DNA of 64,000 nt from Ectothiorhodospiraceae bacterium BW-2 (GTDB taxonomy: Bacteria; Pseudomonadota; Gammaproteobacteria; Thiohalomonadales; Thiohalomonadaceae), in the NCBI GenBank assembly GCA_008375315.1, contig CP032507.1:2789001-2853000 (forward strand), in the 5' to 3' direction. The position numbers and the translations under genes were made by a program. Shown here piece after piece: positions 1 to 64,000 of this stretch. Position 1 is the stretch's first letter; every line of letters starts with the position of its first letter. The notes under the pieces were generated by a model that saw only the letters and a program-made list of their open reading frames with translations, was not told the DNA's origin and did no database searches.

Positions 1-235
1 AAATTGAAACGCAGCTCCTCTAACGGTGGAACGATATTGCATGTCACTAAAGAAAAAACGGAGTCAACCAAGGCAGCTTTTCCAAAAGAAGAAGAACAAA
101 CCGCTATTGCTACCATTCTCTCCGATATGGACGATGAGATTCAGGCGCTGGAACAACGCCTGAGCAAAACCTGCCATGATGCAAGAACTGCTGATGGGAA
201 AGACACGGTTGATACAAAGGAGTGATGCCGCATGA
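1..235 (+). pseudogene. hsdS: 3' remnant of type I restriction specificity subunit (HsdS), frameshifted
   Basis: The frame open from base 1 encodes EEQTAIATILSDMDDEIQAL followed by EQRLSKT. This is the conserved C-terminal coiled coil of HsdS, the DNA-recognition subunit of type I restriction-modification enzymes. In intact family members the coil continues KTRxxKQxMMQELLTGK. Here that continuation (AMMQELLMGKTRLI) is read from base 173 in a different frame and ends in a TGA at 233-235. That stop overlaps the next start as ATGA. About 14 bases appear to be missing between the two halves (inference from the family consensus). The gene is cut by the window edge, so only the tail is seen. As read, the original frame runs to a stop at 223-225 with an aberrant tail. 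It was probably the last gene of an hsd operon leading into the defence pair downstream. Confidence 0.72.
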
Positions 236-1992
236 ATATTCAAATAGATGTTGTGCGTATTAGCGGCTTTCGGGCTATATCAAATATCGAGTTAACCCTA
301 CCAAGAGTAACCGTATTACTTGGGCAAAATAATGCGGGAAAAACTTCAGTCATTAAAGCGATGCAGTTAGCGTTGGGTGACTACTCGCGCTACTTGTCTG
401 ATGAAGACTTTCATATTGGGAGTGATGAAAAATGCCAGGAAATTATCACGATTGATGTTCGATTTATTGCTATTGATGGCACAACCAGAGTCAATGAATT
501 TACCGAGGCCTGGCAACAGGCGTTTGGTGACAAAATTCAGGCCGAAGCCGATGGAAAGCAATTTGTTGCGATTCGGACTATGGCTAAACCCGACAAAATC
601 AAAGGCGGTTATATCGTTGAGCGTTTCGAGATGGATACCTGGCCAGAAAAAAACGAATGGCTAAATGTAAGATTCAGAAAAAAACTGAGCAAACGGCTGG
701 ACTCGATCCTATTTATTTCAATTGATGCCCAGAGAGATATTCATAATGAACTGAAAGAGAAAACCTCATTTATCGGTCGTGTTTTAGCAAGTGTTGAGTA
801 TGACGATAAGGATGTGGCTGAACTGGAACGGATGGTAGCCGATGTTAATAGAGAAGCCATCAATAAGAGTGAACCGCTTAAGCAATTGAAGAGTCATCTG
901 GACAATCTGAATCAATCATTTGATGGCTGTGGCAAAACCGAGCTTACCCCGTTTCCGAAGAAGATTCGTGATCTTTCAAAGCGATTTAGTGTGAATTTTG
1001 GCGAATCAGATAAAAGCTCATTCTCAATGGAATATCACGGCATGGGTACCCGTAGCTGGGCATCTATGCTAGCGGTAAAAGCCTTTACCGAACTGTTGGC
1101 TAAGAATCACCAAGAGGAAGCCGAGCCGTTCTACCCAATTTTGGCCGCTGAAGAGCCAGAAGCACACCTGCATCCCAATGCGCAAAGAACCTTATATGCT
1201 CAACTTAGTGATATACCTGGACAAGCGATTATTAGTACCCATTCGCCTTATTTGATTGGGATATCAAATCTTAAAGATTTAAGAGGGTTGGTACGCACAT
1301 CGAAAGCGCTTCATACAACTCAACTCATCGAAGGATTAGATCCTGAAGATATTAATATATTGCAGCGTGAAGTTATGCGATTTCGAGGTGAGCTTCTTTT
1401 TTCCAAAGCCTTAATACTTTTTGAGGGAGTTACCGAAGAACAGATTATACCGGCAATGTTTCAAGCGTATTTCGGAAAATCAAGTTTTTCACTTGGTATT
1501 AACTGTCTTAGCGTTGCTGGAAAGAATTATCCACCATTCATCAAGATGGCTATCAGTTTTGGTATTCCTGTCTGTATCATTAGTGATAATGATGGAAATA
1601 CCCAAAACGAAATCAACGCACAGATGAGTAAAATACGACAAAATACATCATTGGATATCTCTGTGGATAACTTTTACTGCTCATTTCTTTCTAATGAAAA
1701 TGATATTGAAGCTGAATTAATTTATGTGCTTGCCCTGCAAAGTGAAGTAATCGAGGCACTTGTAAAGACTGAAACTAGAGGAAATGAAAATTTTCGTTAT
1801 ATTGAAGCAAAAACCAATGAGCTGAATAAATTAAGCGATAAGGAGCTCGTTGAAAGAATGCGTGCGTCAAAGGCATCATATGCTGGTTTTTTAGCTGATG
1901 TTATTACTAGAAACCCAAATAATAAATTAATTGAATCACTTGTCCCTCAAGCAGCCATTGCTGTTTTTACTAAATTGCAGAAGTGGGTATAG
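232..1992 (+). CDS. gajA: Gabija-type OLD family nuclease (GajA-like)
   Basis: 586 residues. The N-terminus is an ABC/AAA ATPase of the OLD type, with Walker A GQNNAGKTS near residue 30 and an AEEPEAHLHPNAQ signature/Walker B near residue 305. The C-terminal TOPRIM nuclease carries FEGVTEEQ (near 400) and ISDNDG (near 445), the acidic metal-binding residues of the fold. In Gabija, GajA nicks DNA and works with the helicase GajB. The length matches known GajA proteins, and a UvrD-like helicase follows directly, which separates this class 2 OLD pair from stand-alone class 1 OLD nucleases. An AAGGAG site lies 9 bases before the ATG. The start overlaps the displaced hsdS stop as ATGA. Base composition is visibly AT-richer than the genes after 4.2 kb, as expected for a transferred defence island. 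Confidence 0.88.
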   Translation: MNIQIDVVRISGFRAISNIELTLPRVTVLLGQNNAGKTSVIKAMQLALGDYSRYLSDEDFHIGSDEKCQEIITIDVRFIAIDGTTRVNEFTEAWQQAFGDKIQAEADGKQFVAIRTMAKPDKIKGGYIVERFEMDTWPEKNEWLNVRFRKKLSKRLDSILFISIDAQRDIHNELKEKTSFIGRVLASVEYDDKDVAELERMVADVNREAINKSEPLKQLKSHLDNLNQSFDGCGKTELTPFPKKIRDLSKRFSVNFGESDKSSFSMEYHGMGTRSWASMLAVKAFTELLAKNHQEEAEPFYPILAAEEPEAHLHPNAQRTLYAQLSDIPGQAIISTHSPYLIGISNLKDLRGLVRTSKALHTTQLIEGLDPEDINILQREVMRFRGELLFSKALILFEGVTEEQIIPAMFQAYFGKSSFSLGINCLSVAGKNYPPFIKMAISFGIPVCIISDNDGNTQNEINAQMSKIRQNTSLDISVDNFYCSFLSNENDIEAELIYVLALQSEVIEALVKTETRGNENFRYIEAKTNELNKLSDKELVERMRASKASYAGFLADVITRNPNNKLIESLVPQAAIAVFTKLQKWV

Positions 1993-1994
1993 CT

Positions 1995-3902
1995 ATGTTG
2001 AGTTTATCGCCAAGCCAATCCCAAATTGTAAAGGCTCCTCTTGATAGAGCAATACAGATACTTGCCTCTGCTGGTTCTGGCAAGACTCGTGTATTAATTG
2101 AGCGGATCCGCTATATTTTGGATAACACCAAGAAAGACGGAGTAATAGCATTAACTTTTACCAATAAAGCGGCGGAAGAGATGAGTTCCCGCTTAGTTGA
2201 CTGCGATCCAGCAGAAGATAGATCCTGGGTTGCTACAACTCACTCCGTTGCACAGCGTATTTTGGAGAAATATGGTCATACCATTGGGTTACCGGCTGAA
2301 CTTCATATATACGATAGAGACAAGGATCGAATGGAACTCTTTATGCAGTCTTTACGCGAAGATGGTATTGATATAGATGAGCACCTAAATATCTCCGACT
2401 CAAAAGATCTAAAAAGCAGGGAAAGAAACCTGCAAGACTATCTGAATTATTTTTCGAGAATAAAACGGGAGTTGCTTACAGAACAAGATGTTGCCGAAGT
2501 ATTTCCAATCAATAACATTTGGAAAATATTTCAGGACTACCAAAACTCTTTATTGAACAGTGGCGGAATCGACTATGATGATATTTTGGTGTATGCCCAT
2601 AAAATATTATTAACCCATGAATGGGTTGCTAAAATATACCGTTCACAATTTAAGCATATCTGTGTAGATGAAGCTCAAGACCTAAACAAGGCTCAATATG
2701 AATTTATTAAGGCGTTTTGTGGTGATGTTATTCACAGTATTTTGATGGTAGGCGACCCTAATCAAATGATCTATGGATTTAACGGTTCGTCGAAGGAGTA
2801 TCTTTGTACGAATTTTGTAGAAGACTTTTCACCACAACAGTATGAACTAAAGGAAAACTATCGAAGTGCTAAAGCCATTATTCGTGCCGCAAATAAGCTT
2901 AAATCCAACTCCCAATCTGAGACAAAATATGCTCTGGAGGGTGATGTAAATATTGCCGAATTTGAAACTGAGGAAGATGAAGCAGATTCAATTTCTTCAA
3001 CTATTAGTCAACTATTGGATTTGGCAACTCATGACGAGATTGAAGGCACAATATCCCTCGATAAAATGGTAGTGATTGCCCGTAATCGATTCGTATTTAA
3101 ACCACTAGAAAATAGCCTTAAAGAAAGAGGAATTCCCTATTTTCTAAGAAAAGGCGAGAAACAACTAGAGTTTTCAACAAAATTGGGTAAGGCACTTGAT
3201 TATGCCGTGCGTATTAAGTTGAACCATAAAGATTGGGTTGATGGAAAAAAACTGTGTCAAGTGTTGAATATTTCTGAACCCGATAAGTGGACAACAGCGA
3301 CTTTAGAATACCTCGCAACTCAGGTATCTTCAGTAAACCATGAAAATAATGAGCTATTGGCAAACCTTCTTTTTGCAATCAATAACTTGGATATTGAAGC
3401 CCCAAAGATCCCTAAATTAGTGAGGGATTTTAATGATTATTTGACTTCACTGGTTAATAACCAAAATGGTATCTCCAGTGACAAAATTGAAGAGATTAAG
3501 TTAAGTATTGAGGAACTTAAGGAATTTAATGGTCTGTGGACTAAGTTCCAGCTAAAAGGGTTGGGTCATTCATTGAGTGCATTTAGGAATGCATTGGCAT
3601 TAGGCCAGCTTACAGACAGTACGACTGATAAGGGGCTGACCCTAAGCACGGTGCACACAATGAAAGGACTGGAGAAGGATATCGTATTCTTAATTGGCAT
3701 GTGTGAAGGCGTTTTCCCTGATTATCGAGCCAGAACCCTCAAAGAAATCGATGAAGAACGGAACAATGCTTTTGTTGCTGTAACAAGGGCTAAGCGCTGG
3801 TTGTGTATCTCTTATCCAAAGCAGAGAGTGATGCCTTGGGGAGATATAAGATGTCAGGAAAAATCTCGTTTTATAAAGGAAATTGAGCGGTCAGTGATGT
3901 AG
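1995..3902 (+). CDS. gajB: Gabija-type UvrD/Rep-like helicase (GajB-like)
   Basis: 636 residues from the ATG at 1995, two bases after the gajA stop. A GTG at 1983 in the same frame is an alternative start. Superfamily 1A helicase motifs are in order: ASAGSGKTR (I), LTFTNKAAEEM (Ia), CVDEAQDLNKAQ (II), LMVGDPNQMIYGF (III), ENYRS (IV), STVHTMKGLEKDIVFLIG (V) and FVAVTRAKRW (VI). It is somewhat longer than the best-known GajB proteins (about 500 residues), with a longer stretch between motifs IV and V. In Gabija the helicase-like subunit binds GajA and senses DNA ends or unwinding products. The pairing rests on order, spacing and domain content; no third gene of the unit is visible. Confidence 0.86.
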   Translation: MLSLSPSQSQIVKAPLDRAIQILASAGSGKTRVLIERIRYILDNTKKDGVIALTFTNKAAEEMSSRLVDCDPAEDRSWVATTHSVAQRILEKYGHTIGLPAELHIYDRDKDRMELFMQSLREDGIDIDEHLNISDSKDLKSRERNLQDYLNYFSRIKRELLTEQDVAEVFPINNIWKIFQDYQNSLLNSGGIDYDDILVYAHKILLTHEWVAKIYRSQFKHICVDEAQDLNKAQYEFIKAFCGDVIHSILMVGDPNQMIYGFNGSSKEYLCTNFVEDFSPQQYELKENYRSAKAIIRAANKLKSNSQSETKYALEGDVNIAEFETEEDEADSISSTISQLLDLATHDEIEGTISLDKMVVIARNRFVFKPLENSLKERGIPYFLRKGEKQLEFSTKLGKALDYAVRIKLNHKDWVDGKKLCQVLNISEPDKWTTATLEYLATQVSSVNHENNELLANLLFAINNLDIEAPKIPKLVRDFNDYLTSLVNNQNGISSDKIEEIKLSIEELKEFNGLWTKFQLKGLGHSLSAFRNALALGQLTDSTTDKGLTLSTVHTMKGLEKDIVFLIGMCEGVFPDYRARTLKEIDEERNNAFVAVTRAKRWLCISYPKQRVMPWGDIRCQEKSRFIKEIERSVM

Positions 3903-4069
3903 GACGGCGCGAGCGTATGACGCATGTCGGTGGTTGTCTCTATGTGTTCCAGCCAGTGTAATTTCACGCCATGATAGTCAATATCGTTGATCCATGTATA
4001 GTTTTGCTCAATGACATTATCCTGTTGCCGTATAATGATTTTCGTTGATTGTCGGATGTTAAAGCGAAG
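3854..4069 (-). pseudogene. coding remnant, possibly of a transposase
   Basis: The minus strand is open for 71 codons without a start. It is bounded upstream by an in-frame TGA just before 4069 and ends at a TGA at 3854-3856, inside the 3' end of gajB. Of these, 55 codons lie in the intergenic DNA. The product (TWINDIDYHGVKLHWLEHIE and flanks) has a non-random, protein-like composition and faintly recalls DDE transposase segments, but no family is identified with confidence. It may be a scar of the element that brought in the Gabija pair. The last 49 bases overlap gajB and could be chance. Confidence 0.3.
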
Positions 4070-4229
4070 TCACCGTAACTAACAGCCGTAGCGATGATGG
4101 TGGTGGTACCCTAAGTGCGGTGGTTGTTAAGCCGTGACTTGCCCCGTCACTTACCGGTGGGGCGATAACCGGTAGGTGGCGATTAGGACTGCTCTGGGCT
4201 AACTGCAGCTCCAGTCACTGCTGCCCCAT
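3903..4229. other. intergenic boundary of the defence island
   Basis: This 327-base stretch separates gajB from the LysM gene on the other strand. The gajB-proximal half contains the minus-strand remnant described separately. The second half has an inverted repeat (TACCGG at 4152-4157 and CCGGTA at 4169-4174) but no T-tract, so it is not a clear terminator. Composition changes from AT-rich to the GC-richer genome average across this interval. No RNA gene was recognised. Confidence 0.5.
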
Positions 4230-5444
4230 TTAGGGGATAATGAGGGTTAGTCCCTGATGGATAATATTGGGGTTCTCTAGCAGATGTTGATTGGCCTGAT
4301 AGATCGACTGCCATAGTTTGCCATCGCCGTAGTGTCGTTGGGCAATGAGTGCTAGTGAGTCTTTATCTCGGGTTATATAGGTGCCGCGAGCATCGAGAGT
4401 GAGTGCTAAGAGTAGCTGCTGCTGCCGTATCTGTTGCACAATCTGTTCAAAATCGCGCTGTAAGATCGTATCGCCGCTCCCTGAGCCGGCTAGTTGCTGG
4501 CGCAGGGTATGAAACGGCTGTAGTAGCTCAGCACCGTTGGCCTGTAGCTGTTCGGCGCTGCTCTCTCCCCCTAGCACGCGAGGCAGTCTCTGTAACTGCT
4601 GGTGTGCTGCTATGGCGGCGTTACGCTCTTGAGCCGCCGTTCTGTGCTGCTTCTCGGCCTGCTCTTGAGCTTGCTGTAGTTGCTGCGTTAGCTGGCTATT
4701 GTGCTGCTCTATATCGGCTAGCTGTTGGGTTAGCTGGCTATTGTGCTGCTCTACATCGGCTAGCTGTTGGGTTAGCTGGCTATTGTGCTGCTCTACATCG
4801 GCTAGCTGTTGGGTTAGCTGGCTATTGTGCTGCTCTATATCGGTTAGCTGTTGGGTTAGCTGGCTCTTGTGCTGCTCTATATCGGCTAGCTGTTGGGTTA
4901 GCTGGCTCTTGTGCTGCTCTATATCGGCTAGCTGTTGGGTTAGCTGGCTCTTGTGCTGCTCTATATCGGCTAGCTGTTGGGTTAGCTGGCTATTGTGCTG
5001 CGCTAGCTCGGTGAGTTGCTGCTGTTGTTGGGCTAATTCGCCGCTAAGTCGGTTTTGGTGACTATTAGCTTCAGTTAACTGCTGGCGCAGTTTAGCGCTG
5101 CTATCGGTGGCGGTGGCTGCGGCGTCGGTCGCCTGTTGTGCAAGCTTTGCCTCTAAGGCCTCAATTTGGCGCTGTAGTGTGACTATTTGATCTGTTTGAT
5201 CCGCTCTCTCCGCGACAGCAGGGGGGGCAGTGCAGTCGCTGTTCGGTAGCTTGTCGCTCTGTAGCTTAGTGATGGTGGCATTGGCCTCTTTCAGCCGACG
5301 AGTTAGCTCCTGATTCTCGATCTTAAGGGCACTTTGAGCCATGGCTGAGAGGTCGTTATCGAGGCTCTCATTCGCCTGTACGGTAACTGCGCCGAACCAA
5401 AGCGAGAGGGCGGTGGTGGCTAGTGTCAGGGGTAGGGTCTTCAT
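4230..5444 (-). CDS. periplasmic coiled-coil protein with C-terminal LysM domain
   Basis: 404 residues. A signal peptide (about residues 1-24, ending VQANE) points to export. From about residue 45 to 290 the protein is almost entirely heptad coiled coil, rich in Gln, Leu and Glu. It includes eight tandem copies of a 14-residue unit, HNSQLTQQLADIEQ or close variants. The last 50 or so residues form a LysM fold, with RDKDSLALIAQRHYGDGKLW and a terminal GLTLIIP, which should bind peptidoglycan. The start has AAAGGAG 7 bases upstream. The gene stands alone, convergent with the Gabija pair. A structural role linking the wall to another envelope part is inferred; no named orthologue is recognised. 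Confidence 0.85.
   Translation of the reverse strand: MKTLPLTLATTALSLWFGAVTVQANESLDNDLSAMAQSALKIENQELTRRLKEANATITKLQSDKLPNSDCTAPPAVAERADQTDQIVTLQRQIEALEAKLAQQATDAAATATDSSAKLRQQLTEANSHQNRLSGELAQQQQQLTELAQHNSQLTQQLADIEQHKSQLTQQLADIEQHKSQLTQQLADIEQHKSQLTQQLTDIEQHNSQLTQQLADVEQHNSQLTQQLADVEQHNSQLTQQLADIEQHNSQLTQQLQQAQEQAEKQHRTAAQERNAAIAAHQQLQRLPRVLGGESSAEQLQANGAELLQPFHTLRQQLAGSGSGDTILQRDFEQIVQQIRQQQLLLALTLDARGTYITRDKDSLALIAQRHYGDGKLWQSIYQANQHLLENPNIIHQGLTLIIP
4691..5020. repeat. 42-bp tandem repeat inside the LysM coiled-coil gene
   Basis: Unit starts recur every 42 bases at 4691, 4733, 4775, 4817, 4859, 4901, 4943 and 4985, each beginning GCTGGCT. The unit is exactly two coiled-coil heptads (14 codons), so gain or loss of a unit keeps the frame. 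Copies differ at few sites: HN or HK at the unit start, ADI, ADV or TDI near the end. This indicates recent expansion. Confidence 0.95.
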
Positions 5445-5487
5445 GGATGAACTCCTTTGGTGGTAGGGTAGGCGTCGATTTTATACG

Positions 5488-6024
5488 CTATTGTCGAGTC
5501 GAGCCAGAGTAATGCACATCAAGATTGAGCGAGTCGCAGTAGTCGTTAAACTGCTGTAGCTGCGCCTCACTGCAACCGACCACTAGTTCGACGCTAAACA
5601 TCGGTACGCCGCTGGTCGGAGCGTTATAGCTGTCGCTCTCCATCTGATCGATGGTGAGTCCCCGTTCAGAGAAGAAGCGGGCGAGATCGTTGATAATACC
5701 TGGGTGGTCGAGACACTCGACCGCGAGGGTGTGGCGCTGAGACCCCTGTTCGGTCTCCGGACGGGGGGTGGTTAGACGACACTGAAGTGTCAATTGGAGT
5801 CTATCGCTCTCGCTCTCTAGCTGCTGCTGTAGCTGCTGTAGGGCGTGATCCGCTCCCGAGGTGAGCATCATGACGGCAAATTCGCCGCCTAGCGAGATCA
5901 TGCGGCTGTCGAGAATATTGATATTCGCTGCCCGAATCGGGCGGGTGAGTTGATCGATAAGGCCCGGGCGATCATGGCCTAGGGCGGTAATTACCAGCAG
6001 TTGATGGGGCAGTTGTGGACTCAT
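5488..6024 (-). CDS. gcvR: GcvR-like ACT-domain regulatory protein
   Basis: 178 residues from the ATG at 6024, which has GGAGAG 6 bases upstream. An earlier in-frame start at 6057 lacks such a site. Two ACT domains are visible: residues about 5-80, starting LVITALGHDRPGLIDQL, and about 95-170, with LAVECLDHPGIINDLARFF. The pattern matches the glycine cleavage system repressor GcvR family, small ligand-binding proteins without a DNA-binding domain that act through a partner such as GcvA. No gcv genes are in the window, so a role in glycine sensing is inferred from family alone. A poorly spaced AT-rich stretch lies between it and the next gene upstream. Confidence 0.82.
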   Translation of the reverse strand: MSPQLPHQLLVITALGHDRPGLIDQLTRPIRAANINILDSRMISLGGEFAVMMLTSGADHALQQLQQQLESESDRLQLTLQCRLTTPRPETEQGSQRHTLAVECLDHPGIINDLARFFSERGLTIDQMESDSYNAPTSGVPMFSVELVVGCSEAQLQQFNDYCDSLNLDVHYSGSTRQ

Positions 6025-6148
6025 CGGTTCTCTCCAAAGGGGTAGAGGGGTGGTCAAAAAATAACCAATCGGTCAGACATAGCGCTGCAATATGGGGTTG
6101 AGAAAGTTATCCCGCTATTTATCCACAGAAGTTGTGCACAACTTCAAG

Positions 6149-7282
6149 TTAGCGATATTGGCGCAGATACCACCACTCATAGAGGCGCTTGATCCAGTGC
6201 ATCACTCGCATGGGGGGCAGGACGATGTTCCGCTTCGGGGTTCGTAGCACAAACATCCCTTCGCGGTTGGTATCGACAATACAGATAAGCTCTGGCTCAG
6301 GGGCGGCGCTAATCGGTTTGCCCTCTAGCTCGGCGAGCAGATTTTTGGCCGCCGCCTGCGCTTGCAGATCGGCCATGTGGGCCTGTTTCGGCATCCAGTC
6401 CGGACCGGGGAAGCTGCCCGAGTCACCGGCGACATAGAGCGTCTCCCAGCCGGGGACTTTGCCATACTGATCGGTCTGTAGTAACCCACCGGCAGAGCGG
6501 GGCAGTTCGGTCTGGTCAAACCAGCGATTACCGGTCATACCGGGCATAAACAGAATGAGATCGGCGCTAAACTCTCCCTGCTCATCGATCACTTTTCCCG
6601 GCTCAAAGGCCTTAATTTTGTTGCCAAAGCGCATCTCGATTTGGCGCTTTTTCATCTCGGTGACAATACCGTGATAGGCCTTTTCGCCCAGACGGATCCC
6701 CGGTTTGGGGGCCGGGCTGAAGAAGGTGAGCTTAAATTTGTCCCGTTTTTGCTGCTGCTTTAACAGTGTATCGAGTCCGAAGGCGAACTCAAACATCGGT
6801 CCGCCGCGCATCGCGGTCGGTTCGTTAGGGTTAGAGGCAAAGCCGATGGCGATACTACCTTGCGACATTGATGAGAGCTGCTGTTCGATTTTGACCGCCG
6901 CCTCGATGCCTTCACACGGGGTGATGGTGTGTTCGATACCGGGTATTTTCTTAATAAATTGACCGCCAGTGGCAATAATCACCCCATCGCAGTCGAGATC
7001 TCCAGTGGTGGTCGTTACCTGACGCCCCCGCTTCGCTAGGCCGGTGACGCTACCTGTATGGAGGGTAATTTTGTGCCGTCGTAGAAAGTTATCGAGCGGA
7101 ATTTGGAGCTGCTCTGGACGGCGAATATGGCTTGGAATCCAGATAAGGCTTGGGAGATAGACAAACTCCGCCTTCGGCGCGACAAGGGTAATATTGAGCG
7201 CCGGATCGAGCCGACGCAGGGTTTTGACAGCGGTCAAGGCAGCAAAGCCCGAACCGAGTACGGCAATCGTTTTGGAAGCCAT
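6149..7282 (-). CDS. sulfide:quinone reductase-like FAD-dependent oxidoreductase
   Basis: 377 residues. The N-terminal FAD-binding Rossmann motif is VLGSGFAALTA (residues 8-18). A second dinucleotide-binding region follows ATGG near 105, and the late FAD motif is YVAGDSGSFPGP near 290. The protein ends in an amphipathic Trp/Tyr/Arg-rich helix (MHWIKRLYEWWYLRQYR), typical of monotopic membrane attachment in the sulfide:quinone reductase and flavocytochrome c group. Cysteines are at 98, 123 and 334. TPCEGIEAA places C123 close to where SQRs keep a redox cysteine, and C334 could be its partner. It may oxidise sulfide and reduce quinone, but NDH-2-like or other SQR-family substrates are not excluded. 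GGAGGAG lies upstream of the ATG. It is monocistronic. Confidence 0.8.
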   Translation of the reverse strand: MASKTIAVLGSGFAALTAVKTLRRLDPALNITLVAPKAEFVYLPSLIWIPSHIRRPEQLQIPLDNFLRRHKITLHTGSVTGLAKRGRQVTTTTGDLDCDGVIIATGGQFIKKIPGIEHTITPCEGIEAAVKIEQQLSSMSQGSIAIGFASNPNEPTAMRGGPMFEFAFGLDTLLKQQQKRDKFKLTFFSPAPKPGIRLGEKAYHGIVTEMKKRQIEMRFGNKIKAFEPGKVIDEQGEFSADLILFMPGMTGNRWFDQTELPRSAGGLLQTDQYGKVPGWETLYVAGDSGSFPGPDWMPKQAHMADLQAQAAAKNLLAELEGKPISAAPEPELICIVDTNREGMFVLRTPKRNIVLPPMRVMHWIKRLYEWWYLRQYR

Positions 7283-7694
7283 AACGCTCCTCCATGGTTA
7301 AAAAAAGCAAAGGCGATCCTGTCTATAAGACTGGCTACCCTCCATATCGCTACCAAATTCGGGGGGTAAAATCAGCAGCATTCACAATAGTGGCCGAGCT
7401 TCCGGTGGCGCGAATACTAAATAGCCCCCGATTTTTGACCATCTCTTCCGCTCCGGCATCAAGCCATTGAAACTTACGGTCGCTCTCCCGTAGCTCTTTG
7501 ATAAGACGGTCGGTCTCTTACCTCATTCGTGATAGGGTGGTGGCCCAATTATAGTGCAGCTTAGGGACTTAAGTCACGAACCGATAGCACCTATTCATTG
7601 AAGGCCTTGTTCATCGCTAGGCCATTTTTTAACCCCTTTGACGCAACAGAGAGTCTGTTAATTGCTCTCTAATCCTTGTGATGAGAGGGAGAGA
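7283..7694. other. intergenic region with a gene remnant
   Basis: About 410 bases separate two minus-strand units. The only structured content is the 56-codon remnant at 7350-7517, annotated separately. The remaining part (7518-7694) shows no open frame of note, no repeat and no clear terminator. Confidence 0.5.
7350..7517 (-). pseudogene. 3' fragment of an unidentified gene
   Basis: A minus-strand frame of 55 codons between an in-frame TAA (just above 7517) and a TAG (7350-7352), with no start codon at its head. It begins ETDRLIKELRESDRKFQW, a charged helical stretch, and ends in NAADFTPRIW. Codon choice resembles the neighbouring genes. It looks like the tail of a decayed gene whose body has been lost. 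No family is recognised. Confidence 0.4.
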
Positions 7695-7931
7695 TCAATT
7701 GATCGAGCCAGTATCGGGATTGTCGGCCATTTGGTCAAAAATTTTTCGCATCGCGCTGCTCGATTCACCGTCTGAGCCGTGCAGATCGGTCTCAAGATAG
7801 GCTTGACGATTCTGTTCCGATTCAAAATAGATTTTAAGGGCATTATCGCCCTCACCGTCGATAACGAAGGGGGCGTTATCGAGATCGGTAACATCGTTTA
7901 AAGTAATCGGATCAAGGGTATGAATTTTCAT
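7695..7931 (-). CDS. small acidic hypothetical protein, partner of the methyltransferase gene
   Basis: 78 residues, rich in Asp and Glu, starting MKIHTLDPITLNDVTDLD and with a central FVIDGEGDNALKIYF strand-like stretch. The ATG follows the upstream stop by two bases, so the two genes are surely co-transcribed and probably translationally coupled. No family is recognised. The overlapping frame at 7658-7894 is Arg/Ser-rich and not credible, while this frame has the better start and composition. A role together with the methyltransferase is inferred from coupling only. Confidence 0.72.
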   Translation of the reverse strand: MKIHTLDPITLNDVTDLDNAPFVIDGEGDNALKIYFESEQNRQAYLETDLHGSDGESSSAMRKIFDQMADNPDTGSIN

Positions 7932-7933
7932 GG

Positions 7934-9163
7934 TTAAAGCGCCTCTTTGTCGCTCCAGATTGCAAATAGTGGATCGGATAGTTCGGTGGTTGCGTAGTGG
8001 GGATCCCCTGCGGGACGACTGAGACCACGCAATGAAAGGGTGTTAATCGGCCCCTGCCAACCGGCACGACGGAAGTAGTCTATCACTAGCCCGGGGCGTT
8101 CAAATTCGTGCATTTCGCTCCAAAGGGCGATCGCTTTGGCCGGAAACCAGCGGTTGGAGAAGGTGACGATAAAGCGCCCGCCCGGTGCTAAAATCTCTCT
8201 CACAGCGCTAAATACCGACACCGGATCGATTAGATACTCGACTGAAGCGCTACAGATGACCGCATCAAAACGACTCTTTGGCAGTGGCACGAGGGGGTGT
8301 TGATTTAAATCGTGTACTAGCCGTTCACTCAGACGAGGATTGGCATCGAGCTCATGTTGGTTCATTCCAACACCGATGACAGCGGCCAATTCGAGTCTTT
8401 GGGGTAGATGCGACTCCCAACTGGCCATCAGATCCACCACTTGGCTTTGGGAGGGGATCAGTTCGGCATAGAGCCGACTGAGCTGCTGGCGGGCGGTGGC
8501 ATCGAGGTGGTGGACTAATCTATCGCGACGGTAGAACTCGCTATCACTACTCTCATCAACCCGTCTGAACGGCTCACCGCTGAGATAGTCGGTCGCAACC
8601 CCAGGATAGGGGAGCTGCATGCCTGGCCCGCGTAACATCTCTAGCAGGACATCGTTACAGCGCCCCCCGTGCTCATTTTGGCCCGGTAAGATGGCGTGAA
8701 TTTGGGGGGTTAGCGACATCTTTGCCTGTGACAGAGGGTGGTTAAAGTCGAAACGGTAGTGGTTATCGCGCTGCTCAATTAAGCGGGTGGGGAACCTATT
8801 TTCGCTATAAATCCCCTCAATGCCGCTAATCATCCCTTGCGGATAGAAGCGACCGACTCGCGGCTCGATAGGTTGACCGTTGGCAAAGCGGCCACTAAAG
8901 TTTTGTGTAGGGATCTGCCTAATGTTATCGCTACTAAAGGGTTCGACTAGCTCACCGGCGTTAAAGAGGTGCGGGGAGCCGATGCCGACCGTTTGACCGA
9001 GAATATCGTCCGCAATCGCAGCCGGTAGCAGATCGAGATCACGCCAGACATTGAATTTTTCAAAGTGGTGTAGCGCTGTGTGGTGGCCGGTCTCATCCTC
9101 CCAACGAGCACTGAAGCTGATATGGGCTAATGAGCGGCTCTGGATCGTGTCGGCTGTACTCAT
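7934..9163 (-). CDS. SAM-dependent methyltransferase domain protein
   Basis: 409 residues. The C-terminal part (about 240-390) is a class I SAM methyltransferase: VVDLMASWESHLP as motif I region, FDAVICSASVEYLIDP as motif IV region, and ILAPGGRFIVTFSNRWFP as the post-motif strand. The N-terminal part (about 20-120) is a separate domain with ADDILGQTVGIGSPHLF, which recalls FKBP/SlyD-like folds but is not certain. The substrate is unknown. AAGGAG precedes the ATG. It heads a two-gene operon with the 78-residue protein and is divergent from the MerR/B12 regulator at 9301. That arrangement makes it a likely target of the regulator. Confidence 0.75.
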   Translation of the reverse strand: MSTADTIQSRSLAHISFSARWEDETGHHTALHHFEKFNVWRDLDLLPAAIADDILGQTVGIGSPHLFNAGELVEPFSSDNIRQIPTQNFSGRFANGQPIEPRVGRFYPQGMISGIEGIYSENRFPTRLIEQRDNHYRFDFNHPLSQAKMSLTPQIHAILPGQNEHGGRCNDVLLEMLRGPGMQLPYPGVATDYLSGEPFRRVDESSDSEFYRRDRLVHHLDATARQQLSRLYAELIPSQSQVVDLMASWESHLPQRLELAAVIGVGMNQHELDANPRLSERLVHDLNQHPLVPLPKSRFDAVICSASVEYLIDPVSVFSAVREILAPGGRFIVTFSNRWFPAKAIALWSEMHEFERPGLVIDYFRRAGWQGPINTLSLRGLSRPAGDPHYATTELSDPLFAIWSDKEAL

Positions 9164-9180
9164 CGGGCTCTCCTTAACAG

Positions 9181-9300
9181 GTAACGGGCCAAAATAAAAA
9201 ATTAAACAATAGTTGTAAAAGAGATTAATAGTTGTACATTATGGGTAACGATTGTCTATTTTGCAACGACAGGATCACAAATTAATAACGGAGGATAGGC
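9181..9300. promoter_or_regulatory. divergent promoter region with a direct repeat
   Basis: The AT-rich gap between the methyltransferase operon and the MerR-type gene contains AATAGTTGTA twice, at 9208-9217 and 9227-9236, a spacing of 19 bases. Two helical turns apart on the same face fits an operator for an oligomeric regulator. A TTGTAC at 9232-9237 is followed 19 bases later by TATTTT, the long spacer used by MerR-type activators, but this reading is tentative. GGAGG at 9290-9294 sets the GTG start at 9301. Confidence 0.45.
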
Positions 9301-10221
9301 GTGGTGAGTGAGAGTGGGCTACTGTTTCCAATCAGGGTATTATCGCAGCGAACCGGAGTCGGGAGTTCGACGCTCAGGGCGTGGGAGCGGCGCTACGGCC
9401 TGCTGCAACCGAAACGAACCCCTAAGGGGCATCGCCTCTACAGTGAGGCCGATGTCGAGTGGGTAAAACAGGTGGTAGCGTCGTTAGAGGGGGGGCTATC
9501 GCTGGCGCTAATTGCGCAGCAGTTACAGCAGCCTGGTGAGTTCTCCCCACAATCGGACGCCTCTACCCAACTCGTTGCCACCCCCGTTTGGGACGACTAT
9601 CAGCGACAGATGCGCCAAGCTGTCGCTCAGTTTGCCGTCGAGCGGCTCGATGCGCTATTTAACGAAGCGACAGCGCTCTACCCCCTAGAGATGGTGATCC
9701 AGCAGCTAATTGAGCCAATATTGTCTCAGTTAGGGCAGCAGTGGCAGCGACGACAACGAGAGAGGGAGGTGGCCGAAGAGCACCTCTTTAGTAGCTGGCT
9801 ACGGGGACGGATTAGCGCCCGTTTTCACCATGCATATACTCAAGCCTCTGGCCCACGAGTGGTTGCCGCCTGTGTGGCGGGCTGTTTTCACGAAACCGGC
9901 CTGCTGTTATTTAGCCTAATGCTGCTCCATCGCGGCTATCGGGTGATCTATTTAGGCGCCGATCTGCCACTACACTCGCTACCACTACTGAGCCAACAGA
10001 GCGGCGCGAAAGCGGTGGTACTCTCGGTACAGACCCAGATGAACCCTGAAGTGAACGGAGAGTTAATGGCGCTACTGCCGCAACTCTCGATTCCGATTAT
10101 GGTCGGCGGTGAGTCTTCCCAGTTCGATTGGTCGAGCGCTGAACAGCAGGGGGTGGTTGTGCTAGGCTGTGATCTACAGGTCGCCCTGCGGCTATTTTGT
10201 CATCGGATCGGGCTGCGTTAA
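9301..10221 (+). CDS. MerR-type regulator with B12-binding-like domain (CarH/LitR-like)
   Basis: 306 residues. The N-terminal MerR helix-turn-helix and wing are clear (IRVLSQRTGVGSSTLRAWER, then GHRLYSEADVEWV, residues 11-56). Residues 100-180 form a helical bundle, and about 187-306 a cobalamin-binding Rossmann-like domain. H197 in CFHETG corresponds to the lower-axial histidine of the xHxxG B12 motif. An EH pair at 160-161 follows W148, close to the Wx9EH motif of the photoreceptor CarH but with two extra residues. Known CarH/LitR proteins bind adenosylcobalamin and repress carotenoid or photolyase genes in the dark. Light sensing here is inferred. The GTG start is set by GGAGG 6 bases away. 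Its 3' end overlaps tesA by 30 bases, convergently. Confidence 0.82.
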   Translation: MVSESGLLFPIRVLSQRTGVGSSTLRAWERRYGLLQPKRTPKGHRLYSEADVEWVKQVVASLEGGLSLALIAQQLQQPGEFSPQSDASTQLVATPVWDDYQRQMRQAVAQFAVERLDALFNEATALYPLEMVIQQLIEPILSQLGQQWQRRQREREVAEEHLFSSWLRGRISARFHHAYTQASGPRVVAACVAGCFHETGLLLFSLMLLHRGYRVIYLGADLPLHSLPLLSQQSGAKAVVLSVQTQMNPEVNGELMALLPQLSIPIMVGGESSQFDWSSAEQQGVVVLGCDLQVALRLFCHRIGLR

Positions 10222-10872
10222 GCGCTGTAGCAGCGGGGTGATATTTTGCAAAATCAGCGCCTGTGCAGCGGCGTTTGGGTGCAGTCCGTCGGCCTGCATG
10301 AGGCTATCCTCTAGCGCGATCCCCTCTAACATAAAGGGGAGTAGCGGTAGCTGATGCTGCTGTGCTAACTCTGAGTAGATATGACGAAACTGCTCTGTAT
10401 AGCGACGGCCATAGTTAGGCGGTATTTGAATGCCGATTAATCCGACCCGGACATCGGCTGCTTGAGCTAAGATAATCATTTGGTTTAAATTGTGCTTCAT
10501 GGCCTTTAAGGAGAGGCCTCGTAGGCCATCGTTAGCGCCGAGCTCTAGTAGCAGGTAGTCGGGCTGCTCTCTTTTTAGTAGCTGCGGTAGCCGATTTAGC
10601 CCGCCAGCGGTGGTTTCGCCACTGATACTGGCGTTAATAACCGTCATCTGGGGATAGCGCTGCTGTAACAGCGTCACCCACCCCTGTTGTGGCTTGAGGC
10701 CGTAGGCGGCACTGAGGCTATCGCCGAGTACTAGGAGCGTGGTGCTATTTGAAGCGCTACTAAAGAGCCCAATGATAAGGAGCAGAGTCGGCGCTAAAAC
10801 AGAGCGCAGTGGTGAGTAGCGGCTAAGTAGCCATTGAATGAATTGAACGGGGTAGTGTGTGAGTAGTTCCAT
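10192..10872 (-). CDS. tesA: periplasmic lysophospholipase/arylesterase (TesA family)
   Basis: 226 residues from the ATG at 10872. An upstream in-frame ATG at 10956 would run far into the divergent ybbA gene and is unlikely. After an N-terminal hydrophobic export signal, the SGNH hydrolase blocks appear in order: LVLGDSLSAAYG (block I Ser), SGETTAGG (block II Gly), ELGANDGLRG (block III Asn) and DGLHPN (block V Asp and His). TesA hydrolyses acyl-CoA, lysophospholipids and aryl esters in the periplasm. Divergence from ybbA-ybbP matches the E. coli order. The two start codons overlap by 14 bases, so the promoters must lie within each other's coding region. Confidence 0.92.
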   Translation of the reverse strand: MELLTHYPVQFIQWLLSRYSPLRSVLAPTLLLIIGLFSSASNSTTLLVLGDSLSAAYGLKPQQGWVTLLQQRYPQMTVINASISGETTAGGLNRLPQLLKREQPDYLLLELGANDGLRGLSLKAMKHNLNQMIILAQAADVRVGLIGIQIPPNYGRRYTEQFRHIYSELAQQHQLPLLPFMLEGIALEDSLMQADGLHPNAAAQALILQNITPLLQRLTQPDPMTK

Positions 10873-11539
10873 TATAGAGGCATCCGCAGTGAGTAAACGG
10901 GTGGCCACAGTGGCCGGTGAGTTGACGATATTGCACCGAATCGATCTACAGGTCAAACCGGCAGAGAGTGTCGCGATTGTCGGTGCCTCCGGTTCGGGAA
11001 AATCAACGCTGTTGGGGCTGCTAGCGGGTCTCGATGGGGTGAGTGAGGGGGAGATATGGCTTAACGGTGAACCCTTCTCTGCACTCGATGAGGATGGCCG
11101 GGCGGCAGTACGGGCTGAGTCGCTAGGATTTGTCTTTCAATCCTTTCAACTACTTTCGGGGCTGACGGCGCTAGAAAATGTGATGTTACCGCTAGAGTTA
11201 AAAGGCGAAGCTGAGGCTAAGACCGAAGCGGTTCACTGGTTAGAGCGGGTTGGACTGGCGTCGCGACTGAGCCACTATCCGAGTCAGCTCTCGGGGGGGG
11301 AGCAGCAGCGGGTAGCGATTGCCCGCGCCTTTGCCAATCGCCCTAAACTGCTTCTAGCCGATGAGCCGACCGGTAATCTCGACAGCGACACGGGGGCTAA
11401 AGTGATCGAGTTGCTCTTTGAGCTAAATCGTCAACAGCAGACCACGCTAATTTTGGTGACCCACGATGCCGTCCTAGCCGAACGGTGCCAACGACGGGTG
11501 ACGATGGTGCAGGGGTGTTTGAGTGAGGAGGGGGTATGA
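10859..11539 (+). CDS. ybbA: ABC transporter ATP-binding protein YbbA
   Basis: 226 residues from GTG 10859. Walker [10 protein letters not shown] (about residue 42), Q-loop [15 protein letters not shown] signature [15 protein letters not shown] and Walker [15 protein letters not shown] are complete. It belongs to the LolD/MacB-type ATPases that drive FtsX-like permeases rather than classical transport. The gene is joined to ybbP by an ATGA overlap, so the two make one complex. The overlap of its start with tesA is unusual but fits the N-terminal length of E. coli YbbA. Confidence 0.93.
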
Positions 11540-14046
11540 TGGCGTCACTGGCGCAGTCGTTTCGGCTCTCGCTTAGGCTGCTGCTACGGCAGTGGCGCGC
11601 CGGTGAGCTACGGCTACTACTGCTGGCGGTAGGGATTGCTGTGGCCACTACCGGCGCGATTAGCCAGTTAACTGATCGCTTACAACGCTCGATGGGAACC
11701 CAGTCTGCCGAGCTACTCGGTGCCGATCTGCTACTGCGCTCCCAACGCCCTATCTCTGAGGCGTGGCTAGCGCAAGCAGCACAGCAGGGGGTGGCGACTA
11801 ACCGAGTGCTGGAGCTCCCCTCAATGGCGATTGCGGGCGATAAGATGCGGCTAGTTAGCCTCAAGGGAGTGACGCAAGACTACCCCCTACGAGGCGGCAT
11901 ACGCCTACAGCAGCAGCGCAACGGCGTCGAAAAGCTAGTTCGGGGTGCCCCTAAGCGCGGTGAGGTATGGGTCACCCCGGTACTGCTCGACTACCTAGCC
12001 TTAGAGGTTGGCGATCTGCTAGAGCTAGGCGATAGCCAGTTTACCATCACCGCACTCATCGCCTTTGAACCGGCCAGCTCAGGGGGGTTTGCCGGGTTTG
12101 CGCCACGGATTGTGATCAATCAGCAGGATCTGATTGGTGCCGGGCTTTTAATCGAGGGCAGCAGGGTGAGTTATACCACGCTGTTTGCCGCCGATGGGGC
12201 CACAATCGCCGCCTATCAACTGTGGCTAACGCCGCAGCTTAATCCCTCGCAACGGCTCATCGGTCTCAATGAGGGGCAGCCTCAGGTGGCGCGAACTATC
12301 GAGCGGGCCGAGAGCTATCTCAATATTGCCGCACTCATGGCGCTGCTCATGGCGGGGGTGGCGATTGCGCTCGCGGCACGGCGCTATAGCGAACGACACT
12401 TCGATACCGTCGCGGTACTACGAGCGCTGGGGGTGAAACAGCGGCCGATGATGCAGCTATTTTTCATCCAACTCCTACTGATCGGAGGGGTAGCCGCCCT
12501 GTTCGGATCCCTACTCGGTTATGGCGCTCAGACGCTGATGCTGATGATTTTGGGCGAGCTCACCCCCGCGTTGGCTCCGGCTCGTTGGCAGCCGCTGCTT
12601 CTGGGGGGATTGGGAGGGGTGGTGATTCTACTCGGCTTCTCACTACCTGCCCTATTGCGCTTAGGTCAGGTACCGGCGATGCGGGTACTACGGCGAGAGT
12701 TAACCCCGCTACCGATCTCAGGTTGGCTGGTCTATGGGGGAGGGGGGGTGCTCATTACGCTGCTAATGTGGTTCCACACAGCCGATCTGTCGTTAACCAT
12801 CGTCATGGTGACGCTGACCCTGCTACTGCTGCTGCTCTTTGCGCTGCTCAGTGAGCGACTACTATGGCTAGCGCAAAAATGGCTACCACAGCGAGGGGGA
12901 GTTTGGCGGCTCGGTATGGCCTCTTTATGGCGTAACCGGCTACTAACGGTCGCCCAAATTGTCGCCTTCGGTCTTATTCTGGTAGCGGTGACGGTGATTA
13001 GCCTATTGCGGGGGGAGCTGTTACAGCAGTGGCAGCAGCAGCTACCGCAGCAGGCACCGAACCACTTTGTGATTAATATTCAACCGCATCAGCGCGAGGC
13101 TTTAGTGGAGAGCTTTCAGAGCGCAAAGCTCCCCTCGCCACGGCTCTATCAAGTGGTACGAGGGCGGTTAACCCATATTAACGGCCAACTCGCTAGTGGA
13201 CAGCTACATGACGGGGAGCTACGACACAACTCTCTTAGGCGAGAGCTGAATATAACCGAGTCGGCTGAGTTGCCTGACGATAATGGGGTGATTGCCGGAC
13301 AGTGGTGGGCTGATCGTGGCGATCACGGTCACGAAAAATGGATCTCAATTGAAGCAGAGATGGCGCAAGAGCTGGGGCTGAGATTGGGAGATAGCTTACG
13401 GTTCGATGTTGCCTCGGTGAGTCTTGAGGCCGTGATTGCTAACATTCGTAGCGTAAAATGGGATAACTTGCAGCCTAACTTCTACATTATCTTCTCCCCC
13501 GAGAGTTTAACCGGCCTACCCGCGACCTATATGGCCAGCTTTTGGCTACCCGATTCGATGGGGCGGTTTAAGTCGCAGCTCTTAGAGACGATGCCCAACC
13601 TTACCCTAATTAATGTCGATCAGGTACTCGGGCAGGTGCGGGCGATTATCACCCGCCTGACAGCGGCGATTGAGGTGGTGCTGCTGCTTATCTTTATCGC
13701 AGCCATGGTGGTGCTGTTTGCGGCGCTACAATCGACTATGGATGAGCGACAACGCCAAGGGGCGATTATGCGAACACTAGGGATTGATCGCTGTCGGCTG
13801 CGGCAGATTATCTCTACTGAATATATGGTGCTAGGGGCGCTAGCGGGGCTATTTGCCGCTATTGGGGGGATTCTGTTTACCGTCACCGTGCAGACACAGC
13901 TCCTACAGCTCGATTTTAACCCCCCATGGTTGCTGCTGCCGCTGTTGATGCTCTTGGGAGCGGGGGTGATTGGCTTGGCCGGATGGTTGGGCAACCGGCG
14001 GGTGGTTAACTTAAGTCCGTTGCAGATATTGCGCCAGCTAGGGTGA
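11536..14046 (+). CDS. ybbP: FtsX-like permease YbbP
   Basis: 836 residues with an N-terminal membrane segment, a large periplasmic domain, three further segments (about 255-400), a central pair (about 410-490), a second periplasmic domain, and a C-terminal FtsX unit of three segments (about 710-830). This ten-segment MacB/FtsX layout is that of YbbP, the partner of YbbA. The complex is thought to act on envelope lipids or hydrophobic compounds, with TesA as a functional neighbour; the substrate is unknown. The start overlaps the ybbA stop by four bases. It ends just before a short inverted repeat shared with the convergent helicase gene. Confidence 0.92.
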   Translation: MMASLAQSFRLSLRLLLRQWRAGELRLLLLAVGIAVATTGAISQLTDRLQRSMGTQSAELLGADLLLRSQRPISEAWLAQAAQQGVATNRVLELPSMAIAGDKMRLVSLKGVTQDYPLRGGIRLQQQRNGVEKLVRGAPKRGEVWVTPVLLDYLALEVGDLLELGDSQFTITALIAFEPASSGGFAGFAPRIVINQQDLIGAGLLIEGSRVSYTTLFAADGATIAAYQLWLTPQLNPSQRLIGLNEGQPQVARTIERAESYLNIAALMALLMAGVAIALAARRYSERHFDTVAVLRALGVKQRPMMQLFFIQLLLIGGVAALFGSLLGYGAQTLMLMILGELTPALAPARWQPLLLGGLGGVVILLGFSLPALLRLGQVPAMRVLRRELTPLPISGWLVYGGGGVLITLLMWFHTADLSLTIVMVTLTLLLLLLFALLSERLLWLAQKWLPQRGGVWRLGMASLWRNRLLTVAQIVAFGLILVAVTVISLLRGELLQQWQQQLPQQAPNHFVINIQPHQREALVESFQSAKLPSPRLYQVVRGRLTHINGQLASGQLHDGELRHNSLRRELNITESAELPDDNGVIAGQWWADRGDHGHEKWISIEAEMAQELGLRLGDSLRFDVASVSLEAVIANIRSVKWDNLQPNFYIIFSPESLTGLPATYMASFWLPDSMGRFKSQLLETMPNLTLINVDQVLGQVRAIITRLTAAIEVVLLLIFIAAMVVLFAALQSTMDERQRQGAIMRTLGIDRCRLRQIISTEYMVLGALAGLFAAIGGILFTVTVQTQLLQLDFNPPWLLLPLLMLLGAGVIGLAGWLGNRRVVNLSPLQILRQLG

Positions 14047-14075
14047 GCGTTAGCCTAGACTAGCGCTACTCTTTC
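14046..14075. terminator. possible bidirectional terminator between ybbP and the SNF2 gene
   Basis: AGCGTTAG (14046-14053) and CTAGCGCT (14060-14067) can pair at 7 of 8 positions around a 6-base loop and are followed by ACTCTTT. It sits in the 19-base gap between two convergent genes. The T-tract is weak. Confidence 0.4.
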
Positions 14076-17000
14076 ATTAACTGTAGCAGCTCATCTGGAG
14101 AGACACGGCTACCCATATCGCCCCCTTCAATCAGATTGGAGGCCAAATCGCGCTTGCTTTGGTGCAGCTTGACGATCTTCTCCTCAATCGTCCCCTTAAC
14201 GACCAGGCGATAGATAGTCACTGGCCGCTTCTGGCCGATGCGGTGGGCTCTGTCGGAGGCCTGATCTTCAACCGCGGGGTTCCACCAAGGATCCATGTGG
14301 ATGACATAGTCGGCCGCAGTGAGATTGAGACCGACACCCCCCGCTTTTAGGCTAATGAGAAAGAGCTCCCCTTCGCCGGCCTGAAAGGCGGCAATACGAT
14401 CCTTTCGCACTTTAGGAGCGGTGGAGCCATCGAGATATTGATAGCGGATATGACGCTCATCCAGATAGTGGCGAATGATGGCTAGATGATCGACAAATTG
14501 GCTAAAAACCAGCGCTTTATGGTGGTTTTCGAGCAGCTCCTCCAAAATGTCACCAAAGGCGCGTAGTTTAGGGCTGCCGAGAGGCGAGTTGGGGATGACC
14601 AGTTTAGGGTTACAGACGGCGCGACGCAGACGGGTAATTTGGGCCAAAATCTCTAACTGATGATGCCCCTCACCCGTGGCGGAGATCTGCTCTAACTGCT
14701 CGACCGCATTGCGTCGTAGCGCCTCATAGAAGGCGACCTCATCGGGCTCCATCTCGACCAATTGGGTAATTTCGGTGCGGGAGGGCAGCTCTTGTAACAC
14801 CTCGGTTTTGGTGCGACGCAACATAAAAGGCTGTAGCAGCCGTCTTAAATTTTGGCGGGCAAGGGGGTCATTATCGCGCTCAATCGGGCCGGCAAAGCGC
14901 TGGTTAAAGCGCTCTTTAGAGCCGAGCAGACCGGGGTTAATAAACCGAAACAGATTCCATAGCTCCCCTAAGTGGTTTTCGACCGGCGTGCCGGTGGTAA
15001 TCAGACGAAACTCCGCTTGCAGCGCCATTGCCGCTTTAGATCGTTTAGTAGCACTATTTTTAATCGCCTGCGCCTCATCGAGAATAGCGGTGTGGAACAC
15101 TATCTCAGCTAAGGCCTTCCCCTCCTGTTGTAGCAGACCGTAGCTGACGATGAGCAGATCAAACGGCCCTAGCGAGCGTAACATCTCAGCGCGATCACTG
15201 GCCTGACTGTAGAGTTTGACATTGAGCGTTGGGGCAAATTTGGTCGCCTCATCGACCCAGTTATAGCAGACCGAGGTGGGGGCAACCACCAGTGCCGGCC
15301 CCTCTTTAGCGCGATGGAGTAACAGAGTTAACCCCTGTAGGGTCTTACCTAGCCCCATATCATCGGCTAGACAGCCGCCTACCCCCCAGTAGGCGAGACG
15401 GGCGAGCCAGATAAAGCCCTCTCGCTGGTAGTCACGCAGCTGCGCTTGCAAAGTGGAGGGGATCTCGGGGGTGTACTCCTCCAGCGTCTGCATCCTTTCA
15501 ACGGTGTCGTGCCACTTTTGAGTCGCCTTGAGACTTTCAGCCTCATTGACTAGCTGCTGTAACATCCCGGCGGCGAGGGGGTGAACGAGGCGACCCTGTT
15601 TATGGGCGTCTGAAATCGACTCTAGCTCCTTTAATTGGCGTCGAAACTGCTCGGTGAGTGCTAGATAGTCGCCCTCTTTAAGCCGTAAAAAGCGGCTATT
15701 AGGGTGCTGTTGCAGTAGCTCCATTAGCTGCTGCATCGAGAGGACACTCTGCTCATCGAGCCGTAATTCACCATCGACGGCGAACCAGTTCTGCTGCTGC
15801 CGTATTGCCATCGAAAAGTGGCCACCGCCAACACGACGACGAATACGGTACTTCTCCCCTTCAGGCCAAGAGATAACGATATTATCGCTATCGATAGTGT
15901 GTAGCTGCTCTAGCAGCGTCAGCGCCTGCTCCGGTTCGATAAACTCCCAACTCCAGTGATTATGATCGTACTGCTGTAGCAGGGGTAGCTGCTGCTCAAT
16001 CAGTGCCTTAGCCTGCTGCTGTTCGATATCGGGCTGTCGTAGCGCCTCTAACTGTTCGCCATCAATCTCGGTCACCACTGAGCGTTGACCGCTACCGGGG
16101 GCAAAGAGGGGGCCTCTGTCGCCAAAGGGGCGGATATTGATATCGAGTCGTACCCCCCCCTCGAAGGGCCGTAGCACTAAATGGAGCCGAGGATCGGCCT
16201 CCACCTGACGGGCAGCGCCACCGCCGCCGATATCGGAGTGGATGGTGACGAGAGTGGCGACCGAGTCGATAACGGGCCGAATCTGCGCCTCTAGTGCTAG
16301 CGGCAGCACCATCTTCTGGCCGATAATTTGGTAGAACCGCTTTAGCTGTGGCTTCAAAATAATCACCTTTAGCTGCGACTCTCCGCGCCAGAACTGAAAA
16401 ATTGTCTCCTGTTCGAGAGCCTCATGCTGTGTGGTTGCGGTAATATCGGGCTCCAATCTTAGCTCCAGATGGGTGTCGCTGCGGTGGATATAGAGCTCTG
16501 GCTGGGCTACCTCTAGCTCTAGCGGTACCATCTCCCCGCCACTAGAGCCGTGGCTATTGCCCCGCTCATGGTAGAGATTGGGGTGGCGTGCTAGTAGTGG
16601 CAGCGCCCGCTCATAGTCGAATAGGTAAGAGGTTTCGCGATAGTAACCCCACCCCTCCACCTTCTCCTCAATGGTACGGCAGATCTCGTGGTCGAGTTCG
16701 GTGACATAGGGGAGCTGGTTCCTCTCCTCAAGGAGCCGTTTGGTGGCAATTTTACGCCCTTTGCTCCATTGACCGTTCTTATTCAACCGCTGCTCTTTAG
16801 CGTAGATTAACGCTAGTTTGCCGACAACGATCCAGGCCAATCGCTGGGCTTGAGGCGCCGGCGTCGCACCTCTATTGGCTGCCGTGTTGAGTGGGATGGC
16901 AAAATCGAGTAGCTGGTTGAAGGCTAACTGCCACGCCTCGATCGGTTTGACCCACTGCACAATCGTTTTACTCTGACTATCGAACGAGTTATCGTCCGCA

Positions 17001-18259
17001 CTGATCACCTCAATGGTTGCCGTTATCTGATGATCGAGCCAAGGGTAGTGTGCGCTATCGAGCTCTAGCTGCTGCTGGCGCAGTTTCTCGGCTAAATCGG
17101 CCTCAATGAACGATAACGCCTCGTCAAGGTCGGGGTGGTGCCTCCTTTGCCAGTTAGCGACGATCACAGTAAAGAGTAGGTAGCAGCCGGTTCTAGTGTG
17201 ACGGACTAACATCTGCTTGTCGGTGGAGAGATCAAATAACAGGTGGATGAGGTGCATAACATCGGTCTGTTTTTGTTCACCTAGCTTAATCGCCTGCTCC
17301 TTCCGCTGTTCTAACCATTGACGGTTATGAGTCTTGTTCTCAAACAGATGGAGCATCGCGTGGAAGAGGCCAGCGAGACCGGGCAGCAGTTGCGATTTGC
17401 GCTTGCCACTCTTGTGGCAATAGTGCCGTTCGGCCTGATCTAGCAGCTCCATCGCCAACGGTAGCTCACCTTCGATAAAGGCGAGGCAGCCGTTAAGCTC
17501 CAGCTCAAGATCGGGGGTTAGCTCTCTAATCGCCGCCGCCAGTAGCGGCTCTACGCTCCCCTGACGCAGCAAGGCCCGCTCATAGTGGAGGCGCATCAGC
17601 CCCTCATCTACCCAGCGCTGCGCCTCACTACCGCGACACTGCTCAAGATACCAGCGACAGCTATCTTCAGGTTTGAGCTGAAAGTGGTGCGTCTCCATGA
17701 TCCAAGTATAGAGGAGGCGCTGTAACGGTTGTGGTGTGACGGGAATTAGCTGTATCGGGTCGATAGAGGGAAAGAGCCTAGAGACGAGATTGATACGAGT
17801 GAGATGGTTATTTAACACATTCGCTCTGACTAACTTATCAGACCAGTCGTGCCACTGTAGTAGCGTCTGCCATACCATCTCCAGTAGTTGTGAAAAATCA
17901 GGTTGTCCAATACTGTATCTCAATAAACTACGACTATCTTGCGTTAGCGAGTAGCGTTTTCCGATCTGCTGGGATAACATATCGAGCAAAATCAGGGCAA
18001 ACAGATCGCTATTGTCGATATACCAGCGATCTTTTTTTATCACCAGCTTCTGCTCCTTAAGCTGCTGTAAAAACTCTTTAACACTGGAGGCCTGATAGCA
18101 CTTGCCATCGGCAGTGACGACCTGTAACTCACGCAGCTTCTGTAGCACCACCGATTGGGTGGTACCATACAGATTAGCAGCGGTGATAATACGCAGCACC
18201 TCTAGTAACGCCGGTTCTAACTGTAGCTGTTCGGTGAGAGAGAGGGCGGGGGGAGACAT
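14066..18259 (-). CDS. SNF2-family DNA helicase/translocase
   Basis: 1397 residues. The C-terminal third (from about 935) holds the SNF2 ATPase: LRDYQREGFIWLARLAYWGV, DDMGLGKTLQ (motif I), LVVAPTSVCYNW (Ia), ILDEAQAIKN (II, DEAQ), TTGTPVENHLGELW (III), LVFSQFVDH (IV), LISLKAGGVGLNLTAAD (V) and SDRAHRIGQ (VI). The first 900 residues contain no recognised enzymatic motif and are Gln/Leu-rich with helical repeats. This layout is typical of large bacterial SNF2 proteins of unknown role, which move on double-stranded DNA and displace proteins. GAGG is near the start. Only 15 bases separate it from rnt upstream, so it may belong to the prfC-pyrC-rnt unit. Confidence 0.9.
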   Translation of the reverse strand: MSPPALSLTEQLQLEPALLEVLRIITAANLYGTTQSVVLQKLRELQVVTADGKCYQASSVKEFLQQLKEQKLVIKKDRWYIDNSDLFALILLDMLSQQIGKRYSLTQDSRSLLRYSIGQPDFSQLLEMVWQTLLQWHDWSDKLVRANVLNNHLTRINLVSRLFPSIDPIQLIPVTPQPLQRLLYTWIMETHHFQLKPEDSCRWYLEQCRGSEAQRWVDEGLMRLHYERALLRQGSVEPLLAAAIRELTPDLELELNGCLAFIEGELPLAMELLDQAERHYCHKSGKRKSQLLPGLAGLFHAMLHLFENKTHNRQWLEQRKEQAIKLGEQKQTDVMHLIHLLFDLSTDKQMLVRHTRTGCYLLFTVIVANWQRRHHPDLDEALSFIEADLAEKLRQQQLELDSAHYPWLDHQITATIEVISADDNSFDSQSKTIVQWVKPIEAWQLAFNQLLDFAIPLNTAANRGATPAPQAQRLAWIVVGKLALIYAKEQRLNKNGQWSKGRKIATKRLLEERNQLPYVTELDHEICRTIEEKVEGWGYYRETSYLFDYERALPLLARHPNLYHERGNSHGSSGGEMVPLELEVAQPELYIHRSDTHLELRLEPDITATTQHEALEQETIFQFWRGESQLKVIILKPQLKRFYQIIGQKMVLPLALEAQIRPVIDSVATLVTIHSDIGGGGAARQVEADPRLHLVLRPFEGGVRLDINIRPFGDRGPLFAPGSGQRSVVTEIDGEQLEALRQPDIEQQQAKALIEQQLPLLQQYDHNHWSWEFIEPEQALTLLEQLHTIDSDNIVISWPEGEKYRIRRRVGGGHFSMAIRQQQNWFAVDGELRLDEQSVLSMQQLMELLQQHPNSRFLRLKEGDYLALTEQFRRQLKELESISDAHKQGRLVHPLAAGMLQQLVNEAESLKATQKWHDTVERMQTLEEYTPEIPSTLQAQLRDYQREGFIWLARLAYWGVGGCLADDMGLGKTLQGLTLLLHRAKEGPALVVAPTSVCYNWVDEATKFAPTLNVKLYSQASDRAEMLRSLGPFDLLIVSYGLLQQEGKALAEIVFHTAILDEAQAIKNSATKRSKAAMALQAEFRLITTGTPVENHLGELWNLFRFINPGLLGSKERFNQRFAGPIERDNDPLARQNLRRLLQPFMLRRTKTEVLQELPSRTEITQLVEMEPDEVAFYEALRRNAVEQLEQISATGEGHHQLEILAQITRLRRAVCNPKLVIPNSPLGSPKLRAFGDILEELLENHHKALVFSQFVDHLAIIRHYLDERHIRYQYLDGSTAPKVRKDRIAAFQAGEGELFLISLKAGGVGLNLTAADYVIHMDPWWNPAVEDQASDRAHRIGQKRPVTIYRLVVKGTIEEKIVKLHQSKRDLASNLIEGGDMGSRVSPDELLQLMKE

Positions 18260-18274
18260 AGTTGACCTCTAAAA

Positions 18275-18922
18275 CTAGTTTTGGTGAAGGGGAGAGTTGA
18301 CTTTTGCCGGTTGAGTCGGTAGCGGCCACTGATTGACAATGGTACAGAAGAGGCGAGCGGTCTGTTCGGCATCGTAGAGGGCCGAGTGGGCGCTATCGGC
18401 GTGCCAGCCGATACCGGCAGCGCGACACGCTTTAGAGAGTACCGTTTGACCGTAGGCGAGCCCCCCTAGCGTGGCGGTATCGAAGGTACTGAAGCTGTGA
18501 AACGGGACTTTTTTTATTTTGACCCGTTTAGCCGCCGCCTGAACAAAACTTAAGTCGAAAGTGGGGTTGTGGCCGACCAAGATCGCCCGTGTGCATGAGG
18601 TGCTTTTAACCTCCTGGTTAATGGCAGAGAAGATCTCCTGCATGACCTCGCTCTCCTCGCGGGCGAGCCGAAAGGGGTGGAAGGGATCGATGCCGTTAAA
18701 TTTGAGCGCCGACTCATCCAGATTGGCACCGGGGAAGGGTTCGATATGGTAGGTTTTGCTCTCTTTAAGCTGGAGCTGGTACTGCTCATCCATCGCGATA
18801 ATCACATAGGCGACCTCTAGTAGCGCATCGCGTCTGGGGTTAAAGCCGGCGGTCTCGACATCGATAATAACCGGCAGAAAGCTACGAAAACGGGCGGCAA
18901 TGCCCTCTTTAGGTGAACTCAT
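18275..18922 (-). CDS. rnt: ribonuclease T
   Basis: 215 residues from the ATG at 18922. A longer frame runs back into pyrC but has no basis. DEDDh exonuclease residues are in place: VIIDVETAGF (Asp, Glu), LVGHNPTFDLSF (Asp), and HSALYDAEQTA (His, Asp). RNase T trims the CCA end of tRNA and matures 5S and 23S rRNA 3' ends. The length and the conserved FHSFSTFDTATL segment agree with gammaproteobacterial RNase T. It lies 19 bases after pyrC and is probably co-transcribed with it. Confidence 0.94.
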   Translation of the reverse strand: MSSPKEGIAARFRSFLPVIIDVETAGFNPRRDALLEVAYVIIAMDEQYQLQLKESKTYHIEPFPGANLDESALKFNGIDPFHPFRLAREESEVMQEIFSAINQEVKSTSCTRAILVGHNPTFDLSFVQAAAKRVKIKKVPFHSFSTFDTATLGGLAYGQTVLSKACRAAGIGWHADSAHSALYDAEQTARLFCTIVNQWPLPTQPAKVNSPLHQN

Positions 18923-18941
18923 GCTATTTAGATAACTCGGG

Positions 18942-20003
18942 TTAGTGTGGCGTGGAGGATAACCGCCACTCGATCCTCTCCCCAGCGAGCAGCGGTACGA
19001 TTTGCCCCGCCTCATAGGGGAGGTGTGGGGGCATCGACCACGGATCGCGGCAAAGGGTTAGGGTGTCGGTATTGGGGGGTAGCTGATAGAAATCGGCGCC
19101 ATAGCGGCTAGCAAACCCCTCTAACTGCGACAAAATACCGAGATTGGCGAAAATTTGGGCGTAGATCTCAATCGCGGCGGCACCGGAGAAGATACCGGCA
19201 CAGCCGCAGCTACTCTCTTTTCGCTGTTGCGCATGGGGGGCGCTGTCGCTACCTAAAAAGAGTCGTGGGCAGCCTGTCATCACCAGCTCGATTAACCGCC
19301 GACGGTGGCGCTCCCGTTTCAGTACCGGTAGGCAGTAGAGGTGGGGGCGCACCCCCCCCTGAAACAGGGCGTTACGGCTATAGAGCAGGTGCTGAGGGGT
19401 GAGGGTGGCGGCGACATTAGCGCCGGCCTCGGCAACAAAATCGGCCATCTCGGCGGTGGTAATATGCTCAATCGTCAGCTTTAAATCGGGAAGCTCATGT
19501 AGCAGCGGTTTAATAATCGACTCTAAAAACACCGCTTCGCGATCAAAGATATCGATATGGGGGTCGGTCACTTCGGCGTGAACTAGGAGGGGTAGTTGTA
19601 GCTCGGCCATGGCTCGCAGTTGCGGCATAATGTTGCCAATTTGGGTGACGCCGGCATCTGAATTGGTTGTCGCGCCGGCCGGGTAGAGTTTGACCCCTAA
19701 GATAGACTTAGCTGCAGCGGCCCGCTCTAGCTCCTCTAGCGGGGTGTTATCGGTCAGATAGAGGGTCATGAGCGGATTAAAGTGGGGGTATTGGTGCTCA
19801 GGAGCTAGCGCAAGCAGGCGCTGTCGGTAGGCAAGGGCCTCTTGAACGGTGGTGAGAGGGGGGGTGAGATTGGGCATCGCCACCACGCGGCCAAAGCGTT
19901 TGGCGTGGCAGGGGACGGTGGTGCTAAGTGCCGTACCATCACGAAAGTGGACATGCCAGTCGTCGGGACGGGTTAGGGTAATCGTATCACTCACTGGAGC
20001 CAC
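18942..20003 (-). CDS. pyrC: dihydroorotase
   Basis: 353 residues. The zinc ligands DDWHVHFRDG (HxH, near residue 14), the carbamylated lysine in GVKLYPAGAT, VHAEV and IEHITTAEM, and the late GSDSAPH aspartate are all visible. It closes carbamoyl-aspartate to dihydroorotate in pyrimidine synthesis. The length matches the class II single-chain enzyme of E. coli type. Its start overlaps the 3' end of the 82-residue gene by 13 bases, implying coupled translation. Confidence 0.96.
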   Translation of the reverse strand: MAPVSDTITLTRPDDWHVHFRDGTALSTTVPCHAKRFGRVVAMPNLTPPLTTVQEALAYRQRLLALAPEHQYPHFNPLMTLYLTDNTPLEELERAAAAKSILGVKLYPAGATTNSDAGVTQIGNIMPQLRAMAELQLPLLVHAEVTDPHIDIFDREAVFLESIIKPLLHELPDLKLTIEHITTAEMADFVAEAGANVAATLTPQHLLYSRNALFQGGVRPHLYCLPVLKRERHRRRLIELVMTGCPRLFLGSDSAPHAQQRKESSCGCAGIFSGAAAIEIYAQIFANLGILSQLEGFASRYGADFYQLPPNTDTLTLCRDPWSMPPHLPYEAGQIVPLLAGERIEWRLSSTPH

Positions 20004-20239
20004 CGCAGTAGATAGTAGAGTTGAAACCCCTCTGAGGAGCGGGAGGGGCCATAGACCAAGGCGGCAAAGCGCAGCCTCTTCTCATCGGCGTGGGCGAGCG
20101 CCTCTTCGGCAGAAGGGTAGATCTCCACCACATTCTCAGGAAAGCGCTGTTTAGTGCGCCCCCGCTTGGGGGCATAGACGACGGCATAGCGCTCATCGAG
20201 TCTATCCTCGATGCCAAGGTGGTCTTGGGATAGGGGCAT
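19991..20239 (-). CDS. small hypothetical protein between prfC and pyrC
   Basis: 82 residues from the ATG at 20239, five bases past the prfC stop. The in-frame region further up lies inside prfC and is not used. The protein is Arg/Glu-rich with RYAVVYAPKRGRTKQRF, a helix EIYPSAEEALAHADEK and a C-terminal FQLYYLLRWLQ. No family is recognised with certainty. Tight packing, with 4 bases after prfC and a 13-base overlap into pyrC, argues that it is real and translated. Function unknown. Confidence 0.75.
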   Translation of the reverse strand: MPLSQDHLGIEDRLDERYAVVYAPKRGRTKQRFPENVVEIYPSAEEALAHADEKRLRFAALVYGPSRSSEGFQLYYLLRWLQ

Positions 20240-20243
20240 GGGG

Positions 20244-21830
20244 TTACTTCTCTCGGGTTGCACGAAACTGAATAGTGGGCCAGCGCTCAATCGCGAGATC
20301 GAGGTTGACTCGGGTCGGGGCAATATAGGTGAGATCGCCGCTGCCATCAAGCGCTAGGTTATCGTGGGCCTTGGTCTTAAACTGCTCTAATAGTTTAAGA
20401 TCGTCACACTCAACCCAGCGGGCCGTGGCGATAGTTACCGCCTCAAAGTGGCACTCTACCTTATACTCATCTTTTAGGCGTTGGGCGACGACATCAAACT
20501 GTAGCACCCCGACGGCCCCTAAGATTAAGTCGTTATTTTTTAGCGGGCGAAATAGCTGTGTCGCCCCCTCTTCTGAGAGCTGCTGTAACCCCTTTAAGAG
20601 CTGCTTATTTTTAAGGGGGTCTCTGAGCACCGCCCGCCGAAAGAGCTCTGGGGCAAAGTGGGGGATGCCGGTAAATTTGAGCTCCTCTCCCTGAGAGAAG
20701 CTGTCGCCAATTTGAATCGTGCCGTGGTTGTGCAGGCCGATAATATCGCCCGCCCACCCCTCTTCAACATGGCCTCGCTCTTGGGCGAGAAAGGTAATGG
20801 CTTGGGGAATTTTAATATCCCGATTGAGTCGTACCTGGCGCAGCTTCATTCCCGGTTCAAAGTGGCCGGAGCAGAGGCGCATAAAGGCGATACGATCACG
20901 ATGCTGTGGATCCATATTGGCTTGAATTTTAAAGATAAAGCCGGTTAACTTCTCCTCACTAGGATCAACATCGCGTGTTAAGGTCGCACGGGGGCGGGGT
21001 GGGGGGGCGTTATCGACTAAAGTATCGAGAATCTCCTGGACGCCAAAATTGTTAATCGCCGATCCAAATAGGACCGGAGTGAGTTCGCCGCGCAGGTAGG
21101 CGTTAAGATCAAAGGTGTGGCTGGCCCCTTTAACCAGTTCAATCTCCCCTCGTAGCTCATCGGCTAGGGTGCCAATGAGCTCATCGAGACGGGGGTTATC
21201 GAGCCCCTTAATCACCTCGCCAATGGCGCGTTTACCGCCGTGTTGGGCGGAAAAGATGTGCACTTGGTCGCGATAGAGATCAAAGACTCCCTTAAAGTTT
21301 TTCCCCATGCCGATAGGCCAGGAGAGGGGGGCGCAGGCAATTTTTAGGATATCTTCTACCTCATCTAGTAGATCAATCGGCTCTCTCCCCTCACGATCGA
21401 GTTTATTAATGAAGGTAATAATCGGCGTATCTCGTAGGCGGCAGACCTCCATTAATTTAATCGTTCGATCCTCTACCCCTTTAGCGACATCGATAACCAT
21501 AAGGGCCGAATCGACGGCGGTCAGGGTGCGGTAGGTATCTTCGGAGAAGTCTTCGTGGCCGGGAGTGTCGAGTAGATTGATAATCGCCTCTCGATAGGGG
21601 AACTGCATCACCGAGGAGGTGACCGAAATACCGCGCTCCTGCTCTAGTTTCATCCAGTCGGAGGTGGCGTGGCGTGCCGCTTTGCGCCCTTTGACCGTGC
21701 CGGCGAGCTGAATGGCCCCTCCAAATAGGAGCAGCTTCTCGGTCAGGGTGGTCTTGCCTGCATCGGGGTGGGAGATAATAGCAAAAGTTCGTCGTTTGGC
21801 GGCCTCTGCGGCGGCACTCAGGTCTGGCAT
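20244..21830 (-). CDS. prfC: peptide chain release factor 3 (RF3)
   Basis: 528 residues. Translational GTPase motifs are [12 protein letters not shown] (G1, residues 20-31), [12 protein letters not shown] (G2), [14 protein letters not shown] (G3), INKLDREGR (G4) and the later elongation-factor domains. The 'RGISVTSS' form and length match RF3 rather than EF-G or BipA. RF3 releases RF1/RF2 from ribosomes after peptide release. No strong ribosome site is seen before the ATG. It heads a run of four tightly packed minus-strand genes. Confidence 0.96.
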
Positions 21831-22301
21831 GGCGATAGGAGTCTATGGCTGGTGGTTAAAAAGGGGGCAATTCTACTGGTTATGCGGATGAGTTACCACA
21901 CTTAACCTCTTAACCTCTTTGCAGGTGTGATTCAAGCTGTATCAATCAGCCTTCAGACTGCGCTGAACTAGGCGGGTTTCGTGGGGGCGGGCGTTTGGCA
22001 CAGAGGGCCTTGTCACCCCCACAAAAGTAACGCTACAATTCCAGCATGAACCACGACCCCCCCTTATCTGATCCCAAAACACTGCCGCAGCCAATGGTGC
22101 CGGATATTTAAGAGTAGGCGGGTGGGGAGAGAGGTGCAATAGGGGGCGTGGATGTAAGGGCGGGGGGAGTCTTGTTCATTTCCAACTAAGCGTGATTCAA
22201 ACTGCGCTGTTGAGACGACCCATTCTACTTCCGGTAAGCCATGGCGTGTAGGGGCGGGTTTCAAACCCGCCCCTACGAAACCCGAAATTCCCCCAGCCAC
22301 T
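21831..22301. other. repeat-bearing intergenic region
   Basis: This stretch upstream of prfC holds no credible gene. Short related sequences recur: GTGATTCAA at about 21927 and 22191, and ACTGCGCTG nearby. The palindrome at 22248-22276 closes the region. Open frames here encode the RFGGRGF/GAGLKPAPT type of peptide that arises from such repeats. The right edge is an abrupt junction with the truncated AAA/nuclease copy. Confidence 0.6.
22248..22276. repeat. palindromic interspersed repeat
   Basis: Perfect inverted repeat with arms GTAGGGGCGGGTTT and its complement around a central C. Repeats of this kind occur in many copies between genes in diverse bacteria. It lies 25 bases from the breakpoint of the truncated AAA/nuclease copy and may mark the recombination point. 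Confidence 0.85.
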
Positions 22302-22975
22302 ATCCATCCGATGCCAGCTTTATCATCTCACTACTAGTCTATTTCGGGGTATTGACGATTCAGGATGTCTCGCCACTCGGAAAGCTAAAGGTGACTATCC
22401 CTAATCAGGTAGTTCGTTCGCTCTATATCGACCGCATTCAACAGCAGCTATTAAATGGCTATGAAGATAATAACCGTCAACAGGCGGTGGCAGAGCAGCT
22501 CTATACCGAGGCCGACTTTGAGCCCCTAGCTGACTTTATCGAACAGCGTTTTTATAGCGTGCTTGATAATCGTGATATGCGCTGGAGTAATGAGTTGACG
22601 CTCAAAACCACGCTACTACTACTGCTGACCAATGACCTCTACTACCTGCCGCGCTCAGAATTATCCTTAGGCGGTGGCTATAGTGACCTCCTATTTGAGA
22701 TTCGCCCCGATAAACGGCAGGCACCGCTGTATGACCTGCTATTTGAACTGAAATATCTGTCGCTCAAAGATCTCAAATTGAGCGCAGAGCAGCTAAATGA
22801 GATGAGTCGGGAGCAGCTAGCTGAGTTGGCACCGGTAAAAACGCTACTGGATGAGGCAGAAGGGCAGTTAGCCTCGTATCAGCCGACATTAGAGCAACTT
22901 TTTCCGGCGGTGGCGTGGAAGATAAAATCGTTTGCGGTGGTGAGTCTTGGAACGCGACGGTTGGTGTGGCGTTAG
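22302..22975 (+). pseudogene. 5'-truncated copy of the AAA-ATPase/nuclease gene
   Basis: From 22302 the sequence becomes nearly identical to the 3' part of the genes at 28671 and 30610, starting at ATCCATCCGATGCCAGC. It encodes the last 220 or so residues, including GGGYSDLLFEIRPDKRQAP and LLFELKYLSLKDL (the PD-(D/E)XK nuclease residues), and ends at the same point LVWR. The ATPase half is absent. The open frame continues upstream into repeat DNA from an ATG at 22241, so a short protein could be made, but the missing Walker region argues for a remnant. It is followed by the same palindrome that follows the full-length copies. Confidence 0.85.
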
Positions 22976-22980
22976 GGGTG

Positions 22981-23004
22981 TCGGGTTACGCTGCGCTAAC
23001 CCGA
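22981..23004. repeat. TCGGGTTA palindrome, copy 1
   Basis: 24-base inverted repeat with arms TCGGGTTA/TAACCCGA around a GC-rich centre, immediately after the truncated AAA/nuclease copy. Further copies are at 28547-28570 (opposite orientation), 30455-30478 and 32394-32417, always just past the end of a gene in this cluster. It can form a hairpin and may end transcription or mark unit borders. Confidence 0.9.
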
Positions 23005-23130
23005 CCTACGGTAGGCGCTTTTCTGGTTCCCATGCTCCGGCGTAGGAGTGCGGATATAGGGGTTGTTTTATTAAGCCTATGACAGGTAGAATGGCCGCTC
23101 TCCTGTTAATTACCCAAAGAGACCTACACT

Positions 23131-26100
23131 ATGCCTGCCATCGTGCTCTATCTGCTGCTCATTCCCTTTACACTCTACGCTGAGTGGTTCACTCAACCGC
23201 TGAATGACACCGGCATCACTTGGGGTGGTAACTACTCATCCGGCAATAACACCACCTGTATCGGCGAAACCATCGACGAGCAAGACTGCTCCCACGGTCG
23301 CGATGCCGACCCTGCCACTAATGACGATAGCGACGGTCACGCCGGTTTCAACTTTACCAAAATCAGCGCCACAGGCGAAGAGCTACCCGCCGATGCGACT
23401 GAGTGGAGTTGTGTTAAAGATAATGTCACCGGTCTGATGTGGGAGGTCAAAACCGATGATGGCGGGATTCACGATAAAGATAATACCTATCGGTGGGGAG
23501 GGAAAACAGCGCTGATTCAGGAGGGAGTTGAGTTTGGTACTCGCTACGACGACTGGAACACCTTAGTCGATGGGGCTAATAACAGTAACTTCTGCGGCTA
23601 TAGCGACTGGCGGGTGCCTTCGCGGGAGGAGCTGCGCTCGATTGTTAACTATAGCCGTACCAATCCTGCTATCGATACGGCCTATTTTCCCAATACGGCA
23701 AACAGCTTGTATTGGAGTTCGTCGCCGTACGCTAGCTACTCTGACTATGCGTGGCGACTCTACTTCAACAATGGCTACGATGGCCTCAACGATCGCGATC
23801 TTAGTTATCGCGTGCGGTTGGTGCGTGCCGGACAGTACTTTGGCAATTTGGGGGTGGAGGCAGAGGCCGCACAAGGAGGTAGTTGCCCTAATGGGTTGAT
23901 AGCCACCGCCCCCGATAGCCGCTACAGCGATAATGGCGATGGCACCGTGACCGACCTGCAGACGGGGTTGATGTGGCAGCAGTGCATGGTCGGCCAAAGC
24001 GGTGGTGACTGTAGCAGCGGTAGCGCCACCTTTATGACTTGGGATGCGGCGCTACAAACGCCGCAAGCCTTAAACAGCAGTGGCGGTTTTGCTAGTTACA
24101 CTGACTGGCGTCTGCCCAACATTACTGAGCTGGCCAGTTTGGCGGAGTTGGCTTGTTATAACCCTGCTATTAACCGAAACATCTTTCCCAATACTCCATA
24201 CTCATCCAGTGATGGATATGGCATTACCTGGAGTTCGTCGCCGAACGCTTACAACTCTAACGTTGCGTGGCAACTCTACTTCAGCAATGGCAACGATCTC
24301 ATCAGCGATCGCAATAATAGTTATCGCGTGCGGTTGGTGCGTGCCGGACAGTACTTTGGCAATTTGGATAGCGACGAAGACGGGGTAAGTGATACCGACG
24401 ACAACTGTCCGGCAGTGGTGAATGCGAATCAGGCCAACCGCGACGGCGATAGCGCCGGCGATGCCTGCGATGCTTTTCCCGACGACCCCAATGAGATAGC
24501 CGATAGCGATGGCGATGGAGTAGGGGATAACAGCGACGCCTTCCCCAATGATAGCTCTGAAACGACCGACTCCGACAACGACGGCATCGGCGACAACAGC
24601 GACAACTGCCCCACAGTCGCTAACGCCAGCCAAGACCCAGTGGCCTGTAATGCGGCACCCATAGTTAACGCCGGTAGTGACCTCAGCGTCAACGAAAACA
24701 GCAGCGTCACCCTTAGCGGTACCGCCAGCGACCCCGATGGCACCCTAACCTCCATCCAATGGATCCAAACCAGCGGCAGCCCAACGGTAACCCTCACCGA
24801 CGCCAACAGCGCCACCGCCAGCTTTACCGCGCCAGCTGTCACGAGCACTATCTCCCTTACCTTTAGCCTCACCGCCACCGATAACCTCGGTGCCAGCCGT
24901 AGCGACAGTATCACCCTCACCATTAACGACACCAACCGCGCCCCGACCCTCAGCGGCAGCCCCGCCACCGACCTCTACAGCGGTCAAAACTACCGCTTCA
25001 CCCCAACAGCGAGCGATGCCGATGGCGACTCGCTCACCTTCAGTATTAGCAATAAACCGGCCTGGGCCAGCTTCGATACCAGCAGCGGCACACTGAGCGG
25101 CACTCCGACTACCTTATCAACATACAACAATATCACCATTCGCGTTAGCGACGGCTACCTTAGCGCCAGTTTACCCCCCTTTAACCTTACCGTGACCGTC
25201 CGCCCCGACCTGACCCCGCCACAACTGGAGATAGTCTCGCCAGAAGATGGGCGGCTCGATTATAGACGCATGGCAAACATTATAGCTGACGCCACAGATG
25301 AACAGAGTGGCATAGCCGAAGTTGAAGTACAGTTAATCGATATTACTGAACCCACCCCCTCCTACTGGGGGTTCGCCTTCGGCGACTATACTTGGATTGA
25401 GAGCGAATTTTGGCTACCGCTTACCTATGATAGCGCTCAGGAAAGGTGGGGTATGGCTAGTACCACCAATAATTTGACTAATAACCTCACCGATGGCCAC
25501 ACCTACAGCCTCGTCGCTCGCGCCACCGATAATGCCGGCAACACCACCGAACAGAGCCTCATCTTCGCCAAAGCGGGCACACAAGCCCATACCGAACTGA
25601 GCCTCAACCTCAATAGCCACTCGATCCTCTTTGGTGAAGCGCTCACCGTCAGCGGCCAACTCAAACGCCTGCCCGACATCGGCCTCAACCTAGCTGGCCG
25701 CACCATTCGCCTCACCCTCACCTCCCCAGCGGGAGACAATCTCACCTACGAGATCCAAACCCACAACGCCAGCGGCGAATACCTTTTTAACAACCTAGGC
25801 AGCGCCCTCACCACCCCTGGGCGCTACACCCTCACCATCCTCTCCCCCGAAACCCCACTCCTAGCATCGAGCCAACAGAGCGCCGACCTCGTCGTCGGGC
25901 AGGCGGCGGGATATGCCATCCTAGTGCAAGGGAGTCGTGACGACGACCCCACCAGCATTCCCGCCTACAACCGCACCGCCAACACCCTCTACCACACCCT
26001 CAAACGGCGCGGTTTTGAAGATAGCCACATCACCTACCTCAACGACACCCCCAACCAGAGCGGTATCGAAATCGATGCCACCCCCTCAGTTCCAACCACC

Positions 26101-28545
26101 CTAGAGGCGATTACCGCCCCCGCCCTTATCGAACAACTCAACGCCTCGCCGGCACCGCTGACCCTAATTCTAGTTGACCACGGCGGTCGGGACGAATTCT
26201 ATATCCACGACCAAACACTCACCGCCAGCGCCCTTAACGACGCCCTGACCCAACTCGAAAACCAGCTCACCCCCGAAGCGCTTAGCCACCCGCGCACCAT
26301 TATCTACGGTGCTTGCAAAAGCGGCAGCTTTATCAATGACCTCAGCCAACGCTCATCAGACGACAACGCCGGTCGCATTATCATCACCGCCTCAGCCGTT
26401 AACGAAGATAGCTATCGCGGTGAACGGGATGAGAACAACATCCAAGAGGGCGAAGCGTTCCTCGCCGCTCTATTTAACCAACTCGGACGCGGCAAGAGCT
26501 ACCGCGAAGCATTTGAACTAGCGACCGAAGAGATAGAGAACTTTACCCAAACTAAAAACAGCAACCGTCTCAACCGCCCCTTGCCACCATTTCTCGACTT
26601 TGCTACCCAACACCCACACCTTGACGACATCGGCGATGGTCGCGGCGAAAACGAACTGCTCCGTCATGGACAAAGAGCCGCCAACTACTACCTTGGCGCT
26701 GGACTTATCGAAACCAACTCCGCCGAATTTCCAGCCGAAGTGGCCGCCACCGCCCCGCCCCAAATACTGAGCGATACCGCCATCACCCTCTGGGCCAGAG
26801 CCACCAACCCCACCGATGCCGAGGGCGCTTGGGTCGATATCCGCTCCCCGAGTCTGATTCTCGAACAGAGCGACAGCGGCCAACAACAACAAGTGGACAT
26901 CCCGCGCCACCCACTCACCCCAACAGAGGAGGGGCGCTGGGAACTCACCCTCGACCCCAACAACCCCGCCTACAGCGAAGCGGGAATGTACGAAGTACGC
27001 TACACCATCAAAGATATCGATAACATCCTCTCCCCAGCCGTGAGCGCCATCTTCTACCGCCCATTAGCGGGCAACAACGCCCCCAGCGCCCCCACCCCCC
27101 ACCCCGTTACCGAGGCCACCACCAGCCTGATCCTGCGCTGGAACGACACGACCGACCCCGAAGAGCACCTCTTTAGCTACTCGATTCGCATTAGCAGAGA
27201 TAACCGCACCGACAGTGACGGGGCGCTACAGAGTCCCGTTTACCAACAACACCTTCTCACCACCCCGTTTGCACTCATAGATCAGAGTGCGGGGCTAGAA
27301 GATATCACCCCCTACTACTGGCAAGTCAGCGTAACCGACCAGTATGGCGCAACCAGCCACAGCCCCCTCCAAAACTTCACCCCCAACAACAGCAATGGCG
27401 TTCGTAGCCTGATAAGTGGCGACCTCTACCGTGACGACAACGGCAACTACACCCCGTTAGCCAGCGCCAACCTGCTGCTAGACCAAAACCAACTGACCCT
27501 CCTTAGCGACAGCTCAGGGCGCTTTGCCATCGAAACCGCCCCGCTGACCCAAAACCAGAGTGACACCTTCACCATCAACAGCGACACCACCATCACCTAC
27601 CAACGGAACATTGAGCTGCAACCCGGGCAGAGCCAACGACTCTACCTCACCCTAAACCCGCCTACCGGCAACGATACCATCCTGCCGCAGATCACCCTTC
27701 ATGGCGAGCGCACGATTACCCTCACTGCCGGAGAGAGCTTCACCGACCCCGGAGCTACCGCCAGCGATAACATCGACGGCGACCTAACCGCCAACCTCAC
27801 CACTAGCGGCACAGTGAACCACAACGCCCCCGGAACCTACACCCTAACCTATGTCGTCACCGACAGCAGCGGCAATATCAGCTCAACCAGCCGCACCATC
27901 ATCGTAGAAGCCGACCCCAACGCCACCGCAACAGCGGTTGATACCTCGACCGATACCGATGCCAATACCGCCACCGATACAGCGACCGATACTGCGACCG
28001 ATACTGCGACCGATACCGCCACCGATACCGCCACCGATACCAACACCCCTAACAGACAAACCCTCAACCTGACTGAAGGCTGGAACCTCATCGCCCTCCA
28101 CACCACCCCCGACGATAGCACCACCGTTGCCAACCACTTCACCGACAGCGCCATTGAGCGACTGTTTGCTTTTATTGATAATAGCTGGCAGTTCTATGAT
28201 CGAGCTAGCAATAGCGGCTCACTCGGCATAATGCCACTCAATCAGCTACGCAATCGCGGCGTATGGGTTAAGATAGCCAACGGCGGCATGACCGGCGTCA
28301 CCCTAAACGGCAGCAGCCAAAACCTCGATATCACCACCCTCAGCAGCGGCTGGAATCTAATGGGTGCCGGCAGCAGTGATATCACAGTCACCGACTTTGT
28401 CGCCCAATTCAGCAGCCAAGCTCTACAACCGCAGCGCCTGTTCGCATTTATCAATAACAGCTGGAGCTTTGCCGATGTGGCCGGCAGCAGTGGCTCACTC
28501 AACACCATCACCGCCGGACAGGGAGTATGGGTCTACCTACAGTAG
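23131..28545 (+). CDS. secreted multidomain protein: two DUF1566 variable domains, TSP3 repeats, C13 caspase-like protease
   Basis: 1804 residues with a signal peptide (about 1-17, ending LYA). Two DUF1566/C-type-lectin-like domains follow (about 85-238 and 255-410), each with TGLMW and ending RVRLVRAGQ. Next come calcium-type DxDxDG repeats of thrombospondin type 3 (about 413-505), Ig/cadherin-like domains (about 510-690 and 700-920), and a legumain/C13-like peptidase (about 925-1150). Its apparent dyad is H1017 in LVDHGGRDEF and C1062 in YGACKSGSF. Fibronectin-like and dockerin-like regions, a DUF5011 Ig-like domain (about 1514-1594), a TDTA linker and two C-terminal SGWNL repeats complete it. 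The lectin-like domains carry adenine-biased variable blocks (see separate entries). A role in surface recognition linked to proteolysis is inferred. No anchor or sorting signal was recognised at the C-terminus. Confidence 0.85.
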   Translation: MPAIVLYLLLIPFTLYAEWFTQPLNDTGITWGGNYSSGNNTTCIGETIDEQDCSHGRDADPATNDDSDGHAGFNFTKISATGEELPADATEWSCVKDNVTGLMWEVKTDDGGIHDKDNTYRWGGKTALIQEGVEFGTRYDDWNTLVDGANNSNFCGYSDWRVPSREELRSIVNYSRTNPAIDTAYFPNTANSLYWSSSPYASYSDYAWRLYFNNGYDGLNDRDLSYRVRLVRAGQYFGNLGVEAEAAQGGSCPNGLIATAPDSRYSDNGDGTVTDLQTGLMWQQCMVGQSGGDCSSGSATFMTWDAALQTPQALNSSGGFASYTDWRLPNITELASLAELACYNPAINRNIFPNTPYSSSDGYGITWSSSPNAYNSNVAWQLYFSNGNDLISDRNNSYRVRLVRAGQYFGNLDSDEDGVSDTDDNCPAVVNANQANRDGDSAGDACDAFPDDPNEIADSDGDGVGDNSDAFPNDSSETTDSDNDGIGDNSDNCPTVANASQDPVACNAAPIVNAGSDLSVNENSSVTLSGTASDPDGTLTSIQWIQTSGSPTVTLTDANSATASFTAPAVTSTISLTFSLTATDNLGASRSDSITLTINDTNRAPTLSGSPATDLYSGQNYRFTPTASDADGDSLTFSISNKPAWASFDTSSGTLSGTPTTLSTYNNITIRVSDGYLSASLPPFNLTVTVRPDLTPPQLEIVSPEDGRLDYRRMANIIADATDEQSGIAEVEVQLIDITEPTPSYWGFAFGDYTWIESEFWLPLTYDSAQERWGMASTTNNLTNNLTDGHTYSLVARATDNAGNTTEQSLIFAKAGTQAHTELSLNLNSHSILFGEALTVSGQLKRLPDIGLNLAGRTIRLTLTSPAGDNLTYEIQTHNASGEYLFNNLGSALTTPGRYTLTILSPETPLLASSQQSADLVVGQAAGYAILVQGSRDDDPTSIPAYNRTANTLYHTLKRRGFEDSHITYLNDTPNQSGIEIDATPSVPTTLEAITAPALIEQLNASPAPLTLILVDHGGRDEFYIHDQTLTASALNDALTQLENQLTPEALSHPRTIIYGACKSGSFINDLSQRSSDDNAGRIIITASAVNEDSYRGERDENNIQEGEAFLAALFNQLGRGKSYREAFELATEEIENFTQTKNSNRLNRPLPPFLDFATQHPHLDDIGDGRGENELLRHGQRAANYYLGAGLIETNSAEFPAEVAATAPPQILSDTAITLWARATNPTDAEGAWVDIRSPSLILEQSDSGQQQQVDIPRHPLTPTEEGRWELTLDPNNPAYSEAGMYEVRYTIKDIDNILSPAVSAIFYRPLAGNNAPSAPTPHPVTEATTSLILRWNDTTDPEEHLFSYSIRISRDNRTDSDGALQSPVYQQHLLTTPFALIDQSAGLEDITPYYWQVSVTDQYGATSHSPLQNFTPNNSNGVRSLISGDLYRDDNGNYTPLASANLLLDQNQLTLLSDSSGRFAIETAPLTQNQSDTFTINSDTTITYQRNIELQPGQSQRLYLTLNPPTGNDTILPQITLHGERTITLTAGESFTDPGATASDNIDGDLTANLTTSGTVNHNAPGTYTLTYVVTDSSGNISSTSRTIIVEADPNATATAVDTSTDTDANTATDTATDTATDTATDTATDTATDTNTPNRQTLNLTEGWNLIALHTTPDDSTTVANHFTDSAIERLFAFIDNSWQFYDRASNSGSLGIMPLNQLRNRGVWVKIANGGMTGVTLNGSSQNLDITTLSSGWNLMGAGSSDITVTDFVAQFSSQALQPQRLFAFINNSWSFADVAGSSGSLNTITAGQGVWVYLQ
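23713..23851 (+). other. candidate diversity-generating retroelement variable repeat, copy 1
   Basis: 139-base block at the end of the first DUF1566 domain. It aligns without gaps to 24229-24367. The variable core is 23728-23802 (residues 200-224). The 15 bases before it and 49 bases after it (23803-23851) are identical in both copies, and similarity stops at both ends. In the core, 13 codons differ at 17 bases, never at third positions. Twelve are NNC or NNT, as expected if template AAC/AAT codons were mutated at their adenines. Confidence 0.85.
24229..24367 (+). other. candidate diversity-generating retroelement variable repeat, copy 2
   Basis: Second 139-base block, at the end of the second DUF1566 domain, with core 24244-24318 (residues 372-396). 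It is richer in Asn codons (AAC/AAT) than copy 1 and may be nearer to the template. Of the 17 differences, 14 have an adenine in one of the two copies; the other three (T/G, G/C, G/T) fit a template adenine changed in both. The DNA before 24229 is a diverged DUF1566 with different spacing, so the identity of the block is not explained by recent whole-domain duplication. Confidence 0.85.
27970..28041 (+). repeat. 12-bp tandem repeat coding an Ala-Thr-Asp-Thr linker
   Basis: Six in-frame copies of a 12-base unit (GCN ACC GAT ACN) in the large secreted protein, between the DUF5011 domain and the C-terminal SGWNL repeats. It is a flexible, acidic, hydroxyl-rich linker that is prone to length change by slippage without loss of frame. 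Confidence 0.95.
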
Positions 28546-28546
28546 G

Positions 28547-28570
28547 TCGGGTTAGCGCAGCGTAACCCGA
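28547..28570. repeat. TCGGGTTA palindrome, copy 2
   Basis: Same 24-base palindrome as at 22981, inverted in orientation, starting one base after the stop codon of the large secreted protein gene. The position suggests it acts as the 3' hairpin of that transcript. Confidence 0.9.
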
Positions 28571-28578
28571 CGGTCTGC

Positions 28579-28622
28579 ATTCCCACGCCGGAGTTTCTGG
28601 TTCTCACGGTCACCGTGGGAAT
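28579..28622. repeat. ATTCCCACG inverted repeat in the leader of the AAA/nuclease gene
   Basis: ATTCCCACG (28579-28587) and CGTGGGAAT (28614-28622) form arms around 26 bases. A related pair in the other order is found at 30526-30574, before the next paralogue, and a decayed form near 23023-23055. Such CGTGGGAA elements recur as interspersed repeats in sulfur-oxidising gammaproteobacteria (general knowledge, not tested here). Confidence 0.7.
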
Positions 28623-28670
28623 CGATATTGGCACTTATTTTGGAGTAGGTCTACAAATTAAGGATCGCAC

Positions 28671-30473
28671 ATGGTAAACATCTCATATGGTTTAGGTCAC
28701 TTTAAAACCCTCAGAGAGGAGGGTGGACTCTATTTTGATCGTACCGACCTGCTGCACGAATTAGAGGCGGCAGGACGGCAGCTACTATTTCTACGCCCGC
28801 GCCGCTTTGGCAAAACGCTGTGGCTAACGCTGCTAGAGAGCTACTATGACATTGACGCAGCCGAACAATTTGAGCCCCTGTTTGGCGATTTAGCGATAGG
28901 GCAAAACCCGACCCCGAATCGTAACCGCTACTTTATGCTGAAATGGAACTTTTCTGTCATCGATCCAAGTGGCGATTTAGCCCATATTAGCCGCTCTTTA
29001 CATAACCATCTGAACAGCTCAATTGAACGCTTTTGCAACAGATATCGTCAATGGCTGAACCGGTCGGTTCAAATTGACCCGCAAGATGGGATACACAGTT
29101 TTGAGAATCTGTTAGGTGAGTTGGCGGCGTATGATACTCCGCTCTACCTGCTGATAGACGAATACGACAACTTTGCTAACGAGGTGTTAACCAGTCGTGA
29201 GCATGGCAGAAAGCGCTATAACGAACTGGTAAAAGGCGAAGGGGTGATTAAAACCGTCTTTAAAGCGGTTAAAGCGGCGACCGATGGCCTAGGCTTAGAG
29301 CGAGTCTTTATCACCGGCGTCTCACCGGTGGTGATGAGCGATATCACCAGCGGCTACAATGTGGCGAAAAACATCAGTCAGCGGCCACACTTTGCCAAAC
29401 TCTGCGGTTTTACCGGTGAAGAGGTGATGCAGCTTAATCGCCAAATAGCGCTAGAGTGCGAGCTGCCAGAGGGTGCGGCAGAGGAGGCGATGTCGCTGAT
29501 GCAGAACTTCTATAACGGCTACCGTTTTAGTGTTGATGATACCACCCGACTCTACAACCCGACACTCTGCCTCTACTTTTGGGATGAGTGGCAGCAGCTG
29601 TGTCGCTACCCTAATGAGCTGTTAGATGACAATTTAGCGATGGACAAAAACCGGCTACGCTATATCGCCGCACTACCGCATGGGGCTGAGGTAATTGAAG
29701 CAGCGCTCAATCCGCAGCAGTCGCTATGGGTAGCTAAGCTTGCACAAAATTTTGGCGTTAAAGCGATGCTAAACGATCCGCCTGATGCCAGCTTTATCAT
29801 CTCACTGCTGGTCTATTTCGGGGTATTGACGATTCAGGATGTCTCGCCACTCGGAAAGCTAAAGGTGACTATCCCTAATCAGGTAGTTCGTTCGCTCTAT
29901 ATCGACCGGATTCAGCAGCAGCTGCTCAATGGCTATGAAGATAATAACCGGCAGCAGGCGGTGGCGGAGCAGCTCTATACCGAGGCTGACTTTGAACCCC
30001 TAGCCGACTTTATCGAACAGCGTTTTTATAGCGTGCTCGATAATCGTGATATGCGCTGGAGTAATGAGCTGACGCTCAAAACTACGCTACTGTTGCTGCT
30101 GACCAATGATCTCTACTACCTGCCGCGCTCGGAGCTCTCCTTAGGCGGCGGCTATAGTGACCTGCTATTTGAGATTCGCCCCGATAAACGGCAGGCACCG
30201 CTGTATGACCTGCTATTTGAGCTGAAATATCTGGCACTTAAAGATCTCAAATTAAGCGCAGAACAGCTATCTGATATGAGCCGAGAGCAGCTAGCTGAGT
30301 TGAAACCGGTAAAAACGCTACTGGATGAGGCAGAGCGGCAGTTGGCCACCTATCAGCCGACATTAGAGCAGCTCTTTCCGGCGGTGGAGTGGAAGATAAA
30401 ATCGTTTGCGGTGGTGAGTCTTGGAATACGACGACTGGTATGGCGCGAGGGTTGTCGGGTTACGCTGCGCTAA
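28671..30473 (+). CDS. AAA-ATPase-like / PD-(D/E)XK nuclease domain protein, paralogue 1
   Basis: 600 residues. The N-terminal ATPase-like domain (AAA-ATPase_like family) has Walker A RPRRFGKTLWL near residue 42 and Walker B LYLLIDEYDNFANEV near 160. The C-terminal domain (about 480-560) has GGYSDLLFEIRPD and LLFELKYLALKDL, the D and ExK of a PD-(D/E)XK nuclease fold (PDDEXK_9-like). Genes of this family occur in many copies in some bacteria; their function is not established. The leader AATTAAGGATCGCAC before the ATG is shared with paralogue 2. The last codons run into the palindrome at 30455, so the end differs from the LVWR end of the other copies. It has no partner gene beyond its own paralogues. 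Confidence 0.88.
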   Translation: MVNISYGLGHFKTLREEGGLYFDRTDLLHELEAAGRQLLFLRPRRFGKTLWLTLLESYYDIDAAEQFEPLFGDLAIGQNPTPNRNRYFMLKWNFSVIDPSGDLAHISRSLHNHLNSSIERFCNRYRQWLNRSVQIDPQDGIHSFENLLGELAAYDTPLYLLIDEYDNFANEVLTSREHGRKRYNELVKGEGVIKTVFKAVKAATDGLGLERVFITGVSPVVMSDITSGYNVAKNISQRPHFAKLCGFTGEEVMQLNRQIALECELPEGAAEEAMSLMQNFYNGYRFSVDDTTRLYNPTLCLYFWDEWQQLCRYPNELLDDNLAMDKNRLRYIAALPHGAEVIEAALNPQQSLWVAKLAQNFGVKAMLNDPPDASFIISLLVYFGVLTIQDVSPLGKLKVTIPNQVVRSLYIDRIQQQLLNGYEDNNRQQAVAEQLYTEADFEPLADFIEQRFYSVLDNRDMRWSNELTLKTTLLLLLTNDLYYLPRSELSLGGGYSDLLFEIRPDKRQAPLYDLLFELKYLALKDLKLSAEQLSDMSREQLAELKPVKTLLDEAERQLATYQPTLEQLFPAVEWKIKSFAVVSLGIRRLVWREGCRVTLR

Positions 30474-30478
30474 CCCGA
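30455..30478. repeat. TCGGGTTA palindrome, copy 3
   Basis: Same palindrome as at 22981, here providing the final codons and stop of the AAA/nuclease paralogue 1. The short shared tail GACCTACGGTAGGCGCTTTT after it is also found after copy 1, so the repeat unit extends beyond the palindrome. Confidence 0.9.
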
Positions 30479-30525
30479 CCTACGGTAGGCGCTTTTTGTC
30501 TGGGTATTCTGGTTCTCTTGGTCAC

Positions 30526-30574
30526 CGTGGGAATCCATACTGGCGTTATTTGAAGGTAGGTCTCCATTCCCACG
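30526..30574. repeat. CGTGGGAAT / ATTCCCACG inverted repeat before paralogue 2
   Basis: Arms at 30526-30534 and 30566-30574, in the reverse order of the pair at 28579-28622. It lies between the two full-length AAA/nuclease genes and belongs to the same repeat family. Confidence 0.7.
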
Positions 30575-30609
30575 CATGAGCGTGTCAACGAGTCAATTAA
30601 GGATCGTAC

Positions 30610-32388
30610 ATGATAAAGATTTCGTATGGTTTAGGTCACTTTAAAACCCTCAGAGAGGAGAACGGACTCTACTTTGATCGCACCAAGTCACTGCACGACT
30701 TAGAGGCCGCAGGACGGCAGCTCCTGTTTCTACGCCCGCGCCGCTTTGGCAAAACGCTGTGGCTAACGCTGCTAGAGAGCTACTACGATATCGGTGCCGC
30801 AGATCAATTTGAGACCCTGTTTGGCGACTTGGCGATAGGTCAAAATCCGACCCCGAACCGTAATCGCTACTTTATTTTAAGGTGGAACTTTTCGATGATT
30901 GATCCGGGAGGTGATTATCAGCAGCTAGTGAGCCGTATTCATCGCCACATTAATAACTCAATCAGCTTTTTTTCGGCCCGCTACCACGACTTTTTACCGG
31001 AAACGGTGCCGATCGACCCAACAGATGGGCTGGGCTCATTTGAACAGCTACTGAGTGTGGCGAAACGGTTTAATTTTCCGCTCTACCTGCTAATTGATGA
31101 GTACGATAACTTTGCTAATGAGGTGCTAACCAGTCGCGAGCAGGGTCGGCAGCGCTATAACGAGCTAGTTGAGAGTGAAGGGGTGATTAAAACGGTATTT
31201 AAAGCGGTCAAAGCAGCGACTGATGGCTTAGGCTTAGAGCGAGTCTTTATCACCGGCGTCTCACCGGTGGTGATGAGCGATATCACCAGCGGCTACAATG
31301 TGGCCGAAAATATCAGCCACTGGCCCGAATTTCATGCCCTGTGCGGCTTAACCGCTGAGGAGCTGCAGCCGGTGTGTCACCAAATAGCGCAACATTGCCA
31401 GCTACCTGAGAGCGCGGCAGACGAGGCGCTGGCGATGATGCGAAACTTCTATAACGGCTACCGCTTCTGTCGCGAAGAGGAGCAGCGACTCTATAACCCG
31501 ACTCTCACCCTCTACTTTTTGAAACATTGGCAGCGGCGCTGCAGCTATCCTGCCGAGCTGTTAGATGACAATTTAGCGATGGACAAAAACCGCCTGCGCT
31601 ATATCGCCTCACTACCCCATGGCGCGGAGGTGATTGAGGCGGCGCTCAATCCGCAGCAGCCACTACAGGTAGAAAAATTGGTACAGGATTTTGGCGTAGC
31701 AGCGATGCTCAAAGATCCATCCGATGCCAGCTTTATCATCTCACTGCTGGTCTATTTCGGGGTATTGACGATTCAGGATGTCTCGCCACTCGGAAAGCTA
31801 AAGGTGACTATCCCTAATCAGGTAGTTCGTTCGCTCTATATCGACCGCATTCAGCAGCAGCTATTAAATGGCTATGAAGATAATAACCGCCAACAGGCAG
31901 TGGCCGAGCAGCTCTATACCGAGGCTGACTTTGAGCCCCTAGCCGACTTTATCGAACAGCGTTTTTATAGCGTGCTTGATAATCGCGATATGCGCTGGAG
32001 TAATGAGCTGACGCTCAAAACTACGCTACTGTTGCTGCTGACCAATGATCTCTACTACCTGCCGCGCTCTGAGCTCTCCTTAGGCGGCGGTTATAGTGAC
32101 CTTCTATTTGAAATTCGCCCTGATAAGCGGCAGGCACCGCTATATGATCTGCTATTTGAACTGAAATATCTGGCACTTAAAGATCTCCAATTGAGTGCAG
32201 AACAGCTGAATGAGATGAGTCGGGAGCAGCTAGCTGAGTTGGCACCGGTGAAAAAGCTGCTGGATGAGGCAGAAGGGCAGTTGGCCTCGTATCAACCGAC
32301 ATTAGAGCAGCTTTTTCCGGCGGTGGCGTGGAAGATAAAATCGTTTGCGGTGGTGAGTCTTGGAACGCGACGGTTGGTGTGGCGCTAG
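30610..32388 (+). CDS. AAA-ATPase-like / PD-(D/E)XK nuclease domain protein, paralogue 2
   Basis: 592 residues, same architecture as paralogue 1: Walker A RPRRFGKTLWL, Walker B LLIDEYDNFANEV and nuclease GGYSDLLFEIRPD with LLFELKYLALKDL. The first 95 or so residues and the last 220 or so are nearly identical to paralogue 1, as is the block around the Walker B and ITGVSPVVMSDITSGYNVA. Two segments between them (about 95-150 and 245-310) differ strongly, for example QLVSRIHRHINNSISFFSAR against a different helix in paralogue 1. The pattern suggests conserved engine parts with exchanged recognition parts. It ends at LVWR, followed by the palindrome. Confidence 0.88.
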   Translation: MIKISYGLGHFKTLREENGLYFDRTKSLHDLEAAGRQLLFLRPRRFGKTLWLTLLESYYDIGAADQFETLFGDLAIGQNPTPNRNRYFILRWNFSMIDPGGDYQQLVSRIHRHINNSISFFSARYHDFLPETVPIDPTDGLGSFEQLLSVAKRFNFPLYLLIDEYDNFANEVLTSREQGRQRYNELVESEGVIKTVFKAVKAATDGLGLERVFITGVSPVVMSDITSGYNVAENISHWPEFHALCGLTAEELQPVCHQIAQHCQLPESAADEALAMMRNFYNGYRFCREEEQRLYNPTLTLYFLKHWQRRCSYPAELLDDNLAMDKNRLRYIASLPHGAEVIEAALNPQQPLQVEKLVQDFGVAAMLKDPSDASFIISLLVYFGVLTIQDVSPLGKLKVTIPNQVVRSLYIDRIQQQLLNGYEDNNRQQAVAEQLYTEADFEPLADFIEQRFYSVLDNRDMRWSNELTLKTTLLLLLTNDLYYLPRSELSLGGGYSDLLFEIRPDKRQAPLYDLLFELKYLALKDLQLSAEQLNEMSREQLAELAPVKKLLDEAEGQLASYQPTLEQLFPAVAWKIKSFAVVSLGTRRLVWR

Positions 32389-32393
32389 GGTTG

Positions 32394-32417
32394 TCGGGTT
32401 ACGCTGCGCTAACCCGA
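32394..32417. repeat. TCGGGTTA palindrome, copy 4
   Basis: Fourth copy of the palindrome, six bases after the stop of AAA/nuclease paralogue 2, in the same orientation as copies 1 and 3. Confidence 0.9.
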
Positions 32418-32537
32418 CGGTGAGTTGGATTTTTTTGCTCTCTGCTGCCACCGGCCAGTGACGCTCAATGGGGCAGACGCCGTGGAGCAGGCCGAGTCAG
32501 GATCATGTGCGGGCGATCATTGATACCGAAGTTACCC

Positions 32538-32645
32538 TTGTTCGCCTTTATTAACAATAGCTGGAGCTTTGCCGATGTGGTGGGTAGTCATGGCTCACTC
32601 AATACCATTGCCTCAGGGCAGGGTGTGTAGGTCTATCTACAGTAG
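32538..32645 (+). pseudogene. 3' remnant of a second copy of the large secreted protein gene
   Basis: This block is closely related to the last 36 codons of the gene ending at 28545: FAFINNSWSFADV, then GSxGSLNTI and the terminal VYLQ-stop. The Trp codon of the GVWVYLQ ending is changed to TAG at 32628-32630. Nothing of the upstream domains remains. It shows that a further secreted-protein gene once followed the AAA/nuclease pair, so the gene pair was duplicated as a unit. Confidence 0.85.
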
Positions 32646-32750
32646 GTTGGGCAAAGGGCAGTATGTCTAACGAAAAAGCAGCAGCGTCAGCTCTGCTGTT
32701 TGATTCAATTGGGTACTCTATACCCATAGAAGATAGAAGGAGAATTTAAA

Positions 32751-33302
32751 GTGAAAACTGAAAGAGTCGTCATTTTTTTAGATATTGATGGTGTTTTACA
32801 GCCTCTTGGCTCGGAAGATAGATTTGAGCATGATTTAGATGAGTTAAGGGAGACCTTAGCGAAAAAGTATGATAATTCAGACTATCTTAGTATGGATCGT
32901 TACGATCTTGGGGCTGTCTTCTTTGATTGGGATAAAAAAGCTGTTGAGAGATTGCGTAGATTGTGTATTGAAGCTCAGGCGGACATTGTTATTTCTTCAG
33001 ATTGGCGTAGCTATAGTCCTCTCTCTAGGTTAAAAGATTATTTTAGATTGCACGATTTAGAACAGTATGTGGTGGATGTAACTACTGAAATAAAAAGTGG
33101 AAAAAGATATAAAGAGATTGCACTCTATTTAGAACAATACCCAAACATAAACCGATTTGTAATTATCGATGATCGCCATGTCACTGATTTTACTGAACAT
33201 TATCCTGATAATTTTGTTAGATGTATTACTATTTTTGATGATGACTGTTTACAAAAGGCATTAAACATTTTATCTAAGCCGGTCGCTACTGGCCTATGCT
33301 AG
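32751..33302 (+). CDS. HAD-fold hydrolase (RNA-repair HAD type)
   Basis: 183 residues from a GTG preceded by AAGGAG about 9 bases upstream. The HAD nucleophile motif is VIFLDIDGVL (residues 7-16), and SSDWR (about residue 85) and FVIIDDRH (about 143) fill motifs II and IV. The order FLDIDGVL...SSDWR...IIDDR is that of the HAD family seen in Swiss-army-knife RNA-repair proteins and in many stand-alone accessory genes. A phosphatase acting on a nucleic acid end or small phosphoester is likely; the substrate is unknown. Composition is strikingly AT-rich against both neighbours, a sign of transfer. Confidence 0.75.
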   Translation: MKTERVVIFLDIDGVLQPLGSEDRFEHDLDELRETLAKKYDNSDYLSMDRYDLGAVFFDWDKKAVERLRRLCIEAQADIVISSDWRSYSPLSRLKDYFRLHDLEQYVVDVTTEIKSGKRYKEIALYLEQYPNINRFVIIDDRHVTDFTEHYPDNFVRCITIFDDDCLQKALNILSKPVATGLC

Positions 33303-33384
33303 ATTGACACAGAGGATTCTGTGGATGACTTGCTAGCTAGGTTTGTGTTATACCTTGCCAAAGTTAGAGGCAGAGGAGCGATTT

Positions 33385-33615
33385 ATGCGAACGGTAGTGA
33401 TGAGGGCTGTTGGGGCGGCAGAGCAGGTATTGGACTATGTGGATAACTGGCCGGAGCCGCCCGAAGCGGCTGCCGGAGAGGTAACGGTGGCGCTGGCCGC
33501 CGCTGGAGTGGATCCGATTGATACTAAGAACCGTAGTCGGGGGCTCTTTTTTGGAGCTAAACCGTCGGCGATTCTTGGGGGTGATGGGGCCGGTGAGATG
33601 ACTGCCGTATGCTAG
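33385..33615 (+). pseudogene. truncated zinc-type alcohol dehydrogenase / quinone reductase
   Basis: The 76 codons from ATG 33385, with GAGGAG upstream, match the N-terminus of the NADPH:quinone oxidoreductase branch of MDR proteins: MRTVVMRAVGAAEQVL, GEVTVALAAAGVDPIDTKNR and AILGGDGAGEMTAV. These proteins are normally about 330 residues, with the NADPH-binding fold in the lost two thirds. Here the frame stops at TAG 33613-33615, where the FIST gene starts. A deletion joining the two genes is the simplest explanation. Confidence 0.8.
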
Positions 33616-34751
33616 AACTTCACTCTCCCCCCCCGTTTGCCTATGCTCATGCTAGCAACGCTTCAGTACAACGGCTGTTAGAGAGCTGTTTGCAACAGCT
33701 CAGTCCGCCGCAGGCGACTCAAACTATCGGTATCGCCTATTTTAGTGATAGCTTAACCGAATCGTTGGAGAGTCTGTTACAGCAGCTACGGCACCACTAT
33801 CCAGAGCTACTCTGGCTCGGTACGGTCGGTATGGTGATCTGTGCGACCGGCGAGGAGTACTACGGCGAGAACCACGCGATGGCGTTAATGCTGTTAGAGA
33901 TCGAACCGAGCCACTTCCACCCGTTGCCGCCCCCTGTGGATATGAACTACCCTTGGTCAGAGCCGACGCTGGCTTGGCTGCAACAGCATGAACAATATTT
34001 TGGCTTTATTCATGGCGATCCGATGGATAGACTGACGCTACGACTTATCAAGTCGTTGACTGCGGTGGCTGGGAATGGCTTTATTAATGGCGGGTTGAGC
34101 TCATCCCATCAGCACCACTACCAGATTTTTGCCGATGAGGTGCGCCAAGGGGGAATATCGGGGGTGCTGTTTGATGAGCAGGTTCCCCTCTGGACAACGC
34201 ATACCCAAAGCTGCCTACCGGTTGGCACGAGCCATCGGATCACCCGAGCGAGTGGTAATCTGCTGCTAGAGTTAGATCAGATCCCAGCTGCCGAGGTGTT
34301 ACAGAGTGAGGTAGATTTTAATCAGTTTAGCTCTGCGAGCGAGATTGGGGAGCAGGTGCACGCAGCTCTATTGCTGCCAGGCGATGAGAGTGGCGACTAT
34401 TTGGTGCGTAATCTGTTAGCGCTCGATAGTGAGCGGGGGATTGTGGCGGTCGCGGAGAATATGGAGGCGTATCAGCGGATGCGCTTTTGTCGTCTCGATA
34501 GCGAGAGTGCTAAGCTCGACATGGAGCAGCGGTTACAGCAGCTAAAACAGCGTATTGGTGGTCGCCAAATTCGGGGCGGACTCTATATTAGCTGCCTAGG
34601 ACGGGGACGAAACCAGTTTGGTGTCGGTGTGGAGCTGGCTCTCATTCAAGCGCAGTTGGGGGAGTTTCCGTTAATCGGATTTTTTGCTAATGGCGAGATC
34701 TACCGTAACCAGCTCTATGGCTATACCGGCGTCTTGACGCTGTTTGGATAG
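33609..34751 (+). CDS. FIST-domain sensory protein
   Basis: 380 residues with the FIST N domain (about 20-210) and FIST C domain (about 220-365). The first contains IGIAYFSDSL, LWLGTVGMVICATG and GFINGGLSSSH; the second has GRQIRGGLYISCLGRGRNQFG and PLIGFFANGEIYRN. FIST modules are thought to bind small ligands, perhaps amino acids, and often feed chemotaxis or cyclic-di-GMP pathways. Here the protein stands alone without a fused output domain. The start overlaps the truncated quinone reductase, so its native promoter may have been replaced by that of the lost gene. Confidence 0.85.
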   Translation: MLELHSPPPFAYAHASNASVQRLLESCLQQLSPPQATQTIGIAYFSDSLTESLESLLQQLRHHYPELLWLGTVGMVICATGEEYYGENHAMALMLLEIEPSHFHPLPPPVDMNYPWSEPTLAWLQQHEQYFGFIHGDPMDRLTLRLIKSLTAVAGNGFINGGLSSSHQHHYQIFADEVRQGGISGVLFDEQVPLWTTHTQSCLPVGTSHRITRASGNLLLELDQIPAAEVLQSEVDFNQFSSASEIGEQVHAALLLPGDESGDYLVRNLLALDSERGIVAVAENMEAYQRMRFCRLDSESAKLDMEQRLQQLKQRIGGRQIRGGLYISCLGRGRNQFGVGVELALIQAQLGEFPLIGFFANGEIYRNQLYGYTGVLTLFG

Positions 34752-34761
34752 CGAAAAATTA

Positions 34762-34790
34762 TTGTCAAGCGGGAGAGACTCTGTTATAAC
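34762..34790 (+). promoter_or_regulatory. sigma70-type promoter of dksA
   Basis: TTGTCA (34762-34767) and TATAAC (34785-34790) are separated by exactly 17 bases. The bases after the -10 box, GCGCC, form a GC-rich discriminator of the kind that makes promoters sensitive to ppGpp and DksA. This would allow negative feedback on dksA. Confidence 0.65.
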
Positions 34791-34829
34791 GCGCCTCTTT
34801 TTTACCAGATGTGACGGAGAATAAAGAGT

Positions 34830-35288
34830 ATGCAGCCATCTGATCAGGAGACCGCTAGCAATCCGCCGCTGACTGCGCAGCAGAGCACCAGTCTAGGCGC
34901 CTATCAGGGATATGAGGGCGAGGAGTATATGAGCCGAGAGATGGAGGCTCACTTTCGTCAACTGCTGAACGACTGGAAGGGGCAGTTGATGGGGGAGGTG
35001 GATCGTACTGTCCACCACATGCAGGATGAGGCGGCCAACTTTCCCGATCCGAATGATCGCGCCACTCAAGAGTCTGAGTTTACTATTGAGCTACGCACTC
35101 GGGATCGGGAGCGGCGTCTGATTAAGAAGATCGATGAGTCGCTCTCTATGCTAGATACCCACGAGTATGGCTACTGCGAGTCGTGTGGGGTCGAGATTGG
35201 TGTGCGTCGCTTAGAGGCTCGCCCAACGGCGACGCTCTGTATTGAGTGCAAAACGCTAGATGAGTTGCGCGAGCGGCAGGGGCGTTAG
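34830..35288 (+). CDS. dksA: RNA polymerase-binding transcription factor DksA
   Basis: 152 residues. A coiled-coil hairpin (about 35-105) precedes the zinc finger CESCG...CIECK (about 122-146). The YGYCESCGVEIGVRRLEARP segment is nearly invariant in DksA, and the acidic tip region lies in the ADR-like position around FPDPNDRATQE. DksA enters the secondary channel of RNA polymerase and works with ppGpp in the stringent response. It has its own promoter (34762-34790). Confidence 0.96.
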   Translation: MQPSDQETASNPPLTAQQSTSLGAYQGYEGEEYMSREMEAHFRQLLNDWKGQLMGEVDRTVHHMQDEAANFPDPNDRATQESEFTIELRTRDRERRLIKKIDESLSMLDTHEYGYCESCGVEIGVRRLEARPTATLCIECKTLDELRERQGR

Positions 35289-35302
35289 CAGCGTGGGTTA
35301 GT

Positions 35303-36157
35303 TTAATAGAGTTGTCTGAAGAGCTGCTGGATATCGGTTTCAGCCTCCTCCAGAAGTTGTAGGCTCGCACCTGGGCCGAGTTTGCTAATGCTTAGTCTGT
35401 GGTAGGCGGGCATCATATCGAGATCTTTTAACAGAATATCGCGATTGCTCTCGCTCATCATCGCATGTATTTTGGCGATAAGGACTAGATCGGCTAGATC
35501 GGGGTATTCGCCGCCTGAATCGTAGAGTGGATTGGCGCAACGATTGGGAACATCGACAAAGATCGGGTCAAACTTCCAAAATTTGAGCAGCATGGCACCG
35601 AGCTGCCCCTTCTGCTGTTCAGATATTTTACGCAGCTTATTTTGGTCGATTAGCCGTGGGTGCTTCTCCAGATAGCGCACTAGCGGTAGGGTGCCGATGT
35701 TGTGAATCATCCCCGCTAACATCGCCGATTCGGCATCGACACTGGTACAGGAGTAGGCGAGAACATGGCAGATCGCCCCCACTTTACAGCTCTGGTACCA
35801 GGCCTGTTTTACCAAGCGGCTAATGACCGCATGGCGGTTGCGTTGATAGGCGTGTTTTAGCGCAATACTGGTGACTAGATTGCGGGTGAATTTTAGCCCT
35901 AGTTTGACAATGGCGCTACGACAGTCGGTGGTTTTGGTCGAGCCGCGAAAGTTGGCGCTGTTGGCGATATGGATTAGGCGCGTGGTGAGCGAGGCGTCGA
36001 GCTGAATGAGTCGAGCTGCGGAGTTAAAGTTGACCTCCTCTTCGTAGAGTCTGGTGCGAATACGAAAGGTGAGTTCGGGAATGGCGGGTAGATCGATCTC
36101 ACCACGGTTAAAGTCGCGTTTTAGCTGTTCAATGAGTGATCCTGCCTCTTCGGTCAT
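35303..36157 (-). CDS. HDOD-domain signalling protein
   Basis: 284 residues. The HDOD signature is present: LPAIPELTFRIRTRL, LIQLDASLTTRLIHIANSA, AIVKLGLKFTRNLVTS, and ILAGMIHNIGTLPLV in altered form (AMLAGMIHNIGTLPL). HDOD domains resemble HD phosphohydrolases but lack catalytic residues and act in signalling. AAGGAG is close to the ATG. The gene converges on dksA and follows msrP on the same strand with a 33-base gap. Confidence 0.88.
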   Translation of the reverse strand: MTEEAGSLIEQLKRDFNRGEIDLPAIPELTFRIRTRLYEEEVNFNSAARLIQLDASLTTRLIHIANSANFRGSTKTTDCRSAIVKLGLKFTRNLVTSIALKHAYQRNRHAVISRLVKQAWYQSCKVGAICHVLAYSCTSVDAESAMLAGMIHNIGTLPLVRYLEKHPRLIDQNKLRKISEQQKGQLGAMLLKFWKFDPIFVDVPNRCANPLYDSGGEYPDLADLVLIAKIHAMMSESNRDILLKDLDMMPAYHRLSISKLGPGASLQLLEEAETDIQQLFRQLY

Positions 36158-36190
36158 GGGGACTCCTTAGTGAGGGGGAAGTGAGGAAGA

Positions 36191-37129
36191 TTAGTAGTCG
36201 CGTGTTAGATCCATACCGCGATAGAGTGAGGCGACCTGCTCGCCGTAGCCGTTAAAGGGGAGGGTATCGCGTTTAAAAAACTCGCCGATACGGCGCTCTC
36301 GGCGCTGGCTCCAGCGGGGGTGATCGACTTCGGGATTGACATTGGCATAAAAACCGTACTCATGGGGTGCCTGCTGATTCCAACTGGTGGGGGGCTGCTG
36401 TTCGGTTAGGGTGATTTTTACAATCGATTTGATACTCTTAAAGCCATACTTCCACGGCACCACTAGCCGAATTGGGGCACCATTTTGGCTCGGCATCGGT
36501 TTATCGTAGAGTCCGGTGGCTAGTATTGTGAGTGGGTGGGTCGCCTCATCAAGACGCAACCCTTCGCGGTAGGGCCATCTGAGGATAGGGCGTTTTTGAC
36601 CCGGTAGCTGCTCTGGATCGTGCAGCGTTTCGAAGGCGACAAAGTTAGCTGCCGAGAGGGGCTTAACCTGCTGCAATAGCTGCCCTAGTTCAAACCCTAT
36701 CCAAGGGATGACCATCGACCACCCTTCGACGCAGCGCAGGCGGTAGATGCGCTCCTCCTGAGTATTATTTCGGAGCAGATCGTCTATGGTAAACACCGCC
36801 GGCTGTTCGACTAGGCCATCGATAGTGATCGACCAAGGGTGTGGTTGTAGGTGGTGGGCGCGTTCTGCCGGATCGCTTTTTGAGCTACCTAGCTCATAGT
36901 AGTTGTTATAGGTGGTAATCGCCTCATAGCTGTTAGGCGCTTCATCGCTACTTAACGGGCTCGGGGGTCGATTCAAAAAGAGTTTGGGGTCGATAGCAGC
37001 GACCGCCGAAGCGCCACTTAACATGAGCGCTCCGGCGGCGGCGGTGCGTAAAAAGCGGCGGCGCTCTCTATAGATAGACTCGGGGGTGATGTCGGCAGAG
37101 GAGAGCGGTTCAGGGGGGAAGATAGGCAT
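36191..37129 (-). CDS. msrP: periplasmic methionine sulfoxide reductase, molybdopterin subunit
   Basis: 312 residues. A twin-arginine signal RRRFLRTAAAGALML (about 23-37) directs folded export. The sulfite-oxidase fold follows, with the cysteine molybdenum ligand in YRLRCVEGWSMVIPWIGF and a late GAPIRLVVPWKYGFKSIKSI segment. MsrP repairs oxidised methionines in periplasmic proteins with electrons from the heme membrane protein MsrQ. No msrQ is adjacent, so the partner must lie elsewhere or be replaced. AAGGAG precedes the ATG. Confidence 0.94.
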   Translation of the reverse strand: MPIFPPEPLSSADITPESIYRERRRFLRTAAAGALMLSGASAVAAIDPKLFLNRPPSPLSSDEAPNSYEAITTYNNYYELGSSKSDPAERAHHLQPHPWSITIDGLVEQPAVFTIDDLLRNNTQEERIYRLRCVEGWSMVIPWIGFELGQLLQQVKPLSAANFVAFETLHDPEQLPGQKRPILRWPYREGLRLDEATHPLTILATGLYDKPMPSQNGAPIRLVVPWKYGFKSIKSIVKITLTEQQPPTSWNQQAPHEYGFYANVNPEVDHPRWSQRRERRIGEFFKRDTLPFNGYGEQVASLYRGMDLTRDY

Positions 37130-37184
37130 GCAGGGGCTCCTTGAGAGTGGCTGTTAGCCAGTTTGATTTACTATGCTATCTAGT

Positions 37185-37217
37185 AAAAAAGGCCACCCCT
37201 CTGAAGAGGCAGCCTTT
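37185..37217 (-). terminator. rho-independent terminator of the pfp-hppA operon
   Basis: Read on the minus strand, an imperfect hairpin AAGGCTGCCTCT ... GAGGGGTGGCCTT is followed by six T. It lies 22 bases past the hppA stop and ahead of msrP. Confidence 0.75.
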
Positions 37218-37238
37218 GCGGGTGATTAAACTTTTGCT

Positions 37239-39302
37239 CTAGAGCAGCGGTACAATCATCAACGCGACGATGTTAATAATCTTAATTAACGGATTAATCG
37301 CCGGCCCTGCGGTATCTTTGTAGGGATCGCCGACGGTATCGCCGGTGACTGCGGCTTTATGGGCATCGGAGCCCTTACCGCCAAAGTTACCATCTTCGAT
37401 ATACTTTTTGGCGTTATCCCATGCCCCACCACCGGTAGTCATGGAGATAGCGACAAAGATACCGGTAATAATGGTACCTATCAGCAGGCCGCCGAGCGCT
37501 TTAATGCCGGCCCCTTCTCCCATAAGTGCCTCCATTCCGAAAGCGACCACAATCGGGGCTAATACCGGTAGCATGGAGGGGATAATCATCTCCTTAATTG
37601 CTGCGATAGTCAGCATATCGACCGCTTTACCGTAGTCGGGCTTGTCGCTGTAGTCCATAATGCCCGGTTTTTCACGGAACTGACGCCGAACTTCGTTCAC
37701 AATACCGCCGGCAGCGCGACCGACCGCCTCCATCGACATCGCGCCGAAGAGGTAGGGGATAAGACCGCCGATAAAGAGACCAATCAGTACTGCCGGATCG
37801 TTGAGCTCAAAGCTGACCAGCTTACCGGCACTGGTGAGGCTGTTGGTAAAGTCGGCAAAGAGTACCAACGCGGCCAGTCCTGCTGAACCGATCGCGTACC
37901 CTTTGGTGACCGCTTTGGTCGTATTGCCGACCGCATCGAGTGGATCGGTGATATTACGGATCTTATCATCTAGCTCCGCCATTTCGGCGATACCACCGGC
38001 GTTATCGGTAATCGGCCCATAGGCATCGAGGGCGACGATAATGCCAGTCATCGATAGCATAGAGGTGGCGGCAATAGCGATACCGTAGAGGCCGGCTAGC
38101 TCATGAGCCCCCCAAATCGACAGACAGACGGCCAGCACCGGTGCGGTAGTCGATTTCATCGAGACGCCCAGACCGGCAATGACATTCGTTCCATCGCCAG
38201 TCGTCGAGGCCTCAGCGATATGGCGCACCGGGCTATACTCGGTCGCGGTATAGTACTCGGTGATAATGACCATTGCGGCGGTGAGCGCCAGACCGATCAT
38301 CGCCGACCAGAAGAGGTTAATATTGGCCACCTCCATCCCGCTGATTAGCATAGTGTCGGGCATCGCAATCGCGGTGACGATATAGAAAGCGATAGCGGCT
38401 AGCACGCCAGAGACAATCAGGCCGCGATAGAGTGCCTTCATAATCTTGGTATCGCCCTCTTTAACGCTGACAAAGTAGGTGCCGATAATCGACGCAATGA
38501 TCGAGACACCCCCTAAAATCAGCGGATAGATAACCGCCTGTAGCGCCTGTTCACCGGAGAGCATTAGCCCGCCGAGCAGCATCGTGGCCACGACAGTTAC
38601 CGCATAGGTCTCAAAGAGATCGGCGGCCATACCGGCGCAGTCACCGACATTGTCACCGACATTATCGGCGATAACGGCCGGATTGCGTGGATCATCTTCG
38701 GGGATCCCCGCTTCGACCTTGCCGACGATATCGGCACCGACATCGGCCCCTTTAGTAAAGATACCGCCACCGAGACGGGCAAAGATGGAGATTAGCGAGC
38801 CACCGAAGGCGAGACCGACCAGTGCGTGGAGGGTATCGTTCATTGAGGTGCCGGAGAGGGTCAAAATGGCGTAGTAGCCGGCAACCCCTAACAGACCAAG
38901 ACCGACCACCAACATACCGGTAATGGCGCCGCCTTTAAAGGCGACCTGCATGGCGGCGTTCATCCCCTGATTCGCAGCTTCAGCGGTACGCACATTGGCG
39001 CGAACCGAGATGTTCATGCCGATATAGCCAGCCGCACCAGAGAAGATAGCACCGATGGCAAAGCCTACTGCCGTCGCCATACCGAGCGAGAGGGCGATAA
39101 CAATGAGTAGTACCACGCCGACAATCGCAATGGTGGTGTATTGGCGGTTAAGGTAGGCGCTCGCCCCCTCTTGTATCGCTTGGGCGATTTCGCGCATACG
39201 ATCATTGCCGGTTGGCAGACTCAATATCCACTTAACCGATATGGCACCATAAGCTAGCGCCACACCGGCGCAGACTAGGGCAAAAAAGAGACCAAAAGTC
39301 AT
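37239..39302 (-). CDS. hppA: K+-insensitive proton-pumping pyrophosphatase
   Basis: 687 residues, about 15-16 membrane segments. The catalytic loop has [20 protein letters not shown] and [19 protein letters not shown], and the C-terminal loop has [19 protein letters not shown]. The [14 protein letters not shown] segment carries Lys where K+-dependent enzymes have Ala, so the enzyme should be potassium-independent. It couples pyrophosphate hydrolysis to proton export, or the reverse. It lies 15 bases after pfp. Together they link pyrophosphate made or used in sugar-phosphate metabolism with membrane energisation. Confidence 0.96.
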
Positions 39303-39317
39303 AGAATTTTCCTCAGT

Positions 39318-40571
39318 TTATAGTTCAAATTCTGGTAGCTTTTTAGCGACCAGTTCGTTTTTCATGGTGACATACTTTGGCATGCCGTTTTCATCGTAGG
39401 GCGGATAGGCCTCGCCTTTAATTAGCGGATAGAGGTACTCCTTACAGGCGGCGGTAATACCGTAGCCATCTTCAGTAATAAACTCCATCGGCATCATCTT
39501 TTCGACATTAGCGACCTCTGATAGCGGCGCTTTGCCGATCTCCCACTCGTATGGGCTGCTCGATTTGCGCACCACGGTGGGCATAATCGAGTTTTCACCG
39601 GCTAGCGCATACTCGACCGCCTTTTGACCTAGCGCATAGGCCTGCTCCACATCTGACTCGGAGGCGAGGTGGCGGGCAGCGCGTTGTAGATAGTCGGCGA
39701 CAGCCCAGTGGAACTTGTAGCCGAGGTTATCTTTAATCATGTTGGCGACCACGGGGGCGGCACCACCGAGCTGGGCGTGGCCAAAGGAGTCACGAGTCCC
39801 TTGCTCGGCGAGAAATCTACCATCGGGCCAGTGGCACCCTTCGGAGACGACAATGGTGCAGTAGCCGTGCTCTTTCACTTTAGCCTCTACTGCGGCGAGG
39901 AACTTCTCTTGATTAAACTCAATTTCAGGGAAGAGGGTGACGACCGGAATGCCGTAATCTTCAACTAAGGCACCGGCTGCTGCAATCCAGCCGGCGTGAC
40001 GCCCCATCACTTCGATAACGAAGATTTTAGTCGAAGTTTTGGCCATAGAGCGGACATCGTAGCTCGCCTCTAGGGTGGAGACGGCGATATATTTGGCCAC
40101 CGAACCGAAGCCGGGGCAGTTATCGGTAATCGGCAGATCGTTATCGACCGTCTTTGGTACATGAACCGCTTGCACCGGAAAGCCCATCTTTTCAGATAGT
40201 TGTGAGACTTTGTAGCAGGTATCGGCCGAGTCGCCGCCGCCGTTATAGAAAAAGTAGCCGATATCGTGCGCTTTAAAGACCTCAATCAGGCGCTCATATT
40301 CGCGTTTGTTATCCTCTAAGCTTTTGAGCTTAAAACGGCAGGAGCCGAAGCCCCCTGAAGGGGTATGTTTGAGGGCGGCAACATCGTCGGCCGACTCTTG
40401 ACTAGTATCGACTAGCTCCTCAGTCAGTGCGCCGATAATACCGTTACGGCCAGCATAGAGGGTGCCTATTTGGTCTGGATTGGCGCGGCAGGCCTCAATA
40501 ACTCCTGCTGCCGAGGCGTTAATAACGGCGGTCACCCCGCCCGATTGTGCGTAGAAGGCATTTTTTGCCAT
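39318..40571 (-). CDS. pfp: pyrophosphate-dependent 6-phosphofructokinase
   Basis: 417 residues. Substrate motifs are GGDSADT (near residue 112), VHVPKTVDNDLPITD with the lysine typical of pyrophosphate use (near 140), and EVMGRHAGW (near 190). ATP-dependent enzymes differ in both first motifs. The reaction is reversible: fructose 6-phosphate and pyrophosphate to fructose 1,6-bisphosphate. In some autotrophic gammaproteobacteria such enzymes also act on sedoheptulose phosphates in the Calvin cycle, saving ATP. Neighbouring hppA supports this role. AAGGAG precedes the ATG. Confidence 0.95.
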   Translation of the reverse strand: MAKNAFYAQSGGVTAVINASAAGVIEACRANPDQIGTLYAGRNGIIGALTEELVDTSQESADDVAALKHTPSGGFGSCRFKLKSLEDNKREYERLIEVFKAHDIGYFFYNGGGDSADTCYKVSQLSEKMGFPVQAVHVPKTVDNDLPITDNCPGFGSVAKYIAVSTLEASYDVRSMAKTSTKIFVIEVMGRHAGWIAAAGALVEDYGIPVVTLFPEIEFNQEKFLAAVEAKVKEHGYCTIVVSEGCHWPDGRFLAEQGTRDSFGHAQLGGAAPVVANMIKDNLGYKFHWAVADYLQRAARHLASESDVEQAYALGQKAVEYALAGENSIMPTVVRKSSSPYEWEIGKAPLSEVANVEKMMPMEFITEDGYGITAACKEYLYPLIKGEAYPPYDENGMPKYVTMKNELVAKKLPEFEL

Positions 40572-40656
40572 AACTTTTCTGCTCCTTAAGTTGAGTTCGG
40601 TTAAGTGAAAAAAAAATATCGTGACCTGCTGTTCGCGGCCACGCGCCTAAAGCTCG

Positions 40657-41031
40657 CTAGGTTGTCTGAGATGGGGCGCTCCCCTCCTGCTCCTCCCGTT
40701 GCATCGCCTCATGATCGGCCTGTACCTGTAGTAGCGTGACTACGCACTCGGTCAGATCGTCATAGTCGGGTACGCCGGTGCCATACTGCTGGTGTACTCG
40801 GTAGAAGAATTGACAGCGGTAGCGCCCCTCAGCCACTTTCACGATAACAAAATGGGCCCCTTTACTGTCACTCCAGAAGAGAGTCGGGCAGTCGGTTAAT
40901 GCGGTCGAGTGGGGATCGAGCCGCATTTCGGTTTCGGCGAACTGAATGTCGATCTCAGTGCCGTAACGCTGTTTGAGCGTATCGTTAACGATCCACATCT
41001 CATTTTTATTGAAATCGGCAATGGCAGGCAT
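40657..41031 (-). CDS. hypothetical protein upstream of pfp
   Basis: 124 residues, soluble and acidic, starting MPAIADFNKNEMWIVNDTLK. It holds a Phe/Tyr-rich centre (HFVIVKVAEGRYRCQFFYRV) and a charged tail. No family is recognised. The ATG is preceded by AGGA. It lies 85 bases upstream of pfp on the same strand, but the intervening AT-rich DNA may carry a separate promoter. Codon use matches the core genes, so it is probably native. Confidence 0.7.
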   Translation of the reverse strand: MPAIADFNKNEMWIVNDTLKQRYGTEIDIQFAETEMRLDPHSTALTDCPTLFWSDSKGAHFVIVKVAEGRYRCQFFYRVHQQYGTGVPDYDDLTECVVTLLQVQADHEAMQREEQEGSAPSQTT

Positions 41032-41120
41032 AGTTAGATTCCTGTTGGCTAAACAGATTTAGCATAAAGCTTGAGTGTGGTGGCGACTAATATAAAAAAC
41101 CTATAGGGGTATTAAATAAA

Positions 41121-41774
41121 TTAGCGTAAAGAGAGCTGCTGCCAGCCGCGCTCTAGCGCTATTTGGGTCAGTGTCGCATCGGCATCGACGGCGACCGGGT
41201 GGCTGACTCGCTCTAATAGCGGCAGATCGTTGTGGGAGTCGCTATAAAACCAGCTCCCCGCCAAGCTCTGCTGCTGTTCGCTCAGCCACTGCTGTAGCCG
41301 CTCTACCTTGCCGTGCTGAAAACAGGGCGTCCCCCACACCTCACCGGTATAGCGCCCCTCGACTCGCTCCGGTTCGGTGGCGATAAGATCCTCAACGCCA
41401 TAGGCATTAGCGATAGGCTCGGTCACAAAGCGGTTGGTGGCGGTAATGATAATCACTCTATCGCCCTGCTGTCGATGGTGCTCTAGTCGCTGTCGCGCCT
41501 TAGGTAGCAGTTGGGGGGCTATCTTTTGTGCAAAAAACTGCTCACGCCACTGTTCTAGTTGTGCGAGTGGGTGTTGTGAGAGCGGTTTAAGGCTAAATCG
41601 AAGAAATTGGTAGATATCGAGCGTCCCTTCACGGTACTGGGCATAGAAGTGATCGTTTTGTTGGCCATAGTACTCTCGGTCAACAACGCCTCTCTCCACC
41701 AAAAACTCCCCCCATAGGTGATCGCTATCAGCGGCAATGAGGGTGTTATCGAGATCAAACAGGGCAAGTGGCAT
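41121..41774 (-). CDS. HAD family IB phosphatase (SerB-like)
   Basis: 217 residues. Motif I is LALFDLDNTLIAADSDHLW, motif II VIIITATNRF, the lysine lies in FQHGKVERLQ, and motif IV is YSDSHNDLPLLERV. This is the HAD-IB arrangement found in phosphoserine phosphatase and relatives with a helical cap. The substrate could be histidinol phosphate, phosphoserine or a lipid phosphate. The family pattern WxxPxFxxGK fits the common proteobacterial YfhB/CicA-like group. AGGAG lies some 11 bases before the ATG. Confidence 0.88.
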   Translation of the reverse strand: MPLALFDLDNTLIAADSDHLWGEFLVERGVVDREYYGQQNDHFYAQYREGTLDIYQFLRFSLKPLSQHPLAQLEQWREQFFAQKIAPQLLPKARQRLEHHRQQGDRVIIITATNRFVTEPIANAYGVEDLIATEPERVEGRYTGEVWGTPCFQHGKVERLQQWLSEQQQSLAGSWFYSDSHNDLPLLERVSHPVAVDADATLTQIALERGWQQLSLR

Positions 41775-41806
41775 CTATTTTTTAGGCTCCTAAGTCTAGT
41801 TTCGCA

Positions 41807-42388
41807 TTAGTCACTATCTTGATAACGATTGTCGGCATCACGGTTGCGTTGCTGGCGAATCTGCTCCGATTGGCGCTCAATCAGGTGGCGCATTAGCTGC
41901 TCCTGAGCGGTCTCATCTAGGTCGATAAACTCTATCCCCATCCGAAAGCGCTTATTCTCTGGCCGACAATAGACCACCTCCGCCACACACTCAATGGTGA
42001 GATAGGAGGGGAAAAAGAGCATGTAAGCGCTAAGTTGGGAGCCGGGCTTAACGCTACACTTAGCCATGCGCAGCGAGAGTCCGGTGGAGCTAATATTGAC
42101 CTGATGGTTCGGCTCCATCGGCTGAGTAAACTGCTCGGCGGAGACGATACGGGTCAGGATGTTAATTTTTTTATCGATAATCGCTAAGTATTGGGCAATA
42201 TCGGGGTTACTTTTGCGAATCTGCGCTAGCATGTGGTTCGATTGAAAACAGAACTCTCGGAGATTTTTTAGCTCTTTTTCGACCTGACCCTGACTTTCGC
42301 GCTCCTTCTCCGCCTTGGTGAGCGAGGTCAGACGCAGATAGATATTATCATCGATACGAAAACTGCGGCGGCGATCATCTTCTGCCAT
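41807..42388 (-). CDS. PilZ-domain protein
   Basis: 193 residues. The N-terminal RRRSFRIDDN (RxxxR) and the later VNISSTGLSLRM (N/DxSxxG) form the two halves of a cyclic-di-GMP binding site. Between them is a roughly 80-residue helical insertion. The PilZ beta-barrel continues to FRMGIEFIDLD. A role as a c-di-GMP receptor follows from these motifs; the output is unknown. It lies 16 bases downstream of rpiA on the same strand. Confidence 0.87.
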   Translation of the reverse strand: MAEDDRRRSFRIDDNIYLRLTSLTKAEKERESQGQVEKELKNLREFCFQSNHMLAQIRKSNPDIAQYLAIIDKKINILTRIVSAEQFTQPMEPNHQVNISSTGLSLRMAKCSVKPGSQLSAYMLFFPSYLTIECVAEVVYCRPENKRFRMGIEFIDLDETAQEQLMRHLIERQSEQIRQQRNRDADNRYQDSD

Positions 42389-42404
42389 GGGGGGCAGTGC
42401 TCGG

Positions 42405-43058
42405 CTATAGCGTGGTCACGCCACTAGGGCTGCCGACGAGGACGACATCGGCGGGCCGTAGCGCAAAGAGACCGTTGGTGACAACGCCGGTAATATCGTT
42501 TAGCTGCCGCTCTAGTTCAGTCGGTGCCATGATCTCTAACCGGTGGACATCAAGAATCACATTGCCGTTATCGGTGATAACTCCCTCACGATAGACCGGC
42601 TGGCCGCCTAGTTTGACTAGCTGTCGCGCCACATAGCTGCGGGCCATCGGAATCACCTCTACCGGTAGGGGAAACTGGCCTAGCATCGACACCACTTTGG
42701 TCTCATCGACAATGCAGAGAAATTTTGTCGCTACCGCCGCGACGATCTTCTCCCGAGTCAGAGCCCCACCGCCCCCCTTGATGAGATGGGCGTGGTGGTT
42801 GGTTTCGTCGGCGCCGTCGATATAGACCGAGATCGCATCGACGCTATTGAGATCAAGCACTTCAATCCCATGGCTTCGTAGCCGCTTGGCGCTCGCCTCA
42901 GAGCTGGCCACGGCACCGTTAATTTTGTGTTTAATGGCGGCGAGCTCGTCAATAAACATATTGGCAGTTGAGCCGGTACCGATACCGATGATGGTATTGG
43001 GGACGACATACTCTAGCGCAGCCCGGGCCACGGCGCGTTTCATCTCATCTTGGGTCAT
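42405..43058 (-). CDS. rpiA: ribose-5-phosphate isomerase A
   Basis: 217 residues from the ATG at 43058, which has AGGAGT 6 bases upstream; an in-frame ATG at 43079 is less favoured. Active-site segments are [57 protein letters not shown] and IVDETKVV. It interconverts ribose and ribulose 5-phosphates in the pentose phosphate and Calvin pathways. It is divergent from ilvA. Confidence 0.97.
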
Positions 43059-43222
43059 AATCACTCCTGTTTGGTTCATCTTCTGTTATGATGGCTAATC
43101 GTTGCTGAGTCGTTCAGTAGAGTTTAGGCTATTATAGCCGATGCGCGAAGTAAAACAGTTTTTTGCAGCCAAGAGTCGCTCCGCCCTCTCCCCCTCCCGC
43201 TAGAGTATTGTGAAATAACCCT

Positions 43223-44734
43223 ATGTTTGATGACTATATTCGTAAAATTTTGACCGCACGGGTCTATGATGTTGCGCAAGAGACCCCGCTCGATTGGGCT
43301 CCCAATTTGAGTCGCCGCTATCGTAACCAGATATGGTTTAAACGCGAAGATCTGCAACCGGTCTTCTCTTTTAAGCTGCGTGGTGCCTATAACCGTATGG
43401 TAAAGCTAACTGCGGCGCAGCGCCAGCCCGGGGTGATTACCTCATCGGCCGGTAATCACGCCCAAGGGGTGGCGCTATCGGCTCGCTATCTAGGCATTGA
43501 TGCGCTGATTGTGATGCCGCAGACGACGCCAGAGATCAAAGTGAGTGCGGTAAGGCGCTACGGCGCACGGGTGACGCTCCACGGTAGCAGCTATAACGAG
43601 GCGTTCGACTACGCCCTCAAGTGTGCTAAAGAGAGTGGCAAAACCTATATCCCCCCCTATGACGATCCCGATGTGATTGCCGGACAGGGGACGATCGCGA
43701 TGGAGCTGCTGCGCCAGCACCAAGACCCGTTAGATGCGATCTTTGTCCCGGTCGGCGGAGGGGGGCTGATCGCCGGTATCGCCGTCTATGTGAAGGCGAT
43801 ACGGCCCGACATTAAGATCATTGGGGTCGAGCCTGAAGATGCCGCCTCTCTCAGAGCTGCGCTGCTAGCTAACGAGCGGGTGGTACTCGATCAGGTAGGG
43901 CTCTTCGCCGATGGCGTCGCTGTTAAGCAGGTCGGAGAGGAGCCCTACCGCATCGCCCGCGAGTGTGTCGATGAGGTGATTACGGTCACCGCAGATGAAA
44001 TTTGTGCGGCAATTAAAGATGTCTTTGAAGATACTCGCTCGGTTAGTGAACCGGCCGGGGCTCTCGCTGTGGCAGGTATGAAGCGCTATCTGCAGCAACA
44101 TAACCTGACCGAGCAGAACCATATCGCCATCATTAGCGGGGCAAATATGAACTTCGATAGGCTGCGCCATGTGGCCGAAAGGGCGGAGCTTGGGGAGCGG
44201 CGCGAGGCGGTGCTGGCGGTGACGATTCCTGAAAAGCCGGGCAGTTTTCGCCACTTTTGCCAACTTTTGGGCAGTCGGGCGATTACCGAATTTAACTATC
44301 GTATGGCCGATTCCCGGCAGGCCCATATCTTCGTCGGTATTCAACTCACCGGAGCTGAGCAGGAGCTAAGTGAGCTGCTGCAACAGCTACAGCACAACGA
44401 TCTGCCCGCCATCGATTTAAGCGATAACGAAGCGGCCAAACTCCATGTGCGCTATATGGTCGGCGGACGGGCTAAGGTCGATCATGAGCGGCTAATGCGG
44501 TTTGAGTTTCCCGAGCGCCCCGGCGCACTGCTCCACTTTTTGAACCGCACCGGAGGCCACTGGAATATCAGCCTGTTTCACTACCGCAACCATGGTGCCG
44601 CCTACGGTCGAGTCTTGGTGGGGATGCAGGTGCCGCCGGGGGATGAGGCTGCCTTTAGGGACTTTCTGGAGCAGGTGGGGTATCGCTGGTGGGATGAGGC
44701 GGCGAATCCGATCTATGGGCTGTTTTTGCAGTGA
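43223..44734 (+). CDS. ilvA: threonine ammonia-lyase, biosynthetic
   Basis: 503 residues. The PLP lysine lies in FSFKLRGAYNRM (near residue 52), with the glycine-rich loop VGGGGLIAGIAVY and the SAGNHAQGVALS segment. Two C-terminal regulatory ACT-like domains follow, beginning LAVTIPEKPGSFRHFC and MRFEFPERPGALLHFL, as in the feedback-inhibited biosynthetic enzyme. It makes 2-oxobutanoate for isoleucine. The 3' end overlaps the convergent histidine kinase gene by 80 bases, an unusually long overlap. Confidence 0.97.
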   Translation: MFDDYIRKILTARVYDVAQETPLDWAPNLSRRYRNQIWFKREDLQPVFSFKLRGAYNRMVKLTAAQRQPGVITSSAGNHAQGVALSARYLGIDALIVMPQTTPEIKVSAVRRYGARVTLHGSSYNEAFDYALKCAKESGKTYIPPYDDPDVIAGQGTIAMELLRQHQDPLDAIFVPVGGGGLIAGIAVYVKAIRPDIKIIGVEPEDAASLRAALLANERVVLDQVGLFADGVAVKQVGEEPYRIARECVDEVITVTADEICAAIKDVFEDTRSVSEPAGALAVAGMKRYLQQHNLTEQNHIAIISGANMNFDRLRHVAERAELGERREAVLAVTIPEKPGSFRHFCQLLGSRAITEFNYRMADSRQAHIFVGIQLTGAEQELSELLQQLQHNDLPAIDLSDNEAAKLHVRYMVGGRAKVDHERLMRFEFPERPGALLHFLNRTGGHWNISLFHYRNHGAAYGRVLVGMQVPPGDEAAFRDFLEQVGYRWWDEAANPIYGLFLQ

Positions 44735-47700
44735 GGGTGGCGAGCCGGTTGAGCTGCGCTAGCGCACTCTCGAAATCGAAACTCTCTACCGCATCGATAA
44801 ACGGGTCGTAGTCTGCACCAAAATAGCTCTGTAGCAGCGCCGTATGCCTCTCGACCGTCTTTAGGCTGGCGATGTTACTCATCTCTAGCTGCTGGGTCAA
44901 TTCGGCGCGGAGAGGCTCAAAGGCGGTTAAATCGATGCGGGCACCACGCTCGGGTGTCGCGCTCCCCTGTGGCGGCGGTAGGTGGCGCAAGATAGCGTGA
45001 ATAAGCTGATCTAGAACGGGGGTGAGGTCGGCTAGCGGCTGCTCTAGCAGCGGTAACTCTTTACCGCTTGTTATCGCCGTTTCGATAGTTGCCGCCATTT
45101 GGCTCAGCTCGCGAAGCCCAATTTGTGCGGCACTCCCCTTTAGCGTGTGGGCGATACGGCGGGCGCTCTCTCGGTCACCCTTTTGCAGCGTTTGAGTCAG
45201 TTCGGTCATAAAAGAGCGGTGGTTGCGGGCGAATTTATGTATCAATTTGAGTAGCAGCGCCTCCTTGCCCATGGTATGGCTCAACGCTATGCTGGCATCG
45301 ATTCCTGGTAGCTGGCGCCAGTCGAGGCTAGGAGCCGACTCAGGCGATGGCGGGGCGGGGGGTGGGGCGGGAGCCTGGGAGGTTGGCCGTTTGGCAAGTT
45401 GTAGTAGCTGTTGCCATAACTCTGCCGGCACAATCGGTTTGGCAAGATAGCCGCTCATGCCGGCTTGCAGACAGCGTTGGCGATCTTCCGCTAGCGCATT
45501 GGCGGTCATCGCGATAATTGGCGTCTGCTTCCCTTGGGGGAGTTTGAGGATCTCAGTGGTTGCCGTTAAGCCATCCATCACCGGCATCTGTATATCCATT
45601 AAGATAGCGCTATAGCCTGCCGCCCCCTTTTGGGCCACCTTTTGCACCGCAACGGCACCATTTTCGGCCCAATCGACCCCAAAGCCGCCCTCTTGTAGCA
45701 GTTCGGTCGCTACATCGCGATTTATCTCATTATCCTCTACCAGTAGCAGGGTAGCCCCTTTGAGGGCGCTAAGCGCTTTTGGGTTCTCCTCTAGCGCTAG
45801 GGATGACTCTGTAGCGTGCAGCTCCTCCAGTGCCATCTTGCTTAGGCTAAACGGCAATGTCACCCAAAAGGTTGAACCCTTACCCAAAGCGCTGTGCACC
45901 CCTACCTTGCCCCGCATCAGCTCTACTAGTTGTTTCGATATCGCTAGCCCCAATCCGGTGCCGCCATGTTGACGGGTGGTACTCGGGTCGGCCTGTTCAA
46001 ACTGCCGAAATAGCCGCCGCTGCTGTTCAGGGGAGATGCCGATACCGGTATCGCTAATCTCAAAACGGAGCTCTACCTGTTCGCTCGTACGGGTTAGGCT
46101 TGAGAGGGTGAGGCTGATTCGACCTTGATCGGTAAATTTAACCGCGTTAGTGCCAAAGTTAATTAAAATTTGTCCTAAACGGAGCGGATCCCCCACCAGT
46201 GCTCGCGGCACATCAGGGTTAATCCATACCTGTAGCTGTAGCTCTTTAGTCCGGCTCTGATCGTAGATGAGTGTCGTGACGCTCTCAATGACCTGATTGA
46301 GGTTAAACGACCGCTGCTCTAGCTCCAGTTTGCCCGCTTCGATTTTAGAGAGATCGAGAATATCGTTAATCAGCCCCAATAGGTGGCGCCCCGAGAGCTG
46401 AATCCGCTCCAAATAGTTACGCTGTTTGGGGGTTAAAGAGCTCTTTAGCGCTAAGTGGGTGGTGCCGATAATCGCATTCATCGGGGTGCGAATCTCATGG
46501 CTCATATTGGCCAGAAAGTCCGATTTAAGTTGCGCTGCCGATTCGGCCAGCGCTTTAGCTTCGGCAAGCTGCTCTAGCGCCTCATGTTCGGCGCTAATAT
46601 CGTCAACGACCCACACCGTCCCCTTGTCGGGATCGTCAACGCTGACGGCAGCGCCGGCTAATCGTGCCCAAAAGCGGCTGCCGTCACGGCGCAGTAGCTG
46701 CTGCTCTCGCTTGTGGGTCTCTCCGTTCCAGATCAGCGTGTAGGAGGCCGTGTCGATCTGAGCCTCCTCTTCACTGGTGTACCAAATGCGTGTTTTTTGT
46801 CCCACCATCTCCCCCTCAGGCCAGCCGAATATCTCATGGAGGCGCTGGTTACAGCGGATTAACACCCGATGTTGAATAAGGGCGATGCCGGAGCTGGCGG
46901 TCTCAAAAATCGCCTGCTGCTCTTGGTAGGCTAGCAGCAGTGCATCGGCGGCCATGCGATCTTCGGTGATATCGTCAATCACCCAGACCGAACCCTTATC
47001 GGGGTGGTGGTGGTCGATGGCGCGGCCGGTGATACGAGTCCAAAAGCGGCTGCCGTTGTGGCGCACCATCTGGCGCTGACAGGCGAAGGCGTGGCCGGCC
47101 CAGATTTTGGGGTAGGCTTGCTGGCTAAACTGCTCATAGCCATCCTCGTCGGCAAACAGGACCCTGGTCGAGCGGTGAATCAGATCGCCCTCATGCCAGC
47201 CAAAGATGCCGTAGGTACGCTGATTGCAGCTAACGATGCGCCGATCGATCACCAGCATAATGCCGGAGTTGGCAGAGTCGAGGATCGCTTGCTGCTCGGC
47301 GGTGCGTTGAGTAACGACATCCTCTAAATGGTGACGGTGGCGCTCTAGCTCCTCCTGTAGCTCTATCCGTTGGGTAATATCCTCTTTAATGGCTAGGTAG
47401 TGGCTAATTTGGCCACTTTCGAGACGAACGGGTGAGATGCGGGCGTGTTCAATATACTCACTGCCATCTTTGCGTTGATTAATGAGCTCCCCTTGCCAGG
47501 TCATACCTAGTTGTAGTCGTGCCCACATCTCCCGATAGACCGATTGGGGAGTGCGCCCCGACTGTAGTATGCGCGGATTTTGGCCTAGCGCCTCCTCACG
47601 ACTGTAGCCGGTCGCCTCGGTAAAGGCGGCGTTGACATACTCAATTTCGGCCTCCAGATTGGTGATCACGATGCTTTCGGAGCTCTGCTCTACCGCTAGA

Positions 47701-48869
47701 TAGAGTCTATTGAGCTGATTTTGAACTCGCTTTTCAGCGCTAATATCGCGCCACATTGCTAACATATAGGTGTGTTGGCGCAGTGTGAGGGTGCCGATAT
47801 TGACATGAACATCGATAACATGCCCCTCTTTGTGCCGATGCTGGGTGACAAATGAGCTGTGGCCATGTTGCTGCACCTCTGCGGCAATATGATCGAGCTG
47901 ATCTTGAGTCAACTCAGCTTGAAACGCCGCAACTGCCTGACCGATGCGTTCGTGGCGGTGATAACCGAGCATGTTACAGCTAGCTGGATTGGCCTCAATA
48001 ATGGTCATGCTCTTTGGATCGGCAAGCTCAATCGCATCGGGTGCCTGCTCTAAAATGGCTGACATTAGGGCGAGGTTATCCTCTAGCTGCTGCTGTTCTT
48101 GGTGTCGTTTAACGCTCTCTGCTAACCGCTTAGCAATCGCTTCGAGCAGGGTGATCTCTTCGGGAATAAACGCTGGCACCTCCCCCTCTGGCGGCGGCAG
48201 GCGATAGCTAACAGAGAGGGTGCAGTTGTGGTCGCTATCGCGGCAAAAGCGCTGATGAATCGTCGGACCATCGTACTTGCGGCCGTAGCGGCTATCGGCG
48301 CACTCGATTAGCGCAGCGCACTGTGCCGGATAGCGCATCGCCGCCGGCAGACGCTTGACGATGGCGCTAAACATCGATGCGAGTTCGGTATGCTCTTCGG
48401 TGATACGAAAAATATCGTATAGACAGGAGAGCTCCTTCATCCGTTCGGTCAGTTCGTACTCTGATTGTGTGAGTTGATGGTGCTGCTCAGAGAGCCGCTG
48501 TAGCATCTGGTTAAAGGCGATCGCTAGCTGGCCTAACTCACCGAGCCACTGCTCCGGTAGTGGCCGCTCTCGCTCTGTACCGATAGTGCGACTGGCCTGT
48601 ATTAGCTGCTGTAGCGGGATAACCAGATGGTAGTGTAACCAGAGGCTGAGGGCGGTGGCCAGTAGCAGTAGCGTGGCGATGAGCGGTAGCTGAAACAGGA
48701 GTTCGTTATGGCGCAGCCGCTGCAATTCAGGTGCTAAATCGACCTTAAGGTAGATAAAGCCGTACTCTTGACCCTCGCTCTTATCTCCTAACGAGGGCGG
48801 CCAGCGCAGCGGTTGTCGTAGCTGTAGAGTCTCCCCGTTCAGCTCTAGCGAGGGGGTGGGGGGCGGCAC
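44655..48869 (-). CDS. hybrid sensor histidine kinase with multiple PAS, receiver and HPt domains (5' part frameshifted off)
   Basis: 1404 residues from the first usable GTG. A membrane segment (about 57-78) and HAMP region are followed by a GAF-like stretch, then four PAS/PAC units (about 265-770; the last two are near-duplicates with IFGWxEGxxxxxxTR). HisKA has H791 in NMSHEIRTPMNAIIG, then HATPase_c, a receiver with D1092 in ILMDIQMPVMDG, and an HPt with H1241 in HTLKGSAAQIG. It is a full phosphorelay in one chain. The natural N-terminus with the first membrane segment is encoded just upstream in another frame (48872-49222). Merging the two restores a two-segment sensor. No output regulator is adjacent. 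Confidence 0.9.
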   Translation of the reverse strand: MPPPTPSLELNGETLQLRQPLRWPPSLGDKSEGQEYGFIYLKVDLAPELQRLRHNELLFQLPLIATLLLLATALSLWLHYHLVIPLQQLIQASRTIGTERERPLPEQWLGELGQLAIAFNQMLQRLSEQHHQLTQSEYELTERMKELSCLYDIFRITEEHTELASMFSAIVKRLPAAMRYPAQCAALIECADSRYGRKYDGPTIHQRFCRDSDHNCTLSVSYRLPPPEGEVPAFIPEEITLLEAIAKRLAESVKRHQEQQQLEDNLALMSAILEQAPDAIELADPKSMTIIEANPASCNMLGYHRHERIGQAVAAFQAELTQDQLDHIAAEVQQHGHSSFVTQHRHKEGHVIDVHVNIGTLTLRQHTYMLAMWRDISAEKRVQNQLNRLYLAVEQSSESIVITNLEAEIEYVNAAFTEATGYSREEALGQNPRILQSGRTPQSVYREMWARLQLGMTWQGELINQRKDGSEYIEHARISPVRLESGQISHYLAIKEDITQRIELQEELERHRHHLEDVVTQRTAEQQAILDSANSGIMLVIDRRIVSCNQRTYGIFGWHEGDLIHRSTRVLFADEDGYEQFSQQAYPKIWAGHAFACQRQMVRHNGSRFWTRITGRAIDHHHPDKGSVWVIDDITEDRMAADALLLAYQEQQAIFETASSGIALIQHRVLIRCNQRLHEIFGWPEGEMVGQKTRIWYTSEEEAQIDTASYTLIWNGETHKREQQLLRRDGSRFWARLAGAAVSVDDPDKGTVWVVDDISAEHEALEQLAEAKALAESAAQLKSDFLANMSHEIRTPMNAIIGTTHLALKSSLTPKQRNYLERIQLSGRHLLGLINDILDLSKIEAGKLELEQRSFNLNQVIESVTTLIYDQSRTKELQLQVWINPDVPRALVGDPLRLGQILINFGTNAVKFTDQGRISLTLSSLTRTSEQVELRFEISDTGIGISPEQQRRLFRQFEQADPSTTRQHGGTGLGLAISKQLVELMRGKVGVHSALGKGSTFWVTLPFSLSKMALEELHATESSLALEENPKALSALKGATLLLVEDNEINRDVATELLQEGGFGVDWAENGAVAVQKVAQKGAAGYSAILMDIQMPVMDGLTATTEILKLPQGKQTPIIAMTANALAEDRQRCLQAGMSGYLAKPIVPAELWQQLLQLAKRPTSQAPAPPPAPPSPESAPSLDWRQLPGIDASIALSHTMGKEALLLKLIHKFARNHRSFMTELTQTLQKGDRESARRIAHTLKGSAAQIGLRELSQMAATIETAITSGKELPLLEQPLADLTPVLDQLIHAILRHLPPPQGSATPERGARIDLTAFEPLRAELTQQLEMSNIASLKTVERHTALLQSYFGADYDPFIDAVESFDFESALAQLNRLATLTAKTAHRSDSPPHPTSDTPPAPESP

Positions 48870-48871
48870 CG

Positions 48872-49222
48872 TCAGAGTGAGGCGAGGGGAGGGGGGGATG
48901 TTAACTCTACCTCCATGCGGGGGTTCATTAACTGCACTACCGTCCCCGGTATGAGACGGGCGGTCAACTGCAACTCCTGCTGTACGATCTCGGGGTGTTG
49001 GGCAATAATAGTCTCAGCCATCTGGGCAAGATGCTCGACTCGCCCCTGCAATCGCTTGCTATTTTCGGTGATATAGTTTTCGGTATGGTGCTGCAGTGTC
49101 AATAAGATCACCACTAGGGCGCCGACTAGCAGTGTTAGTATTAGCCCTAGCGGTAGCAGGACAAAAATTGAGCGAAACTTAGGTTCTCTCCCCGGCCTAT
49201 TTTTTTGGAGGGGGTGTCTCAT
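48872..49222 (-). CDS. N-terminal membrane sensor part of the hybrid histidine kinase, split by frameshift
   Basis: 116 residues: a basic N-terminus, one membrane segment (IFVLLPLGLILTLLVGALVV) and a periplasmic helix, then an abrupt stop after TSPPPLASL. The kinase frame continues without a stop from the C7 run (plus-strand G7 at 48891-48897). One added base in that run would give a continuous protein of about 1520 residues, with the periplasmic domain bounded by two membrane segments. As read, the chain is split. Either translation is interrupted by a real frameshift, which may be phase variable, or the tract length is a sequencing error. Confidence 0.75.
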   Translation of the reverse strand: MRHPLQKNRPGREPKFRSIFVLLPLGLILTLLVGALVVILLTLQHHTENYITENSKRLQGRVEHLAQMAETIIAQHPEIVQQELQLTARLIPGTVVQLMNPRMEVELTSPPPLASL

Positions 49223-49309
49223 TATCGTTATCTCTGGCGTATCTATTTTGTGACTGGTTAAACGGGGTGATTCAGGGGAGTGAATGATCGGGGTATATGG
49301 ATACCTTGA

Positions 49310-50416
49310 TTAACAATAGATCGCCCCTAACGGCGCGGCCTCTCTAGCACCGGTGACCGATGGTAAGTTACCGGCTCTGCCATGCACTCTCTGGCAGGCG
49401 AGCCAAGCAAACGCACTCGCTTCAATCCATTGCGGATCGAGTCCGTAGTGATCGCTGCTCTGTACGGGGCAGCTTAGCCGTTCGGTTAACTGCTGACGAA
49501 GTAGTGGGTTGGCAGCACCGCCACCACAGACGATGACCTCTTGGCAGTCGGGGGCATGGCGCTCTACTGCGGTAGCCACACTCTCAACGGTTAGTTGATA
49601 GAGTGTTCGCTGCACATCGACTGCCGCCTCCTGTTGCCACTGGGGGAGGAGCCAGTCGAGATTAAATAGCTCTCGGCCACAGCTCTTCGGCGGTGTGCGC
49701 TGGAAATAGGGCTCCTGACAGAGTCGTTGCAGCAGTTCGGGTATCAGGCGACCTTGATTGCCCCAGTGGCCATTGTGATCGTAGTGGTATGGCGATTCGG
49801 GGTGGTGGCGGCGATACCACTGATCGAGTAGCGTATTGGCTGGGCCGGTATCGAAACCGGTAATCGTACCCGCCGACTCAGCTGGGGGGAGCAGGGTTAA
49901 GTTGGCGATGCCACCTAAATTGAGTACGGCTCGGTGGCGCTGAGGGTGGTGCCATAGATATTGGTGGAAGGCGGGAACTAGGGGAGCCCCTTCGCCCCCT
50001 AAAGCGATATCGCGCCGGCGTAGATCGGCAACCACCGTGATGCCACAGCGAGTGGCAACCCGATTAGGATCGCCTAGTTGCAGTGTAAAGGGGTAGGGGG
50101 CTTGCGGATAGTGGGCGATCGTTTGACCGTGGAGGCCGATGGCGGCAATGTCGCTCGGCGAGAGTTGGGTTTGCTGTAATAGCGCTGTCACGGCGTCAGC
50201 GTAGCTCTCGCCGAGTAGAGCATCGGTTTGACCTAGTTCGGTTAGCGCGATCTTAGGCTGCTGAATGAGCTGCTCTAGCCGCTGGCGCAGTTCGGGGCCA
50301 AAGGGGGTGTGGTGGGTGGCTAAGAGCGCAAAACGGGGCTCGAATCGAGTTAGCGCTAGATCGATACCATCGACACTAGTGCCAGACATCACGCCTATAT
50401 AGAGCGATTGGGTCAA
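49310..50416 (-). CDS. anmK: anhydro-N-acetylmuramic acid kinase
   Basis: 368 residues. The ATP-binding and sugar-binding motifs are YIGVMSGTSVDGIDLAL, IGLHGQTIAHYP, LNLGGIANLTLLP, GFDTGPANTLLDQW and VCGGGAANPLL. AnmK phosphorylates and opens anhydroMurNAc from recycled peptidoglycan. The only start that keeps the N-terminus is a TTG at 50416, 10 bases past nadA; no later ATG precedes the conserved region. It is the last gene of an aspS-nadA-anmK run. Confidence 0.95.
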   Translation of the reverse strand: MTQSLYIGVMSGTSVDGIDLALTRFEPRFALLATHHTPFGPELRQRLEQLIQQPKIALTELGQTDALLGESYADAVTALLQQTQLSPSDIAAIGLHGQTIAHYPQAPYPFTLQLGDPNRVATRCGITVVADLRRRDIALGGEGAPLVPAFHQYLWHHPQRHRAVLNLGGIANLTLLPPAESAGTITGFDTGPANTLLDQWYRRHHPESPYHYDHNGHWGNQGRLIPELLQRLCQEPYFQRTPPKSCGRELFNLDWLLPQWQQEAAVDVQRTLYQLTVESVATAVERHAPDCQEVIVCGGGAANPLLRQQLTERLSCPVQSSDHYGLDPQWIEASAFAWLACQRVHGRAGNLPSVTGAREAAPLGAIYC

Positions 50417-50426
50417 CAGGGTGGCC

Positions 50427-51518
50427 CTAAATAGTTAACATTCTCTCTAGCGCGATTTTGGCCTCAGCCGCCGTCGCGGCGGGGACTTGAATGGGGTTGA
50501 CCACCACGCCTTCGACCAGATTCTCCAGTGTCCAGGCCAGATGTTGCGGGTCGATACGAAACATGGTGGAGCACATACAGATAGTCGGCGACATAAAGTG
50601 GATCGCCTTATTCTCTGCTGCAAAACGCTGATTGAGGCGGTTAACCAGATTTAGCTCGGTGCCGACTAGCCAGCGAGTGCCAGCGGGGGAGTCGGCGATG
50701 GTTTGAATAATCATTTCGGTCGAGCCGACCGCATCAGAGGCTTGACAGACCTCAAACGACGATTCAGGGTGAGAGATCACTTTGGCTTCGGGGTATTTGG
50801 CTCGAAACCGCTCAATATGTTGTGGCTGAAAGAGCTGATGCACCGAGCAGAACCCTTTCCAGAGGACTATTTTGGCCTGCTGAATCTGTTCTGGAGTGAG
50901 GCCGCCTAGCGGCTGATCAAAATCCCAAATAACCATCTGTTCTAAAGGGATTCCCATGCGGTAGCCGCTATTACGACCTAAGTGTTGATCGGGGAAGAAT
51001 AGCACCTTCTCCCGCCGTTCAAACGACCACGCTAAGACCCGACTCGCATTGGAGGAGGTACAGACTACCCCCCCATGGCGACCGCAAAAGGCTTTTAGAT
51101 CGGCTGCCGAGTTAATATAGGTTACGGGAGTGAGCTGCTCATCGGGGGTAAGATAGTCGCTTAACTCCTGCCAAGCGCGTTCAACTGCCGGTAGGTTGGC
51201 CATATCAGCCATGGAGCAGCCGGCCCCCATATCGGGCAAAATGGCGATCTGGCTATCGCGGGAGAGGATATCGGCTACTTCAGCCATAAAGTGGACGCCG
51301 CAGAAGATAATATACTCCGCCTCCGATTCAGCCGCCTGACGCGACAGCTTGAGTGAGTCGCCCGAGTAGTCGGCGAAGAGGAATACCTCATCGCGCTGGT
51401 AGTGGTGGCCGAGGATCACCACCCGACTGCCGAGGGTCGCTTTAGCCGTTGCAATCCGTTCGGCGCACTCACTGTCGGAGAGGGAGATATAGGCTTGAAT
51501 CGGCAGTGGTGAGCTCAT
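50427..51518 (-). CDS. nadA: quinolinate synthase
   Basis: 363 residues. The three [4Fe-4S] cysteines are in FCGVHFMAE, CTSSNA and PTICMCSTMFRIDP. The dihydroxyacetone phosphate region VILGHHYQRDEVF is also present. NadA condenses iminoaspartate and dihydroxyacetone phosphate to quinolinate in NAD synthesis. AAGGAG precedes the ATG. It follows aspS by 6 bases, so the two are co-transcribed. No nadB or nadC is seen. Confidence 0.96.
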   Translation of the reverse strand: MSSPLPIQAYISLSDSECAERIATAKATLGSRVVILGHHYQRDEVFLFADYSGDSLKLSRQAAESEAEYIIFCGVHFMAEVADILSRDSQIAILPDMGAGCSMADMANLPAVERAWQELSDYLTPDEQLTPVTYINSAADLKAFCGRHGGVVCTSSNASRVLAWSFERREKVLFFPDQHLGRNSGYRMGIPLEQMVIWDFDQPLGGLTPEQIQQAKIVLWKGFCSVHQLFQPQHIERFRAKYPEAKVISHPESSFEVCQASDAVGSTEMIIQTIADSPAGTRWLVGTELNLVNRLNQRFAAENKAIHFMSPTICMCSTMFRIDPQHLAWTLENLVEGVVVNPIQVPAATAAEAKIALERMLTI

Positions 51519-51524
51519 AGCGAG

Positions 51525-53315
51525 TTACTCCTTGCCGCTAGGGGGGCGCTGAATGCGGATACCGAGCTCGACTAACTGCTCGTTACTGACCGCAGCCGGC
51601 GCATCGGTCAGGAGGCAGGCGGCTGTTTGGGTTTTAGGGAAGGCCATTACATCGCGAATCGAGCGGGCACCGGTCATGAGCATCACTAGCCGATCAAGCC
51701 CAAAGGCGATGCCGCCATGGGGGGGGGCACCATACTGCAGGGCTTTTAGCAGAAAGCCGAACTTATCTTCCGCCTCTTCTGGCGTAATTCCTAAGGCGGT
51801 AAAGACCGTTTTTTGCACCTCAGGCTGGTAGATCCGCAGCGAGCCGCCACCGATTTCGGTGCCGTTAAGTACCATGTCGTAGGCGCGGGAGAGGGCGGCA
51901 CCGGGATCGTGGCTCAATGTGTCGATATCCTCATCCCGTGGCGCCGTGAAGGGGTGGTGCAGTGCGTGCCAGCGGTTAGCCTTCTCATCCCACTCAAACA
52001 TCGGAAAATCGACCACCCATAGCGGCTGCCAGCCGCGCTCGACTAGCTCTCTATCGTGGCCGAGTTTTTCACGCAGGGCACCGAGCGCCTCATTGACAAT
52101 TTTGGCTCTATCGGCCCCAAAAAATATTAAATCGCCATCTTCAGCACCGACTCGCGCCATGATGGCGTTAATGACCTCATCGGGGAGGAATTTTAGAATC
52201 GGTGACTGTAGCCCCTCACGACCCTTAGCTAGCTCGCCCACTTTAATGTAGGCTAGCCCCTTAGCGCCGTAGATGGCGACAAATTTGGTGTAGTCGTCGA
52301 TCTCTTTACGGCTTAGGCGGCTACCGGAGGGTAGGCGTAGCGCGGCGACGCGGCAGGCGGGGTCGTTCGCAGGTGCGGAGAAGACTTTAAACTCGACTTC
52401 ACGCATTAAATCGGCAATTTCGACTAGCTGTAGCGGAATACGCAGATCGGGTTTATCGGAGCCGTAGCGAGCCATCGCCTCGGCATAACTTAGTCGGGGA
52501 AAGGGGTTAGGGAGATGTTCGTCCAGTACATGGAGGAAGATATGGCGAATCATCTCCTCCATTAGCCCCATAATATCCTCCTCATCGAGGAAGGTGGTCT
52601 CAATATCGAGCTGGGTAAATTCGGGTTGGCGATCAGCGCGTAGATCCTCATCACGAAAACAGCGTACCACCTGATAGTAGCGATCAATACCTGCTACCAT
52701 GAGTAGCTGCTTAAAGAGTTGTGGCGACTGCGGCAGGGCGAAGAAGTTGCCGCGGGAGGTGCGGCTAGGAACGATGTAGTCTCTAGCCCCTTCGGGGGTC
52801 GCTTTGGTGAGCATGGGGGTTTCGACATCTAAAAAGCCGTGACTATCGAGATAGTGTCGTAGCTGACTGGTGAGCTGGGAGCGAATTTTGAGCCGTTGTA
52901 GCATCTGCGGACGGCGCAGATCGAGATAGCGGTAGCGCAGCCGTAGCTCCTCATTGACCTCATCGTCGTGAATATCGAGCATAAAGGGGGGCGTCTCGGA
53001 GCGGTTAAGGATGGTCAACTCCTTGCCGAGTACCTCAATGCGGCCAGTTTTTAGATCTAAGTTATCAGTCCCTTCGGGGCGGCGGCGAACGATCCCTTTT
53101 AGCTGTAGGACAAACTCATTACGAACCTGCTCTGCGGTGGCAAAGATATCGGGCGTATCGGGGTCATAGACGACTTGAGTCAATCCTTCACGATCTCGTA
53201 GATCGATAAATATCACCCCGCCATGGTCGCGGCGACGGTGGACCCATCCGGTGAGTTCGACTTCTTGACCAATCATGGTCTCATTGAGATCACCACAGTA
53301 GTGGCTACGCATCAT
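51525..53315 (-). CDS. aspS: aspartate-tRNA ligase
   Basis: 596 residues, the usual bacterial length. An N-terminal OB fold ([21 protein letters not shown]), class II motif 2 ([18 protein letters not shown]), the bacterial GAD insertion (about 290-420) and motif 3 ([22 protein letters not shown]) are complete. It charges tRNA-Asp. AAGGAT precedes tandem ATG codons. Whether it also charges tRNA-Asn cannot be judged from the sequence. Confidence 0.97.
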
Positions 53316-53426
53316 GGGCTAAGATCCTTTTGGTAGTTGTGCAAAGCAGGTGGTTGATAGATTGCTATCGGGACAAAAAGTCCCGATAACGCAGTTCAAA
53401 GTGTGGCATTAGGCCGATAGGGTAGC

Positions 53427-53723
53427 CTAACTCGCAGCGGCAGCACAACCTCCGGCTGTCGCACACGGTTTGGAGGCCGGCTCTTTTTGCTCCTTTTTGG
53501 GCTCACTTTTGCCCTCGTTAGCAACCAGATTTTTCTTGTTGCCGCTCTTAAAGTCGGTCTCATACCAGCCACCTCCCTTGAGGCGAAAGCCGCTAGCGGA
53601 GATCAGTTTAGTCAGTGTCGCCTGTTGACACTCGGGGCAGTCGGTGAGCGGATCGTCACTCATCTTCTGTATCGCTTCCATCTCGTGGCCGCAACGGGTG
53701 CAGGCATATTCATAAATAGGCAT
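53427..53723 (-). CDS. FmdB-type zinc-ribbon protein
   Basis: 98 residues. YACTRCGHEMEAIQ and DCPECQQATLTKLIS give the CxxC...CxxC zinc ribbon of the FmdB family. A Lys/Glu-rich linker and an Ala-rich tail with two cysteines (KPCATAGGCAAAA) follow. Family members are small regulators of uncertain function, often beside translation genes. GAGGTG precedes the ATG. Its location upstream of aspS on the same strand is common in proteobacteria. Confidence 0.9.
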   Translation of the reverse strand: MPIYEYACTRCGHEMEAIQKMSDDPLTDCPECQQATLTKLISASGFRLKGGGWYETDFKSGNKKNLVANEGKSEPKKEQKEPASKPCATAGGCAAAAS

Positions 53724-53805
53724 CTTTATCTTTCACCTCGATAAATTGATATAGTGCAGCTATCTTACGGTATATTACCGGTGGCGATAATATCCATTCA
53801 GTAAT

Positions 53806-53821
53806 AGGCCGCTACCGGCCT
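53806..53821. repeat. short perfect hairpin before the SDR gene
   Basis: AGGCCG and CGGCCT arms around a CTAC loop, 18 bases before the ATG at 53839. It could fold in the mRNA leader and affect initiation, or be part of a terminator remnant. No T-tract follows. Confidence 0.45.
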
Positions 53822-53838
53822 GGGTGGAACATAGGAGC

Positions 53839-54723
53839 ATGGCTTTGAAAAAACAATCTCAATCGCAGGTGGTGGTGATTACCGGCTGCTCTAGCGGAAT
53901 CGGTCTAGCCACGGCGCAGTTGCTGCATGAGCGAGGGCATCAGGTCTTCGCGACCGCTAGACGGGCGGACGATGTGGTGCGACTGCAGCAGCAGGGGTGG
54001 GCGTCACTGCTGCTCGATCTGGACGACTCGGCCTCTATTTCGTCGGCGCTACAGCAGATAGTACAGTATAGCGGTGGCCGAATTGATGTGCTGTTCAATA
54101 ATGGTGCCTATGGGCAGCCGGGGGCGGTGGAAGATCTCCCCCGAGAGGTGCTGCAGCAGCAGTTTCAGACCAATCTGTTTGGCACCCATGAGTTGACTCG
54201 GCAGGTGATTCCGTTGATGCGCCAGCAGGGGTATGGTCGTATTATTTTCAATAGCTCGGTATTGGGGCTGATTGCACTGCCGTTTCGGGGGGCCTATAAC
54301 GCGAGTAAATATGCCCTAGAGGGGCTGGCCGATACCTTGCGGTTGGAGCTCTACGGTAGCGGGATTGAGGTGAGTCTCATCGAACCGGGGCCGATTGAGA
54401 GCCGTTTTCGGGCCAATAGCTATGCCGCTTGGCAACGGACGATAGCGGGAGCGCCGTCACACTTTACTCCCGCTTACACTGGTATGATTCAACGGTTGAC
54501 CAAAGAGGGGGCGGCGGCGCCATTTACCCTGCCAGCCGAGGCGGTCGCCCGCAAAGTCGTGCATGCGGTAGAGAGTCGTCGTCCAAAAGCACGCTACTTT
54601 GTTACCTTTCCGACTTGGCTGTTTGGTCTGTTACGGCGATTGTTGACCACCCGCCAGCTCGATTGGGTGCTGCGGCGGGTGTCGGCGGATGAGTTGGTAA
54701 GAGGAGAGAGTCGTGATGATTAG
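53839..54723 (+). CDS. short-chain dehydrogenase/reductase
   Basis: 294 residues from ATG 53839; a GTG at 53824 is an alternative, and the AGGAG at 53833-53837 is too close to the ATG to decide. The NAD(P) motif is TGCSSGIGLA, NNGAYG marks the adenine-ribose region, and the catalytic set is Ser in NSSVLG with YNASKYALEG (Tyr and Lys). PGPIESRF follows. It is a classical SDR similar to retinol- or steroid-type reductases. The substrate is unknown. Its 3' end overlaps the CHAT gene start, so the two are coupled. Confidence 0.88.
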   Translation: MALKKQSQSQVVVITGCSSGIGLATAQLLHERGHQVFATARRADDVVRLQQQGWASLLLDLDDSASISSALQQIVQYSGGRIDVLFNNGAYGQPGAVEDLPREVLQQQFQTNLFGTHELTRQVIPLMRQQGYGRIIFNSSVLGLIALPFRGAYNASKYALEGLADTLRLELYGSGIEVSLIEPGPIESRFRANSYAAWQRTIAGAPSHFTPAYTGMIQRLTKEGAAAPFTLPAEAVARKVVHAVESRRPKARYFVTFPTWLFGLLRRLLTTRQLDWVLRRVSADELVRGESRDD

Positions 54724-57700
54724 ATGGGGAGAGTTTTGGGTCGCGTTAGGATTACTTATCGGGGGCAGTGGTGTTGGCGTTAGCGTCGCACAACAAGAGA
54801 GGGCCAACCCCTTTAGCCTCTTCTATCAGCAGGCGCAGCAGGGGGAGTATGCCGCAGCTGTTGCGACGGCAGAGCAGCTACTGCCGCTACTTAAACAGCA
54901 GCTAGGGGAGCACCACCCCGATACACTAGCGTTTCGGTTACAGGCGCTACAGATGGCGCTATTGAGTGAGAGCCGCTCGATCGATGAGCCGCTACAGCAG
55001 CTACAGCAGCTAATCGAGCTCTTACAACAGCAGCAGCAGCCCGAGCTACAGTTAGAGGCGATGCAGTTCTATGCCGATATTAGCTGGCAGCGACAGCGTG
55101 TTGAAGAGGCGCGGCAGGGGTATCGTGCCTTAACTGAGTGGTTGTTAACCCGGCAGCCGCCCTCGAAAGAGCTGCTCTACGCTAATCTCTGGCGTGAGGG
55201 GGAGGTGCTACTACAGAGCGTTGTGCCCCAGCAGGCTACTGAGCGCTGGGAGTCGGTCTGTGAGCAGCTCGAACCGACTATTAGCTGTCAACTGGAGTAT
55301 GGTCAGTGGCTGTTGCAGCAGCAGCAGTTAGCGCCATTAGAGTCGCTGTTGCAGCAGCTTGAGTCTCTCTCGGCATGGGAGCAAGAGCCGCTACGGCAGT
55401 ATCAACTGCTGCAGGCGCGTTACTGGCGCTCAGTCGGGGAGCTAGCAGCAGCAGAGCCACTACTACAAGCGATAGTGAGCGGCACTGAGCCGATGGCTAG
55501 TGAGACGATCCTGCACGGCTGGTTAGAGTGGCTGGAGGTGGTGTTAGCGCAAGGTCGGCTAGAGAGCGCCACCGAACTGGTTGCAGAGCTGCTACCGTTA
55601 GCCGGAGCGCTGCCTGAACCGTTGAGCCACTGGGAGCCGAGATTGGCCGATAATCTAGGGCAATATTATCAGCAGCTAGGGGCGTTTGAGCCGGCCGAGA
55701 GCTTCTATCGGCTCGCCTACCAGCGCTACACCGAGCAGCAGGGGGAGGGGGCACCGGCGACCCTCAGTAGTGGTAATAATTTAGCGCTGCTACTAGAGGA
55801 GGCGGGGCTGTATGATGAGGCCGAGCCGCTGCTCTCCCAAGGATTGCTATTGGCGCGGCAGAGTTTGGGTGATGAGCATCCTACCACTTTGGCCTATATG
55901 AATAATCTGGCCATGCTCTATGAGAGTCAGGGCAAATTTACCGACGCCGAGGCCCTTTATCAGAGCAGCATTGCGACGCTAGAGGAGAGTTTGGGGGGGG
56001 AGCACGATCAGACCCTCATTCGGATCAATAATCTCGCCTACCTCCATCTGTTGCAGGGCCATAACCGGCTGGCGGCTGATCTATTTGGGCAGATCTATGC
56101 TCAGTGGCAGGTGACGCTAGGTGAGTCTCACCCTAATACGCTAAAGGCGTTAAATAGCTGGGGGCGGGCGCTGTTTGGTGTCGGTGAGTCGGCGCTAGCG
56201 GCGCAGAAGTTGCAGCTAGCGCTACAGGGGCGGCAGCAGCAGTTAGGGGCTGGGCATCGAGATACGATTCGCTCTCGTATCGATCTGCTTCGGCTACAGC
56301 AGCAGCTCGATGCAGAACCGTTAGTCGCGCTAACTGAACAGCTACAGCTCGACTGTGAACAGAGTCTTAGTGAGGGGCACCCCTACTGCTTTGAGGCGCT
56401 GGGGTTGCGTATTGAGACGCTTACCGCAGCGGGTCTGATCGATGCGGCAGCGACATGGCACCAAATTCGCTATCAACGCCGCAACCAGTTTTTAGAGCGA
56501 ATGTTGTGGGTGACGGGGGAGAATAGTCGTGAAGGCTATATTCGCCGTCATCGCGCCGAACTCGATAGCTACTACACCTTTTTGCTCGATTACCAGCGTC
56601 CCGATGCCGCGACGCAACTGTTACAGATGAGTCTAGATCGTAAGGGTTTACTGCTGGCTATCTCGGCGCAAATTCAGCAGGCGGGTCGCTTTAGTAACAA
56701 TCCGGAGCTGGCTTCGCGAGTGGCGCGATTAATACAAGCGAGGAAAGATCTTGCCAGTTTAACCCTCTCTGGGCCGCAGGGGATGGCCGACCAGCAGCAT
56801 CTACAGCTCCTGGAGGAGCTAGAGGTGGAGATTCAACGACTAGAGGCGGAGCTAGGGCGCTTTAGCCGCCTCTGGGCCGAACGGGCCGAGCCGCCGCAGT
56901 TAGTCCAGCTATGGCAGCAGCTCCCCCCAGAGACGGTGTTAATCGACTACACTCTCTACTATCGTGCCCAAGAGGCCTATCTGGTGGCGGTGGTCGTTCG
57001 GCGTGACGAGGACGGTACGATCGACAGCCAATGGGTCGATCTAGGCCGTTATCAACCGATAGCTGAGGCGGTGGTTGCCTTTCGCACCACGATTCAGGAT
57101 GTCGATGCCTATGATGATGAGATTCTCGATGCCGGCTACCGCCTCTATCGCCAAATTTGGCAGCCCTTAGAGCCGCTGTTAGTCGGAACAGAGGCTAGCT
57201 ATATCGTGCCTGATGGCCAGCTCAATATTCTCCCCTTTGCGGCGATTAATGATGCTGAGGATCGCTACTTAATTCAAAAATACAATTTGACACTGCTCAC
57301 CTCTTTGCGCGATCTATTGCCAGATGAGCCGCAGCGGCGTGAGTTAGATATGCTCATTTTGGCCGGTCCCGACTATAACGCCGGCAGTGAATTGAGCGAA
57401 GCGCAGGTGGAGCAGCAGCGGCAGCAGCGAAATCGTGCTATCGCCTCTCGTAGCTTAGGCAGTCGCGCCGCTACGCTGGAGTCGAGCCGTTCGCTCATGC
57501 GTAGCTTACGCGGCCTCTCTCGTGGGATGCGTGGCTTACAGTTTACCCCGCTGCCCGGCGCTGAAAGTGAGGGCGAGCTAATCAATGAGCAGTTTAGTCG
57601 GGGAGTGGGGGAGGTAACGCTCTATACCGGTGCTGAGGCCTCCGAGGCTAAACTACAAGGGCTATCCCGTTCGCCGGCAATTCTCCATCTAGCGACCCAC

Positions 57701-58213
57701 GGCTTCTTTTTGAAGATAGATGAGGCGATACGGGAGCGGGTGGTGACGACCCAGCGAGGGGGGGGGATCTCCTCACCGCCACCGGGCGATAATCCGCTGT
57801 TGCGGGCGGGCTTGGCCTTTGCTGGCGTTAACCATAACGCCCCCTTTTTAGGCGAGCTCAATACCGATAATGATGGTATTTTGACCGCGCTGGAGGTGTT
57901 AAATCTGCCACTAGAGGGGACAGAGCTGGCGGTACTGTCGGCCTGCGAAACAGGACTAGGCGAGATCCATGAGGGGGAGGGGGTGTATGGTCTGCGGCGC
58001 TCATTTTTAGAGGCGGGTACCGACAGTTTAATCACCTCATTGTGGGAGGTGAGCGATGCCGGCACCCAAGCGTTAATGTCGCGCTTTTATGAGCTGGTGT
58101 TTGAGGGGAGGGAGGTGCATCAGGCATTTCGCCAGACCCAGTTAGAGATGATCGACTCCTATCGCTGGGGCTACCCCTATATCTGGTCGGCGTTTATGAT
58201 GACTGGGCTTTAG
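54713..58213 (+). CDS. secreted TPR-CHAT protein (caspase-like)
   Basis: 1166 residues. A signal peptide (about 1-26, ending VAQQ) is followed by helical repeats, with TPR units clear from about 330 to 560 (for example NNLALLLEEAGLYDEAEPLL and NNLAMLYESQGKFTDAEALY). A C-terminal CHAT domain (about 840-1165) has H996 in LHLATHGFF and C1078 in VLSACETGLG, the caspase-like dyad. CHAT domains of this kind act as proteases in other systems; the target here is unknown. The GTG start at 54713 overlaps the SDR stop; an ATG follows at once. The 3' end overlaps cheV by 20 bases. Confidence 0.88.
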   Translation: MMIRWGEFWVALGLLIGGSGVGVSVAQQERANPFSLFYQQAQQGEYAAAVATAEQLLPLLKQQLGEHHPDTLAFRLQALQMALLSESRSIDEPLQQLQQLIELLQQQQQPELQLEAMQFYADISWQRQRVEEARQGYRALTEWLLTRQPPSKELLYANLWREGEVLLQSVVPQQATERWESVCEQLEPTISCQLEYGQWLLQQQQLAPLESLLQQLESLSAWEQEPLRQYQLLQARYWRSVGELAAAEPLLQAIVSGTEPMASETILHGWLEWLEVVLAQGRLESATELVAELLPLAGALPEPLSHWEPRLADNLGQYYQQLGAFEPAESFYRLAYQRYTEQQGEGAPATLSSGNNLALLLEEAGLYDEAEPLLSQGLLLARQSLGDEHPTTLAYMNNLAMLYESQGKFTDAEALYQSSIATLEESLGGEHDQTLIRINNLAYLHLLQGHNRLAADLFGQIYAQWQVTLGESHPNTLKALNSWGRALFGVGESALAAQKLQLALQGRQQQLGAGHRDTIRSRIDLLRLQQQLDAEPLVALTEQLQLDCEQSLSEGHPYCFEALGLRIETLTAAGLIDAAATWHQIRYQRRNQFLERMLWVTGENSREGYIRRHRAELDSYYTFLLDYQRPDAATQLLQMSLDRKGLLLAISAQIQQAGRFSNNPELASRVARLIQARKDLASLTLSGPQGMADQQHLQLLEELEVEIQRLEAELGRFSRLWAERAEPPQLVQLWQQLPPETVLIDYTLYYRAQEAYLVAVVVRRDEDGTIDSQWVDLGRYQPIAEAVVAFRTTIQDVDAYDDEILDAGYRLYRQIWQPLEPLLVGTEASYIVPDGQLNILPFAAINDAEDRYLIQKYNLTLLTSLRDLLPDEPQRRELDMLILAGPDYNAGSELSEAQVEQQRQQRNRAIASRSLGSRAATLESSRSLMRSLRGLSRGMRGLQFTPLPGAESEGELINEQFSRGVGEVTLYTGAEASEAKLQGLSRSPAILHLATHGFFLKIDEAIRERVVTTQRGGGISSPPPGDNPLLRAGLAFAGVNHNAPFLGELNTDNDGILTALEVLNLPLEGTELAVLSACETGLGEIHEGEGVYGLRRSFLEAGTDSLITSLWEVSDAGTQALMSRFYELVFEGREVHQAFRQTQLEMIDSYRWGYPYIWSAFMMTGL

Positions 58214-59141
58214 AGCTGTTTTGGGCACTTAACTGCTGCAACACCACTTCGGCGAGATCATTCGGATCATATTTTTGGATAAAGCGGTTGGCACCGGTCT
58301 TTTTGAGCATATCCATATTAAACTCACCACTAATGGAGGAGTGGAGCAGAATATAGATATCACTATATCGGGGCTGGCTGCGTAGGGCGGTGGTTAACAT
58401 ATAGCCATCCATCTCTGGCATCTCGATATCTGAGATAATCATCTTAATATGCTGCCTCGGATCGATGCCGGCCTGCTCCATCTGTTGCAGTAATGTTAGA
58501 GCTGCTTTGCCATCTTCGGCTGTCTCGCACTCGACCCCAATCTGCTCTAGGGCGCGTCGAATCTGGTTTCTAGCGACACTCGAATCATCGACCACTAGGA
58601 CAGTATTACCGGCAACCGAGTGGTTAGCCGTGAGGGTCTCATTCACCGCGGTGCTAGCGTGAACGACTTGATCTAGCACCTTTTCGACATCGAGGATTTC
58701 GACCATCGCCCCATCGATAACGGTAACGGCGGTCACAAAACTCCCCTTGCCGATGCCACCGGGGTTAGGTCGTACCTCCTCCCAACGGGTATTGACGATT
58801 TTGTCAACCGAGCGAACCAAAAAGCCGTGTACCGAGCGGTTATATTCGGTAATGATGATATTCCCCTCCTCACGCTTTTTCAGTGGCGGACCGCCGACGG
58901 CGACCGAGAGATCCATAATCGGCATCGTAATACCGCGCAAAGTGGCGATGCCGAGTACCATCGGATGGGAGCCAGGGGTACGGGTGAGGTGGGTATAGGG
59001 AATCACCTCCTGCACTTTAAAGACATTAATGCCGAACTGCTGCCGACCGTCAAGACGAAACAGCAGCAGCTCTAATCGAGTACCGGCGAGTCGATTCGAC
59101 TCAAGAACTGCACTGCTGCTACTAGCTGGCGATTGACTCAT
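58194..59141 (-). CDS. cheV: chemotaxis coupling/receiver protein CheV
   Basis: 315 residues. A CheW domain (about 20-165, with FGINVFKVQEVIPY and VLGIATLRGITMPIMDL) is joined to a receiver (about 180-305, with VVDDSSVARNQI and MIISDIEMPEMDGYM, the phospho-acceptor Asp in the latter). CheV couples receptors to CheA with adjustable gain. No other che genes are adjacent. The 3' end overlaps the CHAT gene. Confidence 0.95.
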   Translation of the reverse strand: MSQSPASSSSAVLESNRLAGTRLELLLFRLDGRQQFGINVFKVQEVIPYTHLTRTPGSHPMVLGIATLRGITMPIMDLSVAVGGPPLKKREEGNIIITEYNRSVHGFLVRSVDKIVNTRWEEVRPNPGGIGKGSFVTAVTVIDGAMVEILDVEKVLDQVVHASTAVNETLTANHSVAGNTVLVVDDSSVARNQIRRALEQIGVECETAEDGKAALTLLQQMEQAGIDPRQHIKMIISDIEMPEMDGYMLTTALRSQPRYSDIYILLHSSISGEFNMDMLKKTGANRFIQKYDPNDLAEVVLQQLSAQNSSKAQSS

Positions 59142-59151
59142 GGCGCTTGGT

Positions 59152-60465
59152 TTAAAACTTATAGCTGCTGCCTAAAAAGAGATTGGTGGAGAGAAACTCA
59201 GTCGCCTGATTAGCCCCCTCAATCACCGAAGCGGTACCGCTCCCCTGCTCAATAATGAGACCGAGGGTGAGAGAGGAGTTACGGGTGAAGCGGGTAATAC
59301 TGCCGCTAAGACCGATACGATCAATGTCTTCAGTAAAGAGTCCCTCTAACTTGCTGTTATTGGAGTTATTGCTAAACAGACCGCTTCGTAGTGCCCAGCT
59401 ATTGGTGAGGTAGTACTCCATCCCCAGTGCCAAATTGGTGACTGAGTCGCGGTCAGTGTTATCAAACTCGGTGGCAGAGGTGGCGCTAAAGTGGTTAAGA
59501 TCGGCTGACAGCAGCAGCTTATCGGAGTAGAACCAAGCCGCACCGAGACCGAGATGGAGCGGTAGATCGCGTTTGGCGTCGATATGGGTGAGCACGGGGG
59601 CTTGGGTGGTGCCGTTGGCTAACGCACAGAGCCCGACTGCCTCCTCGCGGTCACTGCTACAGCTCTGTTGCTGGATCATTTCGCTGGAGAAGAGCAGCGG
59701 TTGGCGCAGCGTCATCCCGATTGAGAGCCGCTCAATGGGAGCCCACATCACCCCTAATACCGGCTCTATACCGCTCTCTTCCGACTCAATGTAGGTGTTG
59801 CTCCACTCAAAGCGAGTGTGGCCGTCATCAAATTGATCTTTTGTCGCCACCTTGCCGATCCACTGATTAAGGATAATTTGACTCTGGTGGAGGTAGAAGT
59901 AGAGAGTCATACCGACGGCGAGGCGATCGTTAATCTCCATCGCCAATGACGGGCCGATCTTATACTCATCGTTTTGGAAGTTGGAGTTAATAATCGCATC
60001 ACTGGTGGTGGTGTTCGCGAGATTGGTGAAGAGCTGATCTTGATCGAGCTTGAGCGAGTCGGTCACCGCGTAGGAGAAGCCGAAGGTCCAACTCTGCATC
60101 GGTTGCACCATCCCAAAGAAGTTAGGTAGCAGCGAGGAGGTCTCGCGCTCGTAGTCGTTACTCAATAGCGCATTCTTATAGGTGGTGGTCGCGAGGGAGT
60201 AGGTGTTAACCGCGCCTGAGAGGGTGAGATCTTGCGAATAGACAATGCCAGCCGGGTTATAGTAGAGCCCTGAGACATCATCGCTAATACCGATGTAACT
60301 CCCCCCCATACCGGAGGCTCGTTCACCTAAGAGCGCATTATTGTAGTGGTTTATATCGCCATAGGCGTTGGGGGTAACGAGCGACAACAGCAGCACAATA
60401 GGGGCTATGGTATAGGGGAGGGGGGGTGGAACATGCTTTCTACTCACTAAGGTTAGGTGAAACAA
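59152..60465 (-). CDS. FadL/OmpP1-type outer membrane protein
   Basis: 437 residues. After a signal peptide (ending PNAYG), the family start is clear: ALLGERASGMGGSYIGISDD and GLYYNPAGI. Amphipathic beta strands follow to a terminal LGSSYKF ending in an aromatic residue, as in outer membrane barrels. FadL relatives import hydrophobic molecules such as fatty acids or aromatics. The first codons overlap the M48 gene by 26 bases. A GTG a few codons further in is an alternative start. Confidence 0.9.
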   Translation of the reverse strand: MFHLTLVSRKHVPPPLPYTIAPIVLLLSLVTPNAYGDINHYNNALLGERASGMGGSYIGISDDVSGLYYNPAGIVYSQDLTLSGAVNTYSLATTTYKNALLSNDYERETSSLLPNFFGMVQPMQSWTFGFSYAVTDSLKLDQDQLFTNLANTTTSDAIINSNFQNDEYKIGPSLAMEINDRLAVGMTLYFYLHQSQIILNQWIGKVATKDQFDDGHTRFEWSNTYIESEESGIEPVLGVMWAPIERLSIGMTLRQPLLFSSEMIQQQSCSSDREEAVGLCALANGTTQAPVLTHIDAKRDLPLHLGLGAAWFYSDKLLLSADLNHFSATSATEFDNTDRDSVTNLALGMEYYLTNSWALRSGLFSNNSNNSKLEGLFTEDIDRIGLSGSITRFTRNSSLTLGLIIEQGSGTASVIEGANQATEFLSTNLFLGSSYKF

Positions 60466-61288
60466 TCAGGGTAAAGCGGGGGCGCATTGTCACCCCCTCT
60501 ATTTGATCCAGCCTCTGCTGCTGGCGCTGCTGTTGCAACGCTTCGAGCCGGACTGAGAAGCTCGGGTGGGTCTGATTTAGTATCGCTGCCTGATCCTCTT
60601 TATGGTGCGAGACCTTCTGGAGATAGCGCTCTAGCGCCTTAGGATCGTAACCGGCTAGGGTACTAAGTAACATCCCGCTCTGGTCGGCCTCTAACTCATC
60701 TTGCTGTTTTAAGCCGTTGCCGAACAGTAACCCAAACGCCTTATCGAGCGTCTGTTGCAGCGCGACTCGGGCGGTATCGCTAAAACCGCCGAGTAGCTGG
60801 CCGACCATACTGCCGGCATCGAGGGTGTTGCCGCGAATTTTCAGCTCTTTGACGATATGTTTATGGTTAATATGGGCGATTTCGTGCGCGAGTACAGCGG
60901 CGAGTTCCGCCTCATCCTCCATCTGTAGTAGAGCGCCGCGGGTGATGAAAATATAGCCTCCGGGGGCGGCATAGGCGTTAATCTCTTCGCTATCGACTAG
61001 CGCAACGCGATAGGTTAACTCACTGCGACCCCCATGCTCGGTCAAGTAGCGCCCCACCATGGTGAGGTAGCGGTTAATCTGCTGGCGCTGATCGAGCGGG
61101 TGACGACCTAAAATCAGCGCCGCTAACTGACGCCCAAAGGCGATTTCGGCCTTAACATCCTCCTCCAGCTCCTCAGCACTCGCCTCTAGCTGCTGCGAGG
61201 CGCGACCCCGAAAGGCGTGGCTCGGGGCGATAGCGCTCAACAGTAGGATAAACAGTAGCGTCATCCAGAGGGGGCGGCTACTTACCAT
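60440..61288 (-). CDS. M48-family periplasmic metalloprotease
   Basis: 282 residues from ATG 61288; an earlier in-frame ATG at 61327 lies deep in the upstream gene. A signal peptide ends near PSHAF. The zinc motif HEIAH is near residue 130 in LAAVLAHEIAHINHKH, and the third ligand lies in ELEADQSGMLL. YAAPGGYIFITRGAL is the usual lead-in. It is of the BepA/LoiP type that degrades misassembled outer membrane proteins; TPR repeats of BepA are absent. The start overlaps the SH3 gene by 11 bases. Confidence 0.9.
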   Translation of the reverse strand: MVSSRPLWMTLLFILLLSAIAPSHAFRGRASQQLEASAEELEEDVKAEIAFGRQLAALILGRHPLDQRQQINRYLTMVGRYLTEHGGRSELTYRVALVDSEEINAYAAPGGYIFITRGALLQMEDEAELAAVLAHEIAHINHKHIVKELKIRGNTLDAGSMVGQLLGGFSDTARVALQQTLDKAFGLLFGNGLKQQDELEADQSGMLLSTLAGYDPKALERYLQKVSHHKEDQAAILNQTHPSFSVRLEALQQQRQQQRLDQIEGVTMRPRFTLIVSPNLSE

Positions 61289-61757
61289 GCTGGATCTGAT
61301 CGATAAACTGTTGATATTCAGCGGCATCGAGCTTTAACTGCTCCATCTGCTGTAGATCGTCATAGTTGGCTGGGCGGTCAGTCTCCTCCTCAGAGTCGGC
61401 GCTTAATCCCCGAGCCGCCCCGGCTGTCGTAACCACGGAGGCACGGGTGCGGGCGCTCTGATTTAAATCGACGCTACTTTGGTCAAGGGGTGAGAGGTTA
61501 TTGAGCGGTGGGTGGGAGGTGAACATAAATTTAGAGAGCCATCCTTGCTGCGATCCCGATGTCACCTCTATCCAGGCGGTCTGTCGGCTGACGACGGTGA
61601 CCTCATCGCCGCGATTGAGGGTGGCAATCTTATTGGCATTAAAGGCGGGTTGAGCAAACAGGGGAGCCTGTTGACTCTGAATGTAGCCGGTTTCAGCCTG
61701 TAAAGTGGCGCTGAGTGTGAGTGCTGCGAGCAGCGTGTGAAGACGCATAGTCATCAT
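61278..61757 (-). CDS. SH3-like envelope protein
   Basis: 159 residues from ATG 61757 with AGGAGT just upstream; further ATGs follow within 10 bases. A signal peptide ends near LQAE. A bacterial SH3 domain (about 20-80) has PLFAQPAFNANKIATLNRGD and GWLSKFMF. The C-terminus is polar with an Asp/Glu stretch. Such domains usually bind peptidoglycan or partner proteins. The overlap with the M48 gene suggests a joint role in envelope quality control. Confidence 0.85.
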   Translation of the reverse strand: MMTMRLHTLLAALTLSATLQAETGYIQSQQAPLFAQPAFNANKIATLNRGDEVTVVSRQTAWIEVTSGSQQGWLSKFMFTSHPPLNNLSPLDQSSVDLNQSARTRASVVTTAGAARGLSADSEEETDRPANYDDLQQMEQLKLDAAEYQQFIDQIQHGK

Positions 61758-61781
61758 CAAGACTCCTGTGTGGGACGGGAA

Positions 61782-61984
61782 CTATTTGCTGGTTAAATTA
61801 TACACCCCATCCCACCCCTTTTCAGGGGGATTTTGCAAGAAAGTGTGGCCGCGCTCCTGCATCAGTTGACTATAGGCGGGCAGAGGGAGCTGCTGGTAGG
61901 CCTCAATCGTCGCCTACCACTGCTTCTCTAGGTAAAATTTGAAGAGCAGAGGTGGGAGTGGGTCGCGATCGCCGTGGCTCGATT
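61782..61984 (-). pseudogene. 3' fragment of an unidentified gene with an internal stop
   Basis: The minus strand reads as protein up to a TAG at 61782-61784: LLFKFYLEKQW, a TAG (61914-61916), then ATIEAYQQLPLPAYSQL and EKGWDGVYNLTSK. The composition is clearly protein-like on both sides of the stop in the same frame, which points to a decayed gene. The family is not recognised. Confidence 0.45.
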
Positions 61985-62375
61985 TAAGGTCTCGCTATCG
62001 CTGTCGGGAGGACAGAGTGGGGCGAAGATCATAATCGGGTGCGCTGACGATCCGGTTGAACGGATGAAGCACATCGAGGCGCAGCAGTTGGCGAAGGTCG
62101 ATCCGCGACTCAAGGGGGGATATGATGAGCGAGTGAATCCATCCGATGCCGAACAGATCATCCTGCAAACGCTGGCCAATGCCCTAGTGGTGGCTGATGC
62201 TGCTCAGAGCTTTGGTGATGTGTGGCGGGGTGGAGAGAGAAATTATCAGTCCAGAAAGAGGATGATATTGAAACTTTTACCCAGCATTATCGGCGCTTAA
62301 AGTGGACAGTAAACGAGTTTGCAACCTAAATATCATCATCCGCTATTCAGCTATTGAGTCAAGAGGAGGCACACC
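61974..62375. other. region of decayed sequence before the last gene
   Basis: The plus strand has a 108-codon frame at 61974-62300 (starting at GTG) with segments such as VERMKHIEAQQLAKVDPRL and AEQIILQTLANALVVADA that look protein-like. The frame then ends in a less plausible RKRMILKLLPSIIGA tail. No ribosome site, no family and a partial overlap with the minus-strand fragment make it unlikely to be intact. It is perhaps another gene remnant. Confidence 0.35.
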
Positions 62376-63980
62376 ATGCCGCTGACCGAAAAATTTTTTA
62401 ACACCGCCGGCCCGCAGATAGCGACCGACCACTACACCATCGCACCGCTACAGCGGATTAACTGGGAGGAGATTAGCCATCTCATTGACCAAAAACGCTA
62501 CTTCCTGCTCCACGCCCCGCGCCAAACCGGCAAAACCACCACCCTGTTGAGCATTGTTGAGGCGCTCAATAACGAAGGGCGCTATACCGCCCTCTATGTC
62601 AACCTAGAGCGGTCGCAGATAGCGCGCAATAATGCGGAGTTGGGAGACCGGCAGTTTTGCGATGCGCTGCTGCAATCGATTCGCGCAACAGCGCCCCACC
62701 TCATCGAGAGCACTGAGGCGCGGCAAGTGATTGCCGAAGCCGAAGCGATGCAGCGCTTTGGTGCGCTACTGAGCTGGTGGTCATCGGTGCACCCCAAACC
62801 GATTATCCTGCTGCTCGACGAAGTCGATGCCCTTATCGGTGATACCTTAGTGTCGTTATTGCGCCAACTGCGCGCCGGCTACACCCAGCGCCCGCAGGCT
62901 TTTCCGCAATCGGTACTGCTCTGTGGTGTGCGCGATATAAAAGATTATCGCATCCACCAAAGTGATGGCGACATCATCACCGGCGGCAGCGCCTTTAATG
63001 TTAAAGCCGAGTCGTTGACGATGGGTAATTTCACCGAAGTGGAGTGCCACGCCCTCTATCAACAACACACCGATGCTACCGGCCAGCCCTTTGCTGAGGC
63101 GATATTCCCTGAGCTGTGGCTCGATACCGCCGGCCAGCCGTGGCTGGTTAATGCCCTTGCTCACCAATTGACATGGAAAGAGTCCGCCCTGCGCGACCGC
63201 AGCCAGCCCATCACCCTTAACCACTATTTCGCCGCCCGTGAACGGCTGATTCAATCCCGCGCTACCCACCTTGACCAGCTCACCGACAAACTTAAAGAGC
63301 CACGAGTGCGCGGCGTGATTGCGCCGATTCTCTCCGGTGAGGGTGAGCCGGAGCAGCTACCGGTCGATGATGTCGATTATTGTGTCGATTTAGGGCTCAT
63401 TCGCCGCCGCCCTAATCTGGCCATCAGCAACCGCATCTATCGCGAGATATTGCCGCGTGAACTCACCTACACCACCCAAGAGACCATCACCAATCAAGAG
63501 CAGAGCTGGTATCTCACCCCCGACCACCGCCTCGATATGATCAAACTGCTGCAAGCATTTCAGCCATTCTTTCGCGAACATAGCCAGAGCTGGATTCAAC
63601 GCTTCGACTACCACGAAGCGGGGCCACAACTGCTGCTGCAAGCCTTTTTACAACGCATTATTAACGGCGGTGGGCGCATTAACCGCGAATATGCCCTCGG
63701 CCGCCGCCGCACTGACCTTATCATCGAATGGCCGGTCGATGAGGCAGTAGGGCTATTTGGCGAAGTGCAGCGCATTGTGATTGAGCTAAAAATCTTGCGT
63801 AGTAACCTAAAAAAGACCCTGCAACAAGGCATTGAACAGAGCCGCGCCTATGCCGATAGCTGTGGTGCCGCAGAGGTGCATCTGATTATCTTTAACCGCA
63901 ACCCCAAAATAAGCTGGGGTAAGAAGATTTGGTATCGCGCCGCCGCCGCGCAGAATGGGGTGCATTGTTGGGGTTGTTAG
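62376..63980 (+). CDS. AAA-like ATPase with C-terminal PD-(D/E)XK nuclease-like domain
   Basis: 534 residues. Walker A HAPRQTGKTTTLL (near residue 50) and Walker B IILLLDEVDAL (near 148) lie in an AAA_35-like ATPase preceded by FFNTAGPQIATDHYTI. The C-terminus (about 440-515) has RRRTDLIIEW and IVIELKI, the D and ExK of a PD-(D/E)XK fold, then an EQSRAYADSC helix. The design parallels the AAA/nuclease genes at 28671 and 30610, but the sequence is not closely related. The function is not established; a role in DNA defence or mobile DNA is inferred. GAGGAGG lies near the ATG. Confidence 0.85.
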   Translation: MPLTEKFFNTAGPQIATDHYTIAPLQRINWEEISHLIDQKRYFLLHAPRQTGKTTTLLSIVEALNNEGRYTALYVNLERSQIARNNAELGDRQFCDALLQSIRATAPHLIESTEARQVIAEAEAMQRFGALLSWWSSVHPKPIILLLDEVDALIGDTLVSLLRQLRAGYTQRPQAFPQSVLLCGVRDIKDYRIHQSDGDIITGGSAFNVKAESLTMGNFTEVECHALYQQHTDATGQPFAEAIFPELWLDTAGQPWLVNALAHQLTWKESALRDRSQPITLNHYFAARERLIQSRATHLDQLTDKLKEPRVRGVIAPILSGEGEPEQLPVDDVDYCVDLGLIRRRPNLAISNRIYREILPRELTYTTQETITNQEQSWYLTPDHRLDMIKLLQAFQPFFREHSQSWIQRFDYHEAGPQLLLQAFLQRIINGGGRINREYALGRRRTDLIIEWPVDEAVGLFGEVQRIVIELKILRSNLKKTLQQGIEQSRAYADSCGAAEVHLIIFNRNPKISWGKKIWYRAAAAQNGVHCWGC

Positions 63981-64000
63981 GGCAACGAAATCCGACATTG

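Follow-up and report, generated by a model that had tools for sequence, protein, structure and literature searches.

A large protein encoded in the 64,000-nucleotide stretch analysed here (the window, C1:2789001-2853000) carries two variable repeats, VR1 and VR2, that were very probably written by DGR-A, a diversity-generating retroelement (DGR) whose template, TR-A, lies 1.17 Mb from the gene, measured along the contig. VR1 and VR2 together differ from TR-A at 26 bases, all 26 of them adenines in the template, and the 166 non-adenine sites are unchanged. This pattern supports the original prediction that two similar blocks in one gene are products of a DGR. We also consider it likely, from the same sequence comparisons, that DGR-A continues to serve both repeats in trans.

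Two variable repeats in one gene

The target gene (23131..28545; forward strand, as are all features of the window named here) encodes 1804 aa. Its N-terminus was judged by eye to be signal-peptide-like, and the protein is probably secreted. Pfam domains comprise two Lcl_C (DUF1566) domains, TSP3 repeats and PKD-like, He_PIG and bacterial-surface Ig-like domains, together with a partial match to Peptidase_C13 above its cut-off. PF07603 (Lcl_C) matches two stretches with 229.3 bits against a cut-off of 34.9, corresponding to domain 1 (23410..23826) and domain 2 (23941..24342), which are paralogues of targets A and C, respectively, two genes adjoining TR-A. VR1 (23713..23832) and VR2 (24229..24348) are each 120 bp long and differ from TR-A at 16 and 10 bases. 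Each is followed by a 19-bp tail (23833..23851 and 24349..24367). VR1 spans residues 195-234 and VR2 residues 367-406 of 1804; they start 11% and 20% into the protein, with about 1,400 more residues behind them and the C-terminus far off.

The blocks formed by repeat and tail (23713-23851 and 24229-24367) had been described from the letters alone, and almost every detail of that description was reproduced. The two 139-base blocks lie in frame at a spacing of 516 bases, which is divisible by three; they align without a gap and differ at 17 bases in 13 codons, solely at codon positions 1 or 2. The third base is C or T in twelve of these codons, and the remaining one is CGA/CAA. One copy has A at 14 of the 17 differences, and neither has it at 23746, 23782 and 23783. 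The 15 leading bases are identical and similarity ends at both sides of the blocks; the trailing identical run, given as 49 bases, is 50 bases long (23802-23851).

The 150 bases 5' of the target gene (22981-23130) are identical at 141 of 150 positions to those 5' of target A (L016:9872, minus strand), an identity that exceeds that of the coding part. Perhaps the two genes have a promoter in common.

Template and machinery of DGR-A

We searched the whole genome, which consists of one contig (C1; 4,074,140 bases, completeness 99.73). With VR1 as query, relatives were found at 3.980-3.985 Mb on the minus strand, surrounding an RVT_1 protein. This DGR-A locus (L016; C1 about 3.983-3.985 Mb, minus strand) contains avd, TR-A and a reverse transcriptase (RT) gene. 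The order is target A (235 aa, Lcl_C, with its variable repeat VRA at its end), avd (123 aa), TR-A (C1:3984449-3984568, minus strand, 120 bp), RT-A (520 aa) and target C (Lcl_C), whose VR is split by a transposase-like ORF of 414 aa. Translated in the VR frame, TR-A reads WSSSPNANNSNNAWQLNFNNGNDNNNNRNNSYRVRLVRAG. A 139-base template with AAC, AAT or CAA at the variable codons had been predicted; TR-A has these codons, but only the first 120 bases match and the last 19 do not. No second good template for VR1 or VR2 was found in the whole-genome search.

DGR-type RTs are marked by an (I/L/V)GxxxSQ motif and a YxDD-type box. RT-A matches PF00078 (RVT_1) with 60.6 bits against a cut-off of 29.6 and has the motifs IGNLTSQ and FVDD. 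A DGR-type RT next to the template had been foreseen, and an RVT_1 protein with IGNLTSQ does adjoin TR-A, as does a bAvd-family gene. The Avd protein scores 48.9 bits against PF22296 (bAvd), above the cut-off of 40, and 49.4 bits against NF033474 (Avd equivalog), below the cut-off of 80. A DGR local to the window was considered and rejected, as searches with VR1, TR-A and RVT_1 found no template or RT near the target gene; it is on this ground that we infer action in trans.

Several further features of the locus were recorded. Only 8 bases separate TR-A from the apparent start of the RT gene (L016:8441-8569), so that a long spacer of the BPP-1 type is either lacking or lies inside the RT gene; the corresponding gap in a second element, DGR-B, is about 6 to 14 bases (L017:6771-6904, start codon picked by hand). 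RT-A has a C-terminal extension (residues about 390-520) that RT-B shares and the RTs of DGR-C and DGR-D lack. The extension has no Pfam match; the C-terminus of RT-A may resemble MutS, and our literature search for DGRs with MutS found nothing relevant. The transposase-like ORF in the VR of target C (L016:4643-6891) has GCGATAAT on either side, as would an insertion that made an 8-bp target duplication, and the same 414-aa ORF occurs at L166:5697-6941.

RT relatives in genome contigs comprised 125 matched stretches, of which 90 were confirmed; among the 80 kept, best-segment identity did not exceed 36%. At E<=1e-40, an RT-A-like match was present only in the genome itself among 20 family genomes (own included). 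A profile of the four RTs of this genome, at E<=1e-20, matched in 5 of the 20 (own, G008, G011, G012 and G019).

Changes confined to template adenines

Compared with TR-A, changes fall at template A in 16/16 cases in VR1, 10/10 in VR2, 11/11 in VRA and 13/13 in the IS-split VR of target C, compared over its two pieces (50/50 in all). In VR1, VR2 and VRA alike, 83 of 83 non-A sites equal the template. TR-A has 37 A in 120 bases, and the chance that all 26 changes in VR1 and VR2 would fall at A is about 5e-14 (the product of 6.7e-9 and 7.8e-6). Since 35 of the 37 A lie at codon positions 1 or 2, the template also accounts for the codon-position bias of the VR differences. That bias, taken alone, would suit an ordinary duplication of the lectin block and subsequent positive selection on first and second codon positions. 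We regard this explanation as extremely improbable and rejected it on the template match: it does not account for 26 of 26 changes at template A, and the flank of domain 1 diverges mainly at third positions. No TR-A codon can be converted to a stop by changes at A.

Lcl_C matches in the genome number 19, two of them being the templates themselves. For three Lcl_C paralogues without a well-matching template, the best ungapped place against TR-B (125 bases) gave mismatches at A in 19/50 cases (2.536 Mb), 23/71 (2.662 Mb) and 18/44 (0.875 Mb). This is the ordinary pattern that the original prediction had named as speaking against DGR action.

The 3' boundary is sharp. No mutation falls in the final 31 bases of VR1, VR2 or VRA, or in those of the split VR's second piece, and at the junction the VRs read GCCGGA|CAGTA and TR-A reads GCCGGA|GCGTA. 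The tail that follows (CAGTAC...) is common to VR-bearing genes and lies outside the template match; that of VR1 is identical in 19 of 19 bases to those of VR2 and the IS-split VR, and target A has a TAA stop there. Loss of such a stop is a plausible step toward domain fusion, and the tail after VR1 is a possible IMH side. When five tails were folded with RNA parameters, GCCGGA-TTTGGC pairing appeared after VR1 and VRA, dependent on G-U pairs, and no clear BPP-1-like DNA hairpin was recognised after the VRs.

The tail, which TR-A does not explain, counts against the DGR-A account and points to some exchange or constraint among the genes that carry it. It would suit gene conversion among VR-bearing paralogues, spreading VR variants without reverse transcription. 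Such conversion creates no new A-only changes, however, and each VR has its own set of changes, with overlaps near chance in 6/6 pairs; we therefore think gene conversion very unlikely as the source of VR1 and VR2, and retain writing from TR-A as the preferred reading.

Rewriting relative to the flanks

The 5' part of domain 1 is identical to target A at 484 of 581 aligned bases (83%), and 61 of the 97 changes are at third positions. The 330 bases 5' of VR2 align to target C with 54 gap columns and an identity of 80% over the aligned bases (243/303). With flanks so diverged and the non-A sites intact, we place the copying of the VRs from the template after flank divergence, or well after the bulk of it. 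On the scale of flank divergence, the rewriting of VR1 and VR2 is thus recent, as far as sequence comparison can date it. The flanks in this way provide an internal clock for two sites rewritten from a template more than 1 Mb off, within one protein and one sequence.

VR1 and VR2 share 6 changed sites against 4.3 expected (P 0.19), with the same base at 3. Each of the six VR pairs overlaps slightly more than expected (P from 0.19 to 0.35), another point that counts against the DGR-A account; for this test the split VR was trimmed at 91 bases, so one site past the IS boundary was counted (14 instead of 13). At sites changed in both VRs of a pair, the base agrees in 17 of 35 cases, close to the 45% predicted from the make-up of the changes. 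These near-chance overlaps fit separate homing events, some sites perhaps changing more readily than others, and in their sequences VR1 and VR2 look like independent products.

Other DGRs and remote repeats in the genome

Four loci in the genome have avd, a template and an RT with the DGR motif. Besides DGR-A (3.98 Mb), DGR-B (2.49 Mb; L017, C1:2487000-2503000) also has DUF1566 targets, with two local VRs and two remote ones (C1:3520567-3520697 and C1:366285-366422), and its RT is 51-54% identical to RT-A. DGR-C (0.868 Mb; L172:7616-9005) and DGR-D (0.997 Mb; L173:5407-6767) have FGE-sulfatase targets, those of DGR-D fused to a caspase domain; eight VRs were counted for the two, one of them at 1.99 Mb. 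The VR total is at least 16. Over 16 VRs, 238 of 243 differences fall at template A (50/50 for DGR-A, 48/49 for DGR-B, 77/79 for DGR-C and 63/65 for DGR-D). Three VR loci lie more than 1 Mb from their template, namely the target gene (1.17 Mb from TR-A) and the loci at 3.52 and 0.37 Mb, which match TR-B at 2.49 Mb. TR-D (0.996 Mb) has VRs at 1.99 Mb, just under 1 Mb away, and at 0.86 Mb.

These remote repeats bear on a rival that concerns present action, not the origin of the VRs: VR1 and VR2 may be relics, written while the gene or its parts lay in the DGR-A cassette and no longer diversified since the move to 2.81 Mb. A move of the gene later than its last rewriting would make action in trans unnecessary. 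Both domains do have paralogues in that cassette, and 724-bp direct repeats, 92% identical, flank the target gene and suggest rearrangement. The left copy (22299..23022) overlaps a PDDEXK_9 ORF resembling the 3' part of an AAA-ATPase_like gene; the right copy (29773..30496) covers the 3' part of the AAA-ATPase_like/PDDEXK_9 gene 28671-30473 plus 23 bases past it. A relic would have had little time for decay, however, with 0 of 166 non-A sites changed in VR1 and VR2 together. Moreover, the remote TR-B repeats (0.37 and 3.52 Mb) have 28 of 29 changes at A and those of TR-D (1.99 and 0.86 Mb) 36 of 36, so that clean VRs far from their template are usual in this genome. We consider the relic unlikely and prefer continued service by DGR-A.

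Two asparagine-rich, template-like sequences were also found. One (C1:896594-896706) lies beside an RT remnant (896715-897068); the other (C1:247920-248050) has RVT_1 proteins without the DGR motif within about 10 kb. No intact RT with the DGR motif was found beside either. The 896.6-kb and 248-kb sequences show 40 and 39 mismatches to TR-C (6 and 5 at A) and 24 and 23 to TR-D (4 and 3 at A), respectively. They were treated as templates, not VRs. The VR counts omit both of them, together with a 57-bp partial match (987461-987517) and cross-matches between templates. Another RT remnant lies at 993131-993394.

Pairing and fold of the lectin domains

Domain 1 resembles target A and domain 2 resembles target C. 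At DGR-A and DGR-B the two lectin types are separate genes flanking avd-TR-RT; in the target gene they are fused in frame. A further fused Lcl_C pair lies at L016:10362-13145 and was unmatched in searches with TR-A and TR-B. Neighbouring pairs are also present at 2.536 Mb; genome G011 has them at four places, and at one of these the pair shares a single open frame. The domain pair is thus more widespread than the DGR.

An AlphaFold model of domain 2 (23869-24366, 30-row alignment, pLDDT 85.4) has a C-type-lectin fold; a two-domain model (pLDDT 51.5) was set aside. Foldseek matched the domain-2 model at E<=0.001 to a single structure, 8q4e, which is the C-terminal domain of Lcl. VIA-align gave Z 12.6 with 8q4e (116 residues, rmsd 3.0), Z 9.6 with TvpA 2y3c (134 residues, rmsd 3.5) and Z 9.0 with Mtd 1yu3 (128 residues, rmsd 3.3). 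Many other lectin-fold chains scored on a level with TvpA and Mtd. A phmmer search of the PDB with domain 2 gave nothing convincing, and profile A1 matched 8q4e at E 0.016.

Domain 2 had no match in 50,697 phage records. In viral contigs, single-sequence scans with either domain and a scan with the template-core pattern gave none; a profile scan found 49 loci with domain relatives. Among plasmids, 64 records had distant domain relatives, each under 60% identity. The domain family is therefore present in phages and plasmids too, and nothing in the phage or plasmid scans linked the target gene to either.

Together, these observations suggest how the system would work. DGR-A would transcribe TR-A, and from the transcript RT and Avd would make cDNA in which a random base is placed opposite each template adenine. 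This cDNA would replace VR1 or VR2, each independently, in the gene at 2.81 Mb, and up to 17 codons within the first 87 bases of each VR could be randomised, with stops impossible. The double-VR target would have arisen when lectin domains of type 1 and type 2 became joined in frame. The encoded protein, probably secreted, would have a changeable binding surface on each of its two C-type-lectin domains. We infer independent homing and the binding role, and the variable residues may, on the modelled fold, form that surface. Two independently variable lectin domains per chain would multiply, not add, the possible binding surfaces.

Comparison with known systems

Targets with several VRs, remote targets and DUF1566 targets have each been described in print, and the target gene thus exemplifies a known kind of system. 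DUF1566 had been named beforehand as a known DGR target type and is a common one (PMC4159848, PMC6642488). Among the closest known systems are DGRs 4/5 of Thiohalocapsa PB-PSB1, described as having tandem CLec domains and several VRs in one gene (PMC10907252). As here, the Thiohalocapsa VRs are reported to equal a distant template at every non-A site, there are several DGRs per genome, and trans action was inferred for some loci (PMC10907252). In that account, however, a vWA and three CLec domains, a conflict system and clade 5 RTs are involved (PMC10907252), whereas the large protein studied here carries two DUF1566 domains toward its N-terminus. A three-VR ORF of Marichromatium purpuratum likewise has several VRs in tandem paralogous domains of one ORF, but its domains are given as FGE-sulfatase, not DUF1566 (PMC3521204). 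Vibrio cholerae and Stenotrophomonas DGRs are reported with DUF1566 targets and several VRs per DGR, but with the VRs in separate ORFs (PMC6642488); in the same survey, 31 of 271 multi-VR DGRs had VRs in one ORF.

Remote VR genes are reported from Treponema denticola (PMC4891356) and cyanobacteria (PMC7517822), and a remote VR of Pseudogulbenkiania lies >370 kb away, the largest distance reported in PMC3521204. VRs have been described as almost confined to the region of the gene's 3' end, where the cyanobacterial remote ones also lie (PMC7517822), in contrast to VR1 and VR2. The avd-TR-RT order of DGR-A is that described for BPP-1, for which a spacer between TR and brt is also described (PMC12875486); none is evident in DGR-A. 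Like domain 2, BPP-1 Mtd (1yu3) and TvpA (2y3c) have a C-type-lectin fold. Mtd and TvpA each have a single C-terminal VR and a local template. In the open-licence literature that was searched, the combination of a 1.17-Mb template distance, two internal VRs and a fused DUF1566 pair was not found.

Orientation relative to replication

With four DGRs, 16 VRs and two template-like sequences, the genome offers a natural test bed for effects of position and replication direction on DGR targets. Such effects were measured with a BPP-1 system reconstituted in E. coli, in which co-directional targets are reported to be edited 7.6 to 24.6 times more (PMC12875486). In the genome studied here, dnaA lies at 1.679 Mb and GC skew is positive in 12/12 samples taken between 1.8 and 3.1 Mb and negative in 25/28 others, which places the origin near 1.70-1.80 Mb and the terminus near 3.15-3.20 Mb. 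Relative to the inferred fork, 15 of the 16 VRs are co-directional, the exception being 867067-867196, an orientation that fits the reported preference (PMC12875486). The same holds for 11 of 12 loci (more than 5 kb apart, the mixed DGR-C locus scored against), compared with 356 of 541 long ORFs (66%) sampled more than 60 kb from the origin. Binomial P is 0.012 for the VRs, which are non-independent, and 0.048 for the loci, in a test conceived post hoc. A survey of natural VR orientation was not found in the open-licence literature that was searched.

A chromosome-wide network could be imagined, in which templates serve scattered VRs and VR genes are kept co-directional as the cDNA enters a lagging-strand gap. 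In that case a single template would edit both sites of a distant gene, and position and direction would determine the rates. We advance this only tentatively and think it doubtful, because the inferred replichores are unequal (about 1.4 and 2.7 Mb) and the loci partly clustered, six of the 12 lying within 0.14 Mb (0.858-0.998 Mb). Placing the terminus opposite the origin instead would make the VR at 3.52 Mb head-on and leave 14 of 16 co-directional. DGR loci often show local skew of opposite sign, which we put down to C-rich target genes.
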